DNA from: Gammaproteobacteria bacterium
GTDB taxonomy: Bacteria > Pseudomonadota > Gammaproteobacteria > Pseudomonadales > Azotimanducaceae
Direction: 5' to 3'
Length of the DNA: 63,110 nucleotides
Assembly: GCA_026708185.1 (NCBI GenBank)
Contig: JAPOVK010000064.1
Location: 1 to 63,110, forward strand
The notes beneath the pieces are model-generated. The model saw only the letters and a program-made list of their open reading frames with translations. It did no database searches and was not told the origin of the DNA. The position numbers were made by a program, and so were the translations under genes. Each line of letters begins with the position of its first letter. The stretch's first letter is position 1. This document shows, in pieces, positions 1-63,110 of the stretch.

Positions 1-2
1 CG

Positions 3-3000
3 CCCGACATCATCGTGCGCAACGAGAAGCGCATGCTGCAGGAAGCGGTGGACGCGTTGCTGGACAACGGTCGAAGGGGCCGGGCGATCACCGGTTCCAA
101 TCGGCGCCCGCTCAAATCGCTCGCCGACATGATCAAGGGCAAGCAGGGCCGGTTCCGGCAGAACCTGCTCGGCAAGCGGGTCGACTATTCCGGCCGTACC
201 GTGATCGTCGTCGGCCCTACGCTCAAGCTGCATCAGTGCGGACTGCCGAAAAAGATGGCGCTCGAACTCTTCAAGCCGTTCATCTTCGGCAAGCTCGAGG
301 CGCGCGGCTTGGCGACGACCATCAAGGCCGCGAAGAAGATGGTCGAACGCGAAACGGCGGAAGTGTGGGACATCCTCGCGGAGGTCATTCGCGAGCACCC
401 CGTCCTGCTGAACCGCGCGCCGACCCTGCATCGGCTCGGCATACAGGCGTTCGAGCCCCTCCTGATCGAGGGCAAGGCGATCCAATTGCACCCGTTGGTG
501 TGCGCGGCGTTCAACGCCGACTTCGACGGCGACACCATGTCGGTTCACGTGCCGCTCACTCTCGAGGCCCAACTCGAAGCACGGGCGCTGATGATGTCGA
601 CCAACAACGTCCTGTCCCCGGCCAGCGGCGAGCCCATCATCGTGCCGTCGCAGGACGTCGTCCTCGGCCTCTACTACATGACCCGGGAGCGTGCCGGGGC
701 GCGGGGCGAGGGTCTGGTGTTCGCCGATGTCGCGGAGGCGACACGGGCCTTCGGCGACGGCAAGGTCGAATTGCATGCCAGGATCAAGGTCCGCATCGAC
801 GAGATCGACGAGGAGGGGACGCCGGTTTCGGGGCTTACCGAGACCACGGTGGGTCGGGCGCTGCTCTACGAGATCGTGCCGCGCGAACTCGCCTTCGAGT
901 TGGTGAACCAGCCGATGGGCCGACGCCAGATCTCCGACGTGATCAACGCCTGCTACCGCAACGTCGGGCTCAAGGAGACGGTCGTCTTCGCCGACCAGTT
1001 GATGTACATGGGCTTCGAGTACTCGACGCGTTCCGGCGCGTCGATCGGTGTCGAGGACTTCGTCATCCCCCAAGCCAAAGGCGAGATCATCGGCAATGCC
1101 CAGACGGAGGTCGCTGAGATCGAGTCGCAGTACGCATCGGGTCTCGTCACCCAAGGCGAGAAGTACAACAAGGTCGTGGACATCTGGTCCCGCGCGGAAG
1201 GACTGGTCGCGCAGTCCATGATGGACGGCATTTCGCGCGAGACCGTGGTCGGTCGCGACGGCGCGGAACTCGACCAGGATTCGTTCAACTCGGTGTACAT
1301 CTACTCGGACTCCGGGGCACGCGGCTCGCCGACCCAGATCCGCCAGCTTGCCGGAATGCGCGGCCTGATGACGCGCCCCGACGGCAGCATCATCGAGACG
1401 CCGATCATCGCGAACTTCCGCGAGGGGTTGTCGGTGAACGAGTACTTCATCTCGACCCACGGCGCACGCAAGGGCTTGGCCGACACGGCCCTCAAGACGG
1501 CGAACTCCGGCTACCTGACGCGCCGCCTGGTCGACGTCGCCCAGGATCTCGTGGTGACCGAAGCCGACTGCGGGACGGAGGCCGGCCTGCGCATGGCCGC
1601 TCTGATCGAAGGCGGCGACGTGGTGGAACCGTTGGCCGCGCGTGTTCTTGGCCGCGTGGTCGCCGAGACGGTATACGACACGCTCGGCGAAGAGGCGCTC
1701 ATCCCGGCCGGCACCATGCTCGACGAGGCGTGGGTGGAGCGGTTGGAGCACCTCGGCGTCGACGAGATCGCCGTCCGCTCGCCGATCACCTGCGAGACCC
1801 GCTATGGCGTCTGCGCGGAGTGCTACGGCCGTGACCTGGCACGCGGACACAAGGTCAACGTGGGCGAGGCCGTGGGCGTGATCGCCGCGCAGTCGATCGG
1901 CGAACCGGGTACGCAGTTGACCATGCGTACCTTCCATATCGGCGGCGCCGCCTCGCGGGCCACGGCGGCCGACAGCATCCAGGTCAAGCACGGTGGCGTG
2001 GTGCGGATGCACAACGTCAAGACCGTGGACCGGTCGGCCGAGGAGCTGGTTGCCGTGTCGCGATCCGGCGAGATGGCCATCGTCGACGAACACGGTCGCG
2101 AGCGCGAGCGCTACAAGCTGCCGTACGGCGCGGTCATCTCGGTGCAGCCGGACGCGGCCATCGAGGCGGGCCAGATCATCGCCCAATGGGATCCGCATAC
2201 CCGCCCGATCATCACCGAAGTGGTCGGCAAGGTGGTCTTCGAGGACATGGAGGAAGGGCTGTCGATCAACCGCCAGATGGACGAGATCACGGGTCTTTCG
2301 AGCATCACCGTGCTCGACATGAACGATCGACCGAGCGCTGGCAAGGACCTACGCCCGGGCGTGAAACTCGTCGACGAGAACGGCGATCCCGTCAACCTTG
2401 TGGGGACGGACGTACCGGCCCACTACCCGTTGCCGGAGAAGTCGATCCTGAACTTGGAAGACGGGGATCAGGTGGGCGTCGGCGACGTGATTGCCCGCAT
2501 CCCCCACGAGGGCTCCAAGGCGCGCGACATCACCGGCGGCCTGCCTCGTGTCGCCGACCTGTTCGAAGCCCGCAAGCCCAAGGAGCCGGCGATCCTCGCC
2601 GAGACGACCGGCACCGTCAGCTTCGGCAAGGAGACCAAGGGCAAGCGTCGCCTCGTGATTACGCCGCCGCCGAGTGAGGACGGCGTCCCCTCGGAGCCGG
2701 TGGAAACGCTGATTCCGAAGTGGCGCGAGATCTCGGTCTTCGAAGGCGAGCACGTGGAACGCGGGGAAGTGGTCTCGGAGGGTCCGGAAAGCCCTCACGA
2801 CATCCTGCGCCTGAAGTCGGTGGCCGAACTCGCCCGCTACATCACCTCGGAGATCCAGGAGGTCTACCGGCTCCAGGGCGTGACGATCAACGACAAGCAC
2901 ATCGAGACGATCATGCGCCAGATGCTGCGCAAGGTCGAAGTGCTCGACGCCGGCGACTCGGACTTCATCCGCGGCGAGCAGCTCGAGTACGTCAACGCGT

Positions 3001-3356
3001 TGGCCGAGAACGAGCGTCTAGTTGCCGAGGACAAGGCGCCGCTCGAGTTCGAGCGGGTTCTGCTCGGCATCACCAAGGCGTCGCTGGCGACGGAGTCGTT
3101 CATCTCGGCGGCTTCCTTCCAGGAGACGACGCGGGTGCTCACCGAGGCAGCGGTCACGGGCAAGCGCGACTTCCTGCGCGGACTCAAGGAGAACGTCGTC
3201 GTCGGTCGCTTGATCCCTGCGGGCACCGGGCTGACGTACCACAAGGAACGCCGGCAACGCCGCGAGGAGGAGACGCAGGCACGCATTGCCCGCGAGCAGG
3301 GCGCAACCGCTGACGAGATCGAGCAGGCACTCTCGGAGGCGTTGAGTTCGAGTTGA
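3..3356 (+). CDS. rpoC: DNA-directed RNA polymerase subunit beta' (5' end outside window)
   Basis: Largest catalytic subunit of RNA polymerase. The open frame runs in from the left edge, so about 295 N-terminal residues (zinc ribbon, clamp start) are missing by comparison with E. coli RpoC; about 1,117 residues are present. The Mg-binding active-site motif NADFDGD is encoded at 513-533. The second zinc site is visible as a Cys in EADCGTE followed by the [15 protein letters not shown] cluster near 1565-1830, and the trigger-loop/bridge-helix region is intact. The protein ends with a charged helical tail. rpoB should lie immediately upstream. In many gammaproteobacteria rpsL follows directly; here 3.6 kb of accessory DNA intervenes. 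Confidence 0.98.
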
Positions 3357-3419
3357 CCCGGACCCGTCGGCGGAGCTCGACTCCGCTCGACGGCGCCCGT
3401 CTCTGCGCGACGGGGCCGA

Positions 3420-3603
3420 CTACTCCGACCAGGCGCGTTGCCCGGGCGTGGGCGGTTCTTCGGGGCCGCCCGCGAAGCATTGCGCGATGGCCATCCACCG
3501 GGTTGCCGTCTCGCCGGTTACGGCCAAATCGGTGTCGGCGATGTTGCGTCCCGGCGTGACGACAGGGCAGAACTCGACGGCTGATTGAGCAGGTCGTAGA
3601 CGC
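3420..3603 (-). pseudogene. Truncated, internally deleted copy of the TIGR03084-family gene
   Basis: This stretch aligns on the same strand with the 3' part of the intact gene at 4144-4923. Positions 3420-3584 match 4144-4302 including the stop codon, then the match jumps to 3585-3603 versus 4487-4504, so about 184 nt are deleted. The deletion is not a multiple of three and puts the YDLL-coding segment out of frame with the C-terminal part. The first roughly 140 codons are absent. Several substitutions separate the copies, so it is a diverged relic and not a fresh duplication. Confidence 0.7.
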
Positions 3604-3624
3604 TACTGCGGAGGCGAGGATAAA

Positions 3625-3891
3625 GTGGAGATCCGGACGTTTTCGAGCGTATGGGATGCGGTCGCAGACTCCCCCGAAGAGGCGGACAACCTGAAGCTGC
3701 GCTCTCAGATCATGGATGCGATAGAGGAGTACATCCTGCGGGAGGGCATCACGCAAAGGGTCGCGGCCGAACGGCTGGGCGTACCTCGCTCACGGATCAG
3801 TGAACTAATGAACGGTCGGCTCAGCAAGTTCACGATCGACAAGCTGGTGAAGATGGCGGGAAGGGTCGGACTGTCAGTGACCATGGGTTGA
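3625..3891 (+). CDS. HTH-domain antitoxin-like protein (HTH_37 / HigA type)
   Basis: An 88-residue protein starting with GTG behind an AGGA at 3617-3620. It has a short N-terminal segment (EIRTFSSVWDAVADSPEEA) followed by an XRE-like helix-turn-helix (ITQRVAAERLGVPRSRISEL at about residues 45-65) and a short C-terminal helix. This arrangement is typical of the HTH_37 family, whose members are antitoxins or repressors encoded just after a HigB/RelE-like toxin. No toxin gene is visible upstream; the space is taken by the TIGR03084 relic. It probably binds DNA and may repress its own promoter. Whether it still neutralises anything is unknown. Confidence 0.75.
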   Translation: MEIRTFSSVWDAVADSPEEADNLKLRSQIMDAIEEYILREGITQRVAAERLGVPRSRISELMNGRLSKFTIDKLVKMAGRVGLSVTMG

Positions 3892-3901
3892 GGATCGGTC
3901 G

Positions 3902-4138
3902 TCCGCCGGGAGACCGATCACGGCCGGGATCCTCGGCATCGACTTCACCAGTCGTCCAACTCGCCGTAAGCCGATCACGGTCGCCGAATGCACCTTGTCC
4001 GGCGATTGCTTGCCGGTCGCCGTGTTGTGCGCGGTCCAAGGAGCGTGGGCGATTGGACAGCCGCGATTCGGCATCCCGCCGGACTGCGAGACCGAAGGCT
4101 GGATCGTCGATCCGGCGCTGGCGATTGGGGTGCGTTGA
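3902..4138 (+). pseudogene. Remnant resembling a DUF429-family protein
   Basis: One forward frame ending in TGA at 4136-4138 reads as plausible protein: GILGIDFTSRPTRRKPITVA, then AECTLSGD, and later CETEGWIVDPALA. The GxDFTSxPxxRKPIxVA pattern is what I associate with the N-terminus of DUF429 (a predicted RNase H-fold family of over 200 residues). Only about 75 codons are present, no start codon is evident, and the middle of the family is missing, so this looks like a gene that lost its interior. The family assignment is from memory of the motif and is tentative. Confidence 0.45.
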
Positions 4139-4143
4139 GTCAC

Positions 4144-4923
4144 CTACCAAAGCCTCTGCCCCGCTGCGGGCGGTTCTTCAGGACCGCCGGCGAAGCACTG
4201 CGCGATGGCCATCCACCGGGTTGCTGTCTCGCCGGTCACGGCCAGATCGGTGTCGGCGATGTTGCGTCCCTGCGTGACGACATGGCAGAACTCGACGGCT
4301 GAGCCCTCGACGCGATCCGCCGTCTCCGGTTCGCCCCACTCCCAGGTCGCGCCCGACGGCGCGGTCAGTCGGACATAGGGAACCACCGCCGGTATCTCCA
4401 GGCCACGGTTCGCAAATGCCCAGCCGAACGTGCGCACGCCGATCACCGCGATGTTTTTGATGCGGTCGGTGTTCGGCCGCGGCTTCTTGAGCAGGTCGTA
4501 GACGTCTTGGCCATGCGCCCAGGTTTCCATCTGCCGGGCGGTCGCGAACATGCGTGCACTCATGTCCGGCCCGAACCACGGTATGCGCGCGCGGGGATCG
4601 ACTCCGCTGAGCAGGTCGCACAGTTTGCCGAGGTAGGCGTGCCAGCACTCGCCAAGCTCCGGGCCCTCGGGAAGCTCGAATCGAGCGCTGGAGGATCCGC
4701 GGCTCGAGATGGCCGGCTCGCGCCGCGTGGCCATGGCGCGGAACTCGTCGGCGTCGGTGAGCGCGAGGTGGGCGACGCGGTCCGTGGTGTGCAAGTGCGC
4801 GATCACGTCGTTGACGGTCCAGTTCTTGAAGGGCGTGGGACGCTGCCATGCGTCGCGGTCCAGGACACGCACGAGTTCGTAGAGTTCGGCGCCTTCGGCG
4901 CGTAGGTCAAGGGCTTGTTGCAT
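4144..4923 (-). CDS. TIGR03084-family / maleylpyruvate isomerase-like metal-binding protein
   Basis: A 259-residue protein of the DinB/MDMPI-like superfamily. The N-terminal four-helix part carries WTVNDVIAHLHTTDRVAHLA at about residues 35-55, with the His typical of the metal site, and a second His occurs in ETWAHGQDVYDLL. The C-terminal part (VTGETATRWMAIAQCF) matches the sterol-carrier-like region seen in TIGR03084 proteins, which are best known from actinobacteria. Function is not established; relatives catalyse thiol-dependent isomerisation or transfer. It is transcribed leftwards alone, and a broken copy lies 540 bp downstream. The first codon is ATG at 4923. Confidence 0.8.
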   Translation of the reverse strand: MQQALDLRAEGAELYELVRVLDRDAWQRPTPFKNWTVNDVIAHLHTTDRVAHLALTDADEFRAMATRREPAISSRGSSSARFELPEGPELGECWHAYLGKLCDLLSGVDPRARIPWFGPDMSARMFATARQMETWAHGQDVYDLLKKPRPNTDRIKNIAVIGVRTFGWAFANRGLEIPAVVPYVRLTAPSGATWEWGEPETADRVEGSAVEFCHVVTQGRNIADTDLAVTGETATRWMAIAQCFAGGPEEPPAAGQRLW

Positions 4924-5034
4924 GCGGGGTTCTTAAGTCGATTGCGTGGGGGTTGTGTGCCGATCATCCGCGTGGCGAAAGACCGGGCCGACGTATCGTA
5001 CACTGACGCCAACCGAGCATTAGTGGGGAAGAGC

Positions 5035-5499
5035 ATGCGCCTTCAGCTTGCACTCAACGTCGACAATCTCGACGAGGCCATTGCCTTCTACCGCAAGATC
5101 TTTGGCGTGGACGTGCACAAGCGGCGCCCGGGCTACGCCAACTTCGAAGTTGAGTCGCCGCCGCTCAAGCTCGTTCTGTTCGAGAATCCGGGCGCACAGC
5201 GCCTCAACCATCTCGGCGTCGAGGTGTTCGACGATGCCTCCGTGGCCGCCGCCGGCGAGCGTCTGCGTGAAGCGGGCCTCGTGCCGGTCGCCGAGGAGCG
5301 CGAGGTCTGCTGCTTCGCCGAACAGAACAAGGTCTTCACCCACGATCCGCAGGGTACGCGTTGGGAGTGGTACCGGATCACCGACGACGCGTCCGGGAGT
5401 GTCCCCGCCGTGGAGGAGCGCGGCGCCGGGGAGGCTTACGCCGAGACCGGAACGGCCCGCGTCGATTCGGATTCCGAACCTTGTTGTTCGATGAGGTGA
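5035..5499 (+). CDS. VOC-family metalloprotein, ArsI/CadI-like
   Basis: A 154-residue vicinal-oxygen-chelate protein. The start at 5035 has a GGGGAAG ribosome site just upstream; the open frame extends further left but without an RBS. Metal ligands of the VOC fold are suggested by RLNHLGVEVF (His) and a C-terminal RWEWYRI (Glu). The vicinal cysteine pair in REVCCFAEQNKVFTHDPQG is the signature of ArsI, the dioxygenase that breaks the carbon-arsenic bond of methylarsenite, and of CadI-type proteins. A second Cys pair sits at the C-terminus (EPCCSMR). No arsR, arsB or arsM neighbour is present, so the physiological substrate is inferred from family only. Confidence 0.82.
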   Translation: MRLQLALNVDNLDEAIAFYRKIFGVDVHKRRPGYANFEVESPPLKLVLFENPGAQRLNHLGVEVFDDASVAAAGERLREAGLVPVAEEREVCCFAEQNKVFTHDPQGTRWEWYRITDDASGSVPAVEERGAGEAYAETGTARVDSDSEPCCSMR

Positions 5500-6299
5500 G
5501 CGTCGGTTCGGCGCCCCGCCGGCCCGCATGCCCGCCCAGTCACTTCTGATGTGGGTCGAGGAATGGGAACGCTTGGCCGCGTCCGCTACGCGTTTTGGCT
5601 CAACCAGCGCGAGAAAGGCGATAATGCCATGGGCGTCGAGTTGGCCGGCTCGAGGGTCTGGACTGGAGGACACCCTCGACCGTCAAGTGTCGTAGCGCGT
5701 CCCGGTTCTCTCTCGCTAACTGTCCGATACAGGCATCGACGGCTAGTACTCGGGATGGCGCGAAACCACACATTTCCATCTGCTCGTGGAGACGCTCGCG
5801 GACTTGAGCGACTCCGCCTGCGACAAGCCAACTCCTCAGATCATCAACGGAGCTGCCGACTGACCTGAAACGATCGTTCTCCAAGACGTCGAGCGTATAC
5901 CGGAACGTGTCCCGTAAGAATGGCTCCCAGCCATCACGTTCCAGATGTTCGATCAAGGCCACCAGTCTCTCCCGACCCTGAGTTTTGTTGGGATGATACG
6001 CCCCATACGTCCTCCCCTGGTACCTGGAATGCCCGCTATACATTGGCCCGCCAGCCAACACCGCCTGTCGACGAGACCCCACCAACACGCCACCGATATG
6101 GCCGGGACAGCAACCGTCGGCGCTGCTCCGCATCCCGCTACCGAGCCGCCAGCAGCAGCTTGACCCTCGAGCGAAACCGCCAATAAACTCCTGCGACTCC
6201 GACGCCGGGTGCTAGGGATCAACCCGGCCCCGTTGCCCAAGGTTAGTGGACGACGGTACGATCCCGTTCCGCACTCGGGTGAACCGGCGGCGAGCCGCT
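5500..6299. other. Island spacer with no convincing gene
   Basis: About 800 bp without a gene I can defend. The longest open frame is on the minus strand (5600-6133). Its central part, roughly 5660-6040, reads like a soluble helical protein (for example ERLVALIEHLERDGWEP), but it lacks an RBS and its C-terminal part has atypical composition. A forward frame near 5540-5650 (MWVEEWERL and, one frame over, FWLNQREKGDNAM) also looks protein-like and may be a frameshifted scrap. I recognise neither. Confidence 0.4.
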
Positions 6300-6503
6300 A
6301 TGCCGCGCAAGATAAGGCAGCTACTGAGCGACCTCCGATCGGCGGGGTTCGTGGAGGTAAAGTCTGGCGGGAAAGGTTCACATCGGAAGTTCATGCACCC
6401 TCGTTTCCCGGGCGCGGTGACCGTGAGTGGAAAGGCAGGCGACGACGCAAAACAATATCAGGAACAGCAAGTTGAACGCGCCGTCGAGGAGGTGAACAAG
6501 TGA
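6300..6503 (+). CDS. hicA: HicA-family mRNA interferase toxin
   Basis: A 67-residue protein with the dsRNA-binding-like HicA fold. It begins MPRKIRQLLSDLRSAGF and contains GGKGSHRKF, where the His of the GSH motif is the catalytic residue of HicA RNases, followed by the typical strand PGAVTVSGKAGDDAK. Start chosen at ATG 6300 because the open frame upstream has no family similarity. Its stop overlaps the GTG start of hicB by 4 bp (GTGA), so the pair is translationally coupled. Free HicA cleaves mRNA and halts growth; it is held inactive by HicB. Confidence 0.9.
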   Translation: MPRKIRQLLSDLRSAGFVEVKSGGKGSHRKFMHPRFPGAVTVSGKAGDDAKQYQEQQVERAVEEVNK

Positions 6504-6721
6504 GACCGAGCGACCGCTACCACAAGTGGATTGAATGGAGCGATCGGGATGGCACCTACTTGGGTCGTTGCCCCGATGTCATTACGGGGATTCATGGGTC
6601 CGACCCCATACGGCTTTACGACGAACTCTGTGCCGTCGTCGATGAAGTGCTCATGGCGCTCAAGGAATCCGAGCGGACTCTCCCGGAGCCGCTGACCCGT
6701 CCGATGCGGGAAGTCGCCTAG
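6500..6721 (+). CDS. hicB: HicB-family antitoxin, short form
   Basis: A 73-residue protein starting with GTG that overlaps hicA. The sequence [20 protein letters not shown] and the following [10 protein letters not shown] match the partial RNase H fold of HicB antitoxins, which bind and occlude HicA. It ends soon after this domain and lacks the C-terminal ribbon-helix-helix or HTH DNA-binding domain found in longer HicB proteins, so autoregulation by this protein alone is doubtful. The gene order toxin then antitoxin is usual for hicAB. Confidence 0.85.
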
Positions 6722-6866
6722 CGACGCTGCCCCGCCGAAGAACGGGCCAAGTTCCGACGGTACGTGGACTTTCACCTCCACGCGTCGTGTTCGGCGAGGA
6801 GTTTGAGTCGCTTCCCCCGCTGAAACCGGCCTTTCGGGGTGAGCGTGTGCGGGGTCGGGCGGAGAG

Positions 6867-6895
6867 TTGTAAGCCGCGCGGAGTCAGCCTACAAT
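6867..6895 (+). promoter_or_regulatory. Predicted sigma-70 promoter of the str operon
   Basis: A -35 element TTGTAA at 6867-6872 and a -10 element TACAAT at 6890-6895 are separated by exactly 17 bp. The transcript would start about 60 nt before rpsL. An own promoter is needed here because the accessory island separates rpsL from the rpoBC transcription unit. Confidence 0.65.
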
Positions 6896-6960
6896 CGCGC
6901 GCCACCGCGGACGCGGGCGGTTTTCTCGACCGCGTCTGGCCGACGACCCAAGGAGACCCG

Positions 6961-7332
6961 ATGGCAACGATCAGCCAGCTTGTGCGCAAACCCCGCAAGC
7001 GACGGATCGCCAAGAACATGGTGCCCGCTTTGCAGCGCAGCCCGCAGAAGCGCGGAACCTGCACGCGCGTCTACACGACGACGCCGAAGAAGCCGAACTC
7101 GGCGCTGCGCAAGGTGTGTCGCGTCCGGCTGACCAACGGTTACGAGGTCAACTCCTACATCGGCGGCGAGGGGCACAACCTGCAGGAGCACTCGGTGGTA
7201 CTGATCCGCGGCGGGCGGGTCAAGGACCTGCCGGGCGTGCGCTACCACACCGTGCGCGGCGCCCTCGACACGGCGGCGGTGGCGGACCGGCGGCAGCGTC
7301 GGTCGAAGTACGGCACCAAGCGGCCCAAATAG
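6961..7332 (+). CDS. rpsL: 30S ribosomal protein S12
   Basis: Decoding-centre protein of the small subunit, 123 residues as usual. The start ATG at 6961 follows the sequence CCAAGGAGAC, a good ribosome site; the longer open frame upstream is not part of the gene. The loops that touch the A-site, [11 protein letters not shown] and [13 protein letters not shown], are canonical, with Lys at the positions whose mutation gives streptomycin resistance, so the protein looks wild-type. The Asp in VKDLPG is the residue methylthiolated by RimO in other bacteria. First gene of the str operon, 45 bp before rpsG. Confidence 0.98.
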
Positions 7333-7377
7333 CGCGTGAAGACACGGCATCACGCGATGCCTTTGCGGAGACCATAG

Positions 7378-7848
7378 ATGCCAAGACGCCGAGTCGTTGC
7401 CAAGCGGGAAATCCTGCCCGACCCGAAATACGGCAACCAAACCGTTGCCAAGTTCGTCAACCACGTCATGGTGAGCGGCAAGAAGTCGGTGGCCGAACGC
7501 ATCGTCTACGGCGCGCTGACTCACATCGAAGGCCGTGATCGCCGGGATCCCATCGAGACGTTTGAAAAGGCGCTCGAGTCCGTCGCGCCGTTCGTCGAGG
7601 TCAAGTCGCGCCGGGTTGGCGGTGCGACCTACCAGGTGCCGGTCGAAGTGCGACCGAGCCGGCGCCAGGCGCTGGCGATGCGCTGGCTCGTGGATAGCGC
7701 CCGGGCGCGCAGCGAGAAGACCATGGCGGCGCGTCTCGCCGGCGAACTCGTGGATGCGGCCGAAGGGCGCGGCTCGGCGGTACGCAGGCGGGAAGAGACC
7801 CATCGCATGGCGGATGCCAACCGCGCGTTCGCTCACTACCGCTTCTAG
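7378..7848 (+). CDS. rpsG: 30S ribosomal protein S7
   Basis: Primary binding protein for the 3' major (head) domain of 16S rRNA, 156 residues. It starts [16 protein letters not shown] and carries the conserved KVxxFVNHVM-like helix, the beta-hairpin [13 protein letters not shown] that reaches the E-site, and the C-terminal [15 protein letters not shown]. In E. coli S7 represses str-operon translation by binding the rpsL-rpsG intercistronic mRNA; the 45-nt spacer here is short for that structure, so feedback of the E. coli kind is uncertain. Confidence 0.98.
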
Positions 7849-7951
7849 TCCGATGCGCTAAGCGCAGGACAAGCACGCCCTCCAACCGTTAAACAACCCG
7901 ACTGTCAACAGGGGGTCCCCGGCCGGGGCCGCCAACCGAGGACGCAAAGAA

Positions 7952-10054
7952 ATGGCTCGCAGCACTCCCATCGGCCGCTATCGGAACATCGGCATCGTCG
8001 CCCACGTCGACGCTGGGAAGACGACGACGACCGAACGTGTGCTGTTCTACACGGGCCTGTCGCACAAGATCGGTGAGGTCCACGACGGCGCGGCCGTCAT
8101 GGACTGGATGGAACAGGAGCAGGAGCGGGGGATCACCATCACGTCGGCGGCGACCACGTGCTTCTGGCAAGGCATGGATCGGCAGTTCGACGAGCACCGG
8201 ATCAACATCATCGATACGCCGGGTCACGTCGACTTCACGATCGAGGTCGAGCGTTCGCTGCGCGTCCTGGACGGGGCGGTGGTCGTGTTCTGCGGCACGT
8301 CGGGGGTCGAACCGCAATCCGAAACCGTGTGGCGGCAGGCGAATCGCTACGAGGTGCCGCGCGTCGTCTTCGTCAACAAGATGGACCGGGCCGGTGCGGA
8401 CTTTCTCCGGGTCGTCGAGCAGATCCACGAGCGCTTGGGTTCGACGCCGGTTCCCATCCAACTGGCTATCGGCGCCGAGGAGGACTTCCGGGGGGTGATC
8501 GACCTCGTGCGTATGAAGGCGATCTACTGGAACGAAGACGATCAGGGCTTGAGTTACGAGACCGCCGAAATCCCGGATGAGCTACGTGCGGACGCTGAGC
8601 ACTGGCGCGAAGAGCTGGTCGAGGCCGCGGCGGAGGCCACCGAGGAGTTGATGGAGAAATACCTCGAGGACGCCGAACTGTCCGAGGCCGAGATTCGCGA
8701 AGGCATCCGCGTGCGGACGTTGACCAACGAGATCGTGCCGGCCCTGTGCGGCTCGGCGTTTAAAAACAAGGGTGTTCAGGCGATGCTGGATGCGGTCATC
8801 GACTACCTGCCCGCCCCGACCGAGGTGAAATCCATCGAGGGCGTGCTCGACGACGGCGTTACCCAAGCCGAGCGCCACTCCGACGATGAGGAACCGTTCG
8901 CCGCGTTGGCGTTCAAGATCGCCACCGATCCGTACGTGGGCACGCTGACGTTCTTCCGCGTGTACTCGGGCGTGCTCAGTTCCGGCGACCAGGTCTACAA
9001 CGCGGTGCGTCAGCGCCGGGAAAGGATCGGGCGCATGGTGCAGATGCACTCGAATGCGCGCAACGAGATCAAGGAGGTGCGAGCCGGCGACATCGCGGCC
9101 GCAATCGGCCTGAAGGACACCACGACCGGCGACACGCTCTGCGACAACGATGCGGTGATCACCCTCGAGCGCATGGACTTCCCCGATCCAGTGATCTCCG
9201 TGGCGGTCGAACCCAAGTCGGTCGCTGACCAAGAAAAGATGTCCGTCGCTCTTGGCAAGCTTGCCCAGGAAGACCCGTCGTTTTCGGTGGAGACGGACGA
9301 AGAGTCGGGGCAGACGATCATCTCAGGCATGGGCGAGCTGCATCTCGACGTGCTCGTGGACCGCATGCGGCGCGAATTCGGCGTGGAGGCCAACATCGGC
9401 AAGCCGCAAGTGGCCTACCGGGAGACCATCCGCCAGACCGTCGAGCACGAGGCCAAGTACATCCGCCAGACCGGCGGCCGCGGCCAATACGGCCACATCT
9501 GGGTCAAGCTCGAGCCGACCTACGGCGAAGAGGACGCGGCGAACTTCGAGTTCGTAGACGCGATCGTCGGCGGCGTCGTGCCGCGCGAGTACATACCGGC
9601 CGTGGCCAAGGGTCTCGAGGAGCAGATGGACAACGGCGTGATCGCGGGCTATCCCTTGATCAACGTCCGGGCAACCCTCTACGACGGCTCGTTCCACGAG
9701 GTGGACTCCAGCGAGATGGCGTTCAAGATCGCGGGCTCGATGGCCATGCGCGAGGGTGCGCAACGCGCGAGCCCGGTTCTCCTCGAGCCGGTGATGGCCG
9801 TGGAGGTCGTGACCCCGGAGGACTACATGGGAGACGTCGTCGGGGACTTGAGCCGCCGGCGCGGGATGATCGGCGGAATGGACGAGAATCCGGCGGGCAA
9901 GATCGTGCGTGCATCGGTACCCCTCGCCGAGATGTTCGGCTACTCGACGGATCTGCGCTCGGCAACCCAGGGGCGAGCGACCTTCACCATGGAGTTCGAG
10001 CGCTATGCGGAGGTACCGAGCGGCATCGCCGAAGGGATCATCAAGAAGTCGTGA
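7952..10054 (+). CDS. fusA: Translation elongation factor G
   Basis: GTPase that drives ribosomal translocation and, with RRF, ribosome recycling; 700 residues. The P-loop [13 protein letters not shown] is at about residues 17-29, switch II is DTPGHVDF, and the base-specificity motif is NKMDR. Domain IV contains the conserved [12 protein letters not shown] segment and the C-terminal domain ends with [12 protein letters not shown]. It lies 103 bp after rpsG with a GAGG ribosome site. The usual next gene of the operon, tufA, is missing. Confidence 0.98.
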
Positions 10055-10092
10055 AATGTCGGTAAGGCCTTAGGCGCGGGGCCAAATACTCG

Positions 10093-10121
10093 TTGCGCGT
10101 TGGCGAATCCGTGCGTATTAT
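10093..10121 (+). promoter_or_regulatory. Predicted sigma-70 promoter of the S10 operon
   Basis: TTGCGC at 10093-10098 and TATTAT at 10116-10121 with a 17-bp spacer. Transcription would start near 10128, leaving a leader of about 210 nt before rpsJ, long enough for the type of autogenous control known for S10 operons. Confidence 0.6.
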
Positions 10122-10251
10122 CCGCCGTCCGTTTTCGGGACGCCTTGCTCCCCCGCCGCTCGCTGGAGCCGTGACGCACTGTTTTGCGTGACCGCGGTTT
10201 CAAGCGTTGCAGGTGGATCGAGTTTGGTGGCCGTAGGGCGTCCGTGCTTTG

Positions 10252-10654
<403 letters not shown>

Positions 10655-10755
10655 TCGAGCTTGGATTGATCGAAAGGATCCGCGCGCAGGGCAGGCTGGA
10701 TCAGGCCTAGCGCCGACTCTTCGGCTTAGGCGACGCAACGGGAGTTAAGAAGGAC

Positions 10756-11412
10756 ATGGCCATCGGGGTCATCGGCACCAAGAGCGGCATGACGCGCGTG
10801 TTCACGGACGCGGGCGAGTCGATCCCCGTGACCGTGATCGTGGCCACGCCGAATCGTGTGACCCAGGTCAAGACGCAGGCCGCGGACGGCTACGACGCGG
10901 TGCAGGTCACGGCTGGCGCCGTCAAGTCCGGCCGCGTGTCACGGCCGCTGGCCGGCCACTTCTCCAAGGCCAACGCCGAGGCCGGTCGGGGCCTCTGGGA
11001 GTTCCGCTTGGACAGCCCCATGGACGAGCTCACGTTGGGCGCGGAAATCGGGGTCGAGCAGTTCGAGAAGGGGCAGATCGTCGACGTCGCCGGCGTTTCC
11101 AAGGGCAAGGGCTTCGCAGGGGCCATCAAGCGGTGGAACTTCCGCAGTCAGGACGCGAGCCACGGCAACTCCGTGTCTCACCGCGCGCCTGGTTCCATCG
11201 GGCAATGCCAAACGCCCGGACGCGTGTTCAAAGGCAAGAAGATGGCCGGCCAACTCGGCAATCGCCGGGTCACCGTGCAGAACCTCACCGTCGTGGACGT
11301 CGTTCCCGAGAAGCATCTGCTGCTGATCAAGGGCGCCGTACCCGGTGCGCCAGGCGCAGACATCTGCGTGCGACCCGCCACCAAGCGACGACCGGGGAGC
11401 GACGCCGAATGA
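10756..11412 (+). CDS. rplC: 50S ribosomal protein L3
   Basis: Early assembly protein near the peptidyl-transferase centre, 218 residues. The tentacle loop is intact, including [20 protein letters not shown] at about residues 148-167; the Gln in GQCQTP is the site methylated by PrmB in E. coli. The C-terminus is about nine residues longer than in E. coli and basic/polar. Preceded by GGAGTTAAGAAGG, a strong ribosome site. Its TGA overlaps the rplD ATG by 4 bp. Confidence 0.97.
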
Positions 11413-12026
11413 CCCTATCGGTTGCGAGCGTGGCGGGCACCCCGTTCGAAGTGTCCGAAGCGGCTTTCGGGTGTGACTTCAACGAGGCGTTGGTGCACCA
11501 GGCCGTGGTTGCCTACTTGGCCGGCGGACGTTCCGGATCCAGGGCACAGAAGTCCCGCGGCGAGGTCCGCGGTGGTGGGCGCAAGCCGCATCGGCAGAAG
11601 CGCACCGGGCGTGCGCGAGCGGGTTCCATTCGCAGTCCGATCTGGCGGGGCGGTGGACGGACGTTCGCGGCGCGACCGCAACAGCATGCGGTCAAGCTGA
11701 ACCGCAAGATGTACCAGGGCGCCATTCGCTGTATTTTTTCCGAACTGATCCGCCAAGACCGCATCAAAGCCTTCCCGCCCCAAGACCTCTCTCTCGAATC
11801 CCCCAAAACCAAGACCCTTGCAGCCAAACTTCACGAGTTGGGCTTGGGCGACGTGCTGATCGTCGTTGCCGAGGCGGATGCCAATCTGGCGCTGGCGGCT
11901 CGCAACCTGCCGAGCGTCGAGGTTCGTACGGTACGCGAAATCGACCCCGTGAGCCTCATCGGCTTCGAGAGCGTGCTGATTTCCACGGACGCGTTGAAGG
12001 TGGTCGAGGAGCGCCTGGCAGCATGA
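11409..12026 (+). CDS. rplD: 50S ribosomal protein L4
   Basis: Lines the polypeptide exit tunnel; 205 residues. The long internal loop rich in Arg and Gly ([20 protein letters not shown]) that inserts into 23S rRNA is present at about residues 55-75. In E. coli L4 also represses its own operon at transcription and translation by binding the S10 leader. The true start is ATG 11409 within the rplC stop; the upstream open frame is a frame shadow of rplC. Overlaps rplW by 4 bp. Confidence 0.97.
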
Positions 12027-12322
12027 ACAAGGAGCGCCTTTACACCGTGCTCGTCGAGCCGCACATCACCGAAAAGGCGACCAATCTCGGTGCCGCAAGC
12101 AACCAGTACGCGTTCAAGGTGGCCCGGGATGCCACGAAGCGGGAAATCAAGGCGGCGGTCGAGGAACTGTTCTCCGTGACCGTGACCAACGTGACCACGC
12201 TGAACGTCAAAGGCAAGGTCAAACGGAACTTCCGGGGCGTGACGTCACGCCACAAGAGTTGGAAGAAAGCCTACGTTCGGCTCGCCGAGGGCTCGAGCAT
12301 CGATTACGCGGCGGAACGCTAG
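12023..12322 (+). CDS. rplW: 50S ribosomal protein L23
   Basis: Exit-tunnel rim protein and docking site for trigger factor, SRP and SecYEG; 99 residues. The N-terminal [12 protein letters not shown] motif and the basic loop around [11 protein letters not shown] are typical. The ATG overlaps the rplD stop (ATGA), so the two are translationally coupled. Confidence 0.97.
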
Positions 12323-12332
12323 CGAGAACCCC

Positions 12333-13163
12333 ATGCCTGTCGTGAAAGCCAAACCGACATCGCCTGGACGACGTTTCGTCGTCAAGGTCGTCGACCCGAC
12401 GCTGCACAAGGGTACGCCGTACAAGCCCCTGTTGGAGCCGCAGAGCCAAACCGGAGGTCGCAATGGTGCCGGCCGCATCACCACGCGGCACCGCGGCGGC
12501 GGCCACAAGCAGCACTTCCGCAAGATCGATTTCCGGCGCAACAAGGACGGTATCAAGGCGATCGTGGCGCGCCTGGAGTACGACCCGAATCGGAGCGCTA
12601 ACATCGCGTTGCTCAAGTACGCCGACGGCGAGTACCGCTACATCGTCGCGCCTCGCGGGGTCTCCGCCGGCCAAGAACTGCTGTCGGGGTCCACGGCGCC
12701 GATCCGTCCGGGCAACGCCATGCCGCTGCGCAATGTGCCGGTCGGAAGCGTCGTGCATTGCGTGGAACTGAAGCCCGGCAAGGGCGCGCAGCTTGCGCGC
12801 AGCGCTGGCACGTCGTGCCAATTGGTCGCCCGGGAGGGCGCGTACGCGACCTTGCGGCTGCGATCCGGCGAGATGCGGCGCGTGCCGGTCGAGTGCCGGG
12901 CGACGCTCGGCGAGGTCGGCAACAGCGAGCACAGCCTGCGTTCACTCGGCAAGGCCGGCGCCAAGCGTTGGCGTGGGGTGCGGCCGACCGTGCGCGGCGT
13001 GGCCATGAACCCCGTCGACCATCCACACGGTGGCGGCGAGGGCAAGTCCTCCGGAGGCCGACATCCGGTGTCGCCGACGGGCCTGCCGACCAAGGGGTAC
13101 AGGACGCGCAAGAACAAGCGTACGGACAAGTTGATCATCCGTCGTCGTGGCGGCCGGCGCTAA
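12333..13163 (+). CDS. rplB: 50S ribosomal protein L2
   Basis: Primary rRNA-binding protein needed for subunit association and peptidyl transfer; 276 residues. It shows the N-terminal [18 protein letters not shown] block, the OB/SH3-like core, and the invariant [12 protein letters not shown] loop near residues 227-238, whose first His (E. coli H229) is functionally important. The C-terminus [14 protein letters not shown] is normal. It lies 10 bp after rplW. Confidence 0.98.
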
Positions 13164-13183
13164 GGGCCTCAGGGGGACGAGTC

Positions 13184-13459
13184 ATGCCCAGATCGCTACG
13201 TAAAGGACCGTTCGTGGACTTGCACCTGATGCGCAAGGTCAACGAGGCGGCCGCCAACAACGACCGCCGACCGATACGGACGTGGTCCCGTCGGTCCATG
13301 ATCATCCCCGACATGGTCGGGCTCACCATTGCCGTCCACAACGGCCGCGCGCATGTGCCGGTGTTCGTCTCCGAGGACATGGTTGGCCACAAGCTCGGCG
13401 AATTCGCCCCCACGCGCACGTATCGGGGTCACGATGCCGACCGCCGGTCTCGGCGGTAG
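13184..13459 (+). CDS. rpsS: 30S ribosomal protein S19
   Basis: Head protein that contacts S13 and the tRNA A-site finger; 91 residues. [15 protein letters not shown] and [20 protein letters not shown] are hallmark segments. ATG at 13184 follows an AGGGGGACGA ribosome site, 20 bp after rplB. Confidence 0.97.
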
Positions 13460-13488
13460 GCGCACAACGGGGTTGAGCGACACACGCG

Positions 13489-13830
13489 ATGGAAGTGAGT
13501 GCCACTGCCAAAAGGCTCCGGGTTTCGCCGCGCAAAGCGCGCCTGGTGGTCGACCAGGTGCGCGGCAAGGCGGTGTCGGACGCGATCGACATCTTGAGCT
13601 TCAGCACGCAGAAAAGCGCGCCGCTCGTGCGCAAGGTGCTGGAGTCGGCCATGGCAAACGCCGAGAACAACGAGGGCGCGGACGTCGACGACCTCAAGAT
13701 CTCGGAGATCTATGTCAACGAGGGCATTACGGTCAAACGGGTTCGGCCGCGGGCCCGGGGGCGCGCCGACCGCATCTTCAAGCGCACCTGCCATGTCACG
13801 GTCACCTTGACCGACACGGTGGATGGTTGA
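13489..13830 (+). CDS. rplV: 50S ribosomal protein L22
   Basis: Exit-tunnel protein of 113 residues. The globular domain shows [17 protein letters not shown], and the extended beta-hairpin that forms the tunnel constriction is present as [17 protein letters not shown] at about residues 83-99, without the small deletions or changes linked to macrolide resistance. Confidence 0.97.
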
Positions 13831-13873
13831 AGTCCCGGTGGCGATGAGAAGTGTTGAGGCTTAGGTAGCGACG

Positions 13874-14521
13874 ATGGGTCAAAAGGTTTCACCGACAGGT
13901 CTGCGGCTCGGCATCGTCCGGGACCACACGTCCGTCTGGTACGCGGGCAAGAAGGACTACGCCAAGTATCTGAAGAGCGACCTCGACGTCCGCGCGTACA
14001 TCGCGAGGCAGCTGGCGCAGGCTTCTGTCAGCCGGATCGACATCGAGCGTCCGGCGCAGACGGCTCGGATCACCATCCACACAGCACGCCCCGGCATCGT
14101 GATCGGCAAGAAGGGCGAGGATGTCGACCGCCTGCGGCAGGATCTCGCCCGCAGGATGGACGTGCCCGTGCACATCAACGTCGAGGAAATCCGCAAGCCG
14201 GAACTGGACGCCTTGCTGGTGGCGCAGAACATCGCCCAGCAGCTCGAGCGCCGCGTCCGGCATCAACGGGCCATGCGCCGGGTCATGCAGAACGCCATGC
14301 GCCTAGGCGCGGAAGGCATCAAGGTGCGCGTGGCCGGGCGCTTGAACGGTGCGGAGATCGCGCGCTCGGAAACCTACGCGGAAGGCCGCGTTCCGCTGCA
14401 CACGTTGCGCGCCGACATCGACTACGCCACCGCCGAGGCAAAGACCACCTACGGCATCATCGGCGTGAAGGTGTGGATCTTCAAAGGTGAGATTCTCGGC
14501 ACAGAGGAAGGCGACGCTTAA
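13874..14521 (+). CDS. rpsC: 30S ribosomal protein S3
   Basis: Head protein at the mRNA entry channel, with helicase activity together with S4 and S5; 215 residues. The KH type II domain carries the GxxG loop as [14 protein letters not shown] at about residues 75-88, and the C-terminal domain has [12 protein letters not shown]. It ends earlier than E. coli S3 (233 residues), lacking the dispensable C-terminal tail. Confidence 0.97.
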
Positions 14522-14553
14522 GGTCCGGGTAGCCGGGCTCCAAGGCACGAACC

Positions 14554-14967
14554 ATGCTGCAACCGAAACGAACGAAATTCAGAAAGCTGCAGAAGAGCCG
14601 CAACCGCGGGCTGGCGAACCGTGGCAACCGCGTCAGTTTCGGCGAGTTCGGACTCAAGGCGGTCGGCCGTGGTCGCCTGACAGCGCGTCAGATCGAGGCC
14701 GGTCGGCGTGCGATGACGCGTCACGTGAGACGGGGCGGCAAGGTGTGGATCCGGGTGTTCCCGGACAAGCCGATCACGAAAAAACCCCTCGAAGTCCGCC
14801 AAGGCAAAGGCAAAGGCAACGTGGAGTACTGGGTTGCGCTGATACAGCCCGGTCGCGTGATCTATGAAATGGAAGGCGTGCCGGAAGCGGATGCCCGGCG
14901 CGCCCTGACCTTGGCGGCGGCGAAGCTGCCGTTTCCGACGGTGTTCGTCAGGCGCAGCCTGCTGTGA
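14554..14967 (+). CDS. rplP: 50S ribosomal protein L16
   Basis: Late-assembling protein near the A-site tRNA elbow; 137 residues, standard length. [19 protein letters not shown] and the loop [24 protein letters not shown] are canonical; the Arg in IRVFPDK is the one hydroxylated by YcfD-type oxygenases in some bacteria. 32 bp after rpsC. Confidence 0.97.
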
Positions 14968-14983
14968 GTCCAGAGAGCTTCAA

Positions 14984-15178
14984 ATGAACGCGGAGCAACT
15001 GAACGAGCTTAGGGAAAAGACGGCAGACGAACTGCACGAGGAGCTCCTGCGGCTGCGTAAGGAACAGTTCAACTTGCGTATGCAGCGCGCGAGCGAACAG
15101 TTGCCGCAAACCCATCTCATCACCGAGACGCGGCGCGACATCGCGCGGGTGAAGACGCTGATCCGGGAGAAGACTTGA
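14984..15178 (+). CDS. rpmC: 50S ribosomal protein L29
   Basis: Two-helix protein of 64 residues near the tunnel exit and part of the SRP docking platform. Shows the family pattern [19 protein letters not shown] followed by a second helix ending in LIREKT. Ends two bases before the rpsQ ATG. Confidence 0.95.
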
Positions 15179-15180
15179 CG

Positions 15181-15588
15181 ATGCCTGATGAGAAAGAGCC
15201 CGACGATCAGGAGCCCTCAGCCGGGGAGCGCGAGGGGCCTGCCCCTCGCACGGGAGAGCCCTCAGCCGGGGAGCGCGAGGGGTCTGCCCCTCGCACGGGA
15301 GAGCCCTCAGCCGGGGAGCGCGAGGGGCCCCAGCAGCCGCGGCCGTCGCGGGCGATGACCGGGGTCGTCAAGTCGAGCAAGGCGGACAAGACCATCTGCG
15401 TGCACGTCGAGCGCCGGATCAAGCATCCCGTGTACGGCAAGTTCATCCGGCGCTCCACCAAGCTGCACGCGCACGACGAAGGCAACGACTGCCGCGAGGG
15501 CGACGTCGTGACCATTGTCGAGACGCGGCCGATTTCCAAGACGAAGGCTTGGCGACTCGATCGGATTCTCGAGCGGGCCGGGTCGTGA
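15181..15588 (+). CDS. rpsQ: 30S ribosomal protein S17 with a repeat-derived N-terminal extension
   Basis: Binds 16S rRNA of the 5' domain. The protein has 135 residues, against about 84 in relatives. The OB-fold core starts near residue 58 ([20 protein letters not shown]) and runs to the end with [16 protein letters not shown] and [11 protein letters not shown] intact. Residues 11-49 are two full 15-residue repeats, [15 protein letters not shown] and the variant [15 protein letters not shown], plus nine residues of a third. They are encoded by a 45-bp hairpin-forming repeat also seen at the window's right end. The frame is open throughout. Start taken as ATG 15181; a TTG at 15175 overlapping rpmC is the alternative. 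An internal start at the Met near residue 59 would give the normal-size protein and cannot be excluded. Confidence 0.93.
15211..15329 (+). repeat. 45-bp tandem hairpin repeat inside rpsQ (2.6 units)
   Basis: Unit 1 is 15211-15255, unit 2 is 15256-15300, and a partial third is 15301-15329. Units 1 and 2 differ by one base (C at 15238, T at 15283). Each full unit contains the inverted repeat GCGAGGGG...CCCCTCGC with a 4-nt loop (15230-15237 with 15242-15249 in unit 1); the one substitution falls in the loop, so the hairpin is preserved. Five of the six reading frames are free of stop codons. Another unit lies at 63057-63101. Confidence 0.95.
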
Positions 15589-15614
15589 AGGCCCGGGCTA
15601 GGAAGACACAGTAA

Positions 15615-15983
15615 ATGATTCAAGCCGAAACCATGCTCGACATCGCCGACAACAGCGGCGCACGACGCGTGCAGTGCATCAAGGTGCTCGGCGGATCGCA
15701 TCGGCGCTACGCCGGCATCGGCGACGTCGTCAAGGTCACCGTCAAGGAGGCCATTCCACGCGGGCGCGTGCGAAAGGGCCAGGTGATGAATGCAGTCGTT
15801 GTGCGTACGAAGCGTGGCGTGCGCAGAGCGGATGGCTCGCTGATCCGCTTCGACGAGAACGCGGCCGTACTGTTGACCGGTGCCTTGCAACCCGTGGGAA
15901 CGCGGATCTTCGGGCCCGTGACGCGCGAACTGCGAACGGAGAACTTCATGCGCATCATCTCGCTTGCGCCGGAAGTGCTTTAG
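15615..15983 (+). CDS. rplN: 50S ribosomal protein L14
   Basis: Subunit-interface protein of 122 residues and binding target of the silencing factor RsfS, which is also encoded in this window. [20 protein letters not shown] and [13 protein letters not shown] are canonical. First gene of the former spc operon; no separate promoter is obvious in the 26-bp gap after rpsQ. Confidence 0.97.
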
Positions 15984-16002
15984 GGGCTCAAGCGGTCTAC
16001 CC

Positions 16003-16317
16003 ATGCGCAAGATACGAAAAGACGACGAGGTGATCGTGATCGCGGGCCGGGACCGCGGCAAGCGGGGTGCTGTCGTGAACGTGGTATCGGATGCCAGGGT
16101 GCTGGTTTCCGGGATCAACATGGTGAAGAAGCACGTTCGCGCGAACCCACAGATCAACGAGCCCGGTGGTATCCGCGACATCGAGGCGCCCATCGCCGTG
16201 TCCAACGTGGCCTTGTTCAACCCGGAGACCGAGAAGGCCGACCGTGTGGCCATCCGCATGGAAGACGGCAAACGCGTGCGCTACTTCAAATCGACCAATA
16301 CACCAGTGGACGAGTGA
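16003..16317 (+). CDS. rplX: 50S ribosomal protein L24
   Basis: Assembly-initiator protein with a KOW motif ([21 protein letters not shown], residues 6-26); 104 residues as in E. coli. Start set at ATG 16003 ([10 protein letters not shown]); the open frame extends upstream into rplN but those residues are not part of the family. Ends one base before the rplE GTG. Confidence 0.96.
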
Positions 16318-16318
16318 C

Positions 16319-16858
16319 GTGTCCGATTTGCGGCAAAGATATGTGGACGATATCCGTCCGGCGCTGATGGAGCAGTTCGCCTTGTCCTCGCCGATGGCGG
16401 CGCCCCGTCTGTCGAAGGTCACGCTCAACATGGGCGTTGGCGAAGCCGTCGGCGATCGCAAGATCATGGATAGCGCCATCGATGACTTGACCCTCATCGC
16501 GGGTCAGCGTCCGGTGGTGACGCGGGCACGCAAGTCCGAAGCGGGCTTCAAGATTCGCGAAGGTTTCCCCATCGGCTGCAAGGTCACGCTGCGGCGGATG
16601 CGCATGTACGAGTTCGTCGAGCGCCTGATCAGCATCGCGATCCCGCGGATGCGGGATTTCCGGGGCCTGAATCCGAGGTCCTTCGACGGCCGGGGGAACT
16701 TCTCGATGGGCATCGCGGAGCAGATCAACTTCCCGGAAATCGACTACGACAGGATCGACAAGATTCGTGGATTGGACATCACCATCACCACGACGGCGGT
16801 CAACGATGAACAGGGCCTCGCTTTGCTCAAGGCCTTCAACTTTCCGTTTCGGAACTGA
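16319..16858 (+). CDS. rplE: 50S ribosomal protein L5
   Basis: 5S rRNA-binding protein of the central protuberance, 179 residues, same as E. coli. Start is GTG at 16319, giving a [20 protein letters not shown] beginning; no family-like residues precede it. Conserved segments include [25 protein letters not shown] and [16 protein letters not shown]. Confidence 0.96.
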
Positions 16859-16863
16859 TATCC

Positions 16864-17169
16864 ATGGCGAAACTCTCGATCATCGAACGTGAAAAGAAGC
16901 GCGAGAAGATCGTCGCGAAATACGCGGCCAAGCGCGCCGAGTTGAAACGGATCGTCGCCGACCGCAGCGCGTCGGACGACGAACGCTGGCAAGCGCAGAT
17001 CCAGCTTCAAAAGCTACCGCGCAACGCGTCCCCCGTGCGGTTGCGACGGCGTTGCGCCGAAACCGGCCGCCCGCGAGGCGTGTACCGGAAGTTCGGTCTT
17101 GGGCGGAACAAGCTGCGCGAGGCCGCCATGCGCGGCGACGTGCCGGGCTTGGTCAAGGCGAGTTGGTGA
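16864..17169 (+). CDS. rpsN: 30S ribosomal protein S14, zinc-free long form
   Basis: Head protein of 101 residues. It is the zinc-independent form: the CxxC pairs of the short zinc-binding paralogue are absent, and the C-terminal [19 protein letters not shown] to LVKASW is the classical long version. 5 bp after rplE. Confidence 0.97.
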
Positions 17170-17174
17170 GTCGG

Positions 17175-17567
17175 ATGAGCATGCAGGATCCGATCGCCGA
17201 TCTCTTGACGCGGATCAGGAACGCGCAAAAGGCGCGTCATGATGCCGTAACCATGCCCAGTTCGCGCCTGAAGAAGGCGATTTGCCGCGTCCTCGAGGAC
17301 GAGGGCTACATCGGCGGATTCCGCGTCGATGGCGACAAGAAGCCTGAACTCACCGTGGCCTTGCGCTATTTCGAAGGCGAGCCGGTGATTGCGGAACTGA
17401 GTCGGGTGAGCCGCCCGGGGCTGCGGATATACAAGCCGGCTGACGAGTTGCCGGAGGTACGCGGTGGCTTGGGCGTGGCGATCATCAGCACCAATCAAGG
17501 CGTGATGTCCGATCGGGCCGCCCGTCGACAGCTACTCGGCGGCGAAGTGCTGTGCACGGTGTTTTAG
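17175..17567 (+). CDS. rpsH: 30S ribosomal protein S8
   Basis: Central-domain assembly protein, 130 residues; in E. coli it is also the translational repressor of the spc operon acting at rpl[21 protein letters not shown] and the C-terminal [20 protein letters not shown] are canonical. Start ATG 17175 lies 5 bp after rpsN. Confidence 0.97.
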
Positions 17568-17600
17568 AACCTGGTCCGGTCGAGCAACGGAGTTAAGCAA

Positions 17601-18146
17601 GTGTCACGAATCGGCAAGAACCCCGTCACAGTGCCGGACGGCGTGGATGTGGTCGTCGAGCCGAACGGCGGGTCATCGACGGTCACCGTGAAGGGCAGCA
17701 AGGGGACGCTGGCCTTGGACGTCGCCGCTGAAGTCGATGTCCTTATCGAAGACGGCCTCGTGAAATTCGCCCCCCGCTCGGGTTCCCGCGCGGCGAAGTC
17801 GCTCGTCGGGACGACGCGTTCGCTGGTCAACAACATGGTGACGGGCGTCTCCGCGGGCTTCGAGCGGAAACTCGAACTGGTCGGCGTGGGCTATCGGGCC
17901 CAGGCCCGTGGCCGTCAGCTCAACCTGCAGCTCGGGCTGTCGCATCCGGTGAACTACGCGCTCCCGGAAGGTATTGAAGCGCGCACGGCGTCGCAGACGG
18001 AGATCGTCGTCAGCGGTATCGACAAGCAGCTTGTCGGCCAGGTGGCGGCGGAAATCCGCAGCGTTCGTCCGCCGGAACCGTACAAGGGGAAGGGCGTGCG
18101 CTACGCGGATGAGCGTGTGCGCCGCAAGGAAGGTAAGAAGAAGTAA
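17601..18146 (+). CDS. rplF: 50S ribosomal protein L6
   Basis: Protein at the base of the stalk, next to the sarcin-ricin loop and EF-G; 181 residues, with two duplicated alpha/beta domains. Starts with GTG ([12 protein letters not shown]). The C-terminal rRNA-binding motif [20 protein letters not shown] is intact. Preceded by a GGAG ribosome site at 17589. Confidence 0.97.
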
Positions 18147-18153
18147 CCGGACC

Positions 18154-18534
18154 ATGGAAAGACGACGCGACAAGAGGCAGGATCGACTCCGCCGCGCCAA
18201 GCGAACGCGGATGAAGATCCGCGAGCTGCATGCGGCGCGCCTGACCGTGCACCGTACGCCACGCCACATCTATGCCCAGGTGATCGCCGGCAACGGCGAC
18301 TCGCACCGGATCGTCGCCCAGGCCTCGACGTTGGACAAGGCGTTGCGTGGCAGCGTTCTCGACGCGGGCGACGCCGGGAATGTGGCCGGTGCGACGGCGG
18401 TTGGACAGTTGGTCGCCGAGCGATCGGTGGCTGCCGGAATCGATACGGTGGCGTTCGACCGGTCAGGCTACAAGTACCACGGCCGCGTGAAGGCGCTGGC
18501 CGATGCGGCGCGAGCCAGCGGACTGAAGTTCTAA
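18154..18534 (+). CDS. rplR: 50S ribosomal protein L18
   Basis: 5S rRNA-binding protein of 126 residues, slightly longer than E. coli (117). Basic N-terminus ([18 protein letters not shown]), then [16 protein letters not shown] and the C-terminal [20 protein letters not shown] are family hallmarks. 7 bp after rplF. Confidence 0.96.
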
Positions 18535-18556
18535 ATCACTTACCGGCAGTAGGCGA

Positions 18557-19060
18557 ATGGCATACTCGGAACAAATCGAAGAAGAAGGTCTGGTCGAGAA
18601 ACTCGTCCAGATCAACTACGTCGCGAAGGTCGTCAAGGGCGGCCGTCAGCGCGGCGTCACCGCCCTGGCGGTGGTCGGCGACGGCGAAGGCCGGGTTGGC
18701 TTCGGTCGTGGCAAGGCGCGGGAGACCCCGGCCGCGATCCAGAAGGCCATGGAAGCGGCGCGGCGGGACATGGTGGACGTCGAACTCAACGGCACCACGA
18801 TCTGGTACCCGGTCAAGGAAAGCTACGGCGCGTCGACCGTCTACATGCAGCCGGCCTCCGAGGGCACGGGCATCATCGCAGGCGACAAGATGCGCGCCGT
18901 GCTGGAGTGCGCAGGCGTCCGCAACGTATTGGCGAAGTGCTACGGCTCGACCCGGCCCGTGAACGTGGTGCATGCCACGTTCAATGCGCTCACGAGCATG
19001 CAGTCGCCGCAGATGGTCGCAGCCAAGCGCGGCAAGACGCTCGCGGAAATCTCGGCTTGA
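18557..19060 (+). CDS. rpsE: 30S ribosomal protein S5
   Basis: Accuracy-related protein at the mRNA entry, 167 residues. The dsRBD-like N-domain includes [24 protein letters not shown] split by the loop whose mutation gives spectinomycin resistance; the Lys-Gly-Gly region looks wild-type. The C-domain [19 protein letters not shown] is typical. Confidence 0.97.
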
Positions 19061-19065
19061 GCCTC

Positions 19066-19311
19066 ATGGCCCAAACGACGCACAACACCGTGACCGTAAC
19101 CCTCGTCAAGTCGCCGTGGGGGCGCTTGCCGAAGCATCGGGCCTGCCTGATCGGCCTCGGACTACGGCGCATTGGCTCGCGTCGCGAACTCGAGGACACG
19201 CCGGCCGTACGCGGCATGATCGACAAGGTCCGCTACCTGTTGGACGTCGATGCTTCGGAAACCCAAGTTCCGGAAGTCGACGCCTCGAACGGTGAGGATA
19301 GCAACTCATGA
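19066..19311 (+). CDS. rpmD: 50S ribosomal protein L30, C-terminally extended
   Basis: 81 residues, against about 60 in relatives. The core [20 protein letters not shown] and [20 protein letters not shown] is standard and ends at about residue 62; an acidic, Ser-rich tail ([19 protein letters not shown]) follows. Overlaps rplO by 4 bp. Small acidic tails are also seen on L17 and L25 in this window. Confidence 0.94.
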
Positions 19312-19766
19312 CAGCGCGACTGAACGATCTCTCTCCCGCCAAGGGCAGCAAGCACGGCAAGAAGCGGCTCGGCCGGGGGATCTCGGCTGGCGGCGGGAAG
19401 ACCTGCGGCCGTGGCCACAAGGGGCAGAAGGCGCGTTCCGGCGGCAATATCCGCCCCGGGTTCGAAGGTGGCCAATTGCCCCTGCAGCAACGCATTCCGG
19501 CGTTCGGATTCCGATCCGGCATCGGTCAGAAGACGGCGGAGGTGCGCACCTCGGAATTGGCCCGCGCGGCCAAGGACGGTGTGGTTGACCTTGCGGCCTT
19601 GAAAGCGGCCGGGATAGTCCGCAAGAACATGACTCGGGCCAGGGTGTTCCTGTCCGGGGACGTAGCGGTTGCGGTCACTGTGCGCGGCGTAGCCGTGTCC
19701 AAGGGCGCGGCGACCGCCATCGAGAAGGCTGGCGGTACGGTCGCCGGGCCGGACGGCGCCTCGTAG
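19308..19766 (+). CDS. rplO: 50S ribosomal protein L15
   Basis: Late-assembly protein, 152 residues. The N-terminal glycine- and lysine-rich tail ([33 protein letters not shown]) that threads into 23S rRNA is present, followed by [17 protein letters not shown]. Start ATG 19308 sits inside the rpmD stop. Confidence 0.97.
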
Positions 19767-19804
19767 GTTCGTGGTGGCTCACCGCAGGTAGCCGGGAGAA
19801 GAGC

Positions 19805-21181
19805 GTGGCAACAGCGGCATCGGCATTGCCTGGAATGCGCAGCGGGGGCAGCTTGTCGGAGTTGCGCTCGCGGCTGCTGTTCGTGCTGTTTGCGCTCCTG
19901 GTCTACCGAATCGGCACGCACATCCCGGTTCCCGGGATCGATCCGGACCAGTTGCGCAACCTGTTCGACGCCAACCAGGGCGGCGTCCTGGACCTGTTCA
20001 ACATGTTCTCGGGCGGCGCGCTGGAGCGGATGAGCATCCTCGCCTTGGGGGTCATGCCGTACATCACCTCCAGCATCATCATGAACCTCATGACGATGAT
20101 GTACCCGACGCTGAACCAGCTTCGCAAGGAGGGGCAGGCCGGCCGGCGCAAGATCACGCAGTACACGCGTTACGGGACGCTGCTGATCGCCCTGATCCAG
20201 GGGAGTGCCCTGACCGGCACCCTGGCCGGGCAAGGGCTCGCGTTCGCCGCGACGTTCAACTTCTACTTCGTGGCGATCGTCACCTTGGTGGCTGGCGCGC
20301 TGTTCATGATGTGGCTCGGCGAGCAGATTACCGAGAGGGGTGTCGGCAACGGCATCTCATTGTTGATCTTCGCCGGCATCGTGTCGGGGTTCCCGGGCGC
20401 CGTCGGGCAATCGTTCGAAGCGGCCCGGCAAGGCGACATCAACATTGTCGCGTTGCTCGCCGTGGCACTGATCGGCGTACTCATCGTCGGCTTCGTGGTC
20501 TTCGTGGAGAGCGGCCAGCGGCGCATCACGGTAAACTACGCCAAGCGTCAGCAAGGGCGTCGCGTGTACCAGCCGCAGAGCACGCCGCTGCCATTCAAGA
20601 TCAACATGGCCGGCGTCATTCCGGCGATCTTCGCCTCCAGCCTGCTGCTCGCACCGGCGTCGATGGCGCAGTGGTTCGGCCAAGCGCCGAACATGGGTTG
20701 GCTGCAGGACATCGCGCTGGTGCTGTCGCCCGGCCAGCCGCTGTACATCCTCATGTTCGCCGGTGGGATCATCTTCTTTAGTTTCTTCTATACCGCGATC
20801 ATGATGGACCCGAAGGAAATAGCAGACAATCTCAAGCGTCAGGGTGCATACGTCCCGGGCATCCGCCCTGGCCAGCAGACAGCCGCCTACCTCGACGACG
20901 TGATCACCCGGTTGACGATGTTCGGGTCGCTGTACGTCGCAGCGGTGTGCCTGCTGCCGGAATTCATGGTGGTGGCATTCAACGTTACGATGCAGCTTGG
21001 CGGGACGGCGCTCTTGATCGTCGTCGTGGTGTCCATGGACTTCATGTCCCAAGTTCAGCAGCACATGATGTCCAGCCAGTACGCGAAACTGATGGAGAAA
21101 TCGAACTTGCGTTCGTACGGTCGTGCCGGACGAACGAGCGTGGGCAGCGGAGGCCGAGGCTCGAAGGGGCGCAGGCGTTAG
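19805..21181 (+). CDS. secY: Preprotein translocase subunit SecY
   Basis: Central channel of the Sec translocon in the inner membrane; 458 residues with ten predicted transmembrane segments. Starts with GTG. Visible landmarks: the plug region after TM1 ([12 protein letters not shown]), TITxG-like segments, and the cytosolic loop residues [12 protein letters not shown] and the loop between TM8 and TM9 ([19 protein letters not shown]) where SecA and ribosomes dock. The C-terminal tail is Gly/Arg-rich and somewhat longer than in E. coli. secE and secG are not here. Confidence 0.97.
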
Positions 21182-21217
21182 GGCGGCTTAGGCTAGCGGC
21201 GTAAGGGGATCAAGGCA

Positions 21218-21334
21218 ATGAAGGTCAGGGCATCGGTCAAGAAGATGTGCCGCAACTGCAAGATCGTGCGGCGCAACGGCGTCGTGCGGGTGATCTGCAG
21301 CGCCGAACCCCGGCATAAGCAGCGTCAGGGTTAG
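21218..21334 (+). CDS. rpmJ: 50S ribosomal protein L36
   Basis: A 38-residue zinc-ribbon protein between secY and rpsM. It reads [20 protein letters not shown] and continues to RHKQRQG. The zinc ligands Cys11, Cys14, Cys27 and His33 are all present, so this is the zinc-binding form. It has an AAGG-containing ribosome site just upstream. Confidence 0.95.
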
Positions 21335-21387
21335 CGCGGCTACGTCGCAAGCAAAGGCACCGCGGGTTAGGCGGAGGAATAGACCAA

Positions 21388-21744
21388 GTGGCTCGAATCG
21401 CAGGCATCAACATTCCCGACAGCAAGCATGCCGGGGTGTCGCTGACGTACATCTACGGCATCGGCCGGACGACCGCGAGGACTCTGTGCGGCGCCGTGGG
21501 CGTCGATCCGGAAGTCAATCTCGGCTCGCTTGGCGAGGACAAGCTCGACGCTCTGCGCGCCGAAGTCGCCAAGCTCAACATCGAAGGTGATCTGCGGCGC
21601 GAGGTCCAACTCAACGTGAAGCGTTTGATGGACCTCGGCTGCTACAAGGGCATGCGTCACCGGCGGGGTTTGCCGGTGAACGGTCAACGCACCCACAACA
21701 ATGCGCGCACCCGCAAGGGGCCGCCGAAGCCGATCAGGAAATAG
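21388..21744 (+). CDS. rpsM: 30S ribosomal protein S13
   Basis: Head protein bridging to the 50S subunit and touching P-site tRNA; 118 residues. Starts with GTG ([19 protein letters not shown]) behind GGAGGAA. The C-terminal basic tail [16 protein letters not shown] is normal. First gene of the alpha operon order rpsM-rpsK-rpsD-rpoA-rplQ. Confidence 0.97.
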
Positions 21745-21757
21745 GGACTTTCGCTCC

Positions 21758-22141
21758 ATGGCAGAACCGACCCGCAGAAAGGCCAAGCGCGTCGTCACCG
21801 ATGGCGTGGCGCATGTCCATGCGTCGTTCAACAACACCATCATCACCATCACCGACCGGCAGGGCAATGCGCTGTGCTGGGCGACGGCCGGTGGCTCCGG
21901 CTACCGCGGCTCCCGCAAGAGCACGGCGTTCGCGGCGCAGGTGGCGTCCGAACGCGCGGCCACCAACGCCATCGAGCAATACGGCATGCGCAGCGTGGAC
22001 GTGTACGTGAAGGGGCCGGGACTGGGACGCGAGTCGTCCGTCCGCGCCATGAATGCGGCTGGCTTGAAGATCAACAGCATCTCCGACGTCACGCCGATCC
22101 CTCACAACGGCTGCCGGCCACCGAAGCGGCGACGCGTCTAA
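21758..22141 (+). CDS. rpsK: 30S ribosomal protein S11
   Basis: Platform protein, 127 residues. Conserved [18 protein letters not shown] and the C-terminus [13 protein letters not shown] are present; the Asn-Gly in PHNG is the site known to convert to isoaspartate in E. coli S11. Confidence 0.97.
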
Positions 22142-22184
22142 GGCGAACCTCGGACGCCTAGCCGAACACCAAGCAGAGTACGTA

Positions 22185-22808
22185 ATGGGCAGATACCTAG
22201 GACCGAAACTGAAGCTGTCGCGCCGCGAAGGAACGGACCTGTTCCTCAAAAGCGGCGTGCGACCGTTGGATTCCAAGTGTCGCGCCGACACGATTCCCGG
22301 CCAGCACGGCGCCGCACGGCGCCAGAAGCCGAAGGACTACGCCGTGCAACTGCGGGAGAAGCAAAAGGTGCGGCGGTTCTACGGCGTGCTCGAGCGCCAG
22401 TTCCGCAACTACTACAAGACTGCGGACCGGCAGAAGGGCGCGACGGGAGACAATCTCCTGCGCCTCTTGGAGCGGCGCCTCGACAACGTGGTCTATCGGA
22501 TGGGTTACGGCTGCACGCGTGCCGAGAGCCGGCAACTGGTCTCGCACAAGGCCATCTTGGTCAACGGTGCGACGGTCAACGTCCCCTCCTACCAGGTGAC
22601 CCCGGATGACACGGTTGCGGTGCGCGAGGCATCGCGCGGCCAGTTGCGCATCCGCCAGGCGCTTGATCTCGCCAGTCAGCGCGAGGCCGTCGAGTGGGTC
22701 GAAGTCGACTCGGACCAGATGTCCGGCGTGTACAAGCGCGATCCCGACCGCAGCGAACTGCCGCGCGAGATCAACGAGAACCTCATCGTCGAGTTGTACT
22801 CGAAGTAA
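22185..22808 (+). CDS. rpsD: 30S ribosomal protein S4
   Basis: Primary 16S rRNA-binding protein, 207 residues, and in E. coli the repressor of the alpha operon. Starts [20 protein letters not shown] and contains the S4 RNA-binding domain [20 protein letters not shown] at about residues 95-115. It is the cysteine-poor, zinc-free form. Confidence 0.97.
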
Positions 22809-22854
22809 GCGCCAACGCACCAAAGCCAACTTTAGTTCAACTGGAGGAACTTCA

Positions 22855-23847
22855 ATGCCACAGTCGGCGACCGAATTCCTGACCCCGAGACGCATCGTTG
22901 TGGACGATGTGAGCAAGACGCATGCCCGCGTCACGCTCGAGCCCTTGGAGCGCGGTTTCGGCCACACCCTGGGCAATACGCTGCGCCGCATCCTGTTGTC
23001 GTCGATGCCGGGCAGTGCCATCACCGAGGTCCAGATCGACGGCGTCGAGCACGAGTACGCACCGATGGAAGGTGTCCGCGAGGATGTCATCGACGTGCTT
23101 CTCAACCTCAAGGGCATCGCGGTGAAGTTGCACCAGGGCGATTCCGCCAGCATCCAGCTCTCCAAGACGGGCGCGGGCGAGGTCGTCGCCGGCGACTTCC
23201 AGTTGACGGCCGACGTGGAGATCGCCAACCCGGACCACGTCATCTGCACGCTCAACGAACGCGGTGCGATTGCCATCGAGGCGAAGGTCACGCGGGGTCG
23301 CGGCTACCAACCCGTCGAATACGGCGTGGAAGAGGAGGAAGAAGCCCGGCCCATCGGCGTGCTGCGTCTCGATGCCAGCTACAGCCCAATGCGGCGCGTG
23401 GCCTACGCGGTTGAAAGCGCCCGCGTGGAGCAGCGGACCGACTTGGACAAGCTGATCCTCGACATCGAGTCCAACGGCACCATCGATCCGGAACAGGCGA
23501 TCCGCCGGGCCGCGACCATCCTGCAGCAGCAGTTGGCGGTCTTCGTGGATTTCGACAAGGAGGGCGAGACCATCGTCGACGAGAAGCGCGACGAGGTCGA
23601 TCCCGTGCTGCTTCGCCCCGTCGACGACCTGGAACTCACGGTGCGTTCGGCGAACTGTCTGAAGGCGGAGAACATCTACTACATCGGCGACCTGATCCAG
23701 CGCTCCGAGGTGGAACTCTTGAAGACGCCGAACCTCGGCAAGAAGTCGCTCACGGAAATCAAGGAAGTCCTGGCCGACAGGGGCTTGGGGCTCGGCATGC
23801 GGCTGGAGAAGTGGCCGCCTTCGAACCTCCGCGGCACCATCGGCTGA
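22855..23847 (+). CDS. rpoA: DNA-directed RNA polymerase subunit alpha
   Basis: Assembly platform of RNA polymerase, 330 residues. The N-terminal dimerisation domain has [20 protein letters not shown] at about residues 33-52. The C-terminal domain (from about residue 250) carries the UP-element and activator-binding helices: [19 protein letters not shown] and [19 protein letters not shown]. The start ATG has a strong GGAGG ribosome site at 22843-22847. Lies between rpsD and rplQ as expected. Confidence 0.98.
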
Positions 23848-23852
23848 TCACC

Positions 23853-24257
23853 ATGAGACATCGCAAGAGCGGTCGCCACCTGAACCGCACCAGCGCCCAC
23901 CGCAAGGCCATGTTCTCTAACATGGCCGCGTCGTTGATCGAGCACGAGGTCATCAAGACCACGGTGCCGAAGGCGAAGGAGTTGCGTCGGGTGGCGGAGC
24001 CATTGATCACCTTGGCGAAGCACGACACGGTGGCGAACCGCCGCCTGGCGTTCGCGCGTCTGCGCAGCAAGGCCGCGGTGGGGAAGCTGTTCACCGAGCT
24101 CGGGCCGCGTTACGAGGACCGCCCGGGCGGTTATACGCGGATTCTCAAGGCGGGCTACCGCCATGGCGACGCCGCGCCCGTGGCCTACATAGAGCTCGTC
24201 GGCCGGGAAATGGCCGAGGAGGACGACGAGTTCCTCGACGACGAGGACGAATCCTAG
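23853..24257 (+). CDS. rplQ: 50S ribosomal protein L17
   Basis: 134 residues. [20 protein letters not shown] is canonical and the core ends at about residue 119; an acidic tail ([14 protein letters not shown]) follows. Last gene of the ribosomal superoperon; the next gene converges only 7 bp away and I see no clear intrinsic terminator between them. Confidence 0.96.
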
Positions 24258-24264
24258 CGCGACG

Positions 24265-25251
24265 TCATCGGCTGGCTGTCAACACCTGGCAGAAGTGCGC
24301 CCCTTCGAACACGAACGGTTGGTTCTTGTCGATCCGGAAGCCGGACCCAACCAGGCGTTCCGCCAGGTCGGCGATCGCGGCGTCGTCCTGTGCTGCCGAG
24401 ATCAGGTCGCGCATGCGCTGCTTATAGGCATCGGTCTCGGCGTTCACCTGGCGCAGCATGCCGAGCTTCTGGTCTGTTGACATCCCACCCGAGACGTCCG
24501 GGTTGAACGTGGCCATGGAGTTCTCCACGTAGTACACGATCTGCCCGGGATCGCGAAAGCGCGTGCTCTCACGGTTGAGGGCGCTCAAGCGTTCGTTGAT
24601 TGCTGTGCGTTGCTCCTTGGCCCGACCATCGTCCTGCGGGTCCTTGCCGCGGCTGGCAAGCTTGTCCAATCGCCCATGGAGTTCTCGGATCGCGTCGTGC
24701 AGGCCGGACTTCGCGCAGACGACGATCTGGTCGATGCCGTCCTTCGCCTGGCGGACGATGGCGGAGTCGGCATGGTGGATCATCGCGGCAAAGGTGGCAT
24801 GGCGTGATTTCAGGATCCGGCCGACCTCGGCGACCGTTGGCGCGGTCTCGGCGTATTCGATCCCGAATTGACTGGCGGCGAGGTCCTGGCTGGCGTCGGG
24901 AAGCGTCGTGGCGTCCACCGGCGTTCTCTTGAGGAACCGGATGCGACGCAAGTGCCGGGCGTAGGCCTTGCCGGCGAACTGGCGCGCGGGATCGATGTCG
25001 GCCGTGTCGACGCCGACGATTTCGAACGTGCTCCCTTGGCGGTAGCTGTACTGCGCCGCGAGCAACGCGACGGCACCGTTGCCGGTGGCGAGGTCGACAA
25101 TCCGCGCATCGCCCGGGAGCGTTGCGAACAATGCGTGCCAGAAGTCGCGCACCGGCCCGTCGTAGTTCTCGCCGAAGCGACCGTGGAAGGTCGTAATGGT
25201 GCCTTTCTCCCAATAGCGGCTCCACTGGGCGGCGCTCAGCCGGTCGCTCAC
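24265..25251 (-). CDS. Class I SAM-dependent methyltransferase
   Basis: 328 residues starting at GTG 25251, whose GTGA overlaps the stop of the upstream oxygenase gene. SAM-binding motif I is RIVDLATGNGAVALLAA at about residues 49-65, motif II is EIVGVDTADIDP, and a later strand reads DLAASQFGIEYAE. The C-terminal half is helical and charged and I cannot place it, so the acceptor substrate is unknown. No signal peptide. It is cotranscribed with the TIGR02466-like oxygenase, suggesting that both act on the same small molecule or peptide; that is inference from spacing. Confidence 0.8.
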   Translation of the reverse strand: MSDRLSAAQWSRYWEKGTITTFHGRFGENYDGPVRDFWHALFATLPGDARIVDLATGNGAVALLAAQYSYRQGSTFEIVGVDTADIDPARQFAGKAYARHLRRIRFLKRTPVDATTLPDASQDLAASQFGIEYAETAPTVAEVGRILKSRHATFAAMIHHADSAIVRQAKDGIDQIVVCAKSGLHDAIRELHGRLDKLASRGKDPQDDGRAKEQRTAINERLSALNRESTRFRDPGQIVYYVENSMATFNPDVSGGMSTDQKLGMLRQVNAETDAYKQRMRDLISAAQDDAAIADLAERLVGSGFRIDKNQPFVFEGAHFCQVLTASR

Positions 25252-25904
25252 GGGGTGCTGTCCTTGAACGTCTGAAACCAGAAATTCGCCGCCACCGTGA
25301 TCCGGGGACGCTCGCCGCCGTAAGGTTCCACGGCGTGCTGGATGTACGACGGGAAGATCAGGACGTCGCCCTTCGCGGGCCGCAGGCGCACAGCGTCGAA
25401 CGAGAACTCGCGATGCATTGTGCGGTTCGCCGTGTCGAGGTACATGCTCGCCGTCTGCCGCGGATCTTGGAACACCAGGTGGCCGGCCTCGTACTCGTTC
25501 GGCGGCTCGTCGTCGCCGGGATCGACGCAGTAGACCAGGCTCCACGACGCCAACGGGTGGTTGTGCTGACGGAAGAACCCGCCGCGGCGCGTGATGTGGA
25601 ACCAGCAGTGGTTGTGGAACCGCAGTTGCCGCATGGCGTTATCGTCCAGGCCGTTGGCGGTCTTCACCACGCTCCCGAGGTGGCCATAGAGCATCTGCTT
25701 GAGATCCGCGGTGACCGGGCTCGGCCAGTCGAGGAAGTCGAAATCGCTCTCGAAGACCTGCGGGTGAGCGGTCTGCGGCGAATTGCGCTTGCGGCGGCTC
25801 GCCTTCTCGTTGCCGAGAATGTAGTCGCGCAACGCGTCCGCCTTGGCGTGGTCCGTTACGCCGCGGTAGAACGGTGTTGCCCAGAAGTGATTGAGCTCGG
25901 GCAT
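25248..25904 (-). CDS. Putative 2OG-Fe(II) oxygenase, TIGR02466 family
   Basis: 218 residues. The double-stranded beta-helix region shows GGFFRQHNHPLASWSLVYCV (first metal His), then AGHLVFQDPR, and IQHAVEPYGGERPRITVAANFWF with the distal His and the Arg that binds 2-oxoglutarate. This matches the TIGR02466 family of uncharacterised oxygenases found in marine bacteria and phages. Start ATG 25904. First gene of a two-gene leftward operon with the methyltransferase. Confidence 0.82.
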   Translation of the reverse strand: MPELNHFWATPFYRGVTDHAKADALRDYILGNEKASRRKRNSPQTAHPQVFESDFDFLDWPSPVTADLKQMLYGHLGSVVKTANGLDDNAMRQLRFHNHCWFHITRRGGFFRQHNHPLASWSLVYCVDPGDDEPPNEYEAGHLVFQDPRQTASMYLDTANRTMHREFSFDAVRLRPAKGDVLIFPSYIQHAVEPYGGERPRITVAANFWFQTFKDSTP

Positions 25905-25916
25905 GGACCGGCGCTA

Positions 25917-25950
25917 TGCAGCCTCGGGCGCCTTAGCGCCCGAGGCTGCA
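25917..25950 (-). terminator. Strong hairpin after the TonB receptor gene
   Basis: A perfect 15-bp stem, 25917-25931 pairing with 25936-25950 (arm TGCAGCCTCGGGCGC), with a 4-nt loop. It lies 14 bp past the stop of the receptor frame and 12 bp before the oxygenase start, both on the minus strand. There is an A-tract before the stem on that strand but no T-run after it, so termination may be rho-assisted. Confidence 0.6.
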
Positions 25951-25964
25951 TTTTCTGCCGAAGG

Positions 25965-28356
25965 TCAGAACGTGTGCCGATAGCTGATGAACGGGACACG
26001 GCCCGCAACGCTGTACAGGTACAGCGCATCGTCGTCCCAGCCGTTGACGTCGTCGATCCCGGGATCCTCGTCCATCAGATTGCGTACGCCGCCGGAGATC
26101 TCGCCACCCCAGCGGAAGCCGTAGACGCCGATCAGATCGTGCGTGTGGTGGCTGTCGTAGTTTCCGTGGGCTCCGATGAACCGCCCGATGTAGTTCAGGG
26201 TCACCGTGTCGCGGCTCCAGCGCAGCGTCACCGCGCCCCGGCGGTCCGGGAAGAGGTTGCCGTCGAGCAAGTCTGTCGGCGGATCGAAAGGGTTCGGCGT
26301 CAGCTCGTACTCGTCCTGCTTAGAGGCTTCCACATCGACGCTGAAGAGGCCGTCGGCCAAGTCGGCCTCGTAGTGCAGGCGCAGGTCGAAGCCGGTGGTC
26401 TCGCGGACGGCGACGTTGGCATAGACGTTGTCGATGGAGACCAGACGCCCTCGGGCGTTACCTGTCCGGGCACCCCGGCGGACGACAACGCCACTAGGTA
26501 GCGTGTTGTTGTTCTCAAGCTGCAGGATAGTGCTGAGCGACAAGCTCTGCACCACATCCTCGATCTCGACGTTGTAATAGTCGATGGAGAAGGTGAGCGA
26601 TGGAATGGGCTCCACGATCACGCCGAAGTTGAACGACTCGGCTGTCTCGGCCTGCAGGTCGGGGTTCCCGCCCGTGAAGTTCTCCACCTGGAACGTCGGA
26701 CAAGGACTCGTTCCCATCTCTTGGCAGCGGAAGACGTCCGTCACGTCGTTGAACGACTGCGACCTCGATTGATAAAGCTGCGTTAAGTTCGGTGCCTTGA
26801 AGCCCTTGCCCCACGAGGCGCGGAGGACCACCATGTCCAGTGGCTGGTACCTTAGCGCGACCTGAGGCGAGGTGGCTGTGCCGAAGTCGTCGTAGCTGTC
26901 GTAGCGGGCAGCGACGGTCGCTTCGACACCCTCGAAGATGGGAATGGAAAGCTCGCCGAATCCTGCCCACCGGCTGCGGCTGCCGGACGCGCTGTTCCCA
27001 GCCGATCCCAGGATGTTCCCGGCTTCGCGGAAGCTGTCGTAATCGTCGAGATACTCCGTCGATGCGGTCTCGGCGCCGACCGCCCAGCCGATTTGCCCGG
27101 CGGGCAGGTTGGCGCCGAAGCCATCCAGCGTGACACCAGCGGCGGTGTAGTCGGTGAGGATGTCGCGATACAGCGTCGCCGCCATGCGTCCCAACGCGGC
27201 CAAGTGTGCAGGTTCCTGCGAGAGTGGATTCGTCAGGTCGTAGTCTCCGCGCTCCGCTTCGAGTTCCACCTGGCGTGTCAAACGGGTTGTGGGGGCTGTC
27301 GCCGGGTACGCTGAAGAAGCCGACGGCCGGTGCGTAGCGGCCGAAGCTCGCGATACGCGTGAACCGGTTGTCGAAGAACAGGTTGTGACCCGGTCGCCAC
27401 TCGTAGTTGGTCGTGAGGTAGGTGCTTACCCGATCAAGTCCGCCCGTTTGGGCGGAGATGTCCGCATAGCCGAAGCCGCAGGCTGTGCCGGGAATGCCGA
27501 ACGGATTCTCGACCACGCCGGCGTAAACCTCCTCAGGGCAGTCGCCGAGTGATTCGGCGGCGATCCACCAGGGGTGGAACGCCGTGTTGCCGCCGCCGGA
27601 TACGCCGGTCGTGTGAACGCCGAGGTCCGGCAACGTGCCGTCGCCGGGATCCTCCACCTTGACCTTGCTGTAGTGGCGGTCGCCGTCGAAGATCGGCTCG
27701 CGCTTGAACCACTCGGCGGTGAACAGCATGCTGGCGCGCTCGCCGGCAGCGCCGAATACGAAGTTGAAGTGGTCGGACTCCGCGCCTTTCTGCGTCGGCA
27801 TGGCGGTGCCGATCTCGAACTCCGCACCGTCGTAGTCGTCGCGGAGAATGACGTTCACCACGCCGCCGAGCGCGTCGGCGCCATAAACGGCGGAAGCGCT
27901 GTCGGTGAGGATCTCCACGCGGTCGATGGCGACCAGCGGAATGGAGTTCAGGTCCACGGCCGCCGTACCGGTGAACGGATTGCCCGGCACGCGCCGACCG
28001 TTGACCAGGACGGCCGTGCGATCCGAGCCCAGGCCGCGCAGGTTGATGAGCGCGATCTGGCCGAAACTTGACCCGGAGCGCTCCCGGAATGAGCCGAAGT
28101 TGTTGTAGGTCGTGGTCCGCAGCAGGTCGGCCACGTTTTCGAGCCCGGTGAGATCGATCTCCTCCCGGTCGATGATGGTGATCGGACTCGGTGCATCCGA
28201 GACGTCGCGCCGAATGCGCGAGCCGGTGACGACGACGACCTCGTCGATCGCCTCCTCTTCCGTCTCGGCCGCCGCGACGACGACGGCTGGCAGGGTCGCA
28301 AGGGAGCCGGCCGTGACCGCTCCAATGGCGCTCGCCAAAGGTGTTTTTCTGAACAT
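25965..28356 (-). pseudogene. TonB-dependent outer-membrane receptor, frameshifted
   Basis: Outer-membrane importer remnant. The first frame (28356 to about 27284) has a signal peptide, a TonB box-like DEVVVVTGSRI, and a complete plug with DRVEILTDSASAVYGADALGGVVNVI split over several strands, ending at SPHNPFDT. The beta-barrel then continues in another frame from about 27281 to 25965 (GQIGWAVGAE, LRASWGKGFKAPNLTQLYQ, and a C-terminal ending in Phe). The junction is at a run of three A (plus strand) near 27280. About 100 residues of barrel that related receptors have between these points also seem missing, which argues for a real lesion over a base-calling error. Total remaining coding capacity is about 795 residues. 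Confidence 0.75.
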
Positions 28357-28486
28357 CGCTAACTCCCGTAAGAGTCGGTTACGTTAAGCATAAGACTATA
28401 ACCGATCGGCAGCATGGATGTATCCTGATGTAGTCTGTTTCGTCTGTTTCGGACGCGTTCCGCTTGCCACCCGGGAGGACTCGGCA

Positions 28487-30454
28487 ATGCGATTGGGCGT
28501 AGCGATGGGGCTGGTCTTGTACTCGACTGGGGCCGTGGCGACACCTCCTGTCGACCACTTCACGCGCTATGCGGACTACGAGCAGGTCCGTATCTCCCCG
28601 ACGGGAAGGTACCTCGCCGTCACCACCAAGATGGACGACTACGAGTACCTGACCGTCGTCGAACTGGCGCGCAACGAGGTGCTCTATCGAACGCACTTCG
28701 GCAAGGACTGGGACGTGGCCGATTTCCTCTGGGCTACGCCCGAGCGCATCCTCGTCCAGCCCGCGTCACGTATTCCGGGACGCATCGACTTCAGCTTTGA
28801 AACCGGCGAGATCTACGCCTTGAATGCCGACGGCAGCGATGCGGCGGCGGTGTTTGGGATCGGCGCCCGTCGTGGGACGGCCTCGACCCGCGCGGGACGC
28901 ATATCGCCGACGCGCGCATCGGCCGAGATCCTGCATCTGCTGCCGGAACAGCCGCGCCACGTGCTGATCGGCACGGTGCCGTTCGGCACCAGTCGCGACC
29001 CGGGTCGGGCCTACCGCCTGGACATTCATACCGGGCAGTTGAATCTGGTGGCGACGGGCCGCTATCCCGGATCGCAGTTTTTCGCCGATGGTGACGGCGA
29101 GATCCGCTTCGAGATCGGTGGTACCGACGACAACGTGACAGAGGTCTACTTCCGTACGCCCCCCGGCGAGTTTGACCTCGTCTCCCGGGGCCGGATCGAC
29201 CAAGGGGTCGTTTCGCCCCTGGCCGATGCGGGCGACGGCTGGTTCTACGCCCTGGACAGCGCGGACACGTCCACCGCTCGGCTCATCCGCTGGCAGCCAG
29301 CAACCGGCGACAAGGAGATGCTCTTCCACGAACCGAGCGTGGACGTGGCGGGCCCGCTGTTCGGCCCGGGAGAGCGGCTCTTGGGTGTCCGCTACAGCAA
29401 GCACTATCCCGACTACCACTATCTCGACGCCGATGCGCCCTTGGTGAAGACCCACCGCCGCATCCGCGCTGCGTTTCCGAACGAAGACCTGCGCTTCACG
29501 AGCCTGACCCGGGACGGCAGCAAGGCCATTGCAGTCGTCTCCGGCGATCGCTTCCCGGCGACCTTCTACCTGGTGGATCTGACGACCGACCGCGTTGTCG
29601 AGTTGTTCCAGTCGCGGCCGTGGCTCTCGGCAGAGGACTTGAGCCCCATGGAGCCGGTGGAACTCGTCACGCGCGACGGGACCACAGTCCACGGCTTCCT
29701 CACTACCCCGCCCGGCTGGACGGAAGGCGACCCGTTGCCGTTGATCGTGCTGATCCACGGGGGTCCCCATGGTGTCCGGGACCACTGGGGCTTCGACACG
29801 GAGGCGCAGTTGTTCGCCTCGCGGGGCTTCGCCGTCCTGCAGGTGAACTTCCGGGGCTCGGGCGGCTACGGCAAGGACTTCCTGTACGCCGGGTTCGGAC
29901 GCTGGGGGCGTGAGATGCAGGACGACGTCACGGATGCAACGCGCTGGGCCGTGGCGGCGGGCATCGCCGATGCCGATCGGATGTGCATCTATGGCGCCAG
30001 CTACGGCGGCTACGCGGCGCTGACCGGCGCCTTCCGCGAACCGGATCTGTACCGCTGCGCCGTCGGGTACGTGGGCGTCTACGACTTGGAAATGATGTTC
30101 AGTCGCGGCGACATCCCGTCTCGCCGCGCCGGCGTCAACTACCTGAAGTCGGCGATCGGCGAAGACGCGGATGAACTGCGCGCGCGGTCTCCGGCCCACA
30201 ACGCCGAGCGGATCAAGGCGGCGGTGATGCTGGTCCACGGTGGCCGCGACCAGCGCGTACCGATCGCCCAGGCGCACAACCTGCGCCGGGCGCTGAAGGC
30301 CGCCGGCAATCCGGTCGAGGTCTGGCACGTCGAGGCCCGGGAAGGCCACGGCTTCGGCAACCAGGACAACCGCCGCAAGATGTATACCCGGATGCTCGCG
30401 TTCTTCGACCGGCACATTGGCCGCGGAGTCGACGCCGTCGGTGGCGTGCGCTAA
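28487..30454 (+). CDS. Secreted prolyl oligopeptidase-like S9 family peptidase
   Basis: 655 residues with an N-terminal signal sequence (RLGVAMGLVLYSTGAVATP). Residues 30-390 form a degenerate beta-propeller. The C-terminal alpha/beta hydrolase carries the catalytic Ser in GASYGGYAA, the Asp in HGGRDQRVP and the His in EGHGF, with the oxyanion-region HGGPHGVRDHWGF. Start ATG 28487 has a GGGAGGA site; the upstream extension does not fit. It is divergent from the TonB receptor gene, a common pairing for peptide uptake and breakdown, so it likely trims peptides in the periplasm. Confidence 0.9.
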   Translation: MRLGVAMGLVLYSTGAVATPPVDHFTRYADYEQVRISPTGRYLAVTTKMDDYEYLTVVELARNEVLYRTHFGKDWDVADFLWATPERILVQPASRIPGRIDFSFETGEIYALNADGSDAAAVFGIGARRGTASTRAGRISPTRASAEILHLLPEQPRHVLIGTVPFGTSRDPGRAYRLDIHTGQLNLVATGRYPGSQFFADGDGEIRFEIGGTDDNVTEVYFRTPPGEFDLVSRGRIDQGVVSPLADAGDGWFYALDSADTSTARLIRWQPATGDKEMLFHEPSVDVAGPLFGPGERLLGVRYSKHYPDYHYLDADAPLVKTHRRIRAAFPNEDLRFTSLTRDGSKAIAVVSGDRFPATFYLVDLTTDRVVELFQSRPWLSAEDLSPMEPVELVTRDGTTVHGFLTTPPGWTEGDPLPLIVLIHGGPHGVRDHWGFDTEAQLFASRGFAVLQVNFRGSGGYGKDFLYAGFGRWGREMQDDVTDATRWAVAAGIADADRMCIYGASYGGYAALTGAFREPDLYRCAVGYVGVYDLEMMFSRGDIPSRRAGVNYLKSAIGEDADELRARSPAHNAERIKAAVMLVHGGRDQRVPIAQAHNLRRALKAAGNPVEVWHVEAREGHGFGNQDNRRKMYTRMLAFFDRHIGRGVDAVGGVR

Positions 30455-30627
30455 AGCGCTCGGCGTCCGGTGCGCGCCCCGCTTCTATGACGAGGCAAGG
30501 ACCCCGGGAGGTCGGTCCGGGCGTCACACGCCGTCATCCAACTATGTAAACCCTGCACGGCGAGTTGCATTGCATACAAGGCCGGGACGCCTGAGCGTCA
30601 GACGGCCTGTGGTCCCCCGGCGCTTCG

Positions 30628-30903
30628 TCAGTATGGGTAGTACCGTCGCGCGCGAGTCCGCCCCTCCCCCCGAACCAATCCGATCTCGGCAAGTTCGTTC
30701 AGCAAGGCACGGGCGTAGGGTAGGTCGCGCTCGAGCAGCGCCGCGCCCTCGGCGGATGACAGGCTACCCCGCCGACGGACATGATCGAGCAGCTTCTGCC
30801 GGTGGATCTGTTGGTCGTCCGGCGGCCCGGTCCCCGCTCGGACGATGGCCGCGTCTGACAGGACATAGCGCGAACCGCCGCGGTCGCCAACGTAATCTTC
30901 GTT
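30628..30903 (-). pseudogene. C-terminal winged-helix remnant (Fic or AAA-4 type)
   Basis: A minus-strand frame without a start codon, bounded by an upstream in-frame TAA near 30905 and ending at TGA 30628-30630. It reads GGSRYVLSDAAIVRAG, then RQKLLDHVRRRGSLSSAEGA and LLNELAEIGLVRGEG, closing with RRYYPY. This looks like the C-terminal winged helix that ends many Fic and ATP-binding AAA-4 proteins. The catalytic part is absent. The family label is a guess from the domain style. Confidence 0.4.
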
Positions 30904-30978
30904 TTAGCGGGAAAGATTAGATAATCTTCCCACCATATTCTCGGTCGCAACACCGCGACGTTGGGCCCGTCGGTCGGA

Positions 30979-31731
30979 TCAGGGATCGGGCGTTCGCCCG
31001 GCAAGCGTTTCGGCCACCCAGCTCACCGACCAGTTGTGGCCGAGGCGTCGGCCGTTGTAGGTGGCGGGCAGACGTGTGACGCTCGAGCCGGGCAGATCGA
31101 TCACCTGCGGATCGGTGGGCATTTGGCGGAACGCGCCGTCGAGTTGATGGCGGGTGCGCCACTCGTGGAAGGCGACCTTGGGCGGCAGCGCCTCCGGTGT
31201 TCGGTACGGACAACGGTCGCCGACCCCGGCCAGGGGTGCGGCGATCGCGTGGACCTCCAGCGGGACCGACCCTTGCCAGCGTTCCGCGGCCGCCGTCACC
31301 AGAACGCCGCCGTAGCTGTGGCCGATCAGGCGGATGCGGTCGAGTTCGGTGAAAGGCGCCGTGGCGAGACGCTCGGCCAAGGTGTCCGCAGCTTCCCCCG
31401 GGCAGCGGTTCCAGTCCCAGCGCCAGAACCAGGTCGATGATTTGGCATCGTCCAGCGTCTTGAGCAGGTGGACCCACTCGTAGCCGGCGCTGTTCCAGCC
31501 GTGGACGGCGATGGTCGCGGCTGTGGGCGAACCGCCGTCCCGGTCGAGCCGGTGCAGGTCCATGGGCAACGCGATCAACTGCGTGCCCGAGGCGCGTACG
31601 TCGTCACCGGCGTCGAGCGTGTCCAGCCATGGAAAGCCGTCGGCGAGGGCCTGCGGGGCGGCCGCGCCAAGCAAGGCCGCAAAGGCGATTGCGAACCGGG
31701 ACGTCGTCCGCTTGGACCGGGTCCCGGTCAT
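30979..31731 (-). CDS. Exported alpha/beta hydrolase
   Basis: 250 residues with a signal peptide ([19 protein letters not shown]). The hydrolase fold is indicated by [13 protein letters not shown] (oxyanion strand), the nucleophile elbow [11 protein letters not shown], and a late His in [12 protein letters not shown] as a possible general base. Substrate unknown; the domain resembles thioesterase or lipase-like proteins. Its ATG overlaps the stop of uvrA (ATGA), so it is translationally coupled to the repair gene, though a functional link is not obvious. Confidence 0.8.
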
Positions 31732-34682
31732 GCGGCAGCCGACCGGTGGTCTGCGAAGACGCGCTTCAAGTAACGCCCGGTGTGCGATGCCGCCACTTGC
31801 GCGACCTGCTCGGGCGTTCCCGTGGCCACGACTTCGCCACCGCCAGCGCCCCCTTCCGGGCCGAGGTCGATGACCCAGTCGGCGGTCTTTACGACGTCCA
31901 GGTTGTGTTCGATGACGACCACCGTGTTGCCCTGGTCCCGAAGGCGGTGCAGGACGTGGAGCAACTGCGCGATGTCGTGGAAATGCAGACCCGTCGTCGG
32001 TTCGTCCAGGATGTAGAGCGTCTTGCCCGTGTCCCGCTTGGACAGCTCCCGCGACAGCTTCACGCGTTGCGCCTCGCCTCCAGACAGGGTGGTCGCGCTT
32101 TGGCCCAGTCGCACGTACGACAGGCCGACGTCCATCAGCGTGGTGAGCTTGCGCTTCAGCATGGGCACGGCTTCGAAGAACGCGTGGGCTTCCTCGATGG
32201 TCATGTCGAGGACCTCGTGGATGTTCTTGCCCTTGTAGCGGACCTCGAGGGTCTCCCGGTTGTAGCGCTTGCCTTGGCAGACGTCGCAGGGGACGTAGAT
32301 GTCGGGCAGGAAGTGCATCTCCACCTTGATGACCCCGTCGCCCTGGCAGGCCTCGCAGCGACCGCCCTTGACGTTGAAGCTGAAGCGGCCGGGACGGTAG
32401 CCGCGAGCCCGCGCCTCCTGCGTCTGCGCGAACAGTTCCCTGATGGGCGTGAACAAGCCGGTGTAGGTCGCTGGATTCGACCGCGGCGTGCGGCCGATCG
32501 GGCTCTGGTCGATGTCGACGACCTTGTCGAGCCAATCGAGGCCAATGATGTCGTCGTAGGCCTGGGGACTGATGCTCGTGGCGCCGTTCAAGGCCCGCGC
32601 GGCGATCGGGTAGAGCGTCTGGTTCACCAGCGTCGACTTGCCGGATCCCGATACGCCGGTGACGCAGGTGAGGAGCCCGGCGGGGATGTCCACGGTGACG
32701 TCCTTGAGGTTGTTGCCGCCGGCGCGCTGCAGTTGGACGGTGCGATCGGGGTCGTATGGCGTCCGCGTGGCGGGCACCGCGATGCGTCTCTCGCCGGTGA
32801 GGTACTGCGCCGTGATCGACTCGGCGCATCGCTCGACCGTATCGAGGGAGCCCGCCACCACGATCTCGCCCCCGTGGACGCCGGCCCCCGGACCGATGTC
32901 GATGATGTGGTCGGCCGTGCGGATGGCTTCCTCGTCGTGTTCGACCACGAGTACCGTGTTGCCGAGGTCGCGCAGGTGGCTGAGCGTGCTCAGGAGACGT
33001 GCGTTGTCGCGTTGATGCAGGCCGATGGACGGCTCGTCCAGGATGTACATCACCCCCACCAGGCCGGCGCCGATCTGGCTGGCGAGCCGGATGCGCTGGG
33101 CTTCGCCCCCGGAGAGCGTCTCCGCGCTGCGGTCGAGGGTCAGGTAGTTCAAGCCGACGTCGACCAGGAAGCGCAGCCGCGCGCCGATCTCGCGCACGAT
33201 CTTCTCTGCGATCTCGCCCCGACGTCCGGTCAGGTGCAGGGACTCGAAGTGGGCCAGCGTGCCTTCCACGGAGCCGCAGGTGAGACTGGGCAAGGTGGCA
33301 CCGTCGACGTAGACGTTGCGCGCGGCCTCCATCAGGCGGGAGCCGTCGCAAGCCGGGCAGGCGCGGACGCGGAGGAACCGCTGTAGCGCCTCGCGTACCC
33401 CGCTGGACTCGGTCTCCTTGTAGCGCCGCTCCATGTTCGGAATGACGCCCTCGAAGCGGTGCCGGCGGGTGATCCGGTCGCCGCGGTCGTTGAGGTAGCT
33501 GAAATCGATGCGCTCGTCGCCGGAGCCGTAAAGGATGGCGTGCTTCTGCTTCTTTGTGAGGCGCTTGAACGGCTTGTCGACGTCGAAGTCGTAGTGCCGG
33601 GCCAGCGAGGTGAGCATATGGAAGTAATAGATGTTGCGACGGTCCCAGCCGCGGATGGCTCCCTCGGCGAGGTTCAAGTCGGGCTCGGCCACCACGAGGT
33701 CTGGATCGAAGTACTGCTTGACACCGAGGCCGTCGCATTCCGGGCAGGCCCCGGCGGGGTTGTTGAAGGAGAACATCCTCGGCTCGAGTTCGCTGATGCT
33801 GTAGCCGCAGACGGGGCAGGCGAAGCGCCCACTGAAGGTGAGGTCGTCGCGTTCGTCATCCATGAAGCTCACCACCGCGATGTCCTCGCCGCGCTCGAGG
33901 GCGGTCTCGAAGGACTCGGCGAGTCGTTGCTGCGCGTCCGGCCGGACGCGGAGGCGATCGACGACGGCTTCGATGGTGTGCTTCTTGTTCTTGTCCAAGG
34001 CGGGGGGATGGTCGAGGTCGGTGACGATGCCGTCGATCCGGGCCCGGATGAAGCCGCTCGCCATTAGTTCCGAGAAGACATGCTGGTGTTCGCCCTTGCG
34101 GTCCCGGATGACCGGTGCGAGGACCATGATGCGCGCGCCTTCGGGCAGGGCCATCACCTGGTCCACCATCTGGCTGACGGTCTGCGCGTCGAGCGGTTCG
34201 CCGTGCTGCGGGCAGCGGGGCTCGCCGACGCGGGCGTAGAGCAGCCGCAGGTAGTCGTAGATCTCGGTGATCGTGCCCACCGTGGACCGTGGATTGTGCG
34301 AGGTCGACTTCTGCTCGATGGAGATGGCCGGCGACAGGCCTTCGATGTGGTCTACGTCGGGCTTTTCCATCATGGACAGGAACTGCCGCGCATAGGCCGA
34401 CAGGGACTCGACGTAGCGGCGCTGCCCTTCGGCGTAGAGCGTGTCGAAGGCCAGCGACGACTTTCCGGAGCCCGACAGGCCGGTCACGACCACCAGTTTG
34501 TCGCGCGGGATGTCGAGGTCGATGTTCTTGAGATTGTGGGTGCGCGCGCCGCGCACGGCGATCTCGGTCAGTCCGGCCGGCGTCGGCGTGGCGAGTTCGG
34601 CGGGCTGGCCGTTCTCTACTGCTGGGATCGGTCGGGGTCGGGCGCTTGCCATTTCGATCTGACGCGCGGTGGGGTGAAACAC
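31728..34682 (-). CDS. uvrA: Excinuclease ABC subunit A
   Basis: Damage-recognition ATPase of nucleotide excision repair, about 984 residues and very close to E. coli UvrA from [14 protein letters not shown] onward. Two ABC ATPase modules are visible: Walker [11 protein letters not shown] and [10 protein letters not shown], and two LSGGEAQR signatures. Zinc modules are [24 protein letters not shown] and GRCEACQG with PCDVCQGK. The longer N-terminus has two candidate starts, GTG 34682 and ATG 34652 (MASARPRP); neither has a clear ribosome site. It is divergent from ssb, as in other gammaproteobacteria. I see no canonical LexA box in the shared spacer. Confidence 0.97.
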
Positions 34683-34843
34683 GGCAACTTAACTTGGATG
34701 CGAGCCGCGGAGCAAGCGCTGCTGGTGTTCTGATGCGCTGCGGCTTGAGCTGTCGACGGTCATGGCAGATGTCTGACGCTACGAATGGTCGATTTCGCAC
34801 GCCCGTCCGGGGCGATGTCTGTAGCGCATGCGGATTCAGCCGG

Positions 34844-34849
34844 TAGAAT
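34844..34849 (+). promoter_or_regulatory. Likely -10 element of the ssb promoter
   Basis: TAGAAT at 34844-34849 lies 33 bp before the ssb ATG. No good -35 hexamer is found at 16-18 bp upstream. Confidence 0.35.
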
Positions 34850-34882
34850 CGCGAGCAACGACTAAGCGAATCGGAGCCGGGC

Positions 34883-35386
34883 ATGATCAACAAGGCCATC
34901 CTCGTCGGCAACCTCGGACGAGACCCGGAGATGCGCTATACCCAAAGTGGACAGCCCGTCGCCAATTTCAGCGTGGCGACGAGCGAACGCTGGACGGACC
35001 GAAACTCCAACGAGCGCCGGGAACAGACGGAGTGGCACAACGTCGTGTGTTTCAGCCGCTTGGCCGAGATCTGCGGCGAGTATCTGCACAAGGGCTCCAA
35101 GGTGTACATCGAAGGGCGCCTGCAGACCCGGTCGTGGGAAGGGCAGGACGGCCAAACGCGCTACAGGACGGAAATCGTTGCGCGGGAAATGAAAATGCTC
35201 GATAGCCGTGGTGGGGGAGGTTCCGGGTACGGACCGGACGATCCCGGCCCGGCGGACACCCGCGGGAACTACGGGGGCCAGGGTCAACAGCCGTCGCGAG
35301 GCCCGCAGCCCCCGCGTGGCGACCGTCAGGCACCGCCGCCGCCAGCGGACGACCCGGACGACTTCGAGGACGACATTCCGTTCTGA
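34883..35386 (+). CDS. ssb: Single-stranded DNA-binding protein
   Basis: 167 residues. The OB fold spans residues 1-110 ([46 protein letters not shown]). A Gly/Pro/Gln-rich flexible linker follows, and the protein ends in the acidic tip DDFEDDIPF that recruits repair and replication partners. Divergent from uvrA. Confidence 0.97.
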
Positions 35387-35389
35387 CCG

Positions 35390-35800
35390 ATGGCCCTCAT
35401 CGTCCTCACGCCCTATCTCGCATTTCACGATTGCGCCGCAGCGATCCGCTTCTTCGGGGAGGTGTTCGGCAACGTGGAAACGCAGGAGCAGTACACGGAC
35501 GAGGATGGCCGCATCGCACACGCCACGATTCGCGTCGGCGGCGCCACGCTGTTCGTTTCCGACGAGTACCCCGATTTCGGCGCGCGCAGTCCACGTGACC
35601 TAGGCGGCTCGCCCGTCGCCCTGCACTTCCACGTCGCCGATGCGGACGCCGTGGCGGCGCGCATGGTCGCCGCCGGCGGCACGACGCTGCGCGAGGTGGA
35701 GGATCAGGCGGATGGCGAGCGGCGTGGCACGTTCCTCGACCCGTTTGGGTACCGTTGGATGATCGGTCAGAGTCTCGGAACCGAACCAGCCGATGGCTGA
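35390..35800 (+). CDS. VOC-family protein (PhnB/glyoxalase-like)
   Basis: 136 residues with two beta-alpha-beta-beta-beta modules. Residues include TPYLAFHDCAAAIRFFGEVF at the N-terminus, ALHFHVADADAVAARMVAAG in the middle and RRGTFLDPFGYRWMIGQ at the C-terminus, the pattern of PhnB-like VOC proteins. Function unknown; relatives include antibiotic-binding and isomerase proteins. It starts 3 bp after ssb and overlaps the following LON-domain gene by 8 bp, so the three are probably cotranscribed. Confidence 0.85.
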   Translation: MALIVLTPYLAFHDCAAAIRFFGEVFGNVETQEQYTDEDGRIAHATIRVGGATLFVSDEYPDFGARSPRDLGGSPVALHFHVADADAVAARMVAAGGTTLREVEDQADGERRGTFLDPFGYRWMIGQSLGTEPADG

Positions 35801-36404
35801 ACCGGACGACGGAATCCGCGAGATTCCCCTGTTTCCCCTCGGCAACGTCCTTTTCGGCGGCGGTCGCTTGCCGCTGCAGATCTTTGAGCCGCGCTACCTC
35901 GACCTGGTCGGTCGGTGCATGAAATCGCAGACGGGGTTCGGCGTCGTCCTCATCCGCCGCGGCCGTGAGGCGCACCAACCCGGCGATGCGCCCCCGGCGT
36001 TGTTCGAGGTCGGCACCTACGCGCGCATCGTGGACTTCAACCAATTGGCCAATGGTCTGTTGGGGATCGTCTGCGCCGGCGGCGAGAAGTTCCGCATCCG
36101 GCGCTCTTGGGCCGCCGAGGATCACCTCATGATGGCCGAGGTGGACTTCCTGCCGGAGGAGCGCCCGGGCCCGGTCGGGGAGGAGTTCGAAGGCCTCGTC
36201 GATACGCTCCGCGTGCTCGTCAAGCACCCGATGATTCAACAGATGCAGCTCGAGGTCGACTACGACGATGCCCGCTCGGTGAGCTGCCGGCTGGCGGAGC
36301 TGCTGCCGCTCGATGCGGAGACCAAGCAGAGCCTTTTGCAGATGCAAACGCCGCGCGAGAGGCTGGTGGAAATCCGCCGCTTGATCGCCAGACTGCGGGG
36401 CTAA
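35793..36404 (+). CDS. LON substrate-binding domain protein
   Basis: 203 residues made up of the N-terminal domain of Lon protease alone (PF02190), without ATPase or protease domains. Typical segments are IPLFPLGNVLFGGGRLPLQIFEPRY (split here as a conserved start), the YARIVDFNQL strand and a C-terminal helical bundle ending LVEIRRLIARLRG. Such stand-alone proteins are common in proteobacteria and thought to bind unfolded peptides; no activity is established. Confidence 0.88.
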   Translation: MAEPDDGIREIPLFPLGNVLFGGGRLPLQIFEPRYLDLVGRCMKSQTGFGVVLIRRGREAHQPGDAPPALFEVGTYARIVDFNQLANGLLGIVCAGGEKFRIRRSWAAEDHLMMAEVDFLPEERPGPVGEEFEGLVDTLRVLVKHPMIQQMQLEVDYDDARSVSCRLAELLPLDAETKQSLLQMQTPRERLVEIRRLIARLRG

Positions 36405-36428
36405 CAGCTCCGCTCTGGCTTGGTTTGC

Positions 36429-37052
36429 ATGCAAGCGATCCTGGGCGGCACCTTCGATCCTGTCCATCGCGGCCACTTGCATGCCGCGGCTGTGGGGCGA
36501 TCGCTGCTCGGCGCGCCCAAGGTCACCCTGATGCTCGCGGCTAGGCCTTGGCATCGCGAGGCGCCGGCGACGTCGATCGAGCACCGCTTGCGCATGTTGC
36601 GTCTCGCCGTTGGCGCGGATCCTCACCTCGTGGTTTCCGATTGGGAAGCTAGGCGCGAAGGGCCGTCCTACACGGTGGACACGTTGACCGCGTTGGCCGA
36701 CGGGGAACCACTGGTGTGGTTGATCGGTGGCGACGCGTTCGCGGCGGTGGACTCGTGGCACCGGGTGGACGACCTGGCAGCGCTCTGCCACTTCCTGGTC
36801 TTGAACCGCCCTGGCTCACGACGCGACGAGCGGATGCCCAAGGGCTTCCGGCGCATCGACGATCCGTCGGCGCTCGTCCGGTGGCCAAGCGGCTGCGTCT
36901 GTTTCGCTGGTGCGACGATGCTGGATGTGTCGGCCACCCGCATCCGCCGCAGAATCTCAAGCGGCGGTGCCGTGGATGGATTGCTAACGCCCGAGGTGTG
37001 GGCATATATTAGGACCCATGGCTTATACGGTCGCAGGCAGCCCGGAGGCTGA
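36429..37052 (+). CDS. nadD: Nicotinate-mononucleotide adenylyltransferase
   Basis: Makes deamido-NAD from nicotinate mononucleotide and ATP. 207 residues. The nucleotidyltransferase motif GGTFDPVHRGHLHAA is at residues 5-19 with the (H)xGH signature, and the second motif is SATRIRRRIS near the C-terminus. Start ATG 36429; a TTG nine bases upstream has no family support. Overlaps rsfS by 35 bp, an unusually deep overlap for this pair. Confidence 0.95.
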   Translation: MQAILGGTFDPVHRGHLHAAAVGRSLLGAPKVTLMLAARPWHREAPATSIEHRLRMLRLAVGADPHLVVSDWEARREGPSYTVDTLTALADGEPLVWLIGGDAFAAVDSWHRVDDLAALCHFLVLNRPGSRRDERMPKGFRRIDDPSALVRWPSGCVCFAGATMLDVSATRIRRRISSGGAVDGLLTPEVWAYIRTHGLYGRRQPGG

Positions 37053-37407
37053 CGCGGAGTCGTTGAAGGCGCTTGTCGAGGCCGCGGTGGATGATCGCAA
37101 GGCGGTCGATCCCGTGGTTCTCGATGTCTCCGGCATGACCGAGTTGACCGAGTACATGGTAATCGCCACCGGGACTTCGAACCGCCATGTGAAAGCGATC
37201 GTGGACAGCGTCGTGGAGACGGCCAGGGCCAACGGCATCGGCGTCTTGGGCACCGAGGGCCGCGACGGCAACGACTGGGTGCTGATTGACCTCGCCGACG
37301 TCGTGGTGCACGTTATGCGCCCGGAGGCACGCGCCTTCTACGATCTCGAACGGTTATGGGAGGCCGTCACGGAGCCGGCGCACGGCGGTTCGGCACATTC
37401 GGACTAG
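37018..37407 (+). CDS. rsfS: Ribosomal silencing factor RsfS
   Basis: 129 residues. It binds L14 and blocks joining of subunits when nutrients run low. Core motifs VVLDVSGMTELTEYMVIATG, SNRHVKAIVD and DWVLIDLADVVVHVM are canonical. Translation begins inside nadD, indicating coupled expression. Confidence 0.95.
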   Translation: MAYTVAGSPEADAESLKALVEAAVDDRKAVDPVVLDVSGMTELTEYMVIATGTSNRHVKAIVDSVVETARANGIGVLGTEGRDGNDWVLIDLADVVVHVMRPEARAFYDLERLWEAVTEPAHGGSAHSD

Positions 37408-37437
37408 GGGCGCGCGGTCGCTTCCGGAGCGATCCGC

Positions 37438-37887
37438 GTGAGATTGAGACTACTCGCTGTCGGCAAGGCACCCCGATGGGTCGAAGAAGGCTTCGCACAG
37501 TACGCACAACGGCTACCGGCCGACTGTTCCCTGCAACTGACCGTCGTATCGCCGCGTCGCGGTCAGTCCGACGAAGACCGGTTGCTCGCCGAGGTCCGTC
37601 CCGGGGAGACCGCCGTGGTATTCGACCGGCGCGGTCGAACCGTCAGCAGCGAAGACATGGCGGAACTGCTTGCCGCGTGGCGTCAGTCCGGTCGCAATGT
37701 CGCCCTGCTCGTCGGCGGCGTGGCGGGGTTCGACGAGCAAGCCCGAGGTCAGGCGGACCATGTGCTGTCGCTGTCCGCCATGACGTTGCCCCATCTGCTC
37801 ACGCGCGTGGTCGTCGCGGAACAGGTCTACCGTGCATGGAGCATTCTCCGCGGTCATCCGTATCACCTAGCGCAGGCCGGGTCCTAG
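37438..37887 (+). CDS. rlmH: 23S rRNA pseudouridine-1915 N3-methyltransferase
   Basis: 149 residues, SPOUT family; methylates pseudouridine 1915 of 23S rRNA in assembled ribosomes. Starts with GTG. The knot region reads VALLVGGVAGF, where most homologues have GGPEG, and continues LSAMTLPHLLTRVVVAEQVY and AWSILRGHPYH, which are canonical. The Pro-Glu to Val-Ala change near the SAM pocket is worth noting but the rest is intact. Confidence 0.93.
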   Translation: MRLRLLAVGKAPRWVEEGFAQYAQRLPADCSLQLTVVSPRRGQSDEDRLLAEVRPGETAVVFDRRGRTVSSEDMAELLAAWRQSGRNVALLVGGVAGFDEQARGQADHVLSLSAMTLPHLLTRVVVAEQVYRAWSILRGHPYHLAQAGS

Positions 37888-37964
37888 AGCGGCTGCGCGG
37901 ACATCCGCGCACCGGAGCATCGCGCACCGGAGCCAAAGGGCGTTAGCCGCCAGGTCGTTGGGCC

Positions 37965-39926
37965 ATGCCGCGAAACCCCAAAACGCCGCAGCCGATCGAT
38001 CCGGAGCAACTCCGGCAGGCGTTCGCCAAACGGGCCTTTGTGCTGTTTGTAGTCGTGGCGGGCCTGTTCAGCGTGCTGGGCGCGCGGCTTGTCTGGTTGA
38101 TGATCGTGCAGTATGAAGAGTACCGGACGCAGTCGGAGGACAACCATCGACAGACGGTGCCGATGGTACCGGTACGTGGTCTGATCTACGACCGGAACGG
38201 CCATCTGCTGGCCGACAACCAGCCGATTCTGTCCATCGCCATCGTCACCGAACTCGTCGGCGATCTCGACCAGACGCTCTTAGACCTCGATGCGCTGGTG
38301 GGCCTTTCGGCGGACGAAAGGTCAGCTTTCAAGGATCGGGTCCGGCGCAAGCGGCGTCCGCTTGAAGAGGTCCCCCTGAAGACCGGCGTCACGCCGGGGC
38401 AACGCGCCATCGTCGAGATCAACCGCCACCGGCTGCACGGTGTTGTGATCAGTCCCGAAAGCGTTCGCCACTATCCGTTCGACGAGCTCCTCGCACACGC
38501 GGTCGGTTCGGTGCGCCGCATCTCCGAGGAAGACCTGATCGACCTCGATGCGCGCCGGTACCGTTCGACGCGCTTCATGGGCAAGCGTGGCGTGGAGGCG
38601 TTCTACGAGCAGTCGCTGCACGGCGAGCCGGGCTTCCGCCAAGTGGAGGTGGATGTCTACGGTGTCGAACGCGGCGAGTTTTCGCGCCAGCGGCCGAGCC
38701 CGGGCCACGATCTGGTCCTGCATCTGGATGTTGACCTGCAGATCGCTGCGACGAGAGCGCTCGGCAGCCGCCGCGGTGCCGTCGTTGCCATCGAGCCGAA
38801 GACCGGCGGCATCTTGGCCTTGGTCAGCAACCCGAGCTACGACCCGAACTTGTTCGTTTCCGGGCTGACGCCTCCACAGTATCAGGCGCTCTTGGACTCG
38901 CGCGACAGGCCGCTGCTCAATCGGGCAACCGACGGGCGCTACGCGCCGGGCTCGACCTTCAAGCCGATCGTCGGATTGGCGGGTTTGGCGCTGGACCTGA
39001 CGGACTGGGAGCGCACCTACGCCGACTACGGCGAGTTCCGTCTGCCGAACCAGCGGCGAGTCTACCGGTCATGGAATTGGCAGCCGGGTCAGCCGGGGGG
39101 CCAGGGGATCGTCAACCTGCGCCAGGCCGTGTTCCGTTCATCGAATGGCTACTTCTACAACCTGGGATCCCAGATGGAAGTGGACGCGTTGCCGGAGTTC
39201 GCGGCGCAGTTCGGTTACGGCCGCGTGCTGTCGCTCGACGTGGCCGATGCCGACGCGGGCGTATTGCCGGACAGCGACTGGAAGCGTGGCGAGCGCGGTG
39301 AACCCTGGTATCCCGGCGATACCGTCAACATGGCGATCGGCCAGGGCGATCTCTTGGCGACGCCGCTACAGGTGGCGACGGTGGCGTCGATCATCGCCAA
39401 TCGTGGACTTTTGGTGCCGCCGAGGATGTTGAAGTCAAGCGATGGCGTGTTGGCGGAGACACTGGCCCCGAATACCCAGCCGGGGCGCGTCGAAGGCCTC
39501 GCCGAGACGGATTGGGAGCAGATGGTCGACGCCATGGAGGATGTCATCCACCTCGGCAATCAGGGGTACTTGCGCAATGGGATTGCGTGGGCCCACATCG
39601 GTCGGGACATCGGCTACCGGCTCGCCGGCAAGTCCGGAACGGCCCAAGTGGTAGAGATCCCCCAAGGCGAGGAGTACGACGAGGAGTTGCTGGACGAGTA
39701 CAGCCGCAAGCACGCGTGGTTCATGGCCTTCGCTCCGGCCGACGATCCCGTGATCGCGCTGTCCGCGTTCGTGGAGAACGGCGGTGGCGGGAGTTCGGTT
39801 GCCGGGCCAATCGTGCGCGAGGTCGTGGATGCGTACTTGCTCGGAAAGCGACCCGAAACCGAGGACCCTACGCCGCCCGCCCTGGCCAGCGACGCGCCAC
39901 TGACTCCGGCCGCGGCCGGGACTTGA
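37965..39926 (+). CDS. mrdA: Penicillin-binding protein 2, elongation transpeptidase
   Basis: Class B PBP that crosslinks side-wall peptidoglycan in the elongasome; 653 residues. A single N-terminal membrane anchor (AFVLFVVVAGLFSVLGARLV, about residues 23-42) is followed by the PBP dimerisation domain and the transpeptidase domain. Active-site motifs: PGSTFKP (SxxK), RSSNGYFY (SxN) and GKSGTAQV (KSG). The TGA stop is immediately followed by the GTG of rodA. Confidence 0.96.
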   Translation: MPRNPKTPQPIDPEQLRQAFAKRAFVLFVVVAGLFSVLGARLVWLMIVQYEEYRTQSEDNHRQTVPMVPVRGLIYDRNGHLLADNQPILSIAIVTELVGDLDQTLLDLDALVGLSADERSAFKDRVRRKRRPLEEVPLKTGVTPGQRAIVEINRHRLHGVVISPESVRHYPFDELLAHAVGSVRRISEEDLIDLDARRYRSTRFMGKRGVEAFYEQSLHGEPGFRQVEVDVYGVERGEFSRQRPSPGHDLVLHLDVDLQIAATRALGSRRGAVVAIEPKTGGILALVSNPSYDPNLFVSGLTPPQYQALLDSRDRPLLNRATDGRYAPGSTFKPIVGLAGLALDLTDWERTYADYGEFRLPNQRRVYRSWNWQPGQPGGQGIVNLRQAVFRSSNGYFYNLGSQMEVDALPEFAAQFGYGRVLSLDVADADAGVLPDSDWKRGERGEPWYPGDTVNMAIGQGDLLATPLQVATVASIIANRGLLVPPRMLKSSDGVLAETLAPNTQPGRVEGLAETDWEQMVDAMEDVIHLGNQGYLRNGIAWAHIGRDIGYRLAGKSGTAQVVEIPQGEEYDEELLDEYSRKHAWFMAFAPADDPVIALSAFVENGGGGSSVAGPIVREVVDAYLLGKRPETEDPTPPALASDAPLTPAAAGT

Positions 39927-41063
39927 GTGCGAGCACAGGCCGTGGCCCGCGACTTCCACTACACCTTGCCGGCCGGCACCGCCCTGGCGCAGCGGCGGCT
40001 GTACAACGTGCACCTGGACTTGACCCTATTGGTCGCATTGATCGCGATCGCGGCATTCGGATTGCTGGTCTTGGATACGGTTAGCGAGCAGGCTGGCATC
40101 GTCACCGGCCAGATGATTCGCGTCGGACTCGCGCTTGCGGCTATGGTCGTGTTGGCCCAACTCGAGCCACGCACTTATCTGCGGTGGGCGCCGATCGTCT
40201 ACCTCGTTGGACTCTCGCTGCTCGTCCTCGTGTTGGTACTGGGCGTCACGGCCAAGGGCTCTACGCGCTGGCTGGACTTGCCGGGACTGCCGCGGTTCCA
40301 GCCCTCCGAGATGATGAAGCTGGCCGTGCCGCTCGCGGTTGCCTGGTACATCCACGAGCGTTCCGTGCCGCCGCGGGGGCGTCATCTGCTGGTCGCCGTG
40401 GGACTGTGCATCGTGCCGGCGGCGTTGATCGCACCCCAACCCGACCTGGGTACCAGCTTGCTCGTCGCCGGGGGCGGTCTGGCCGTGATCGTCTTGGCCG
40501 GTATCCGCTGGTGGCTGGTGGCGGCGGCTGGCGGTGCGATGGTGGCCGCGGCGCCCGTGCTGTGGCTCTTCCTCAACGACTATCAACGCAACCGCATCCT
40601 GACGTTCCTCAACCCGGAACAGGACCCGCTCGGGCATGGCTGGAACATCGCGCAGTCGAAGATCGCGATCGGGTCCGGCGGCTTGTTCGGCAAGGGTCTG
40701 GGGGAGGGTACGCAAAGCCAGCTCGACTTCCTGCCGGAGAGCAGCACGGACTTCATCATCGCGGTCGTCGGCGAAGAGTTGGGTCTGGTCGGGGCCATGC
40801 TGTTGCTGGCGCTCTACCTGGTCGTCATCGCGCGGGCGCTGTTCATGGCCACGAGCTCGCCGACGACGTTCGGGCGCCTGGTGGCAGGCGCGCTGACCTT
40901 GGTCTTTTTCGCCTACGTCTTTGTTAACATCGCGATGGTCTCGGGGCTGTTGCCGGTGGTCGGCGTCCCGTTGCCGCTGGTGAGTTACGGTGGCACCTCG
41001 GCGATCACGTTGCTGGCGGGTTTCGGCATCGTGATGTCGATCCACAGTCACCGCGGGTGGTAG
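39927..41063 (+). CDS. rodA: Rod-shape peptidoglycan polymerase RodA
   Basis: SEDS-family glycosyltransferase that polymerises lipid II with PBP2; 378 residues and about ten transmembrane segments. Visible family motifs are GLPRFQPSEMMKLAVPL, the loop APQPDLGTSLLV with the conserved Asp, SKIAIGSGGLFGKGLGEGTQ, and LPESSTDFI. Starts with GTG directly after the mrdA stop, so translation is coupled. Confidence 0.96.
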   Translation: MRAQAVARDFHYTLPAGTALAQRRLYNVHLDLTLLVALIAIAAFGLLVLDTVSEQAGIVTGQMIRVGLALAAMVVLAQLEPRTYLRWAPIVYLVGLSLLVLVLVLGVTAKGSTRWLDLPGLPRFQPSEMMKLAVPLAVAWYIHERSVPPRGRHLLVAVGLCIVPAALIAPQPDLGTSLLVAGGGLAVIVLAGIRWWLVAAAGGAMVAAAPVLWLFLNDYQRNRILTFLNPEQDPLGHGWNIAQSKIAIGSGGLFGKGLGEGTQSQLDFLPESSTDFIIAVVGEELGLVGAMLLLALYLVVIARALFMATSSPTTFGRLVAGALTLVFFAYVFVNIAMVSGLLPVVGVPLPLVSYGGTSAITLLAGFGIVMSIHSHRGW

Positions 41064-41151
41064 GCAAGCCACGGCCTCAAGCACGTCGCAAGGGATTGTC
41101 GGCTGCTAGGCGCTCTAGGAACAGAATGCGGCTAGGACGATAGGGAAATCA

Positions 41152-42153
41152 ATGAAGGCGCTCCCCACTCTGGCAGCCGCCACGGTCTTGTTGCTGACCC
41201 CCCATGCCGCGACGGCGGATTACACGTCGCGCCCGGAAGTCCAAGCCTACATGGACGAGCTATCCGCTCGACACGGGTTCTCCCGCCAATGGCTGTCCAG
41301 TGTTCTCGCCCGCGCACAACGAAAGGACTCGATTATCGAAGCCATTTCACGACCGGCCGAAAAGGCGAAGCCGTGGCACGAGTACCGCGGCATTTTCGTG
41401 ACCGATGATCGCATCGTGGCTGGCGTCGACTTCTGGCACGAGCACGCCAAGGCCGTGGCGTCTGCGCAGGAGCAATACGGGGTGGCCGCGGAGGTGGTCG
41501 TGGCGATCATCGGTGTCGAGACCTACTATGGCCGCTACCTCGGCCGCTACAGGGTGCTCGACGCCCTGTCGACGTTGGCATTCGACTACCCGCCGCGGGC
41601 GGGCTTCTTCCGGGGTGAACTGACCGAGTTCCTGCGGCTTGTTCGCGAGGAAGGCCACGACCCGTTGACAGCCATGGGGTCCTACGCTGGCGCGATGGGC
41701 TATGGCCAGTTCATTCCGTCGAGTTACCGAGCGTATGCCGTCGACTTCGATGCCGACGGGGTGCGTGACATCTGGACGAACAAGACCGACGCCATCGGCA
41801 GCGTCGCGAACTACTTCGCACGCCATGGCTGGCGCGGACAAGGCCCGGCGGTCGTTCGCGTCGAACTCGGGGATCCGACGCTCGACGAGGTGGCCAATGC
41901 GGGCCTCGAACTCGAGCACACGGTCGGCGCGCTCCGCGCCCGAGGTGTGACGGGCATCGATGCGCTACCGGACGACGCGCGTGCGGCGCTGTTTCGCATG
42001 CAGGCCGCGGACGGCGACGAATACTGGCTGGGGCTGCACGACTTCTACGTCGTCACGCGTTACAACCGGAGCGCTATGTACGCGCTCGCGGTCCTGCAAC
42101 TCGCGGCCGAGATTCGCGGCCACTTCGACGCGGTGGCAGTGGGCGACGGTTGA
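41152..42153 (+). CDS. mltB: Lytic murein transglycosylase B
   Basis: 333 residues. Cleaves glycan strands to 1,6-anhydro-MurNAc ends. It has a cleavable signal peptide (ALPTLAAATVLLLTPHAATA) and no lipobox Cys, so it should be soluble in the periplasm and not lipid-anchored as E. coli MltB is. The catalytic Glu is in AIIGVETYYGRYLG and the SLT-like core continues with MGSYAGAMGYGQFIPSSYR. Its stop overlaps the rlpA start. Confidence 0.93.
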   Translation: MKALPTLAAATVLLLTPHAATADYTSRPEVQAYMDELSARHGFSRQWLSSVLARAQRKDSIIEAISRPAEKAKPWHEYRGIFVTDDRIVAGVDFWHEHAKAVASAQEQYGVAAEVVVAIIGVETYYGRYLGRYRVLDALSTLAFDYPPRAGFFRGELTEFLRLVREEGHDPLTAMGSYAGAMGYGQFIPSSYRAYAVDFDADGVRDIWTNKTDAIGSVANYFARHGWRGQGPAVVRVELGDPTLDEVANAGLELEHTVGALRARGVTGIDALPDDARAALFRMQAADGDEYWLGLHDFYVVTRYNRSAMYALAVLQLAAEIRGHFDAVAVGDG

Positions 42154-42938
42154 TGCTTGGGGGACACCGGGCGGTCGCGATCGGCGCCTGCGTCGCCGGT
42201 GGCCTGGTGACCGGTTGCGCCACCCCCATCGACTCCGGACGCCAAGGATCGCCGACGGTGGAATCGCGGCCGATGCGCGACTCGGCGCCGGCATCGCCGC
42301 CGGCGGGACTTGCCGACCTGCCCGATCCGGAAGTGCGTGCAGACCCGAAGAGCCGTTACGGCAACAGCCCCTATGAGGTCTTCGGCAAACGCTACGAAGT
42401 GCTCGAGTCCGCCGTCGGTTACGACGAGGTCGGCCTTGCCTCGTGGTACGGGGAGAGATTCCACGGCTACACGACGTCGAGTGGCGAGATATACAACATG
42501 TTCACGCTGACGGCCGCTCACAAGACGCTGCCGATCCCGAGCTATGCCCGGGTGACCAACCGAAAGAACGGCCGCACCACGGTCGTGCGGATCAACGATC
42601 GCGGACCGTTTCGCAAGAACCGGCTCATCGATCTGTCCTATGCGTCGGCCGTCAAGCTCGGTTTCGCGGATGTCGGCACGGCTTCGGTGCGGGTCGAGAC
42701 GTTACTTCCCGGTGATGTCGATCCACCGGGTGGGCTCCAGACGAGCTACTTCGTGCATGCCGGTCCGTTCAAGAACCGCGACCGCGCGAACGCGGCCCGA
42801 GTGGATCTGGCGATGGTGGGTGCCGATCCGGCAACGATCCTAGCTGTCGAGGATTCCTTCATGGTACGCATCGGGCCACTCTCCACCCTTCGCGCCGCTG
42901 AACGACTGAAGGCGTTGCTGGTGTTCTGGGATCCTTAA
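42153..42938 (+). CDS. rlpA: Rare lipoprotein A, septal lytic transglycosylase
   Basis: 261 residues. Lipoprotein signal with lipobox LVTGC. The double-psi beta-barrel (about residues 90-180) shows GLASWYGERFHGYTTSSGE, the catalytic region TAAHKTLPIPSYARVTN and RINDRGPF. A SPOR domain follows at the C-terminus (TSYFVHAGPFKNRDRANAA), which binds denuded septal glycan. ATG 42153 overlaps the mltB TGA by one base. Confidence 0.94.
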   Translation: MLGGHRAVAIGACVAGGLVTGCATPIDSGRQGSPTVESRPMRDSAPASPPAGLADLPDPEVRADPKSRYGNSPYEVFGKRYEVLESAVGYDEVGLASWYGERFHGYTTSSGEIYNMFTLTAAHKTLPIPSYARVTNRKNGRTTVVRINDRGPFRKNRLIDLSYASAVKLGFADVGTASVRVETLLPGDVDPPGGLQTSYFVHAGPFKNRDRANAARVDLAMVGADPATILAVEDSFMVRIGPLSTLRAAERLKALLVFWDP

Positions 42939-42973
42939 GGCGGTTGGGGCCATGCAAGAGTAGGAGCAGACGA

Positions 42974-44173
42974 ATGCGGCTAGACAAGACGGCTTGGCGT
43001 TTCGGGGTGGCGGGGTTCGTGTCGCTGACCTGGACAGGCGTAGCGACCGCGGCGCCCCACATCGTGCCCGATCCACCGCCGATCTCTTCGAAGAGCTATG
43101 TGCTGATGGCGGCGGGCACCGACCGCGTGATCGCCGAACGCGACAGCGCCGCGCCGTTGCCGCCCGCCAGCCTCACCAAGATCATGACCAGTTACGTAGC
43201 GGCCGTGGAACTCGATGCTGGACGAATCGCGCTCACCGACGACGTGCCCATCAGCGTGGGTGCATGGAGAACGGGCGGCTCGCGGATGTTCGTGCGCGAA
43301 GGCACGACGGTCAAACTCGAGGACCTCCTGCGCGGGATCGTCATTCAGTCGGGCAACGACGCGAGCGTCGCCGTGGCGGAGTTCATCGCCGGCGACGAGG
43401 ACGCCTTCGGGGACATGATGAACGTCCATGCCAAGGACCTCGGCCTGCGCGATTCACGATTCGTCAACTCGACCGGGCTGCCCGACGACGGGCACTATTC
43501 GTCGGCGCACGATCTCGCCGTTCTTTCGGCCCGTCTGATCGAGCGCTATCCGGACCACTACGCCATGTACCGCGAGCGCGCGTTCACTTTCGCGGACATC
43601 GAGCAACCGAATCGCAACAAGCTGCTCTGGCGCGACAAGTCGGTCGATGGTGTCAAGACCGGCCTGACCGAAGCCGCCGGCTACTGCCTCGTGGCGTCGG
43701 CACTGCGCGACGGTACGCGGTTGATCGTGGCGACCATGGGTGCCGACACCGACAGCCAGCGATTCCAGGACGCCCAGAAGCTTCTTGCCTATGGGTTCAG
43801 ATACTACGAGAACAGGCAGCTCTACGAGGCCGACGAAGTGTTGGCGACGCCGGAGGTTTGGTTCGGGACGGCGGAGTCGGTAGCCGTCGGCGTGTCCGAC
43901 GCGCTGACCATTACCTTGCCGCGCGGTCGCTACGACGATCTCGAAGCGGTCCTGGATTTGCCCCGCAACCTCGAGGCGCCGATCGACGCAGGGGCGCGTA
44001 TCGGTACGGTGCGCGTGACGCTCGAAGACGAGATCCTCGCGGAGGTCGGGCTCCTGGCGCGCAAGGCCGTGCCGGAGGCGAACGTGTTTGCGCGCATGGG
44101 CGACAGTATCTATCTTTTCTTCCGCGACTTGCTCGGCGGCGAGCCCGAGGCGCCCGAGGCGGCAGGGTCGTAA
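42974..44173 (+). CDS. dacA: D-alanyl-D-alanine carboxypeptidase (PBP5/6 type)
   Basis: 399 residues. Removes the terminal D-Ala of muropeptide stems. Signal peptide (FGVAGFVSLTWTGVATAAP), active-site motifs ASLTKIMT (SxxK), QSGNDAS (SGN) and VKTGLT (KTG). The C-terminal PBP5 domain ends in an amphipathic helix (GDSIYLFFRDLLGG) for inner-membrane attachment. Start ATG 42974 with AGGAG upstream. In E. coli ybeD follows; here lipB follows directly. Confidence 0.96.
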   Translation: MRLDKTAWRFGVAGFVSLTWTGVATAAPHIVPDPPPISSKSYVLMAAGTDRVIAERDSAAPLPPASLTKIMTSYVAAVELDAGRIALTDDVPISVGAWRTGGSRMFVREGTTVKLEDLLRGIVIQSGNDASVAVAEFIAGDEDAFGDMMNVHAKDLGLRDSRFVNSTGLPDDGHYSSAHDLAVLSARLIERYPDHYAMYRERAFTFADIEQPNRNKLLWRDKSVDGVKTGLTEAAGYCLVASALRDGTRLIVATMGADTDSQRFQDAQKLLAYGFRYYENRQLYEADEVLATPEVWFGTAESVAVGVSDALTITLPRGRYDDLEAVLDLPRNLEAPIDAGARIGTVRVTLEDEILAEVGLLARKAVPEANVFARMGDSIYLFFRDLLGGEPEAPEAAGS

Positions 44174-44196
44174 GACGGGTTGGCGTGGGACAGGCG

Positions 44197-44832
44197 ATGC
44201 CGCGCCGGCTCTTGGTCAGGAACCTGGGTAACGACACGGTTTACGGCGACGTGCTGCGCGACATGCGCGCGTTTACGGATGCGCGTGCGGCGACCACGGT
44301 GGACGAACTTTGGTTGACCGAACACCGCCCGGTGTTCACCCAGGGCCAGGCGGGCAAGGCCGAGTACGTACTCGCAGCCGGCGACATCCCCGTCGTGCAG
44401 AGCGACCGGGGCGGGCAGGTGACCTACCATGGCCCGGGTCAGATCGTCGGCTACCTGATGTTCGATCTGCACCGCCTCGGCGTCACGGCGCGCGCGTTGG
44501 TGACGGGCATCGAAAAGGCCATTGTCTTGGTGTTGGCAGGCTACGGCGTGACCGGATTCGCGCGACCGGATGCGCCTGGCGTCTATGTCGGGACGGACAA
44601 GATCGCCGCCCTCGGTCTGCGGGTGCGCCGCGGCTGCAGCTACCACGGCCTGGCGTTGAACGTCGACATGGACCTGGCACCGTACGCACGGATCGTGCCG
44701 TGCGGCTTGACCGGAATCGGCATCACCACGCTCGCGACCCTGACCGGCGGATGTACCGTCCCCGAGGTCGCACCGAAGCTCGTCCGTGAACTGGCGAGCG
44801 CCTATGGCTTCGACGTCGTCGAGGAAATCTAG
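44197..44832 (+). CDS. lipB: Octanoyl-ACP:protein octanoyltransferase
   Basis: 211 residues. Transfers octanoyl groups from ACP to lipoyl domains. Motifs: RGGQVTYHGPGQIVGYLMFD, the Lys in GTDKIAALGLRVRRG, GCSYHGLALNV, and the catalytic Cys in IVPCGLTG. ATG 44197 is chosen; an in-frame GTG lies four codons upstream. lipA, often next, is not in the window. Confidence 0.95.
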   Translation: MPRRLLVRNLGNDTVYGDVLRDMRAFTDARAATTVDELWLTEHRPVFTQGQAGKAEYVLAAGDIPVVQSDRGGQVTYHGPGQIVGYLMFDLHRLGVTARALVTGIEKAIVLVLAGYGVTGFARPDAPGVYVGTDKIAALGLRVRRGCSYHGLALNVDMDLAPYARIVPCGLTGIGITTLATLTGGCTVPEVAPKLVRELASAYGFDVVEEI

Positions 44833-44849
44833 AGTTTCAGGACGCGCAC

Positions 44850-46388
44850 GTGAAACCCAACATCCTGTTCGCCTTCGCTGACGATTGGGGCCGCTATGCG
44901 CGCGCCTACGCGGAGCACGAAGGCGCGAATTCGCTCAACGAGCTGATCGAGACGCCCAACTTCGACCGCATCGCCCGGGAAGGCGCCCTGTTCACCAACG
45001 CGCTGGTGCCCGCGCCCTCGTGTACGCCGTGCCGCAGTTCGATCCTCGCGGGCCAGTATTTCTGGCAGACCGGGTTGGGTGCCATTCTGCAAGGCGCGGT
45101 GTGGGACGAGACCATTCCGACCTTCCCGCTGGAACTCGAGGCCAAGGGTGGCTACTTCGTCGGTTACCAGTACAAGGTGTGGAGCCCCGGGCGGACCTTG
45201 AATGCGCCGATCGGCGCCGCGCGGACCCGTTTCGAGCCGGCGGGGCGCAACTTCAACCAGTTCTCCCACTGGGTGACGGCCAACGCGGAGGACTTAGGCG
45301 TAGACGGCGCCAAGGAAGCCCTCTACGACGAGACCCGGCAGAACTTCCGTGCCTTCCTGGATGCGCGTCCGGACGATGCGCCGTTCTGCTACTGGTGGGG
45401 CCCGACCAATACGCATCGCACGTGGGAACGTGGTTCGGGCAAGGCGCTGTGGGGGATCGAGCCGGACGCGTTGAAGGGACGGCTGCCGGCCTTCCTCCCC
45501 GATGTCCACGACATCCGCGAGGACGCGGCGGACTACCTCGGCGAATGCCAGGCCGTGGACAAGGGCCTAGGCGTCATCGTCGAAGAGTTGCGGGCTCGGG
45601 GCGAACTCGACAATACCTTGCTGGTGGTCAGCGGCGACCACGGCATCCCGGGCATGCCGCGCGCCAAGTGCAACCTGTACGACATCGGTTGCGAGGTCGC
45701 GCTGGCTGTGCGCTGGCCGGGACGCGTCCAGTCGGGACGCATCGTTACGGATTTCGTGAATCTGATGGACTTCGGGCCGACGTTCTGCGAGGCAGGGGGC
45801 ATCGACGTCCCGGCGACCATGACAGGCAGGAGCCTGATGCCGGTTCTCACTGATCGGCGCAGCGGCCAGATCGTTCCGGAGCGTGATTACGTCGTGACCG
45901 GGCGCGAGCGCCATGTCGGTGGTGCCCGCGAGGGCTACCTGCCGTATCCGCAACGGTCGTTGCGTACCCGGGATTTCATCTACATCGTCAACTTCGAGCC
46001 TGACCGGTGGCCGATGGGCGACCCGAAGGGGCTCGATGATCCGAACACCACGGCCCCCGACTTCGAGACGCTCGCCTACGATACGTTCGTGGCCTACGCC
46101 GATCTCGACGCCAGCCCGACCAAGGCATGGATGATCCATCACCGGGAGGACCACGATGTGGAACCACTCTACGAGTTGGCCTTCGGCAAGCGCCCGCGGG
46201 AGGAACTCTACGACCTCAACGAGGATCCGCACTACATGAACAACGTGGCGGACGATCCCGCCTACGCCAATGTCCGCAGCCAACTCGAAGGCCGGTTGAT
46301 CGACGTGCTCAGGGCGCAGGACGACCCGCGGCTGATGGAGCAGCCGTGCCGGTACGAGTTCGAACCCTATGCGGGCAAGCCCGCATAG
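44850..46388 (+). CDS. Sulfatase, formylglycine type
   Basis: 512 residues starting with GTG. N-terminal KPNILFAFADDWGRYARAYA carries the paired Asp metal ligands, and the CTPCR at about residues 58-62 fits the CxPxR motif in which the first Cys becomes formylglycine. SGDHGIPG supplies the later metal ligands and the C-terminal ELYDLNEDPHYMNNVA is a common sulfatase ending. No signal peptide is seen, so it may be cytosolic. It lies 17 bp after lipB but is not related to lipoylation. Substrate unknown. Confidence 0.9.
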   Translation: MKPNILFAFADDWGRYARAYAEHEGANSLNELIETPNFDRIAREGALFTNALVPAPSCTPCRSSILAGQYFWQTGLGAILQGAVWDETIPTFPLELEAKGGYFVGYQYKVWSPGRTLNAPIGAARTRFEPAGRNFNQFSHWVTANAEDLGVDGAKEALYDETRQNFRAFLDARPDDAPFCYWWGPTNTHRTWERGSGKALWGIEPDALKGRLPAFLPDVHDIREDAADYLGECQAVDKGLGVIVEELRARGELDNTLLVVSGDHGIPGMPRAKCNLYDIGCEVALAVRWPGRVQSGRIVTDFVNLMDFGPTFCEAGGIDVPATMTGRSLMPVLTDRRSGQIVPERDYVVTGRERHVGGAREGYLPYPQRSLRTRDFIYIVNFEPDRWPMGDPKGLDDPNTTAPDFETLAYDTFVAYADLDASPTKAWMIHHREDHDVEPLYELAFGKRPREELYDLNEDPHYMNNVADDPAYANVRSQLEGRLIDVLRAQDDPRLMEQPCRYEFEPYAGKPA

Positions 46389-46391
46389 GAC

Positions 46392-46437
46392 GCGACCGCT
46401 TCGCGGTCGCCCCGAGATTTCGCTGGCGCGAAATCTC
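46392..46437. terminator. Two adjacent perfect hairpins between convergent genes
   Basis: Hairpin 1 pairs 46392-46399 with 46403-46410 (8 bp, loop TTC). Hairpin 2 pairs 46414-46423 with 46428-46437 (10 bp, arm GAGATTTCGC, loop TGGC). They start 3 bp after the sulfatase stop and lie before the 3' end of the moeB-like gene, so they could end transcription from both sides. Neither is followed by a T-run on the plus strand. A dispersed palindromic repeat is an alternative reading. Confidence 0.55.
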
Positions 46438-46477
46438 CCCGCGGGATGTGGCGCCGAAGGGGGATGGCTGGTCGCTG

Positions 46478-47224
46478 TCAGCGTTCGGCGCAGGTGGGGC
46501 AGTTCGGATCCCGGGACAGCTTGAGCTTGCGCAGTTCCATGCGTTTGGCGTCCAAGTAGAGCACGTAGCCGGTGAGCGTATCCCCCACGCGCGCGACTAC
46601 CTTGATGGCCTCCATCGCCTGGATGCTGCCGACGATGCCGACGAGCGGCGCGGCAACGCCGTTCTCCGCGCAGTTCAGCACCACGTCGGCGGCGTCCGCA
46701 TAGAGGCACTGGTAGCAAGGGGAGTCGGCGCGGCGCGGGTCGAAGACCGCGACTTGGCCTTCCATGCGAATCGCCGCACCCGAGACCAGCGGTCTGCGTT
46801 GTGCAAAGCAGGCCTTGTTGATCGCATAGCGGATCGCGAAGTTGTCCGTCCCGTCGATCACCACGTCCACGTCCGCGATGATCTCGCGGAGCCTCGGTTC
46901 ATCGAGGTTGGCCGCGACGGTGCGCACTTGTGTGTCGGGGTTGATGGCGGCGATGCGGTCAGCGGCCGAGGCGACCTTGTCGCGCCCGAGCGAGTGCTGG
47001 TCGTGGATGATCTGGCGTTGCAGATTGGAGACCTCGACGGTGTCGTGGTCGACCAGGGTCAGGGAGCCGATCCCGGCGGCGGCCAGGTACAACGCCGCGG
47101 GCGATCCCAGGCCGCCAAGTCCGACGATCAGCGCGTGCGCATCAAGCAAGGCATCCTGGCCCGCCACATCGAACTCCGGGAGCATGATCTGGCGGCTGTA
47201 GCGCAGTAACTGGTCGTCGTTCAT
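46478..47224 (-). CDS. moeB: HesA/MoeB/ThiF-family adenylyltransferase
   Basis: 248 residues. Activates the C-terminus of a ubiquitin-like sulfur carrier (MoaD or ThiS) by adenylation. The ATP-binding glycine motif is VGLGGLGSPAALYLAAAG at about residues 34-51, followed by VDHDTVEVSNLQRQI and DGTDNFAIRY. Zinc ligands are CYQC and CPTC. It follows prmC with an ATGA overlap, as moeB follows hemK in E. coli, which favours moeB over thiF; the biochemical partner is not decided by sequence. Confidence 0.88.
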   Translation of the reverse strand: MNDDQLLRYSRQIMLPEFDVAGQDALLDAHALIVGLGGLGSPAALYLAAAGIGSLTLVDHDTVEVSNLQRQIIHDQHSLGRDKVASAADRIAAINPDTQVRTVAANLDEPRLREIIADVDVVIDGTDNFAIRYAINKACFAQRRPLVSGAAIRMEGQVAVFDPRRADSPCYQCLYADAADVVLNCAENGVAAPLVGIVGSIQAMEAIKVVARVGDTLTGYVLYLDAKRMELRKLKLSRDPNCPTCAER

Positions 47225-48078
47225 GGCGGTGCCCCGCGCTTTTGGCCCACGGTTGCCCGCGGACGCTGTTCGAGATCGGGAAGGCACTCCACGGCGTCGA
47301 AACCGGCCGCGACGAACAAGCCGCGCACCGCTTGGTGCTGCGTGCTGCCGTGCTCGATGCACAGCCAGCCGCACTCGGCGAGATGGCCAGGGGCTTCGCG
47401 GATCAGTCGTTCGATCACTCTGAGGCCGCACGTGCCGCCGTCGAGGGCGAGACGTGGCTCGAAACGCAAATCTCCGCGCTGCAGATGGGCGTCGCCGGTG
47501 GCGACGTAGGGCGGATTGCTCACGATCACGTCGAATTCGCCGCCGATGCCGTCGAAGAGGTCTGCGGCAACAACGTGGACCCCGGCGCCCCTTTGCGTGG
47601 CCGCGAGTTGAAGCCGCAGAGCGTTGCGGCGACACAGCTCGAGGCAGGCCAAGTCGATGTCGGTCGCGAGGATCCGGGCTCCGGGACGCTCGTACGCGAC
47701 GGCCAGCGCGACGGCGCCACAGCCCGTGCCCAGGTCGGCGACCCGGGCCTTGGGGCCGGTGCGCGCCAATGCGGCGTCAACCAGCGTCTCGGTTTCGGAA
47801 CGCGGGATCAAGGCGTCCGGAGTGACCCTGAGCGGCAGGCCCCAGAATTCGCGCTCGCCGAGGATGTAGGCGACTGGTTCGCCGGCCGCCCGGCGTTCGA
47901 CCCACTCGGCGACTCGGGCGCAGAACCTCGGGTTGACCGAACGCTCCTGGAATGCGTAGAGGTCGCTGCGGGGCACTGCCAGCGCGCGTGCCGTGAGGAC
48001 GTCGGCTTCCAGGCGCGGCAGCCGACGCCGCGCGAAGCCGACGCAGTCGCCGATGGTTCTCGGGCCCGCGGCGTTCAT
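47221..48078 (-). CDS. prmC: Peptide chain release factor N5-glutamine methyltransferase
   Basis: 285 residues. Methylates the Gln of the GGQ motif of release factors; its substrate RF1 is encoded just upstream. N-terminal helical domain, then SAM motif [16 protein letters not shown] and the substrate-binding VSNPPYV at about residues 190-196. Overlaps prfA by 4 bp at its start and moeB by 4 bp at its end. Confidence 0.95.
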
Positions 48079-49169
48079 GCCGGTTCGCCGAGCCGCTTCA
48101 GCTGGTCCGCCTGATGCTCCTGCGTCAGCGGCTCGATGATGTGGTCGAGGCGGCCGGCGATCACTTCGTCGAGCTTGTACAGGGTGAGCCCGATGCGGTG
48201 GTCGGTCACCCGGCCTTGCGGGAAGTTGTAGGTCCGTATCCGCTCGGAGCGGTCGCCGCTGCCCACCAGCGACCGGCGTGTCTCCGCCTGCTCTGCGGTT
48301 TGCCGGGCCTGTGCGGCGTCAAGCAGCTTGGCGTGCATCAACTGCATCGCGCGCGCCCGGTTCTTCAACTGGGACCGCTCATCCTGGCATTCGACCACGA
48401 TCCCCGTGGGGAGATGGGTCAGGCGCACGGCCGAGTCCGTCTTGTTGACGTGCTGGCCGCCGGCGCCCGAAGCGCGGAACGTATCGATCCGCAGATCGGC
48501 CTTGGCGATGTCCACGTCGTCGATGGCGTCCTGCTCGGGCAGCACGGCGACGGTGCAGGCCGACGTGTGGATGCGGCCTTGCGACTCGGTCTCGGGGACC
48601 CGTTGGACGCGGTGGGCGCCGGACTCGAACTTCAGGCGGCTGTACACGCGCCGGCCTTCGATGCGGGCGATGATCTCCTTGAAGCCGCCGTGCTCGCCGA
48701 CGCGGTCGCTCAGGATGCCGACACGCCAGCCTTCGTCCTCCGCGTATCGCGCGTACATCCGGTACAGGTCGCCGGCGAACAAGGCCGCCTCGTCGCCGCC
48801 CGTGCCGGCGCGGATCTCGAGGAAGATGTTGCGCTCGTCGTTCGGATCCTTCGGGATCAGCAACGTCTTCACCGTGGTTTCGATGGCCGCCATGGTCTTA
48901 CGCGTGTCGGCGGCGTCTTCGCGCGCCAGTTCGCGGATCGCCTCGTCGTCGTCGACTTCGAGGATCAAAGCCTCGTCGAGGTCGGCGTTGGCCCGCCGGT
49001 AGTCCTGGTAGGCCACGATGACGGGCTCGAGTTCAGCGTACTCGCGGGACAGCGCGGTGAACCGGTCCCGGTCGGCCACGACCTCCGGGTCGGCGAGCAG
49101 GGCCGCCAACTCTTCATGCCGCTCGGATAGGTCGGTAAGCTTGGCGAGAATGGACGTCGACAGGGCCAT
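48075..49169 (-). CDS. prfA: Peptide chain release factor 1
   Basis: 364 residues. Terminates translation at UAA and UAG. The codon-recognition tripeptide region is [15 protein letters not shown] and the catalytic GGQ loop is [14 protein letters not shown]. Start ATG 49169 gives [11 protein letters not shown], matching the family; longer frames are shadows of lolB. The start codon overlaps that of divergent lolB within the same CCATGG. A TAGAAT lies 9-14 nt upstream on the minus strand and may be the -10 box of a nearly leaderless transcript. hemA, normally upstream, is absent. Confidence 0.96.
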
Positions 49170-49752
49170 GGGGCGCGATTCTACAGGCCGTGCCGGGCTG
49201 GGCGCGGCCCTCGCCTTGCTGCTGGCCGGCGTCCTGGTCGTCGGCTGTACGGTTGGCCGACCACCGGAGGGTGTCGCAGACGCCGATTTCCGCCTGCGCG
49301 GCAAGATCGCCGTCCGCGGTCCGGGCGACGCCTTCAGCGCATCGTTCGACTGGATTCAGACGGGCGATGCCTTCGACATCGAACTTTGGGGGCCTCTGGG
49401 GCAAGGCCGCGTACACCTGCGTGGCGATGGCGCCCGGCTGACCGTCACCAATGCGCGTGGGACGACCACCAGCGGCATCGGCGCGGAACCTTTGATGGCG
49501 TCCGCGCTCGGCTGGTCCGTGCCGATCGCGGCATTGCCGTACTGGGTGCGCGGCCGCTACGATCCCCGCAGCGTGGTCTCTGGCGAGTACCGGGGCGCTG
49601 ACGGTACGCTGGCCGGGTTCCAGCAACTCGGGTGGGTGGTCGAGGTGTCCCGGTGGCGGGAGAGCGCGTTGGGTCCGGTCCCCGCGAGAGTCGTCGCCAC
49701 ACAGCGCGAGCGCCGGATCGTGATTGTCTGCAAGGAGTGGTTGATTGCTTGA
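49168..49752 (+). CDS. lolB: Outer-membrane lipoprotein LolB
   Basis: 194 residues. Accepts lipoproteins from LolA and inserts them in the outer membrane. Lipobox LVVGC at about residue 24, then [21 protein letters not shown] (FxxxGKxAVR-like), [13 protein letters not shown] and the C-terminal [10 protein letters not shown]. Start taken as ATG 49168; ATG 49150, six codons upstream and inside prfA antisense, is possible. Family identity rests on order (next to prfA and the tRNA-Gln/rplY/pth cluster) plus the motif pattern. Confidence 0.88.
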
Positions 49753-49990
49753 GTTGCGCTTCATGCGGGTGGCCTTGATCGGGATCCTGACCGCGGCCTG
49801 TACTGCGCAGGACCGCTACGACGCCGTGTATCGTGAGCACGCTGGGGAGTGCGATCTCAAGGTCAGCGAGGCGGAGCGGGAACGCTGTCGCGAGCAACTC
49901 GTTCCAGCGTCATACGAGGAGTACGAACGGCAGCGGGCGAGTGCCTTAAGGCGCGCGGGCACGCGGTCGCAGGAGGCGGGCGCGCGTTGA
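49745..49990 (+). CDS. Small cysteine-containing lipoprotein, unknown
   Basis: 81 residues from TTG 49745, which has AAGGAG at 49732-49737 with a 7-nt spacer; the alternative ATG 49763 lacks a ribosome site. It begins [19 protein letters not shown], a lipoprotein signal with lipobox LTAAC, and the mature part is short, charged and helical with two more Cys (GECDLKVSEAERERCREQL). No family recognised. It occupies the place where ispE sits in related genomes and overlaps lolB by 8 bp. Confidence 0.6.
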   Translation: MLELRFMRVALIGILTAACTAQDRYDAVYREHAGECDLKVSEAERERCREQLVPASYEEYERQRASALRRAGTRSQEAGAR

Positions 49991-50015
49991 CAGCCCGACA
50001 CGCGGCGATCAGAAT
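49987..50015 (+). promoter_or_regulatory. Predicted promoter of tRNA-Gln
   Basis: A consensus -35 TTGACA at 49987-49992 and CAGAAT at 50010-50015, spacing 17 bp. The -35 overlaps the stop codon of the small lipoprotein gene. The transcript would include the hairpin at 50029-50081 and then tRNA-Gln, possibly reading on to rplY. Confidence 0.55.
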
Positions 50016-50028
50016 ACGCCGCCCTCTC

Positions 50029-50081
50029 GCATGGAACAAGCGCCAGAGCGAGCGCAGCGAGTGGCGGCGGTTGTTCCATGC
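50029..50081 (+). repeat. Long inverted repeat upstream of tRNA-Gln
   Basis: The arms GCATGGAACAA (50029-50039) and TTGTTCCATGC (50071-50081) are perfect 11-bp complements. Inside them CGCCA (50041-50045) pairs with TGGCG (50062-50066), extending the stem after a small asymmetric internal loop; the apical loop is rich in GAGCGAGCGCAGCGAG. There is no T-run, and it precedes the tRNA, so it is not a simple terminator. Confidence 0.75.
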
Positions 50082-50200
50082 GGGGTCGGCGTGGCCTTGG
50101 GCCGGAGGCGGCGCCGGTGCCGAGCGAAGGCGAGGTACCGGACCCGGCTTTGGGGCATTGTGGGTAGTAGCTGCTGGACGCGATGCGCGTCGCATCGAAT

Positions 50201-50275
50201 TGGGGCGTCGCCAAGCGGTAAGGCACCGGGTTTTGATCCCGGCATGCGCAGGTTCGAATCCTGCCGCCCCAGCCA
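50201..50275 (+). tRNA. tRNA-Gln (anticodon TTG)
   Basis: 75 nt with encoded CCA. Acceptor stem TGGGGCG pairs with CGCCCCA, discriminator G, anticodon stem CCGGG/CCCGG with loop TTTTGAT (anticodon TTG), and T-arm with GGTTCGAATCC. The U1-A72 pair is typical of tRNA-Gln. It keeps the position between lolB and rplY known from other gammaproteobacteria. Confidence 0.95.
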
Positions 50276-50345
50276 GTTCTAAACAGCAAGAGATGTCATC
50301 GTCGCGGTGGGTTAGCTTGCCCCGTGACGAGTGGAGCACATGGCC

Positions 50346-51005
50346 ATGGCAGAGCAGATCGTCGTCCGGGCGGAGTTCCGCAAACAGGTGGGCAAAGGCG
50401 CCAGTCGGCGCCTTCGTCGTCTCGACGAGAAAGTTCCCGGCATCCTCTATGGCGGTGGTCGAGACCCCGTGGCGCTATCGATCGCGTCCCGTGACCTCGC
50501 CAAGGCGATGCAGGAAGAGGCGTTCTCCTCGCGGATTCTCAACATCGAGGTGGGCGATGTGACCCAGGCCTGCGTGCTGCGGGAGGTACAGCGACATCCG
50601 GCGACGGAGCGTGTTCAACACGTCGACTTCCTGCGCGTCCGCGAGGACTTGCCGGTCCACATGAACGTCCCCTTGCGTTTCGTAAACGAAGAGCAGTGCA
50701 CAGGCGTGAAACTCGACGGCGGGCGCCTGGCCCACAACCTGATCGAGATCGAGGTGAGCTGCCTGCCGCGGCATCTGCCGGAGTCCATCGAAGTCGACGT
50801 CGCGGACATGCACGTGGGGCAATCCTTGCACTTGTCCGATCTCGAGTTGCCGGAAGGCGTCAGCATCGTCGCCTTGGGCCTCGGCGCCGACCACGACATG
50901 CCGGTCATCAGCGTTACGGCGCGGCGCGGCGGCCCGAGCGAGGACGATGACCAAGGCGGCGAAGAGCAGGAGCCCGAAGCGGAAATCGAGCCGGACAGCG
51001 AGTAG
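50346..51005 (+). CDS. rplY: 50S ribosomal protein L25, general stress (Ctc) form
   Basis: 219 residues, the long two-domain form. The N-terminal 5S rRNA-binding domain (residues 1-92) includes RKQVGKGASRRLRRLDEKVP and QRHPATERVQHVDFLRV; the C-terminal TL5 domain follows, and the protein ends in a very acidic tail (SEDDDQGGEEQEPEAEIE). Start ATG 50346 has GGAG nine bases upstream; ATG 50340 is too close to it. Confidence 0.95.
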   Translation: MAEQIVVRAEFRKQVGKGASRRLRRLDEKVPGILYGGGRDPVALSIASRDLAKAMQEEAFSSRILNIEVGDVTQACVLREVQRHPATERVQHVDFLRVREDLPVHMNVPLRFVNEEQCTGVKLDGGRLAHNLIEIEVSCLPRHLPESIEVDVADMHVGQSLHLSDLELPEGVSIVALGLGADHDMPVISVTARRGGPSEDDDQGGEEQEPEAEIEPDSE

Positions 51006-51029
51006 CCGCCCCGCGTAGGTCCGTCCGCC

Positions 51030-51620
51030 GTGGCCATTCGCCTCATCGTCGGCCTCGGCAACCCGGGGACGCGGTATGCGCGAACGCGCCATAATGTCGG
51101 CGCGGCGTGGCTCCTGGAACTGGCACAACGGTTCGGCATTCGTCTGGCCGAAGAGCGCAAGTTCAAGGGTCTCTTGGGTCGCGGCGACATCCTCGGCCGG
51201 GACGTCCGCCTGCTGTTGCCGACGACCTACGTGAATCTCTCCGGAGAGGCGGTCGGTGCCGTCGCGCATTTCTACCGCATGACCGCGCAGGAGATCCTCG
51301 TGGCCTACGACGAAGTCGCGTTCCCCGTCGGCGTGAGCCGGCTCAAGAAGGACGGCGGCCACAATGGGCACAACGGCCTCAAGAGCGTCATCGCCGGCTT
51401 GGCCAATGACCGCGGATTCCCCCGGTTGCGGATCGGCGTGGGGCATCCGGGAAGTGCCGAGAACATGGTGGCGTACCTCACGGGTGTTGCGATGCCGCAG
51501 GCGGAGCGGGAAGCCGCGGCCAAGTCCGCGGACCTCGACGACCAAGGCCTCGATCTGGTCCTCGACGGCGACATCGACGGGGCGATGAACCTCTTCCACG
51601 CACCTCCGCCGACTCTCTGA
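51030..51620 (+). CDS. pth: Peptidyl-tRNA hydrolase
   Basis: 196 residues. Releases tRNA from peptidyl-tRNA that has dropped off ribosomes. Active-site residues: Asn11 in GLGNPG, His21 in TRHNVGA, the Asn in TYVNLSG, Asp in VAYDEVAFP and the [11 protein letters not shown] loop. Starts with GTG. Its TGA overlaps the ychF ATG. Confidence 0.96.
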
Positions 51621-52711
51621 TGGGTTTCCACTGCGGCATCGTGGGGCTTCCGAACGTCGGCAAGTCGACGTTGTTCAACGCGCTGACGCGTGCCGGCATC
51701 GAGGCCGAGAACTTCCCGTTCTGCACGATCGAGCCGAATACCGGCGTCGTGCCCATCCCGGATCCGCGCCTCGACAGGATCGCCGAAATCGTCGAGCCGG
51801 CACGGGTCGTCCCGAGCGCCATGGAGTTCGTCGACATCGCGGGTCTGGTGGCGGGCGCGTCCAAGGGGGAGGGTCTCGGCAACCGGTTCCTCGCGCACAT
51901 CCGGGAAGCCGATGCCATCGCCCACGTCGTGCGCTGTTTCGACGACGACAACATCGTCCACGTTGTCGGCCGGGTGTCGCCGCGCGACGATGTCGAGGTC
52001 ATCGAGACGGAACTCGCGCTCGCGGACTTGGAAACGGCGGACCGCGTTCACGACAGGCATCGGCGCGTGGCCAACGCGGGGGACAAGGACGCACAAGGGC
52101 TGGTCGCGATCCTCGACCGCGTTCGAGGAGCGCTCGATGCGGGCACACCGGTGCGTGCGCAAGGATTGGCTGGCCACGAGTTGGCGGCGCTGCGGGACTG
52201 TCACTTCATCACGCAGAAGCCGGTGATGTACGTCGCGAATGTCGCTGAGGACGGCTTCGACGCCAACCCGATGCTCGACGAGGTCGTCGCGCTGGCGTCG
52301 TACCAAGGTGCGGTCGCGGTACCGGTTTGCGCGAAGATCGAGGCGGAGATTAGCGAACTCGACGCCGCCGACCGCGCCGAGTTCCTCGCCGACCTCGGTT
52401 TGGAGGAGCCGGGTCTCGACCGGGTGGTGCGGGCGGGCTATCGGCTCCTTGGCCTGCATCATTACTTCACGGCGGGTCCCAAGGAGGCGCGTGCCTGGAC
52501 GGTGCCGATGGGGACGTTGGCGCCGCAAGCCGCGGGCGTCATCCACACGGATTTCGAGCGCGGCTTCATTCGAGCCGAGGTCATCGGCTTCGACGACTTC
52601 GTTGCTTGCGGTGGCGAGGTCGGCGCACGCGAAGCGGGCAAACGCCGCCTAGAGGGCAAGGACTACGCGGTGCAGGACGGTGACGTGGTGCACTTCCGCT
52701 TTAACGTCTGA
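51620..52711 (+). CDS. ychF: Redox-regulated ATPase YchF/OLA1
   Basis: 363 residues. Obg-family P-loop protein that prefers ATP and associates with ribosomes. P-loop [14 protein letters not shown] at residues 8-21, [17 protein letters not shown] as switch II, and the C-terminal TGS domain with [24 protein letters not shown] as characteristic ending. pth-ychF is a conserved pair. Confidence 0.97.
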
Positions 52712-52725
52712 AGACCGGCGAACGC

Positions 52726-53181
52726 TTAAGTCAACCGGAACGCCAACACGTTGCTGCACCACGGCGGCGTCACGCCCTCATCGGGCAAGCCACCGGCAAT
52801 CGGCTCCCCGCGAATCCAGGTCACCCCGTCGCCGATGCGGAAATAGGCGTGGTTGGCGAACGCGGTGACATAGATCTCGGCGCGGTGCCCCGTGGGGGAC
52901 TGCTCCGGGAACGGCACCAGGCGTTCGAACAGTTCGACCTCACTTTCGGTCGCCTTCGATGCGGCAAGCCAGTTGAACTCGCTGGCGATGAACCACCAGG
53001 GGCCGTCGTCGACCAGTTCGATGTGCCCGGCGCCGAGAACCGCCGCGCCGAAGGCGATGTTCTCTGCAATCAGCTTGGCTGTGACGCGGCGCGTCGGCAG
53101 CATGTCGACGATCCGTCGCCGCAGGAAGGGCAGTGCCTCTTCGTTGACATCCGCGCGCTGGCGGTGCGCCGCCTCGGTCAA
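52726..53181 (-). CDS. Conserved hypothetical protein
   Basis: 151 residues. It starts at TTG 53181, whose TTGA overlaps the stop of the DUF1801 gene, so the two are translationally coupled. The protein looks real by composition (LIAENIAFGAAVLGAGHIEL, GPWWFIASEFNWLAA, VTAFANHAYFRIGDG) and has no signal peptide or membrane segment. I do not recognise the family. Confidence 0.6.
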   Translation of the reverse strand: MTEAAHRQRADVNEEALPFLRRRIVDMLPTRRVTAKLIAENIAFGAAVLGAGHIELVDDGPWWFIASEFNWLAASKATESEVELFERLVPFPEQSPTGHRAEIYVTAFANHAYFRIGDGVTWIRGEPIAGGLPDEGVTPPWCSNVLAFRLT

Positions 53182-53591
53182 GCCTCGTCCGGGTACTTGT
53201 CGCGGATGGCTGCGGCTGACTGTTCGATGAGTTCGCGCAGCACGGCCAAGTCGACGTCTGCGAGCCGTTTGACGTATAGGCAGGACTTGCCGACGGTGAA
53301 CTTGCCGAGCTTCAGTAGGAGTGCGTCGTACGCGGCGAAGCCGGCCATGATGTAAAGGGTCAGCGCGCGTTTGCGCGGCGCGAAGCCGGCAACGAAGAAG
53401 TCCCCTTCGCGACCGCTGGCGTAGCGGTAGTGGTATCGCCCGAAGCCGACAATGGAACTGCCCCACATCACGGCCGGTGCACCGGTGACCTCCTCCATGA
53501 TCGCGGCGACGGTCTCGGCGTCCTGACGCTTGGCATCGTCGAGTTGTCCGAGGAACGCGGCGACACTCGCTTTGGTGGGCACGGTTTTCAT
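53178..53591 (-). CDS. DUF1801 domain protein (YdhG/YjbR-like fold)
   Basis: 137 residues. Contains GAPAVMWGSSIVGFGRYHYRYASGREG at about residues 37-62, then KFTVGKSCLYVKRLADVDL and IEQSAAAIRDKYP, all typical of DUF1801 proteins. The fold is related to frataxin and YjbR; no activity is established. First gene of a two-gene leftward operon. Confidence 0.85.
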   Translation of the reverse strand: MKTVPTKASVAAFLGQLDDAKRQDAETVAAIMEEVTGAPAVMWGSSIVGFGRYHYRYASGREGDFFVAGFAPRKRALTLYIMAGFAAYDALLLKLGKFTVGKSCLYVKRLADVDLAVLRELIEQSAAAIRDKYPDEA

Positions 53592-53647
53592 GGGTCCGGT
53601 TTCTCGCGGGCTGGTGACGTCTACGCGACCGAGCGATTATCGGACGG

Positions 53648-53724
53648 TGGTAGCTGCGGTTGGACTTGAACCAACGACCCCAGCATTATGAATGCTGTGC
53701 TCTAACCAACTGAGCTACGCAGCC
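53648..53724 (-). tRNA. tRNA-Met, elongator type (anticodon CAT)
   Basis: 77 nt on the minus strand with encoded CCA, closely similar to E. coli elongator tRNA-Met (start GGCTGCGTAGCTCAGTTGGT). Anticodon stem CAGCA/TGCTG encloses loop TTCATAA. The acceptor stem is complete except that position 1 (G) faces U at 72, a wobble instead of G-C. A tRNA-Ile decoded by lysidine is a less likely alternative. Confidence 0.92.
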
Positions 53725-54084
53725 TTGCCCCGTGCCCCGTCCGACGCGGCCGTCCTAGGACGGGGCGGGATTGTCGAAGCGCGTCAAGGGCTTGTCAAGC
53801 ACACCAGAGCCGGCCACCGGTGGGTCAGTCGGTGAAAATGGGGTCGCAAGAGCTCCTCCGGAATGAAGCGGCATGCCTGACGGTAGATGGCGTGCAGGGT
53901 GCCCAACGCCAGTTGTCTTTTGACGAGGACGACAAGGATTTCCTTCCGCCCGTCCATGCCGATCCGCACGCCCTTCGCGTTGTAAAGTAGGTCAAGCCTA
54001 CTTCTCCGGTTGCTGACACCGACTGACCGCAGGCGGGCGCGGAGTCATTACAATGGCCGCCCCGCCACACAACGAGGAGTCGCC
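53725..54084. other. Intergenic stretch with a protein-like small frame
   Basis: 360 bp between tRNA-Met and the amidohydrolase. A minus-strand frame (about 53784-53990) reads GVRIGMDGRKEILVVLVKRQ and LGTLHAIYRQACRFIPEELL, which looks like real protein, but it then runs on into low-complexity sequence and has no ribosome site. It may be a small gene with a 3' frameshift. I do not recognise it. The amidohydrolase ribosome site GAGGAG is at 54074-54079. Confidence 0.35.
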
Positions 54085-55224
54085 ATGGAAAGCCGACCGA
54101 TGGACGTCGTCGACTCCGACGGCCATGTTCTCGAGCCTGCCGATACATGGGAGCGGTACATCGACCCGCCGTTCCGGGACCGGGCGATCCGCATCGCCCG
54201 TGACGACACGGGACTGGAACGCCTGTGGTTCGACAACAAGCCGATGCAACTCCTGCGCGGCAATCTCGGGACCCTCGGGGGCATCGAGCTCGAGCCGGGT
54301 CAGCTTGGCAGCCTGACGCGCGAATACACCTATGAAGAGGGCTCGCCCCCGGGTTCGTACGACCCGGGCGAGCGCATCAAGGTTCTCGACGCGGAAGGCA
54401 TCGACCGCGTCCTGCTGTATCCCACGATCGGCATCTGTTGGGAAGGCAACGTGGACGACCCCGAATTGGCGACGGCCTATGCCCGGGCGTACAACCGCTG
54501 GATCGTCGATTTCTGCGCGCATTCCCCGCGCCGGCTCTACCCGGTGGCACATATCTCGCTGATCGACCCCGACGGTGCCGTTGACGAGGTGATCCGGGCG
54601 CGCAAGGCGGGTTGCGTCGGCGTCTACCTGTCGCCGGACGCGCCGGCACGCAACGGTCGCCGCTTGACGGATCCCGTCTACGATCGGTTCTGGGCAACCG
54701 TCCAGGATCTCGACATGCCGATCGGCTTTCACGTCGTGGTCCGCGAGCAGAACGCCTTCCACCACATGCCGGAGCCGAACGCGGGTGCGGCGCTGTTCTT
54801 CTTCGCTTTCCTCGCCATCGACGTGATGGCCGCCTTCACGGCGATGATCAGCGCGGGGATGTTCGAGCGCTATCCCCGACTGAAATGCTCCGTGCTCGAA
54901 GCCGGCGGCAACTGGATCTCGGCGTGGCTGGACCGCCTCGACCACAAGTCGGAGGTCATGCGCCGTGCCGCCCCTTTCCGCTTGAAGCCGAGCGAGTACT
55001 TCTACCGTCAATGCCTGATCTCCATGGATCCGGACGAAGGCATGACGACCGAGGTGGTGAACCACATCGGTGCGGACAACGTCACCTGGGCATCGGACTA
55101 TCCGCACATCGACGCCTCCTTCGGCGTCGTCAAGGAGATGCGCGAGAGCATCCGGGCTCTGCCGACCGAGGCGCAGCGCAAGGTCCTCGGGGAGAACGTG
55201 ATACGGTTTTACGGTTTGGATTGA
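54085..55224 (+). CDS. Amidohydrolase family 2 protein
   Basis: 379 residues, metal-dependent TIM-barrel hydrolase or decarboxylase. N-terminal VVDSDGHVLEPADTWERYID has the DxH pair, IGFHVVVREQ the barrel His, KCSVLEAGGNWISAWLDRLD another conserved strand and WASDYPHIDASF the catalytic Asp. Relatives act on aromatic acids or CoA-independent ring compounds; the substrate is open. Start ATG 54085 has GAGGAG. Followed by a lipoprotein gene 10 bp on. Confidence 0.9.
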   Translation: MESRPMDVVDSDGHVLEPADTWERYIDPPFRDRAIRIARDDTGLERLWFDNKPMQLLRGNLGTLGGIELEPGQLGSLTREYTYEEGSPPGSYDPGERIKVLDAEGIDRVLLYPTIGICWEGNVDDPELATAYARAYNRWIVDFCAHSPRRLYPVAHISLIDPDGAVDEVIRARKAGCVGVYLSPDAPARNGRRLTDPVYDRFWATVQDLDMPIGFHVVVREQNAFHHMPEPNAGAALFFFAFLAIDVMAAFTAMISAGMFERYPRLKCSVLEAGGNWISAWLDRLDHKSEVMRRAAPFRLKPSEYFYRQCLISMDPDEGMTTEVVNHIGADNVTWASDYPHIDASFGVVKEMRESIRALPTEAQRKVLGENVIRFYGLD

Positions 55225-55234
55225 CGGGCGGTCG

Positions 55235-55666
55235 ATGTCGGCAATGCGCAGTGCGTGCCTGTTCGGCGCTTTCGCGGTGGTGCTGGCCGGCGGCTGCGCG
55301 GAGTCCAACCCGGTGGCGGAAAGAGCCGCCACGGCGGCTGCGGAGCCTTGGCTTGCACTCATGGATGGCGAGGAGTACGAGCGCTGCTGGGACGCGGCGG
55401 CGCCACTGTTCCGCGACACCGAGAGCCGGGAGGTCTGGGTAACGAAGGCGGCCGGCTACCGGGACCCGCTTGGCGCGTTCAAGTCGCGAGAGCCGAACGT
55501 GACCAGCGTCATTCGCAATCCCTGGGGAGCGCCGCCTGGACTCTACGCGACGGTGGTCTACGACTCGTACTGGCAGAACGGGACCATCTTCGAGATGGTG
55601 TACATGCAGCAGCAAGCGGACGGGAACTGGCTGGTCGCCGGCTACAACGTCAGGCAGCAACGATGA
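55235..55666 (+). CDS. DUF4019-like lipoprotein
   Basis: 143 residues with a lipoprotein signal (SACLFGAFAVVLAGGC, lipobox LAGGC). The mature part has WLALMDGEEYERCWDAAAPL and SREVWVTKAAGYRDPLG, then YATVVYDSYWQNGTIFEMVY, the pattern of DUF4019 proteins. Role unknown. Its stop overlaps the next gene's ATG by 4 bp. Confidence 0.75.
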   Translation: MSAMRSACLFGAFAVVLAGGCAESNPVAERAATAAAEPWLALMDGEEYERCWDAAAPLFRDTESREVWVTKAAGYRDPLGAFKSREPNVTSVIRNPWGAPPGLYATVVYDSYWQNGTIFEMVYMQQQADGNWLVAGYNVRQQR

Positions 55667-56796
55667 CGCGCCGCGGAGACATCGCTGGCTTCTCGAATGC
55701 CGTCGCGATTGCCGGTGTTGGCGAGACGGATTACTCCCGTGCCAGCGGACGCACGGAACTCATGCTGTCACTGGAGGCGATCACCGCCGCGCTTGCCGAC
55801 GCCGGGGTCGAGCCGCGCGAGGTCGACGGATTGATGAAGTGGTGGGTGGACACCAGCACAGAGGCCGAGGTCGCCGCCAATCTCGGCATCGCGGACCTCG
55901 CATGGTGGGGCGAGATCAACCAGGCCGGAAACGTCGGCGGCGCCTTGGTCGCCCATGCCGCGGCAGCGATCCACGCCGGCCTCGCCAACGTCATCGTGAT
56001 CTACCGGGGCGTCAACGGGCGCTCGGGTAGGCGCTACGGGCGAGGCGACGTGACCGGGCAACGCGGCCGGGGCGGCGGCGCGTTCAGCGAACCCTACGGT
56101 CTACTCACCCCGCAACACGGCCTGGCCATGGCCACGCGCCGCCGCATGTTCGAAACCGGCGTGACGAGCCGGCACTTCGGCATGCAGGCCGTGGCCCAGC
56201 GCGTCCATGCGAACCGCAACCCCCGGGCGACGTTCCACGATCGCCCGCTGACCCTGGAGGAGCACCAGGCATCGCGCCTCATCGTCGATCCGTTCCATTT
56301 GTTCGACTGCTGCTTGGAGACCGACGGCGGTGGCGCGTTGGTCCTCACGTCGGCCGATCGGGCTCGACAGCGCGGTCGCCCGGTACCGTTGATCCGCGCG
56401 GCGGCGCAGGCTGGCCCCGGGATTGGGTCGCCGGCTGCACGCATTGCCAGCCGTCTGTTCGCCATTGCGGGTATCGAACGGGACGACATCGACGTCATCC
56501 AGATCTACGACCATTTCGGCCCGTTCGTCTTGTTCGCGCTCGAGGACTACGGCTTCGTCGCCGATGCGGGTCGTTTGGTGGAGGAAGGAGGCACCGCCTT
56601 CGACAGCGGCCGCCTGCCGGTGAACACCTCGGGCGGGCATCTCTCCGAGGCTTACATGCAAGGGATGAACCACCTGATCGAAGCGACCCGCCAGATTCGC
56701 GGCGAGTCGACGGCGCAGGTGGCCGATGTCGCGTTTTCGTTCTGCGACACGGGCATCGGCACGGGCGCGGTCATCCTGGAGCGCGGCGAACCGTGA
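55663..56796 (+). CDS. Thiolase-fold protein (SCP2/Ltp type)
   Basis: 377 residues. Two thiolase halves are visible: AIAGVGETDYSRASGRTE at the N-terminus and the C-terminal NTSGGHLSEAYMQGMNHLIEA with the conserved His. The usual nucleophilic Cys of the first half is not present in the corresponding INQAGNVGGALVAHAAAAI region, as in lipid-transfer (Ltp) type proteins that act as aldolases with a DUF35 partner. The DUF35 gene follows with a 4-bp overlap, which supports that reading. Substrate unknown. Confidence 0.85.
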   Translation: MTRRGDIAGFSNAVAIAGVGETDYSRASGRTELMLSLEAITAALADAGVEPREVDGLMKWWVDTSTEAEVAANLGIADLAWWGEINQAGNVGGALVAHAAAAIHAGLANVIVIYRGVNGRSGRRYGRGDVTGQRGRGGGAFSEPYGLLTPQHGLAMATRRRMFETGVTSRHFGMQAVAQRVHANRNPRATFHDRPLTLEEHQASRLIVDPFHLFDCCLETDGGGALVLTSADRARQRGRPVPLIRAAAQAGPGIGSPAARIASRLFAIAGIERDDIDVIQIYDHFGPFVLFALEDYGFVADAGRLVEEGGTAFDSGRLPVNTSGGHLSEAYMQGMNHLIEATRQIRGESTAQVADVAFSFCDTGIGTGAVILERGEP

Positions 56797-57233
56797 GCAG
56801 CGGACCGTGGCAATTCGAGCGCCCGCCGGATCTACCGGTGCCGCAGCCGGCTGAGGAAGCCGAGCAGTTCTTCGCGGCCCTGCGGGCTGGACGGCTTGCG
56901 ATCCAACGGTGCACGTCCTGCGGTGCCTTGGCGCATCCGCCGCGCGCGATGTGCCGAGATTGCCAGGGCGTCGATTTCGATTGGCAGACGATGAGCGGCC
57001 GCGCCGAGGTGTACTCGTACGTGGTGACGCATCAGGCCGTCCATCCGGCGCTGAATGGCTATACGCCCATGGCCACTGTGGAGGTGGTCCTGGCGGAAGG
57101 GCCGCACCTGACGACCAACCTGGTTGACGTGCCGCCGGACGAGATCGAGATCGGCATGGCGGTCGAGGTGGTCTTCGAGGATGTGGGCGACGATGTTGTG
57201 CTGCCGCTGTTTCGCCGATCGCATTTGAGCTGA
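56793..57233 (+). CDS. Zn-ribbon OB-fold protein (DUF35)
   Basis: 146 residues starting with GTG. A helix, then a rubredoxin-like zinc ribbon (CTSC and CRDC at about residues 40-60), then an OB fold (GRAEVYSYVVTHQAVHPALN). DUF35 proteins partner thiolase-fold enzymes and help bind acyl-CoA. Overlaps the thiolase gene (GTGA); the pair is very likely one complex. Confidence 0.9.
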   Translation: MSSGPWQFERPPDLPVPQPAEEAEQFFAALRAGRLAIQRCTSCGALAHPPRAMCRDCQGVDFDWQTMSGRAEVYSYVVTHQAVHPALNGYTPMATVEVVLAEGPHLTTNLVDVPPDEIEIGMAVEVVFEDVGDDVVLPLFRRSHLS

Positions 57234-57236
57234 CGC

Positions 57237-57884
57237 TCAGCCCGGCGCGACGTTAGCGGTCATCCGGCGCCCGTCGCGCACCCAAGCGATCGCCGTTTCG
57301 CGACGGGAATCCGCTAACGCCAATACCGTCCACAGTTGCTCGATGGTGTGGATCCGGATTCCGGCCATCGTCAGCAGGACGTCCCCGGGCTGCATATCGC
57401 ACCGGGCGGCAAGCCCGCGATCGGTGAGATCGGCGAGTTCGAGCCCGATCGGCGTTTGTCGTAGCGCGGCGCCGATATCTCCCCACACCGTGCCGGGCAC
57501 CGTGACCTCGTGGGCGAGATACAAGTGGAAGTCCGCGACGATGTGTCGCCAATGGGCTTCCACGACGTCGCCGGCGGCGAGCAGCCAAGACGCAAACCCG
57601 GACTGACGGACGCTGACGCGGGTCGGCCAACCGCCCGCAGTGGCCGGCGACAGGTGGATCGCGATCTCCGTGCCGGCGCAGGGCTCGTCGTCCTTGCGCA
57701 CGCGCAGCAACTGCTGGGGTGCGGAGTCGATGACTGTCGCAGCGCAGCCCGGCTGGCCGTCGAGGGACGGGAACCCCGGAATCCGACACCCCGGTGCCCC
57801 GTCGTCCGTCGGCAATCGGCAGGCCTCCCACACGGCGTGCAGGGGGCGTTCCACGTCGAAGACGCTCTCGAAGGCCTTGCTCAT
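57237..57884 (-). CDS. SRPBCC-like domain fused to a PDZ domain
   Basis: 215 residues without signal peptide. The N-terminal 130 residues (AFESVFDVERPLHAVWEACR, later GDVVEAHWRHIVADFHLYLA) resemble an AHSA1/SRPBCC hydrophobic-ligand domain. Residues 140-212 look like a PDZ domain (IGLELADLTDRGLAARCDMQ, PGDVLLTMAGIRIHTIEQLW). Overlaps the upstream HAD gene by 4 bp, forming an acnA-HAD-this gene operon. Both domain calls are by pattern; the combination is one I have not met before. Confidence 0.6.
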   Translation of the reverse strand: MSKAFESVFDVERPLHAVWEACRLPTDDGAPGCRIPGFPSLDGQPGCAATVIDSAPQQLLRVRKDDEPCAGTEIAIHLSPATAGGWPTRVSVRQSGFASWLLAAGDVVEAHWRHIVADFHLYLAHEVTVPGTVWGDIGAALRQTPIGLELADLTDRGLAARCDMQPGDVLLTMAGIRIHTIEQLWTVLALADSRRETAIAWVRDGRRMTANVAPG

Positions 57885-58560
57885 GGGCCGTTACGAAGCG
57901 CGGAGCGCAGGATCTGGGCTGCAGCTTCCAGAGAGGGCAGGATGGTGTGGCCGAGCGCACGGACCGCATCGTCGGGTTCGACGAGGTCGGGAATCTGGAT
58001 TACCGAGTAGTCGGCTGCGAGTGCCGCGCGCACGCCGTTCGGCGAGTCCTCCAGAGCCCAGGCGCGCGTGGGTTCGACCCGTAGTTCGGCAGCGGCGGTG
58101 CGGTAGATCTCCGGGTCGGGCTTGCCGCGGGTGATCCGGTCGCCCGTTACCTTCACGTCGAAGTAGCCGTCGAGCCCGACGGCAGCCAGTCGCTCGGTCG
58201 CCGCGGGGTCGCGCGTCGATGTCGCGAGGGCACAAGGCAGCCCCGCACCGCGCACCACCTCGAGAATCTCAAGGGCGCCGATTTTGACCGGCGGCGGACG
58301 ATGCTTGAAGTTCGCCGCGTAGTAGTCGCCCCAGGCCGCGACCACGTCGTCGAAGGGGAATCCGGGTCCGTGACCGTCGATCATCAGTTGCCGGCTGTCG
58401 CGGGAGCGCGTGCCGATGCAGCGATAGTAGGTGGGGAGGTGCGGTGTGACGCCGTTCGCCCGGCAGGCATGGAGGAAACCCTCCACAGCCTGGCGCTCGG
58501 TGTCGAGGAGGAGGCCGTCCATGTCGAAGACGATCGCCCTGGGGCGCTCGCGCGGCTCTT

Positions 58561-58564
<4 letters not shown>
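57881..58564 (-). CDS. HAD-superfamily hydrolase, beta-phosphoglucomutase-like
   Basis: 227 residues. Motif [12 protein letters not shown] (nucleophile and acid Asp), motif II Thr/Ser in ALATSTRD, the Lys in [10 protein letters not shown], and motif [15 protein letters not shown] four-helix cap sits between motifs I and II, so this is subfamily IA, with relatives including phosphoglycolate phosphatase and sugar phosphatases. Its ATG overlaps the acnA stop. Confidence 0.9.
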
Positions 58565-61236
<2,672 letters not shown>

Positions 61237-61304
61237 CGGGGCTCCGTCCGGGCGGGGGCGCGTATCTTACACGCTCGGTATTGTGCTCATCCCGCCCATG
61301 CGCC

Positions 61305-63032
61305 CTAGAAACCGGCTGCGCCGCCCGGGTTGCGCGGATCGGCGACGCCGATCAGCGTATCGCCGATGCGCACGGCCGAGTTGGCATCGCCGATGCGGAA
61401 GGCGATCTCGGCCAAGTTGACGTGGCCGAGCCCAGCGAGCGTCGATTGCGTCTCCGGCGACAGTGCGCCTTGCTCGAAGACCACGCGATCTGGAAGCCAT
61501 TGATGGTGGAAACGGGGTGCCGCAACGGCTTCGTCGAGATCCATGCCGTGGTCGATGACGTTGACGACCACCTGCAGCACGGTGGTGATGATCGTGCTTC
61601 CGCCGGGGGAGCCGGTGACGAAGACCACTTCGCCGTCCTTCAGCACGATCGTCGGCGTCATCGAGCTCAGCATCCGCTTGCGCGGACCGATGGCATTGGC
61701 CTCGCGGCCGATCAAGCCGTAGGTATTGGCGGTGTTCTCCTTGGCCGAGAAGTCGTCCATTTCGTTGTTGAGCAGGAACCCGGCGCCGTCGACGACGATC
61801 TTGCTGCCGTAACCGTGGTTGAGCGTGGTCGTATAGGCCACGGCGTTGCCGGCGCGGTCGATGACGGAAACATGGGTCGTTTCGGGACTCTCCTCCGGCC
61901 AAAGGGTGCCGGCGCCGATCAACTCCGAGCGCGTCGCAAGATCCGGGTCGAAATCGCTGAAGCGCTCGCGGGCGTAGTCCTTGGCGGTCAACATGGCGAG
62001 CGGCACGTCGTAGAAGTCGGGGTCGCCGAGGTGTTCGGCGCGGTCGGCGTAGGCCCGTCGTTCGGCCTCGACCATGAGATGAACCGTGGCGGGCTCGCCG
62101 TAGCCCATGGCGCCGATGTCGAAGGGCTCGAGCATGTTGAGCATTTGCGCTAGCAGCGCCCCACCGGACGACGGTGGCGGCATCGACAGGATCTCGTAGC
62201 CCCGGTACGTGGCGCGGATCGGTGCCCGCCAGACCGACCGGTACGTCATCAGGTCCTGGTGCGTGATGAGGCCGTTGCTCCGGTGCATCTCGGCGACGAT
62301 GAGGTCGGCATTCCGACCGCCGTAGAAGCTCGCGCGGCCGTTCTTGGCGATCCGTTCGAGTGTGGCGGCGAGGTCTGCCTGTCGAAACGTATCGCCGACT
62401 TGGTATGGCTTGTCGCCGGGCTTGGTGAACTGGCGCAGGCTGGCTGGATACTGGGCGAACCGCTCGCGCAGGCGCTCGAATTGCGCGGCAAGGTCGGCGG
62501 GCAATGGAAAGCCGTCCTTTGCAAGCTTCACGGCCGGGGCCAGTACCGCCTCCCGGGGCAGCGTCCCGTACGCCGCGAGCGCATCGAGGAGCCCGGCCAC
62601 GGTGCCGGGGACGCCAACGGCGAGATGTGACGCCGTCGACAGCCCGGCCACCAGTTCGCCCTTTTGATCGAGGTACATGTCCCTGCTGGCCTGCGCCGGT
62701 GCCGTCTCGCGGTGGTCGTTGGCGACGATGTCGCCGTTGGCGAGGCGGACCACCATGAAGCCGCCACCGCCGAGATTGCCGGCTGAAGGGTAGGTCACGG
62801 CTAGCGCGAAGCCGACCGCGACGGCGGCGTCGACGGCGTTTCCGCCCGCCTTCATTACCTCGATGCCGACGTCCGACGCCAAGGGCGAACGCGATGCGAC
62901 AACGCCGTTCGCGCCCTGGGCCACGCCCGCGACGGCCGGCGCGGCGAAGACCGCGACGGCGAGGGCTAGTACCGCTTTCGATGTGCTATACATGCTCGTT
63001 TGCTGCCACGCTGGAAAGGCAACCATAGCCAT
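61305..63032 (-). CDS. ggt: Gamma-glutamyltransferase
   Basis: About 575 residues. Periplasmic enzyme that cleaves glutathione and transfers the glutamyl group after self-cleavage into two subunits. The autocleavage and nucleophile Thr is the first Thr of TTHVSVIDRAGNAVA; GSPGGSTIITTVLQ and AAPRFHHQWLPD are conserved small-subunit parts, and the large subunit has GNLGGGGFMVVR. The signal peptide fits best if translation starts at ATG 62993 (MYSTSKAVLALAVAVFAAP); the frame is open to ATG 63032. Confidence 0.95.
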   Translation of the reverse strand: MAMVAFPAWQQTSMYSTSKAVLALAVAVFAAPAVAGVAQGANGVVASRSPLASDVGIEVMKAGGNAVDAAVAVGFALAVTYPSAGNLGGGGFMVVRLANGDIVANDHRETAPAQASRDMYLDQKGELVAGLSTASHLAVGVPGTVAGLLDALAAYGTLPREAVLAPAVKLAKDGFPLPADLAAQFERLRERFAQYPASLRQFTKPGDKPYQVGDTFRQADLAATLERIAKNGRASFYGGRNADLIVAEMHRSNGLITHQDLMTYRSVWRAPIRATYRGYEILSMPPPSSGGALLAQMLNMLEPFDIGAMGYGEPATVHLMVEAERRAYADRAEHLGDPDFYDVPLAMLTAKDYARERFSDFDPDLATRSELIGAGTLWPEESPETTHVSVIDRAGNAVAYTTTLNHGYGSKIVVDGAGFLLNNEMDDFSAKENTANTYGLIGREANAIGPRKRMLSSMTPTIVLKDGEVVFVTGSPGGSTIITTVLQVVVNVIDHGMDLDEAVAAPRFHHQWLPDRVVFEQGALSPETQSTLAGLGHVNLAEIAFRIGDANSAVRIGDTLIGVADPRNPGGAAGF

Positions 63033-63056
63033 TGTGAGCGCAACGGTTCAAATCGA

Positions 63057-63110
63057 GAGCCCTCAGCCGGGGAGCGCGAGGGGCCTGCCCCTCGCAAGGA
63101 AGAGCCCTCA
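63057..63110 (+). repeat. 45-bp hairpin repeat upstream of ggt (continues past window)
   Basis: A full unit at 63057-63101 matches the rpsQ units apart from two changes near its 3' end (CACGGGA replaced by CAAGGAA); the next unit begins at 63102 and is cut by the window edge after 9 bases. The hairpin GCGAGGGG...CCCCTCGC is intact. It lies outside any recognised gene, 25 bp upstream of the longest possible ggt frame. Confidence 0.93.

What the first reader, a model, noticed from the sequence alone, without database searches (positions are those of the whole stretch)
15211..15329. Hairpin-forming 45-bp repeat inserted in frame in the ribosomal gene rpsQ
S17 here carries about 55 extra N-terminal residues, mostly the 15-residue repeat [15 protein letters not shown]. 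The DNA unit is an exact multiple of three, open in five frames, and its single base difference between copies lies in the hairpin loop, so RNA structure is conserved. Palindromic elements that enter genes in frame are known (for example in Rickettsia), but a tandem array inside a universal ribosomal protein gene is remarkable. It may be a small non-autonomous element tolerated because S17's N-terminus is exposed, or a post-insertion expansion by slippage.
Basis: partly seen in the sequence, partly recalled or inferred. Interest (0 to 1): 0.88.

Follow-up and report, generated by a model that had tools for sequence, protein, structure and literature searches.

The report
Codon-sized hairpin repeat inside core genes
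A 45-letter hairpin-forming DNA repeat has spread through this bacterium's genome and those of its relatives, and because it usually adds a whole number of amino acids (mostly fifteen) it can sit inside many working genes, the ribosomal protein S17 gene being one of them.

Summary
Window 15211-15329 holds 2.6 copies of a 45-bp unit, in frame, in the only rpsQ gene found in the genome. It is one site of a dispersed family: 152 exact hairpin cores in this 5.13-Mb genome, 180 copies in 91 clusters in the part I fetched. 17 further clusters lie in frame inside other genes, among them Lon (5 copies), trigger factor, RsmH, a pseudouridine synthase, ZipA, DsbD, GspJ. A close relative (very probably MAG COS4_bin_44) lacks the insert at 12 of these 17 sites; the net difference is a multiple of three in all 12. 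Seven readable inserts without coding signal were also mostly 45 bp, so the length is largely the element's own. Arrays grow by local duplication. The repeat did not create S17's tail: all 15 congeners read have an extended tail, 14 of them of other sequence. The nearest known things are intragenic REPs and Rickettsia palindromic elements; this is a new variant of that kind, without the REP tags. The mobilising enzyme is not shown; a RAYT-like transposase is only a candidate.

The parts
15181..15588 (+). rpsQ (30S ribosomal protein S17), only copy found in the genome; TTG 15175 is an alternative start
   Evidence: NCBIfam TIGR03635 and PRK05610 over cut-off; one match in G000
15165..15172 (+). 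GGGAGAAG, Shine-Dalgarno-like, 8 bases before ATG 15181, inside the 3' end of rpmC
   Evidence: sequence; the same 8 bases stand at this place in 6 of the 7 congeners whose upstream DNA I printed, 7 of the 8 bases in the seventh
15211..15255 (+). repeat unit 1, read as [15 protein letters not shown]
15256..15300 (+). repeat unit 2, read as [15 protein letters not shown]; one C/T difference in the loop
15301..15329 (+). truncated third unit (29 of 45 bases), read as EPSAGEREG; the relative has a longer third unit here with a second hairpin
15230..15249 (.). hairpin core GCGAGGGGCCTGCCCCTCGC of unit 1 (8-bp stem, 4-base loop)
15275..15294 (.). hairpin core of unit 2
15349..15585 (+). conserved S17 domain (residue 57 to the end), without repeat
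   Evidence: alignment A1, first invariant residue R57; model pLDDT 76-95 by ten-residue block from residue 51 on, 47-60 in residues 1-50
63058..63110 (+). second site of the element in the window: one unit and the start of another, cut by the contig end

Best explanation
The array is one site of a genus-level family of short, non-autonomous, palindromic repeats. SHOWN: copies are dispersed; where a close relative has an empty site, a single copy corresponds to a block of 42 or 45 bp in genes, and of 39 to about 55 bp (mostly 45) elsewhere; copies at one site are near-identical to each other and unlike those elsewhere, and copy number differs between relatives at some sites, so arrays grow by local tandem duplication. 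SHOWN by codon statistics and domain matches: copies lie in frame inside conserved genes, in sense orientation in all 27 coding clusters found, mostly read as EPSAGEREG(P/L)APRxx. INFERRED: the differences are gains rather than losses, because the host domains are known without such inserts; the element enters purine-rich sites just before GA or GAG; since GAG is mostly an in-frame Glu codon here, the unit usually adds 15 codons in one reading frame, while the commonest antisense frame carries TGA and is lost; selection removes other harmful insertions. In rpsQ it sits in a tail, predicted disordered, that the genus has without it. How duplication proceeds (slippage or unequal exchange) and which enzyme moves the unit are unknown; a RAYT-like Y1 transposase is the best candidate.
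For: Dispersal: 152 exact cores in G000, control 0; 180 copies in 91 clusters in the fetched part, up to 4 mismatches. Empty sites: of the 17 coding clusters, 12 are empty in G007 with net differences of 42 bp (5), 45 bp (6) and 219 bp (Lon), 12 of 12 multiples of three; two differ in copy number (45 and 90 bp), two have the same number of copies, one (trigger factor) was not resolved. Without coding signal, 24 sites were queried, 19 aligned and 7 readable: 45, 45, 45, 45, 42, 39 and about 55. Unit spacing is 45 in 75 of 89 intervals. Local growth: loop plus linker identity 0.935 within 22 arrays against 0.62 between, 2000 shuffles, p 0.0005. Frame: 19 clusters passed the coding test, 2 without a recognisable repeat peptide were dropped, of the 17 left 14 are F1, 2 F2, 1 F3, 0 antisense; a second set of 41 clusters, mainly from G007 and G010, gave 10 coding, 9 F1, 1 F2, 0 antisense. 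Phase null from 335 predicted genes, tests. Host genes by HMM. S17 tails. Tail model.
Against: No transposase gene was found near a copy: 13 of the 19 listed Y1 places were examined and none holds the element, nor do two wider stretches in G000. A target duplication could not be proved, since the element itself starts with GAG and the flanks have diverged; some inserts replaced a few bases. Coding was called by codon statistics on 120-base flanks, so some calls may be wrong and some real cases were missed. Arrays in genes keep multiples of three in 18 of 18 intervals against 58 of 71 elsewhere, only a tendency (p 0.06). Single-strand folding is no better than shuffles. Nothing shows that the tail is translated or kept in the ribosome.
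Confidence: 0.85

Rival explanations
1. An ordinary tandem repeat that arose by slippage inside a low-complexity S17 tail, without any mobile element.
For: Other congeners have unrelated tandem repeats in the same tail (AEPPA repeats in L113, VSDEQPDE in L125). Within-array copies are nearly identical.
Against: The same 45-bp unit with the same hairpin stands in 91 clusters in the fetched part of the genome, and the relative has empty sites. Slippage may explain the array's growth, not its arrival.
Confidence: 0.05
2. A REP family in the strict sense, moved by a RAYT (REP-associated tyrosine transposase) encoded in the genome.
For: Hairpin unit of REP size; Y1 transposase matches in 10 of 16 genomes of the genus, one of the two in G000 hitting NCBIfam REP_Tyr_transpos below its cut-off (41.5 of 80 bits). 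Copy number and number of Y1 matches correlate (Spearman 0.60, p 0.015, n 16, no correction for kinship).
Against: No GTAG or CGTC tag; the element is absent from the 13 Y1 loci examined; the second Y1 protein of G000 has no NCBIfam match; [quoted passage not shown] two genomes with 5 and 6 copies (G013, G011) have no Y1 match.
Confidence: 0.3
3. The repeat is a functional peptide module kept by selection (for example a disordered spacer or a binding motif), spread because it is useful.
For: One peptide frame dominates (23 of 27 coding clusters over; three of the 27 are second members of orthologous pairs). Two sites keep the same copy number in both relatives (RsmH, DsbD).
Against: Much of the bias follows from target phase and the antisense stop: expected F1 share 0.53 and sense share 0.77, observed 14 and 17 of 17, p 0.013 and 0.012. 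The amino acid at the loop varies (for example P, L, S, R, H), and the hosts have nothing obvious in common.
Confidence: 0.1
4. Assembly artefact: repeats wrongly placed in rpsQ by short-read assembly.
For: At least 14 of 130 contig ends lie in such arrays (positions; not every contig end was looked at), so the assembler did struggle with them.
Against: Array and unique flanks lie well inside the contig, and an independent assembly of a relative has units at the same place with its own differences.
Confidence: 0.02

Closest known systems
Intragenic REPs of the GTAG and CGTC superfamilies (PMC3733652, 2013; passages and the whole of section 15 read)
   Same: Short hairpin repeats, dispersed, some inside known genes, also grouped; clusters of repeats encoding 43 to 82 amino acids are reported for Thauera and R. 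conorii.
   Different: No GTAG or CGTC tag here; head-to-tail arrays of a 45-bp unit; hosts here include Lon, trigger factor, RsmH, ZipA and S17. Section 15 names no ribosomal protein gene; its supplementary list of hosts was not readable here.
Rickettsia palindromic elements and Wolbachia palindromic elements (Ogata and others; not read, seen as cited in passages of PMC2996958 and PMC3733652)
   Different: Those are from intracellular Alphaproteobacteria and, as recalled, longer and mostly single; here GC-rich, tandem, and in a gammaproteobacterial genus. Sequences were not compared.
PARCEL, palindromic amphipathic repeat coding elements (PMC2996958, 2010; abstract and passages read)
   Same: Tandem, palindromic, protein-coding repeats spread within genomes.
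   Different: PARCELs are 25-residue amphipathic domains in ORFs that are generally not recognisable housekeeping genes; here 15 mostly hydrophilic residues inside core genes.
Dispersed prokaryotic satellites (PMC6749651, 2019; passages read)
   Same: Tandem arrays of one family at many sites.
   Different: That survey reports transposed non-coding satellite families only in Leptospira interrogans and Methanocella conradii; here the same family is in and between genes.

Membership tests
REP (GTAG or CGTC superfamily) | palindromic unit of 20-40 bp in many dispersed copies | tested here: met
   20-base core with 8-bp stem, 152 exact copies; conserved stretch about 38 bp
REP (GTAG or CGTC superfamily) | GTAG or CGTC tag at one end of the hairpin | tested here: not met
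   neither occurs on either strand of the unit consensus (read by eye)
REP (GTAG or CGTC superfamily) | for GTAG REPs: RAYT gene flanked by the repeat, or by terminal inverted repeats | tested here: not met
   flanked by the repeat: 0 of 13 Y1 loci (of 19 listed) and 0 of 2 wider G000 stretches; terminal inverted repeats were not tested (one search failed on coordinates)
REP (GTAG or CGTC superfamily) | mostly between genes | tested here: inconclusive
   17 of 91 clusters pass a strict test for lying in frame in genes; the rest are between genes, at contig ends or undecided
Rickettsia palindromic elements | palindromic insertion in frame inside otherwise conserved genes, absent from relatives | tested here: met
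   12 of 17 coding clusters empty in G007, all multiples of three
Rickettsia palindromic elements | sequence of a described RPE family | not tested
   no RPE sequence was compared; Rfam on 14900-15700 gave no match at E 1, which is no test of RPEs
PARCEL | 25-residue tandem motif with conserved hydrophobic residues | tested here: not met
   unit is 15 residues, [15 protein letters not shown], without large hydrophobic residues
MITE | terminal inverted repeats shared with an autonomous element, and target duplication | tested here: inconclusive
   no autonomous partner found, but only Y1 transposases were searched; duplication cannot be told from the element's own GAG

The most novel reading that the evidence does not exclude
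A selfish DNA unit fitted to life inside genes: it is an exact number of codons long, enters at in-frame Glu codons, reads as a soluble disordered peptide in that frame, and is removed by its own stop codon when inserted the other way round in the commonest phase; it then multiplies in place, so that a whole bacterial genus carries lineage-specific, length-varying inserts in its chaperones, proteases, rRNA-modifying enzymes and a ribosomal protein.
Probability: 0.3. Interest if true: 0.8.

Novelty: new variant of a known kind. Interest (0 to 1): 0.62.

Why it matters
Intragenic palindromes are mostly discussed from Rickettsia and from scattered REPs. Here the process is visible with empty sites, intermediate steps and varying copy numbers between two relatives 91-94% alike over the ribosomal region, in core genes including a ribosomal protein. 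That makes open questions directly testable: what fixes the length at 15 codons, which enzyme moves such units, how growing inserts are tolerated in Lon, RsmH or the ribosome, and how new disordered protein segments arise. It also warns that automatic start-site correction or trimming could hide such inserts, and that assemblies break in them.

Tried and rejected
Rejected: plain slippage without a mobile element; assembly artefact; the idea that the repeat made the S17 tail; strict REP membership (tag and link to a RAYT gene not met); PARCEL membership. Led nowhere: Rfam on 14900-15700 (no match at E 1); fold energies against shuffles (no better than shuffles); inverted-repeat search in the relative's rpsQ (none at its minimum length); papers holding S17, N-terminal extension and tandem repeat together (0), papers with the label COS4 (none), REPs with in-frame insertion and tandem repeats (listing), sponge symbionts with palindromic tandem repeats (listing). 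The class-wide sample (369 genomes) had the exact 20-mer in the own genome only, but held no congener, so it shows only that the unit is not general in the class.

Slips found on checking: the array-level Fisher table was entered with 29 'other' arrays where one search gives 33; it was not significant and is not used. Notes of mine are loose in places: the first says 13 of 15 congeners have the core, one search gives 12 of 15; trigger-factor, PilQ and some other names in them were read by eye before the HMM search. In one search the reversed control is not fair, because part of that pattern reads the same backwards; its counts are not used as evidence. Two sites of the first flank query (C1:7013, C2:73176) had no usable match in G007, and twelve of the 19 aligned sites without coding signal were shared, rearranged or aligned on one side only.

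Full report
What was claimed and what is there. It is there: two full units and 29 bases of a third at 15211-15329, inside the only S17 gene found in the genome (assembly about 97% complete). The S17 family match starts at residue 57 of 135. A model built on 31 S17 sequences shows a confident five-strand core and a tail of low confidence (pLDDT 47-60 by block in residues 1-50), so the array (residues 11-50) lies in a tail that is predicted to be disordered.

The S17 tail does not depend on the repeat. I read S17 in 15 congeners. All have an N-terminal extension, of roughly 20 to 105 residues and by eye of low complexity; in the seven whose upstream DNA I printed it is read from the end of rpmC. 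Only one of the 15, G007, has the palindromic unit there. G007 is very probably the MAG COS4_bin_44, because its contig C24 has the same length, 121747, as record JAPOYV010000010.1. Two others have unrelated tandem repeats in the tail (L113, L125). So the tail tolerates expansion in general. In G007 two full units are followed by a third into which a further GC-rich hairpin has been built; the truncated third unit of the window is at the same place.

A dispersed family. The core GCGAGGGGNNNGCCCCTCGC stands 152 times in the own genome and 0 times in the reversed control. It is present in 12 of 15 congeners (0 to 66 copies) and in 1 of the 42 genomes searched outside the genus, G021, where a run of four units of the same 45-bp build, with its own loop and linker, was seen (L141). 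In a class-wide sample of 369 genomes without congeners only the own genome has the exact 20-mer CAGCCGGGGAGCGCGAGGGG. I fetched 54 stretches of G000 around listed places (the tool lists about 100 places, so not all copies) and 2 around Y1 genes; with the window they hold 180 copies in 91 clusters at up to 4 mismatches, of which a few weak ones are chance. All clusters with several copies are head to tail. Of 89 spacings 75 are 45 bp, the rest 42 to 47. At least 14 of 130 contig ends lie in such arrays, so true array lengths are not known there.

In frame inside genes. With a codon-usage score trained on long ORFs of the fetched DNA I asked for each cluster whether a frame is open through the repeat and coding on both sides (120 bases each). 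19 clusters passed; two without a recognisable repeat peptide were dropped as chance, leaving 17; 28 of the 91 had no open frame or lay at a contig edge. Pfam or NCBIfam names the host ORF in all 17: Lon with five units between the AAA lid and the protease domain; trigger factor with four after its C-terminal domain; RsmH with three inside the methyltransferase; a pseudouridine synthase with three between S4 and catalytic domains; ZipA with four before its FtsZ-binding domain; DsbD with three; single units in GspJ, PAPS reductase, an MnmC-like protein, an MDR reductase, an esterase, an Omp85-like protein, RseB, two Uma2 proteins and two ankyrin proteins. An RNase E/G gene has a unit too but fell just under the codon cut on one side. 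S17 was not counted in the 17, because its left flank is the end of rpmC.

Empty sites. I searched the flanks of 24 sites in G007 and aligned 22. Of the 17 coding clusters, 12 are empty there, with net differences of 42 bp (5), 45 bp (6) or 219 bp (Lon), all multiples of three; the pseudouridine synthase and ZipA differ by 45 and 90 bp; RsmH and DsbD have the same number of units; trigger factor was not resolved. To see whether selection alone makes the lengths, I did the same for 24 sites without coding signal: 19 were aligned and 7 gave a readable single-unit empty site, with 45, 45, 45 and 45 (two of these messy), 42, 39 and about 55 bp. The length of 45 bp is therefore largely a property of the element. 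In arrays inside genes 18 of 18 spacings are 45; elsewhere 58 of 71 are multiples of three (p 0.06).

Orientation and frame. Of the 17 clusters all are in sense direction: 14 read EPSAGEREG(P/L)APR (F1), two SPQPGSARG, one ALSRGARG. In a second set (41 clusters in 35 stretches of G007 and G010 and four single loci of G004, G008, G014 and G021) 10 were coding: 9 F1, 1 F2, none antisense; three of these are the same sites as in G000. Part of this is mechanical. Sites look like RR before GAG, and in 335 predicted genes 39% of RRGAG lie in sense phase 0 and 27% in antisense phase 0; the latter frame of the unit contains TGA. Given that, 53% F1 and 77% sense are expected; the observed 14 and 17 of 17 leave modest evidence for further selection (p 0.013 and 0.012; with the 7 further independent clusters, 20 and 24 of 24, p 0.002 each).

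How arrays grow. The variable loop and linker are 93.5% identical within arrays and 62% between arrays (22 arrays, shuffles p 0.0005), and copy number differs between relatives at two resolved sites. So a unit arrives and is then duplicated locally.

What moves it. Y1 transposase matches occur in 10 of 16 genomes of the genus, and their number correlates with copy number (rho 0.60, p 0.015). None of the 13 loci examined (of 19 listed) has the element beside it; the better of the two in G000 reaches 41.5 bits of a cut-off of 80 for REP transposases and the other no match; two genomes with five and six copies have no Y1 match. It remains a candidate. Other classes of transposase were not searched.

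Comparison with the known. In-frame palindromes in genes are known from Rickettsia and Wolbachia (as cited in PMC2996958) and as intragenic REPs in several species, with clusters that encode up to 82 residues (PMC3733652, section 15). This family works like them. It is not a GTAG or CGTC REP by tag, and no link to a RAYT gene was found. What sets it apart is the codon-sized unit, head-to-tail growth, the number of core genes hit and the presence in a ribosomal protein gene. I saw no paper that describes it in seven searches of one open-licence library without preprints, which is weak evidence of absence.

Noticed in passing
L031:3100-3165 (G007 rpsQ); similar peptides near G000:C7:1354 and C34:210951: A longer subtype of the element with a second GC-rich hairpin (CCCGCCGCGCAAGCGGCGGG) built into the unit, read as EPSAGERPAAQAAGRGPAPREN; similar peptides appear at other sites.
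   Followed up: partly
contig ends of G000: starts of C1, C9, C13, C16, C30, C33, C49, C58, C64; ends of C2, C16, C23, C28 (window 63058-63110), C43: Assembly contigs break inside arrays of the element, so the longest arrays are probably missing from the assembly.
   Followed up: partly
L113 and L125 (S17 of congeners): S17 tails of other species carry unrelated tandem repeats (AEPPA and VSDEQPDE), so this tail expands by more than one route.
   Followed up: no
L115 and L119 (S17 of congeners): Some congeners also have a C-terminal S17 tail with repeats of the type EEPSAAPEKE.
   Followed up: no
L141 (G021, another genus of the family): Four tandem copies of the same kind of 45-bp unit, with a different linker, outside the genus: old inheritance or transfer.
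   Followed up: no
L145 and L146 (G000 C23:71445, C13:69089): The flanks of the two Y1 (RAYT-like) transposase genes seem to share another repeat (by eye, translated as MDKAWTT), unrelated to the 45-bp unit.
   Followed up: no
window 9427-9487 and 12853-12893: Two short imperfect tandem repeats (periods 33 and 21) elsewhere in the window.
   Followed up: no
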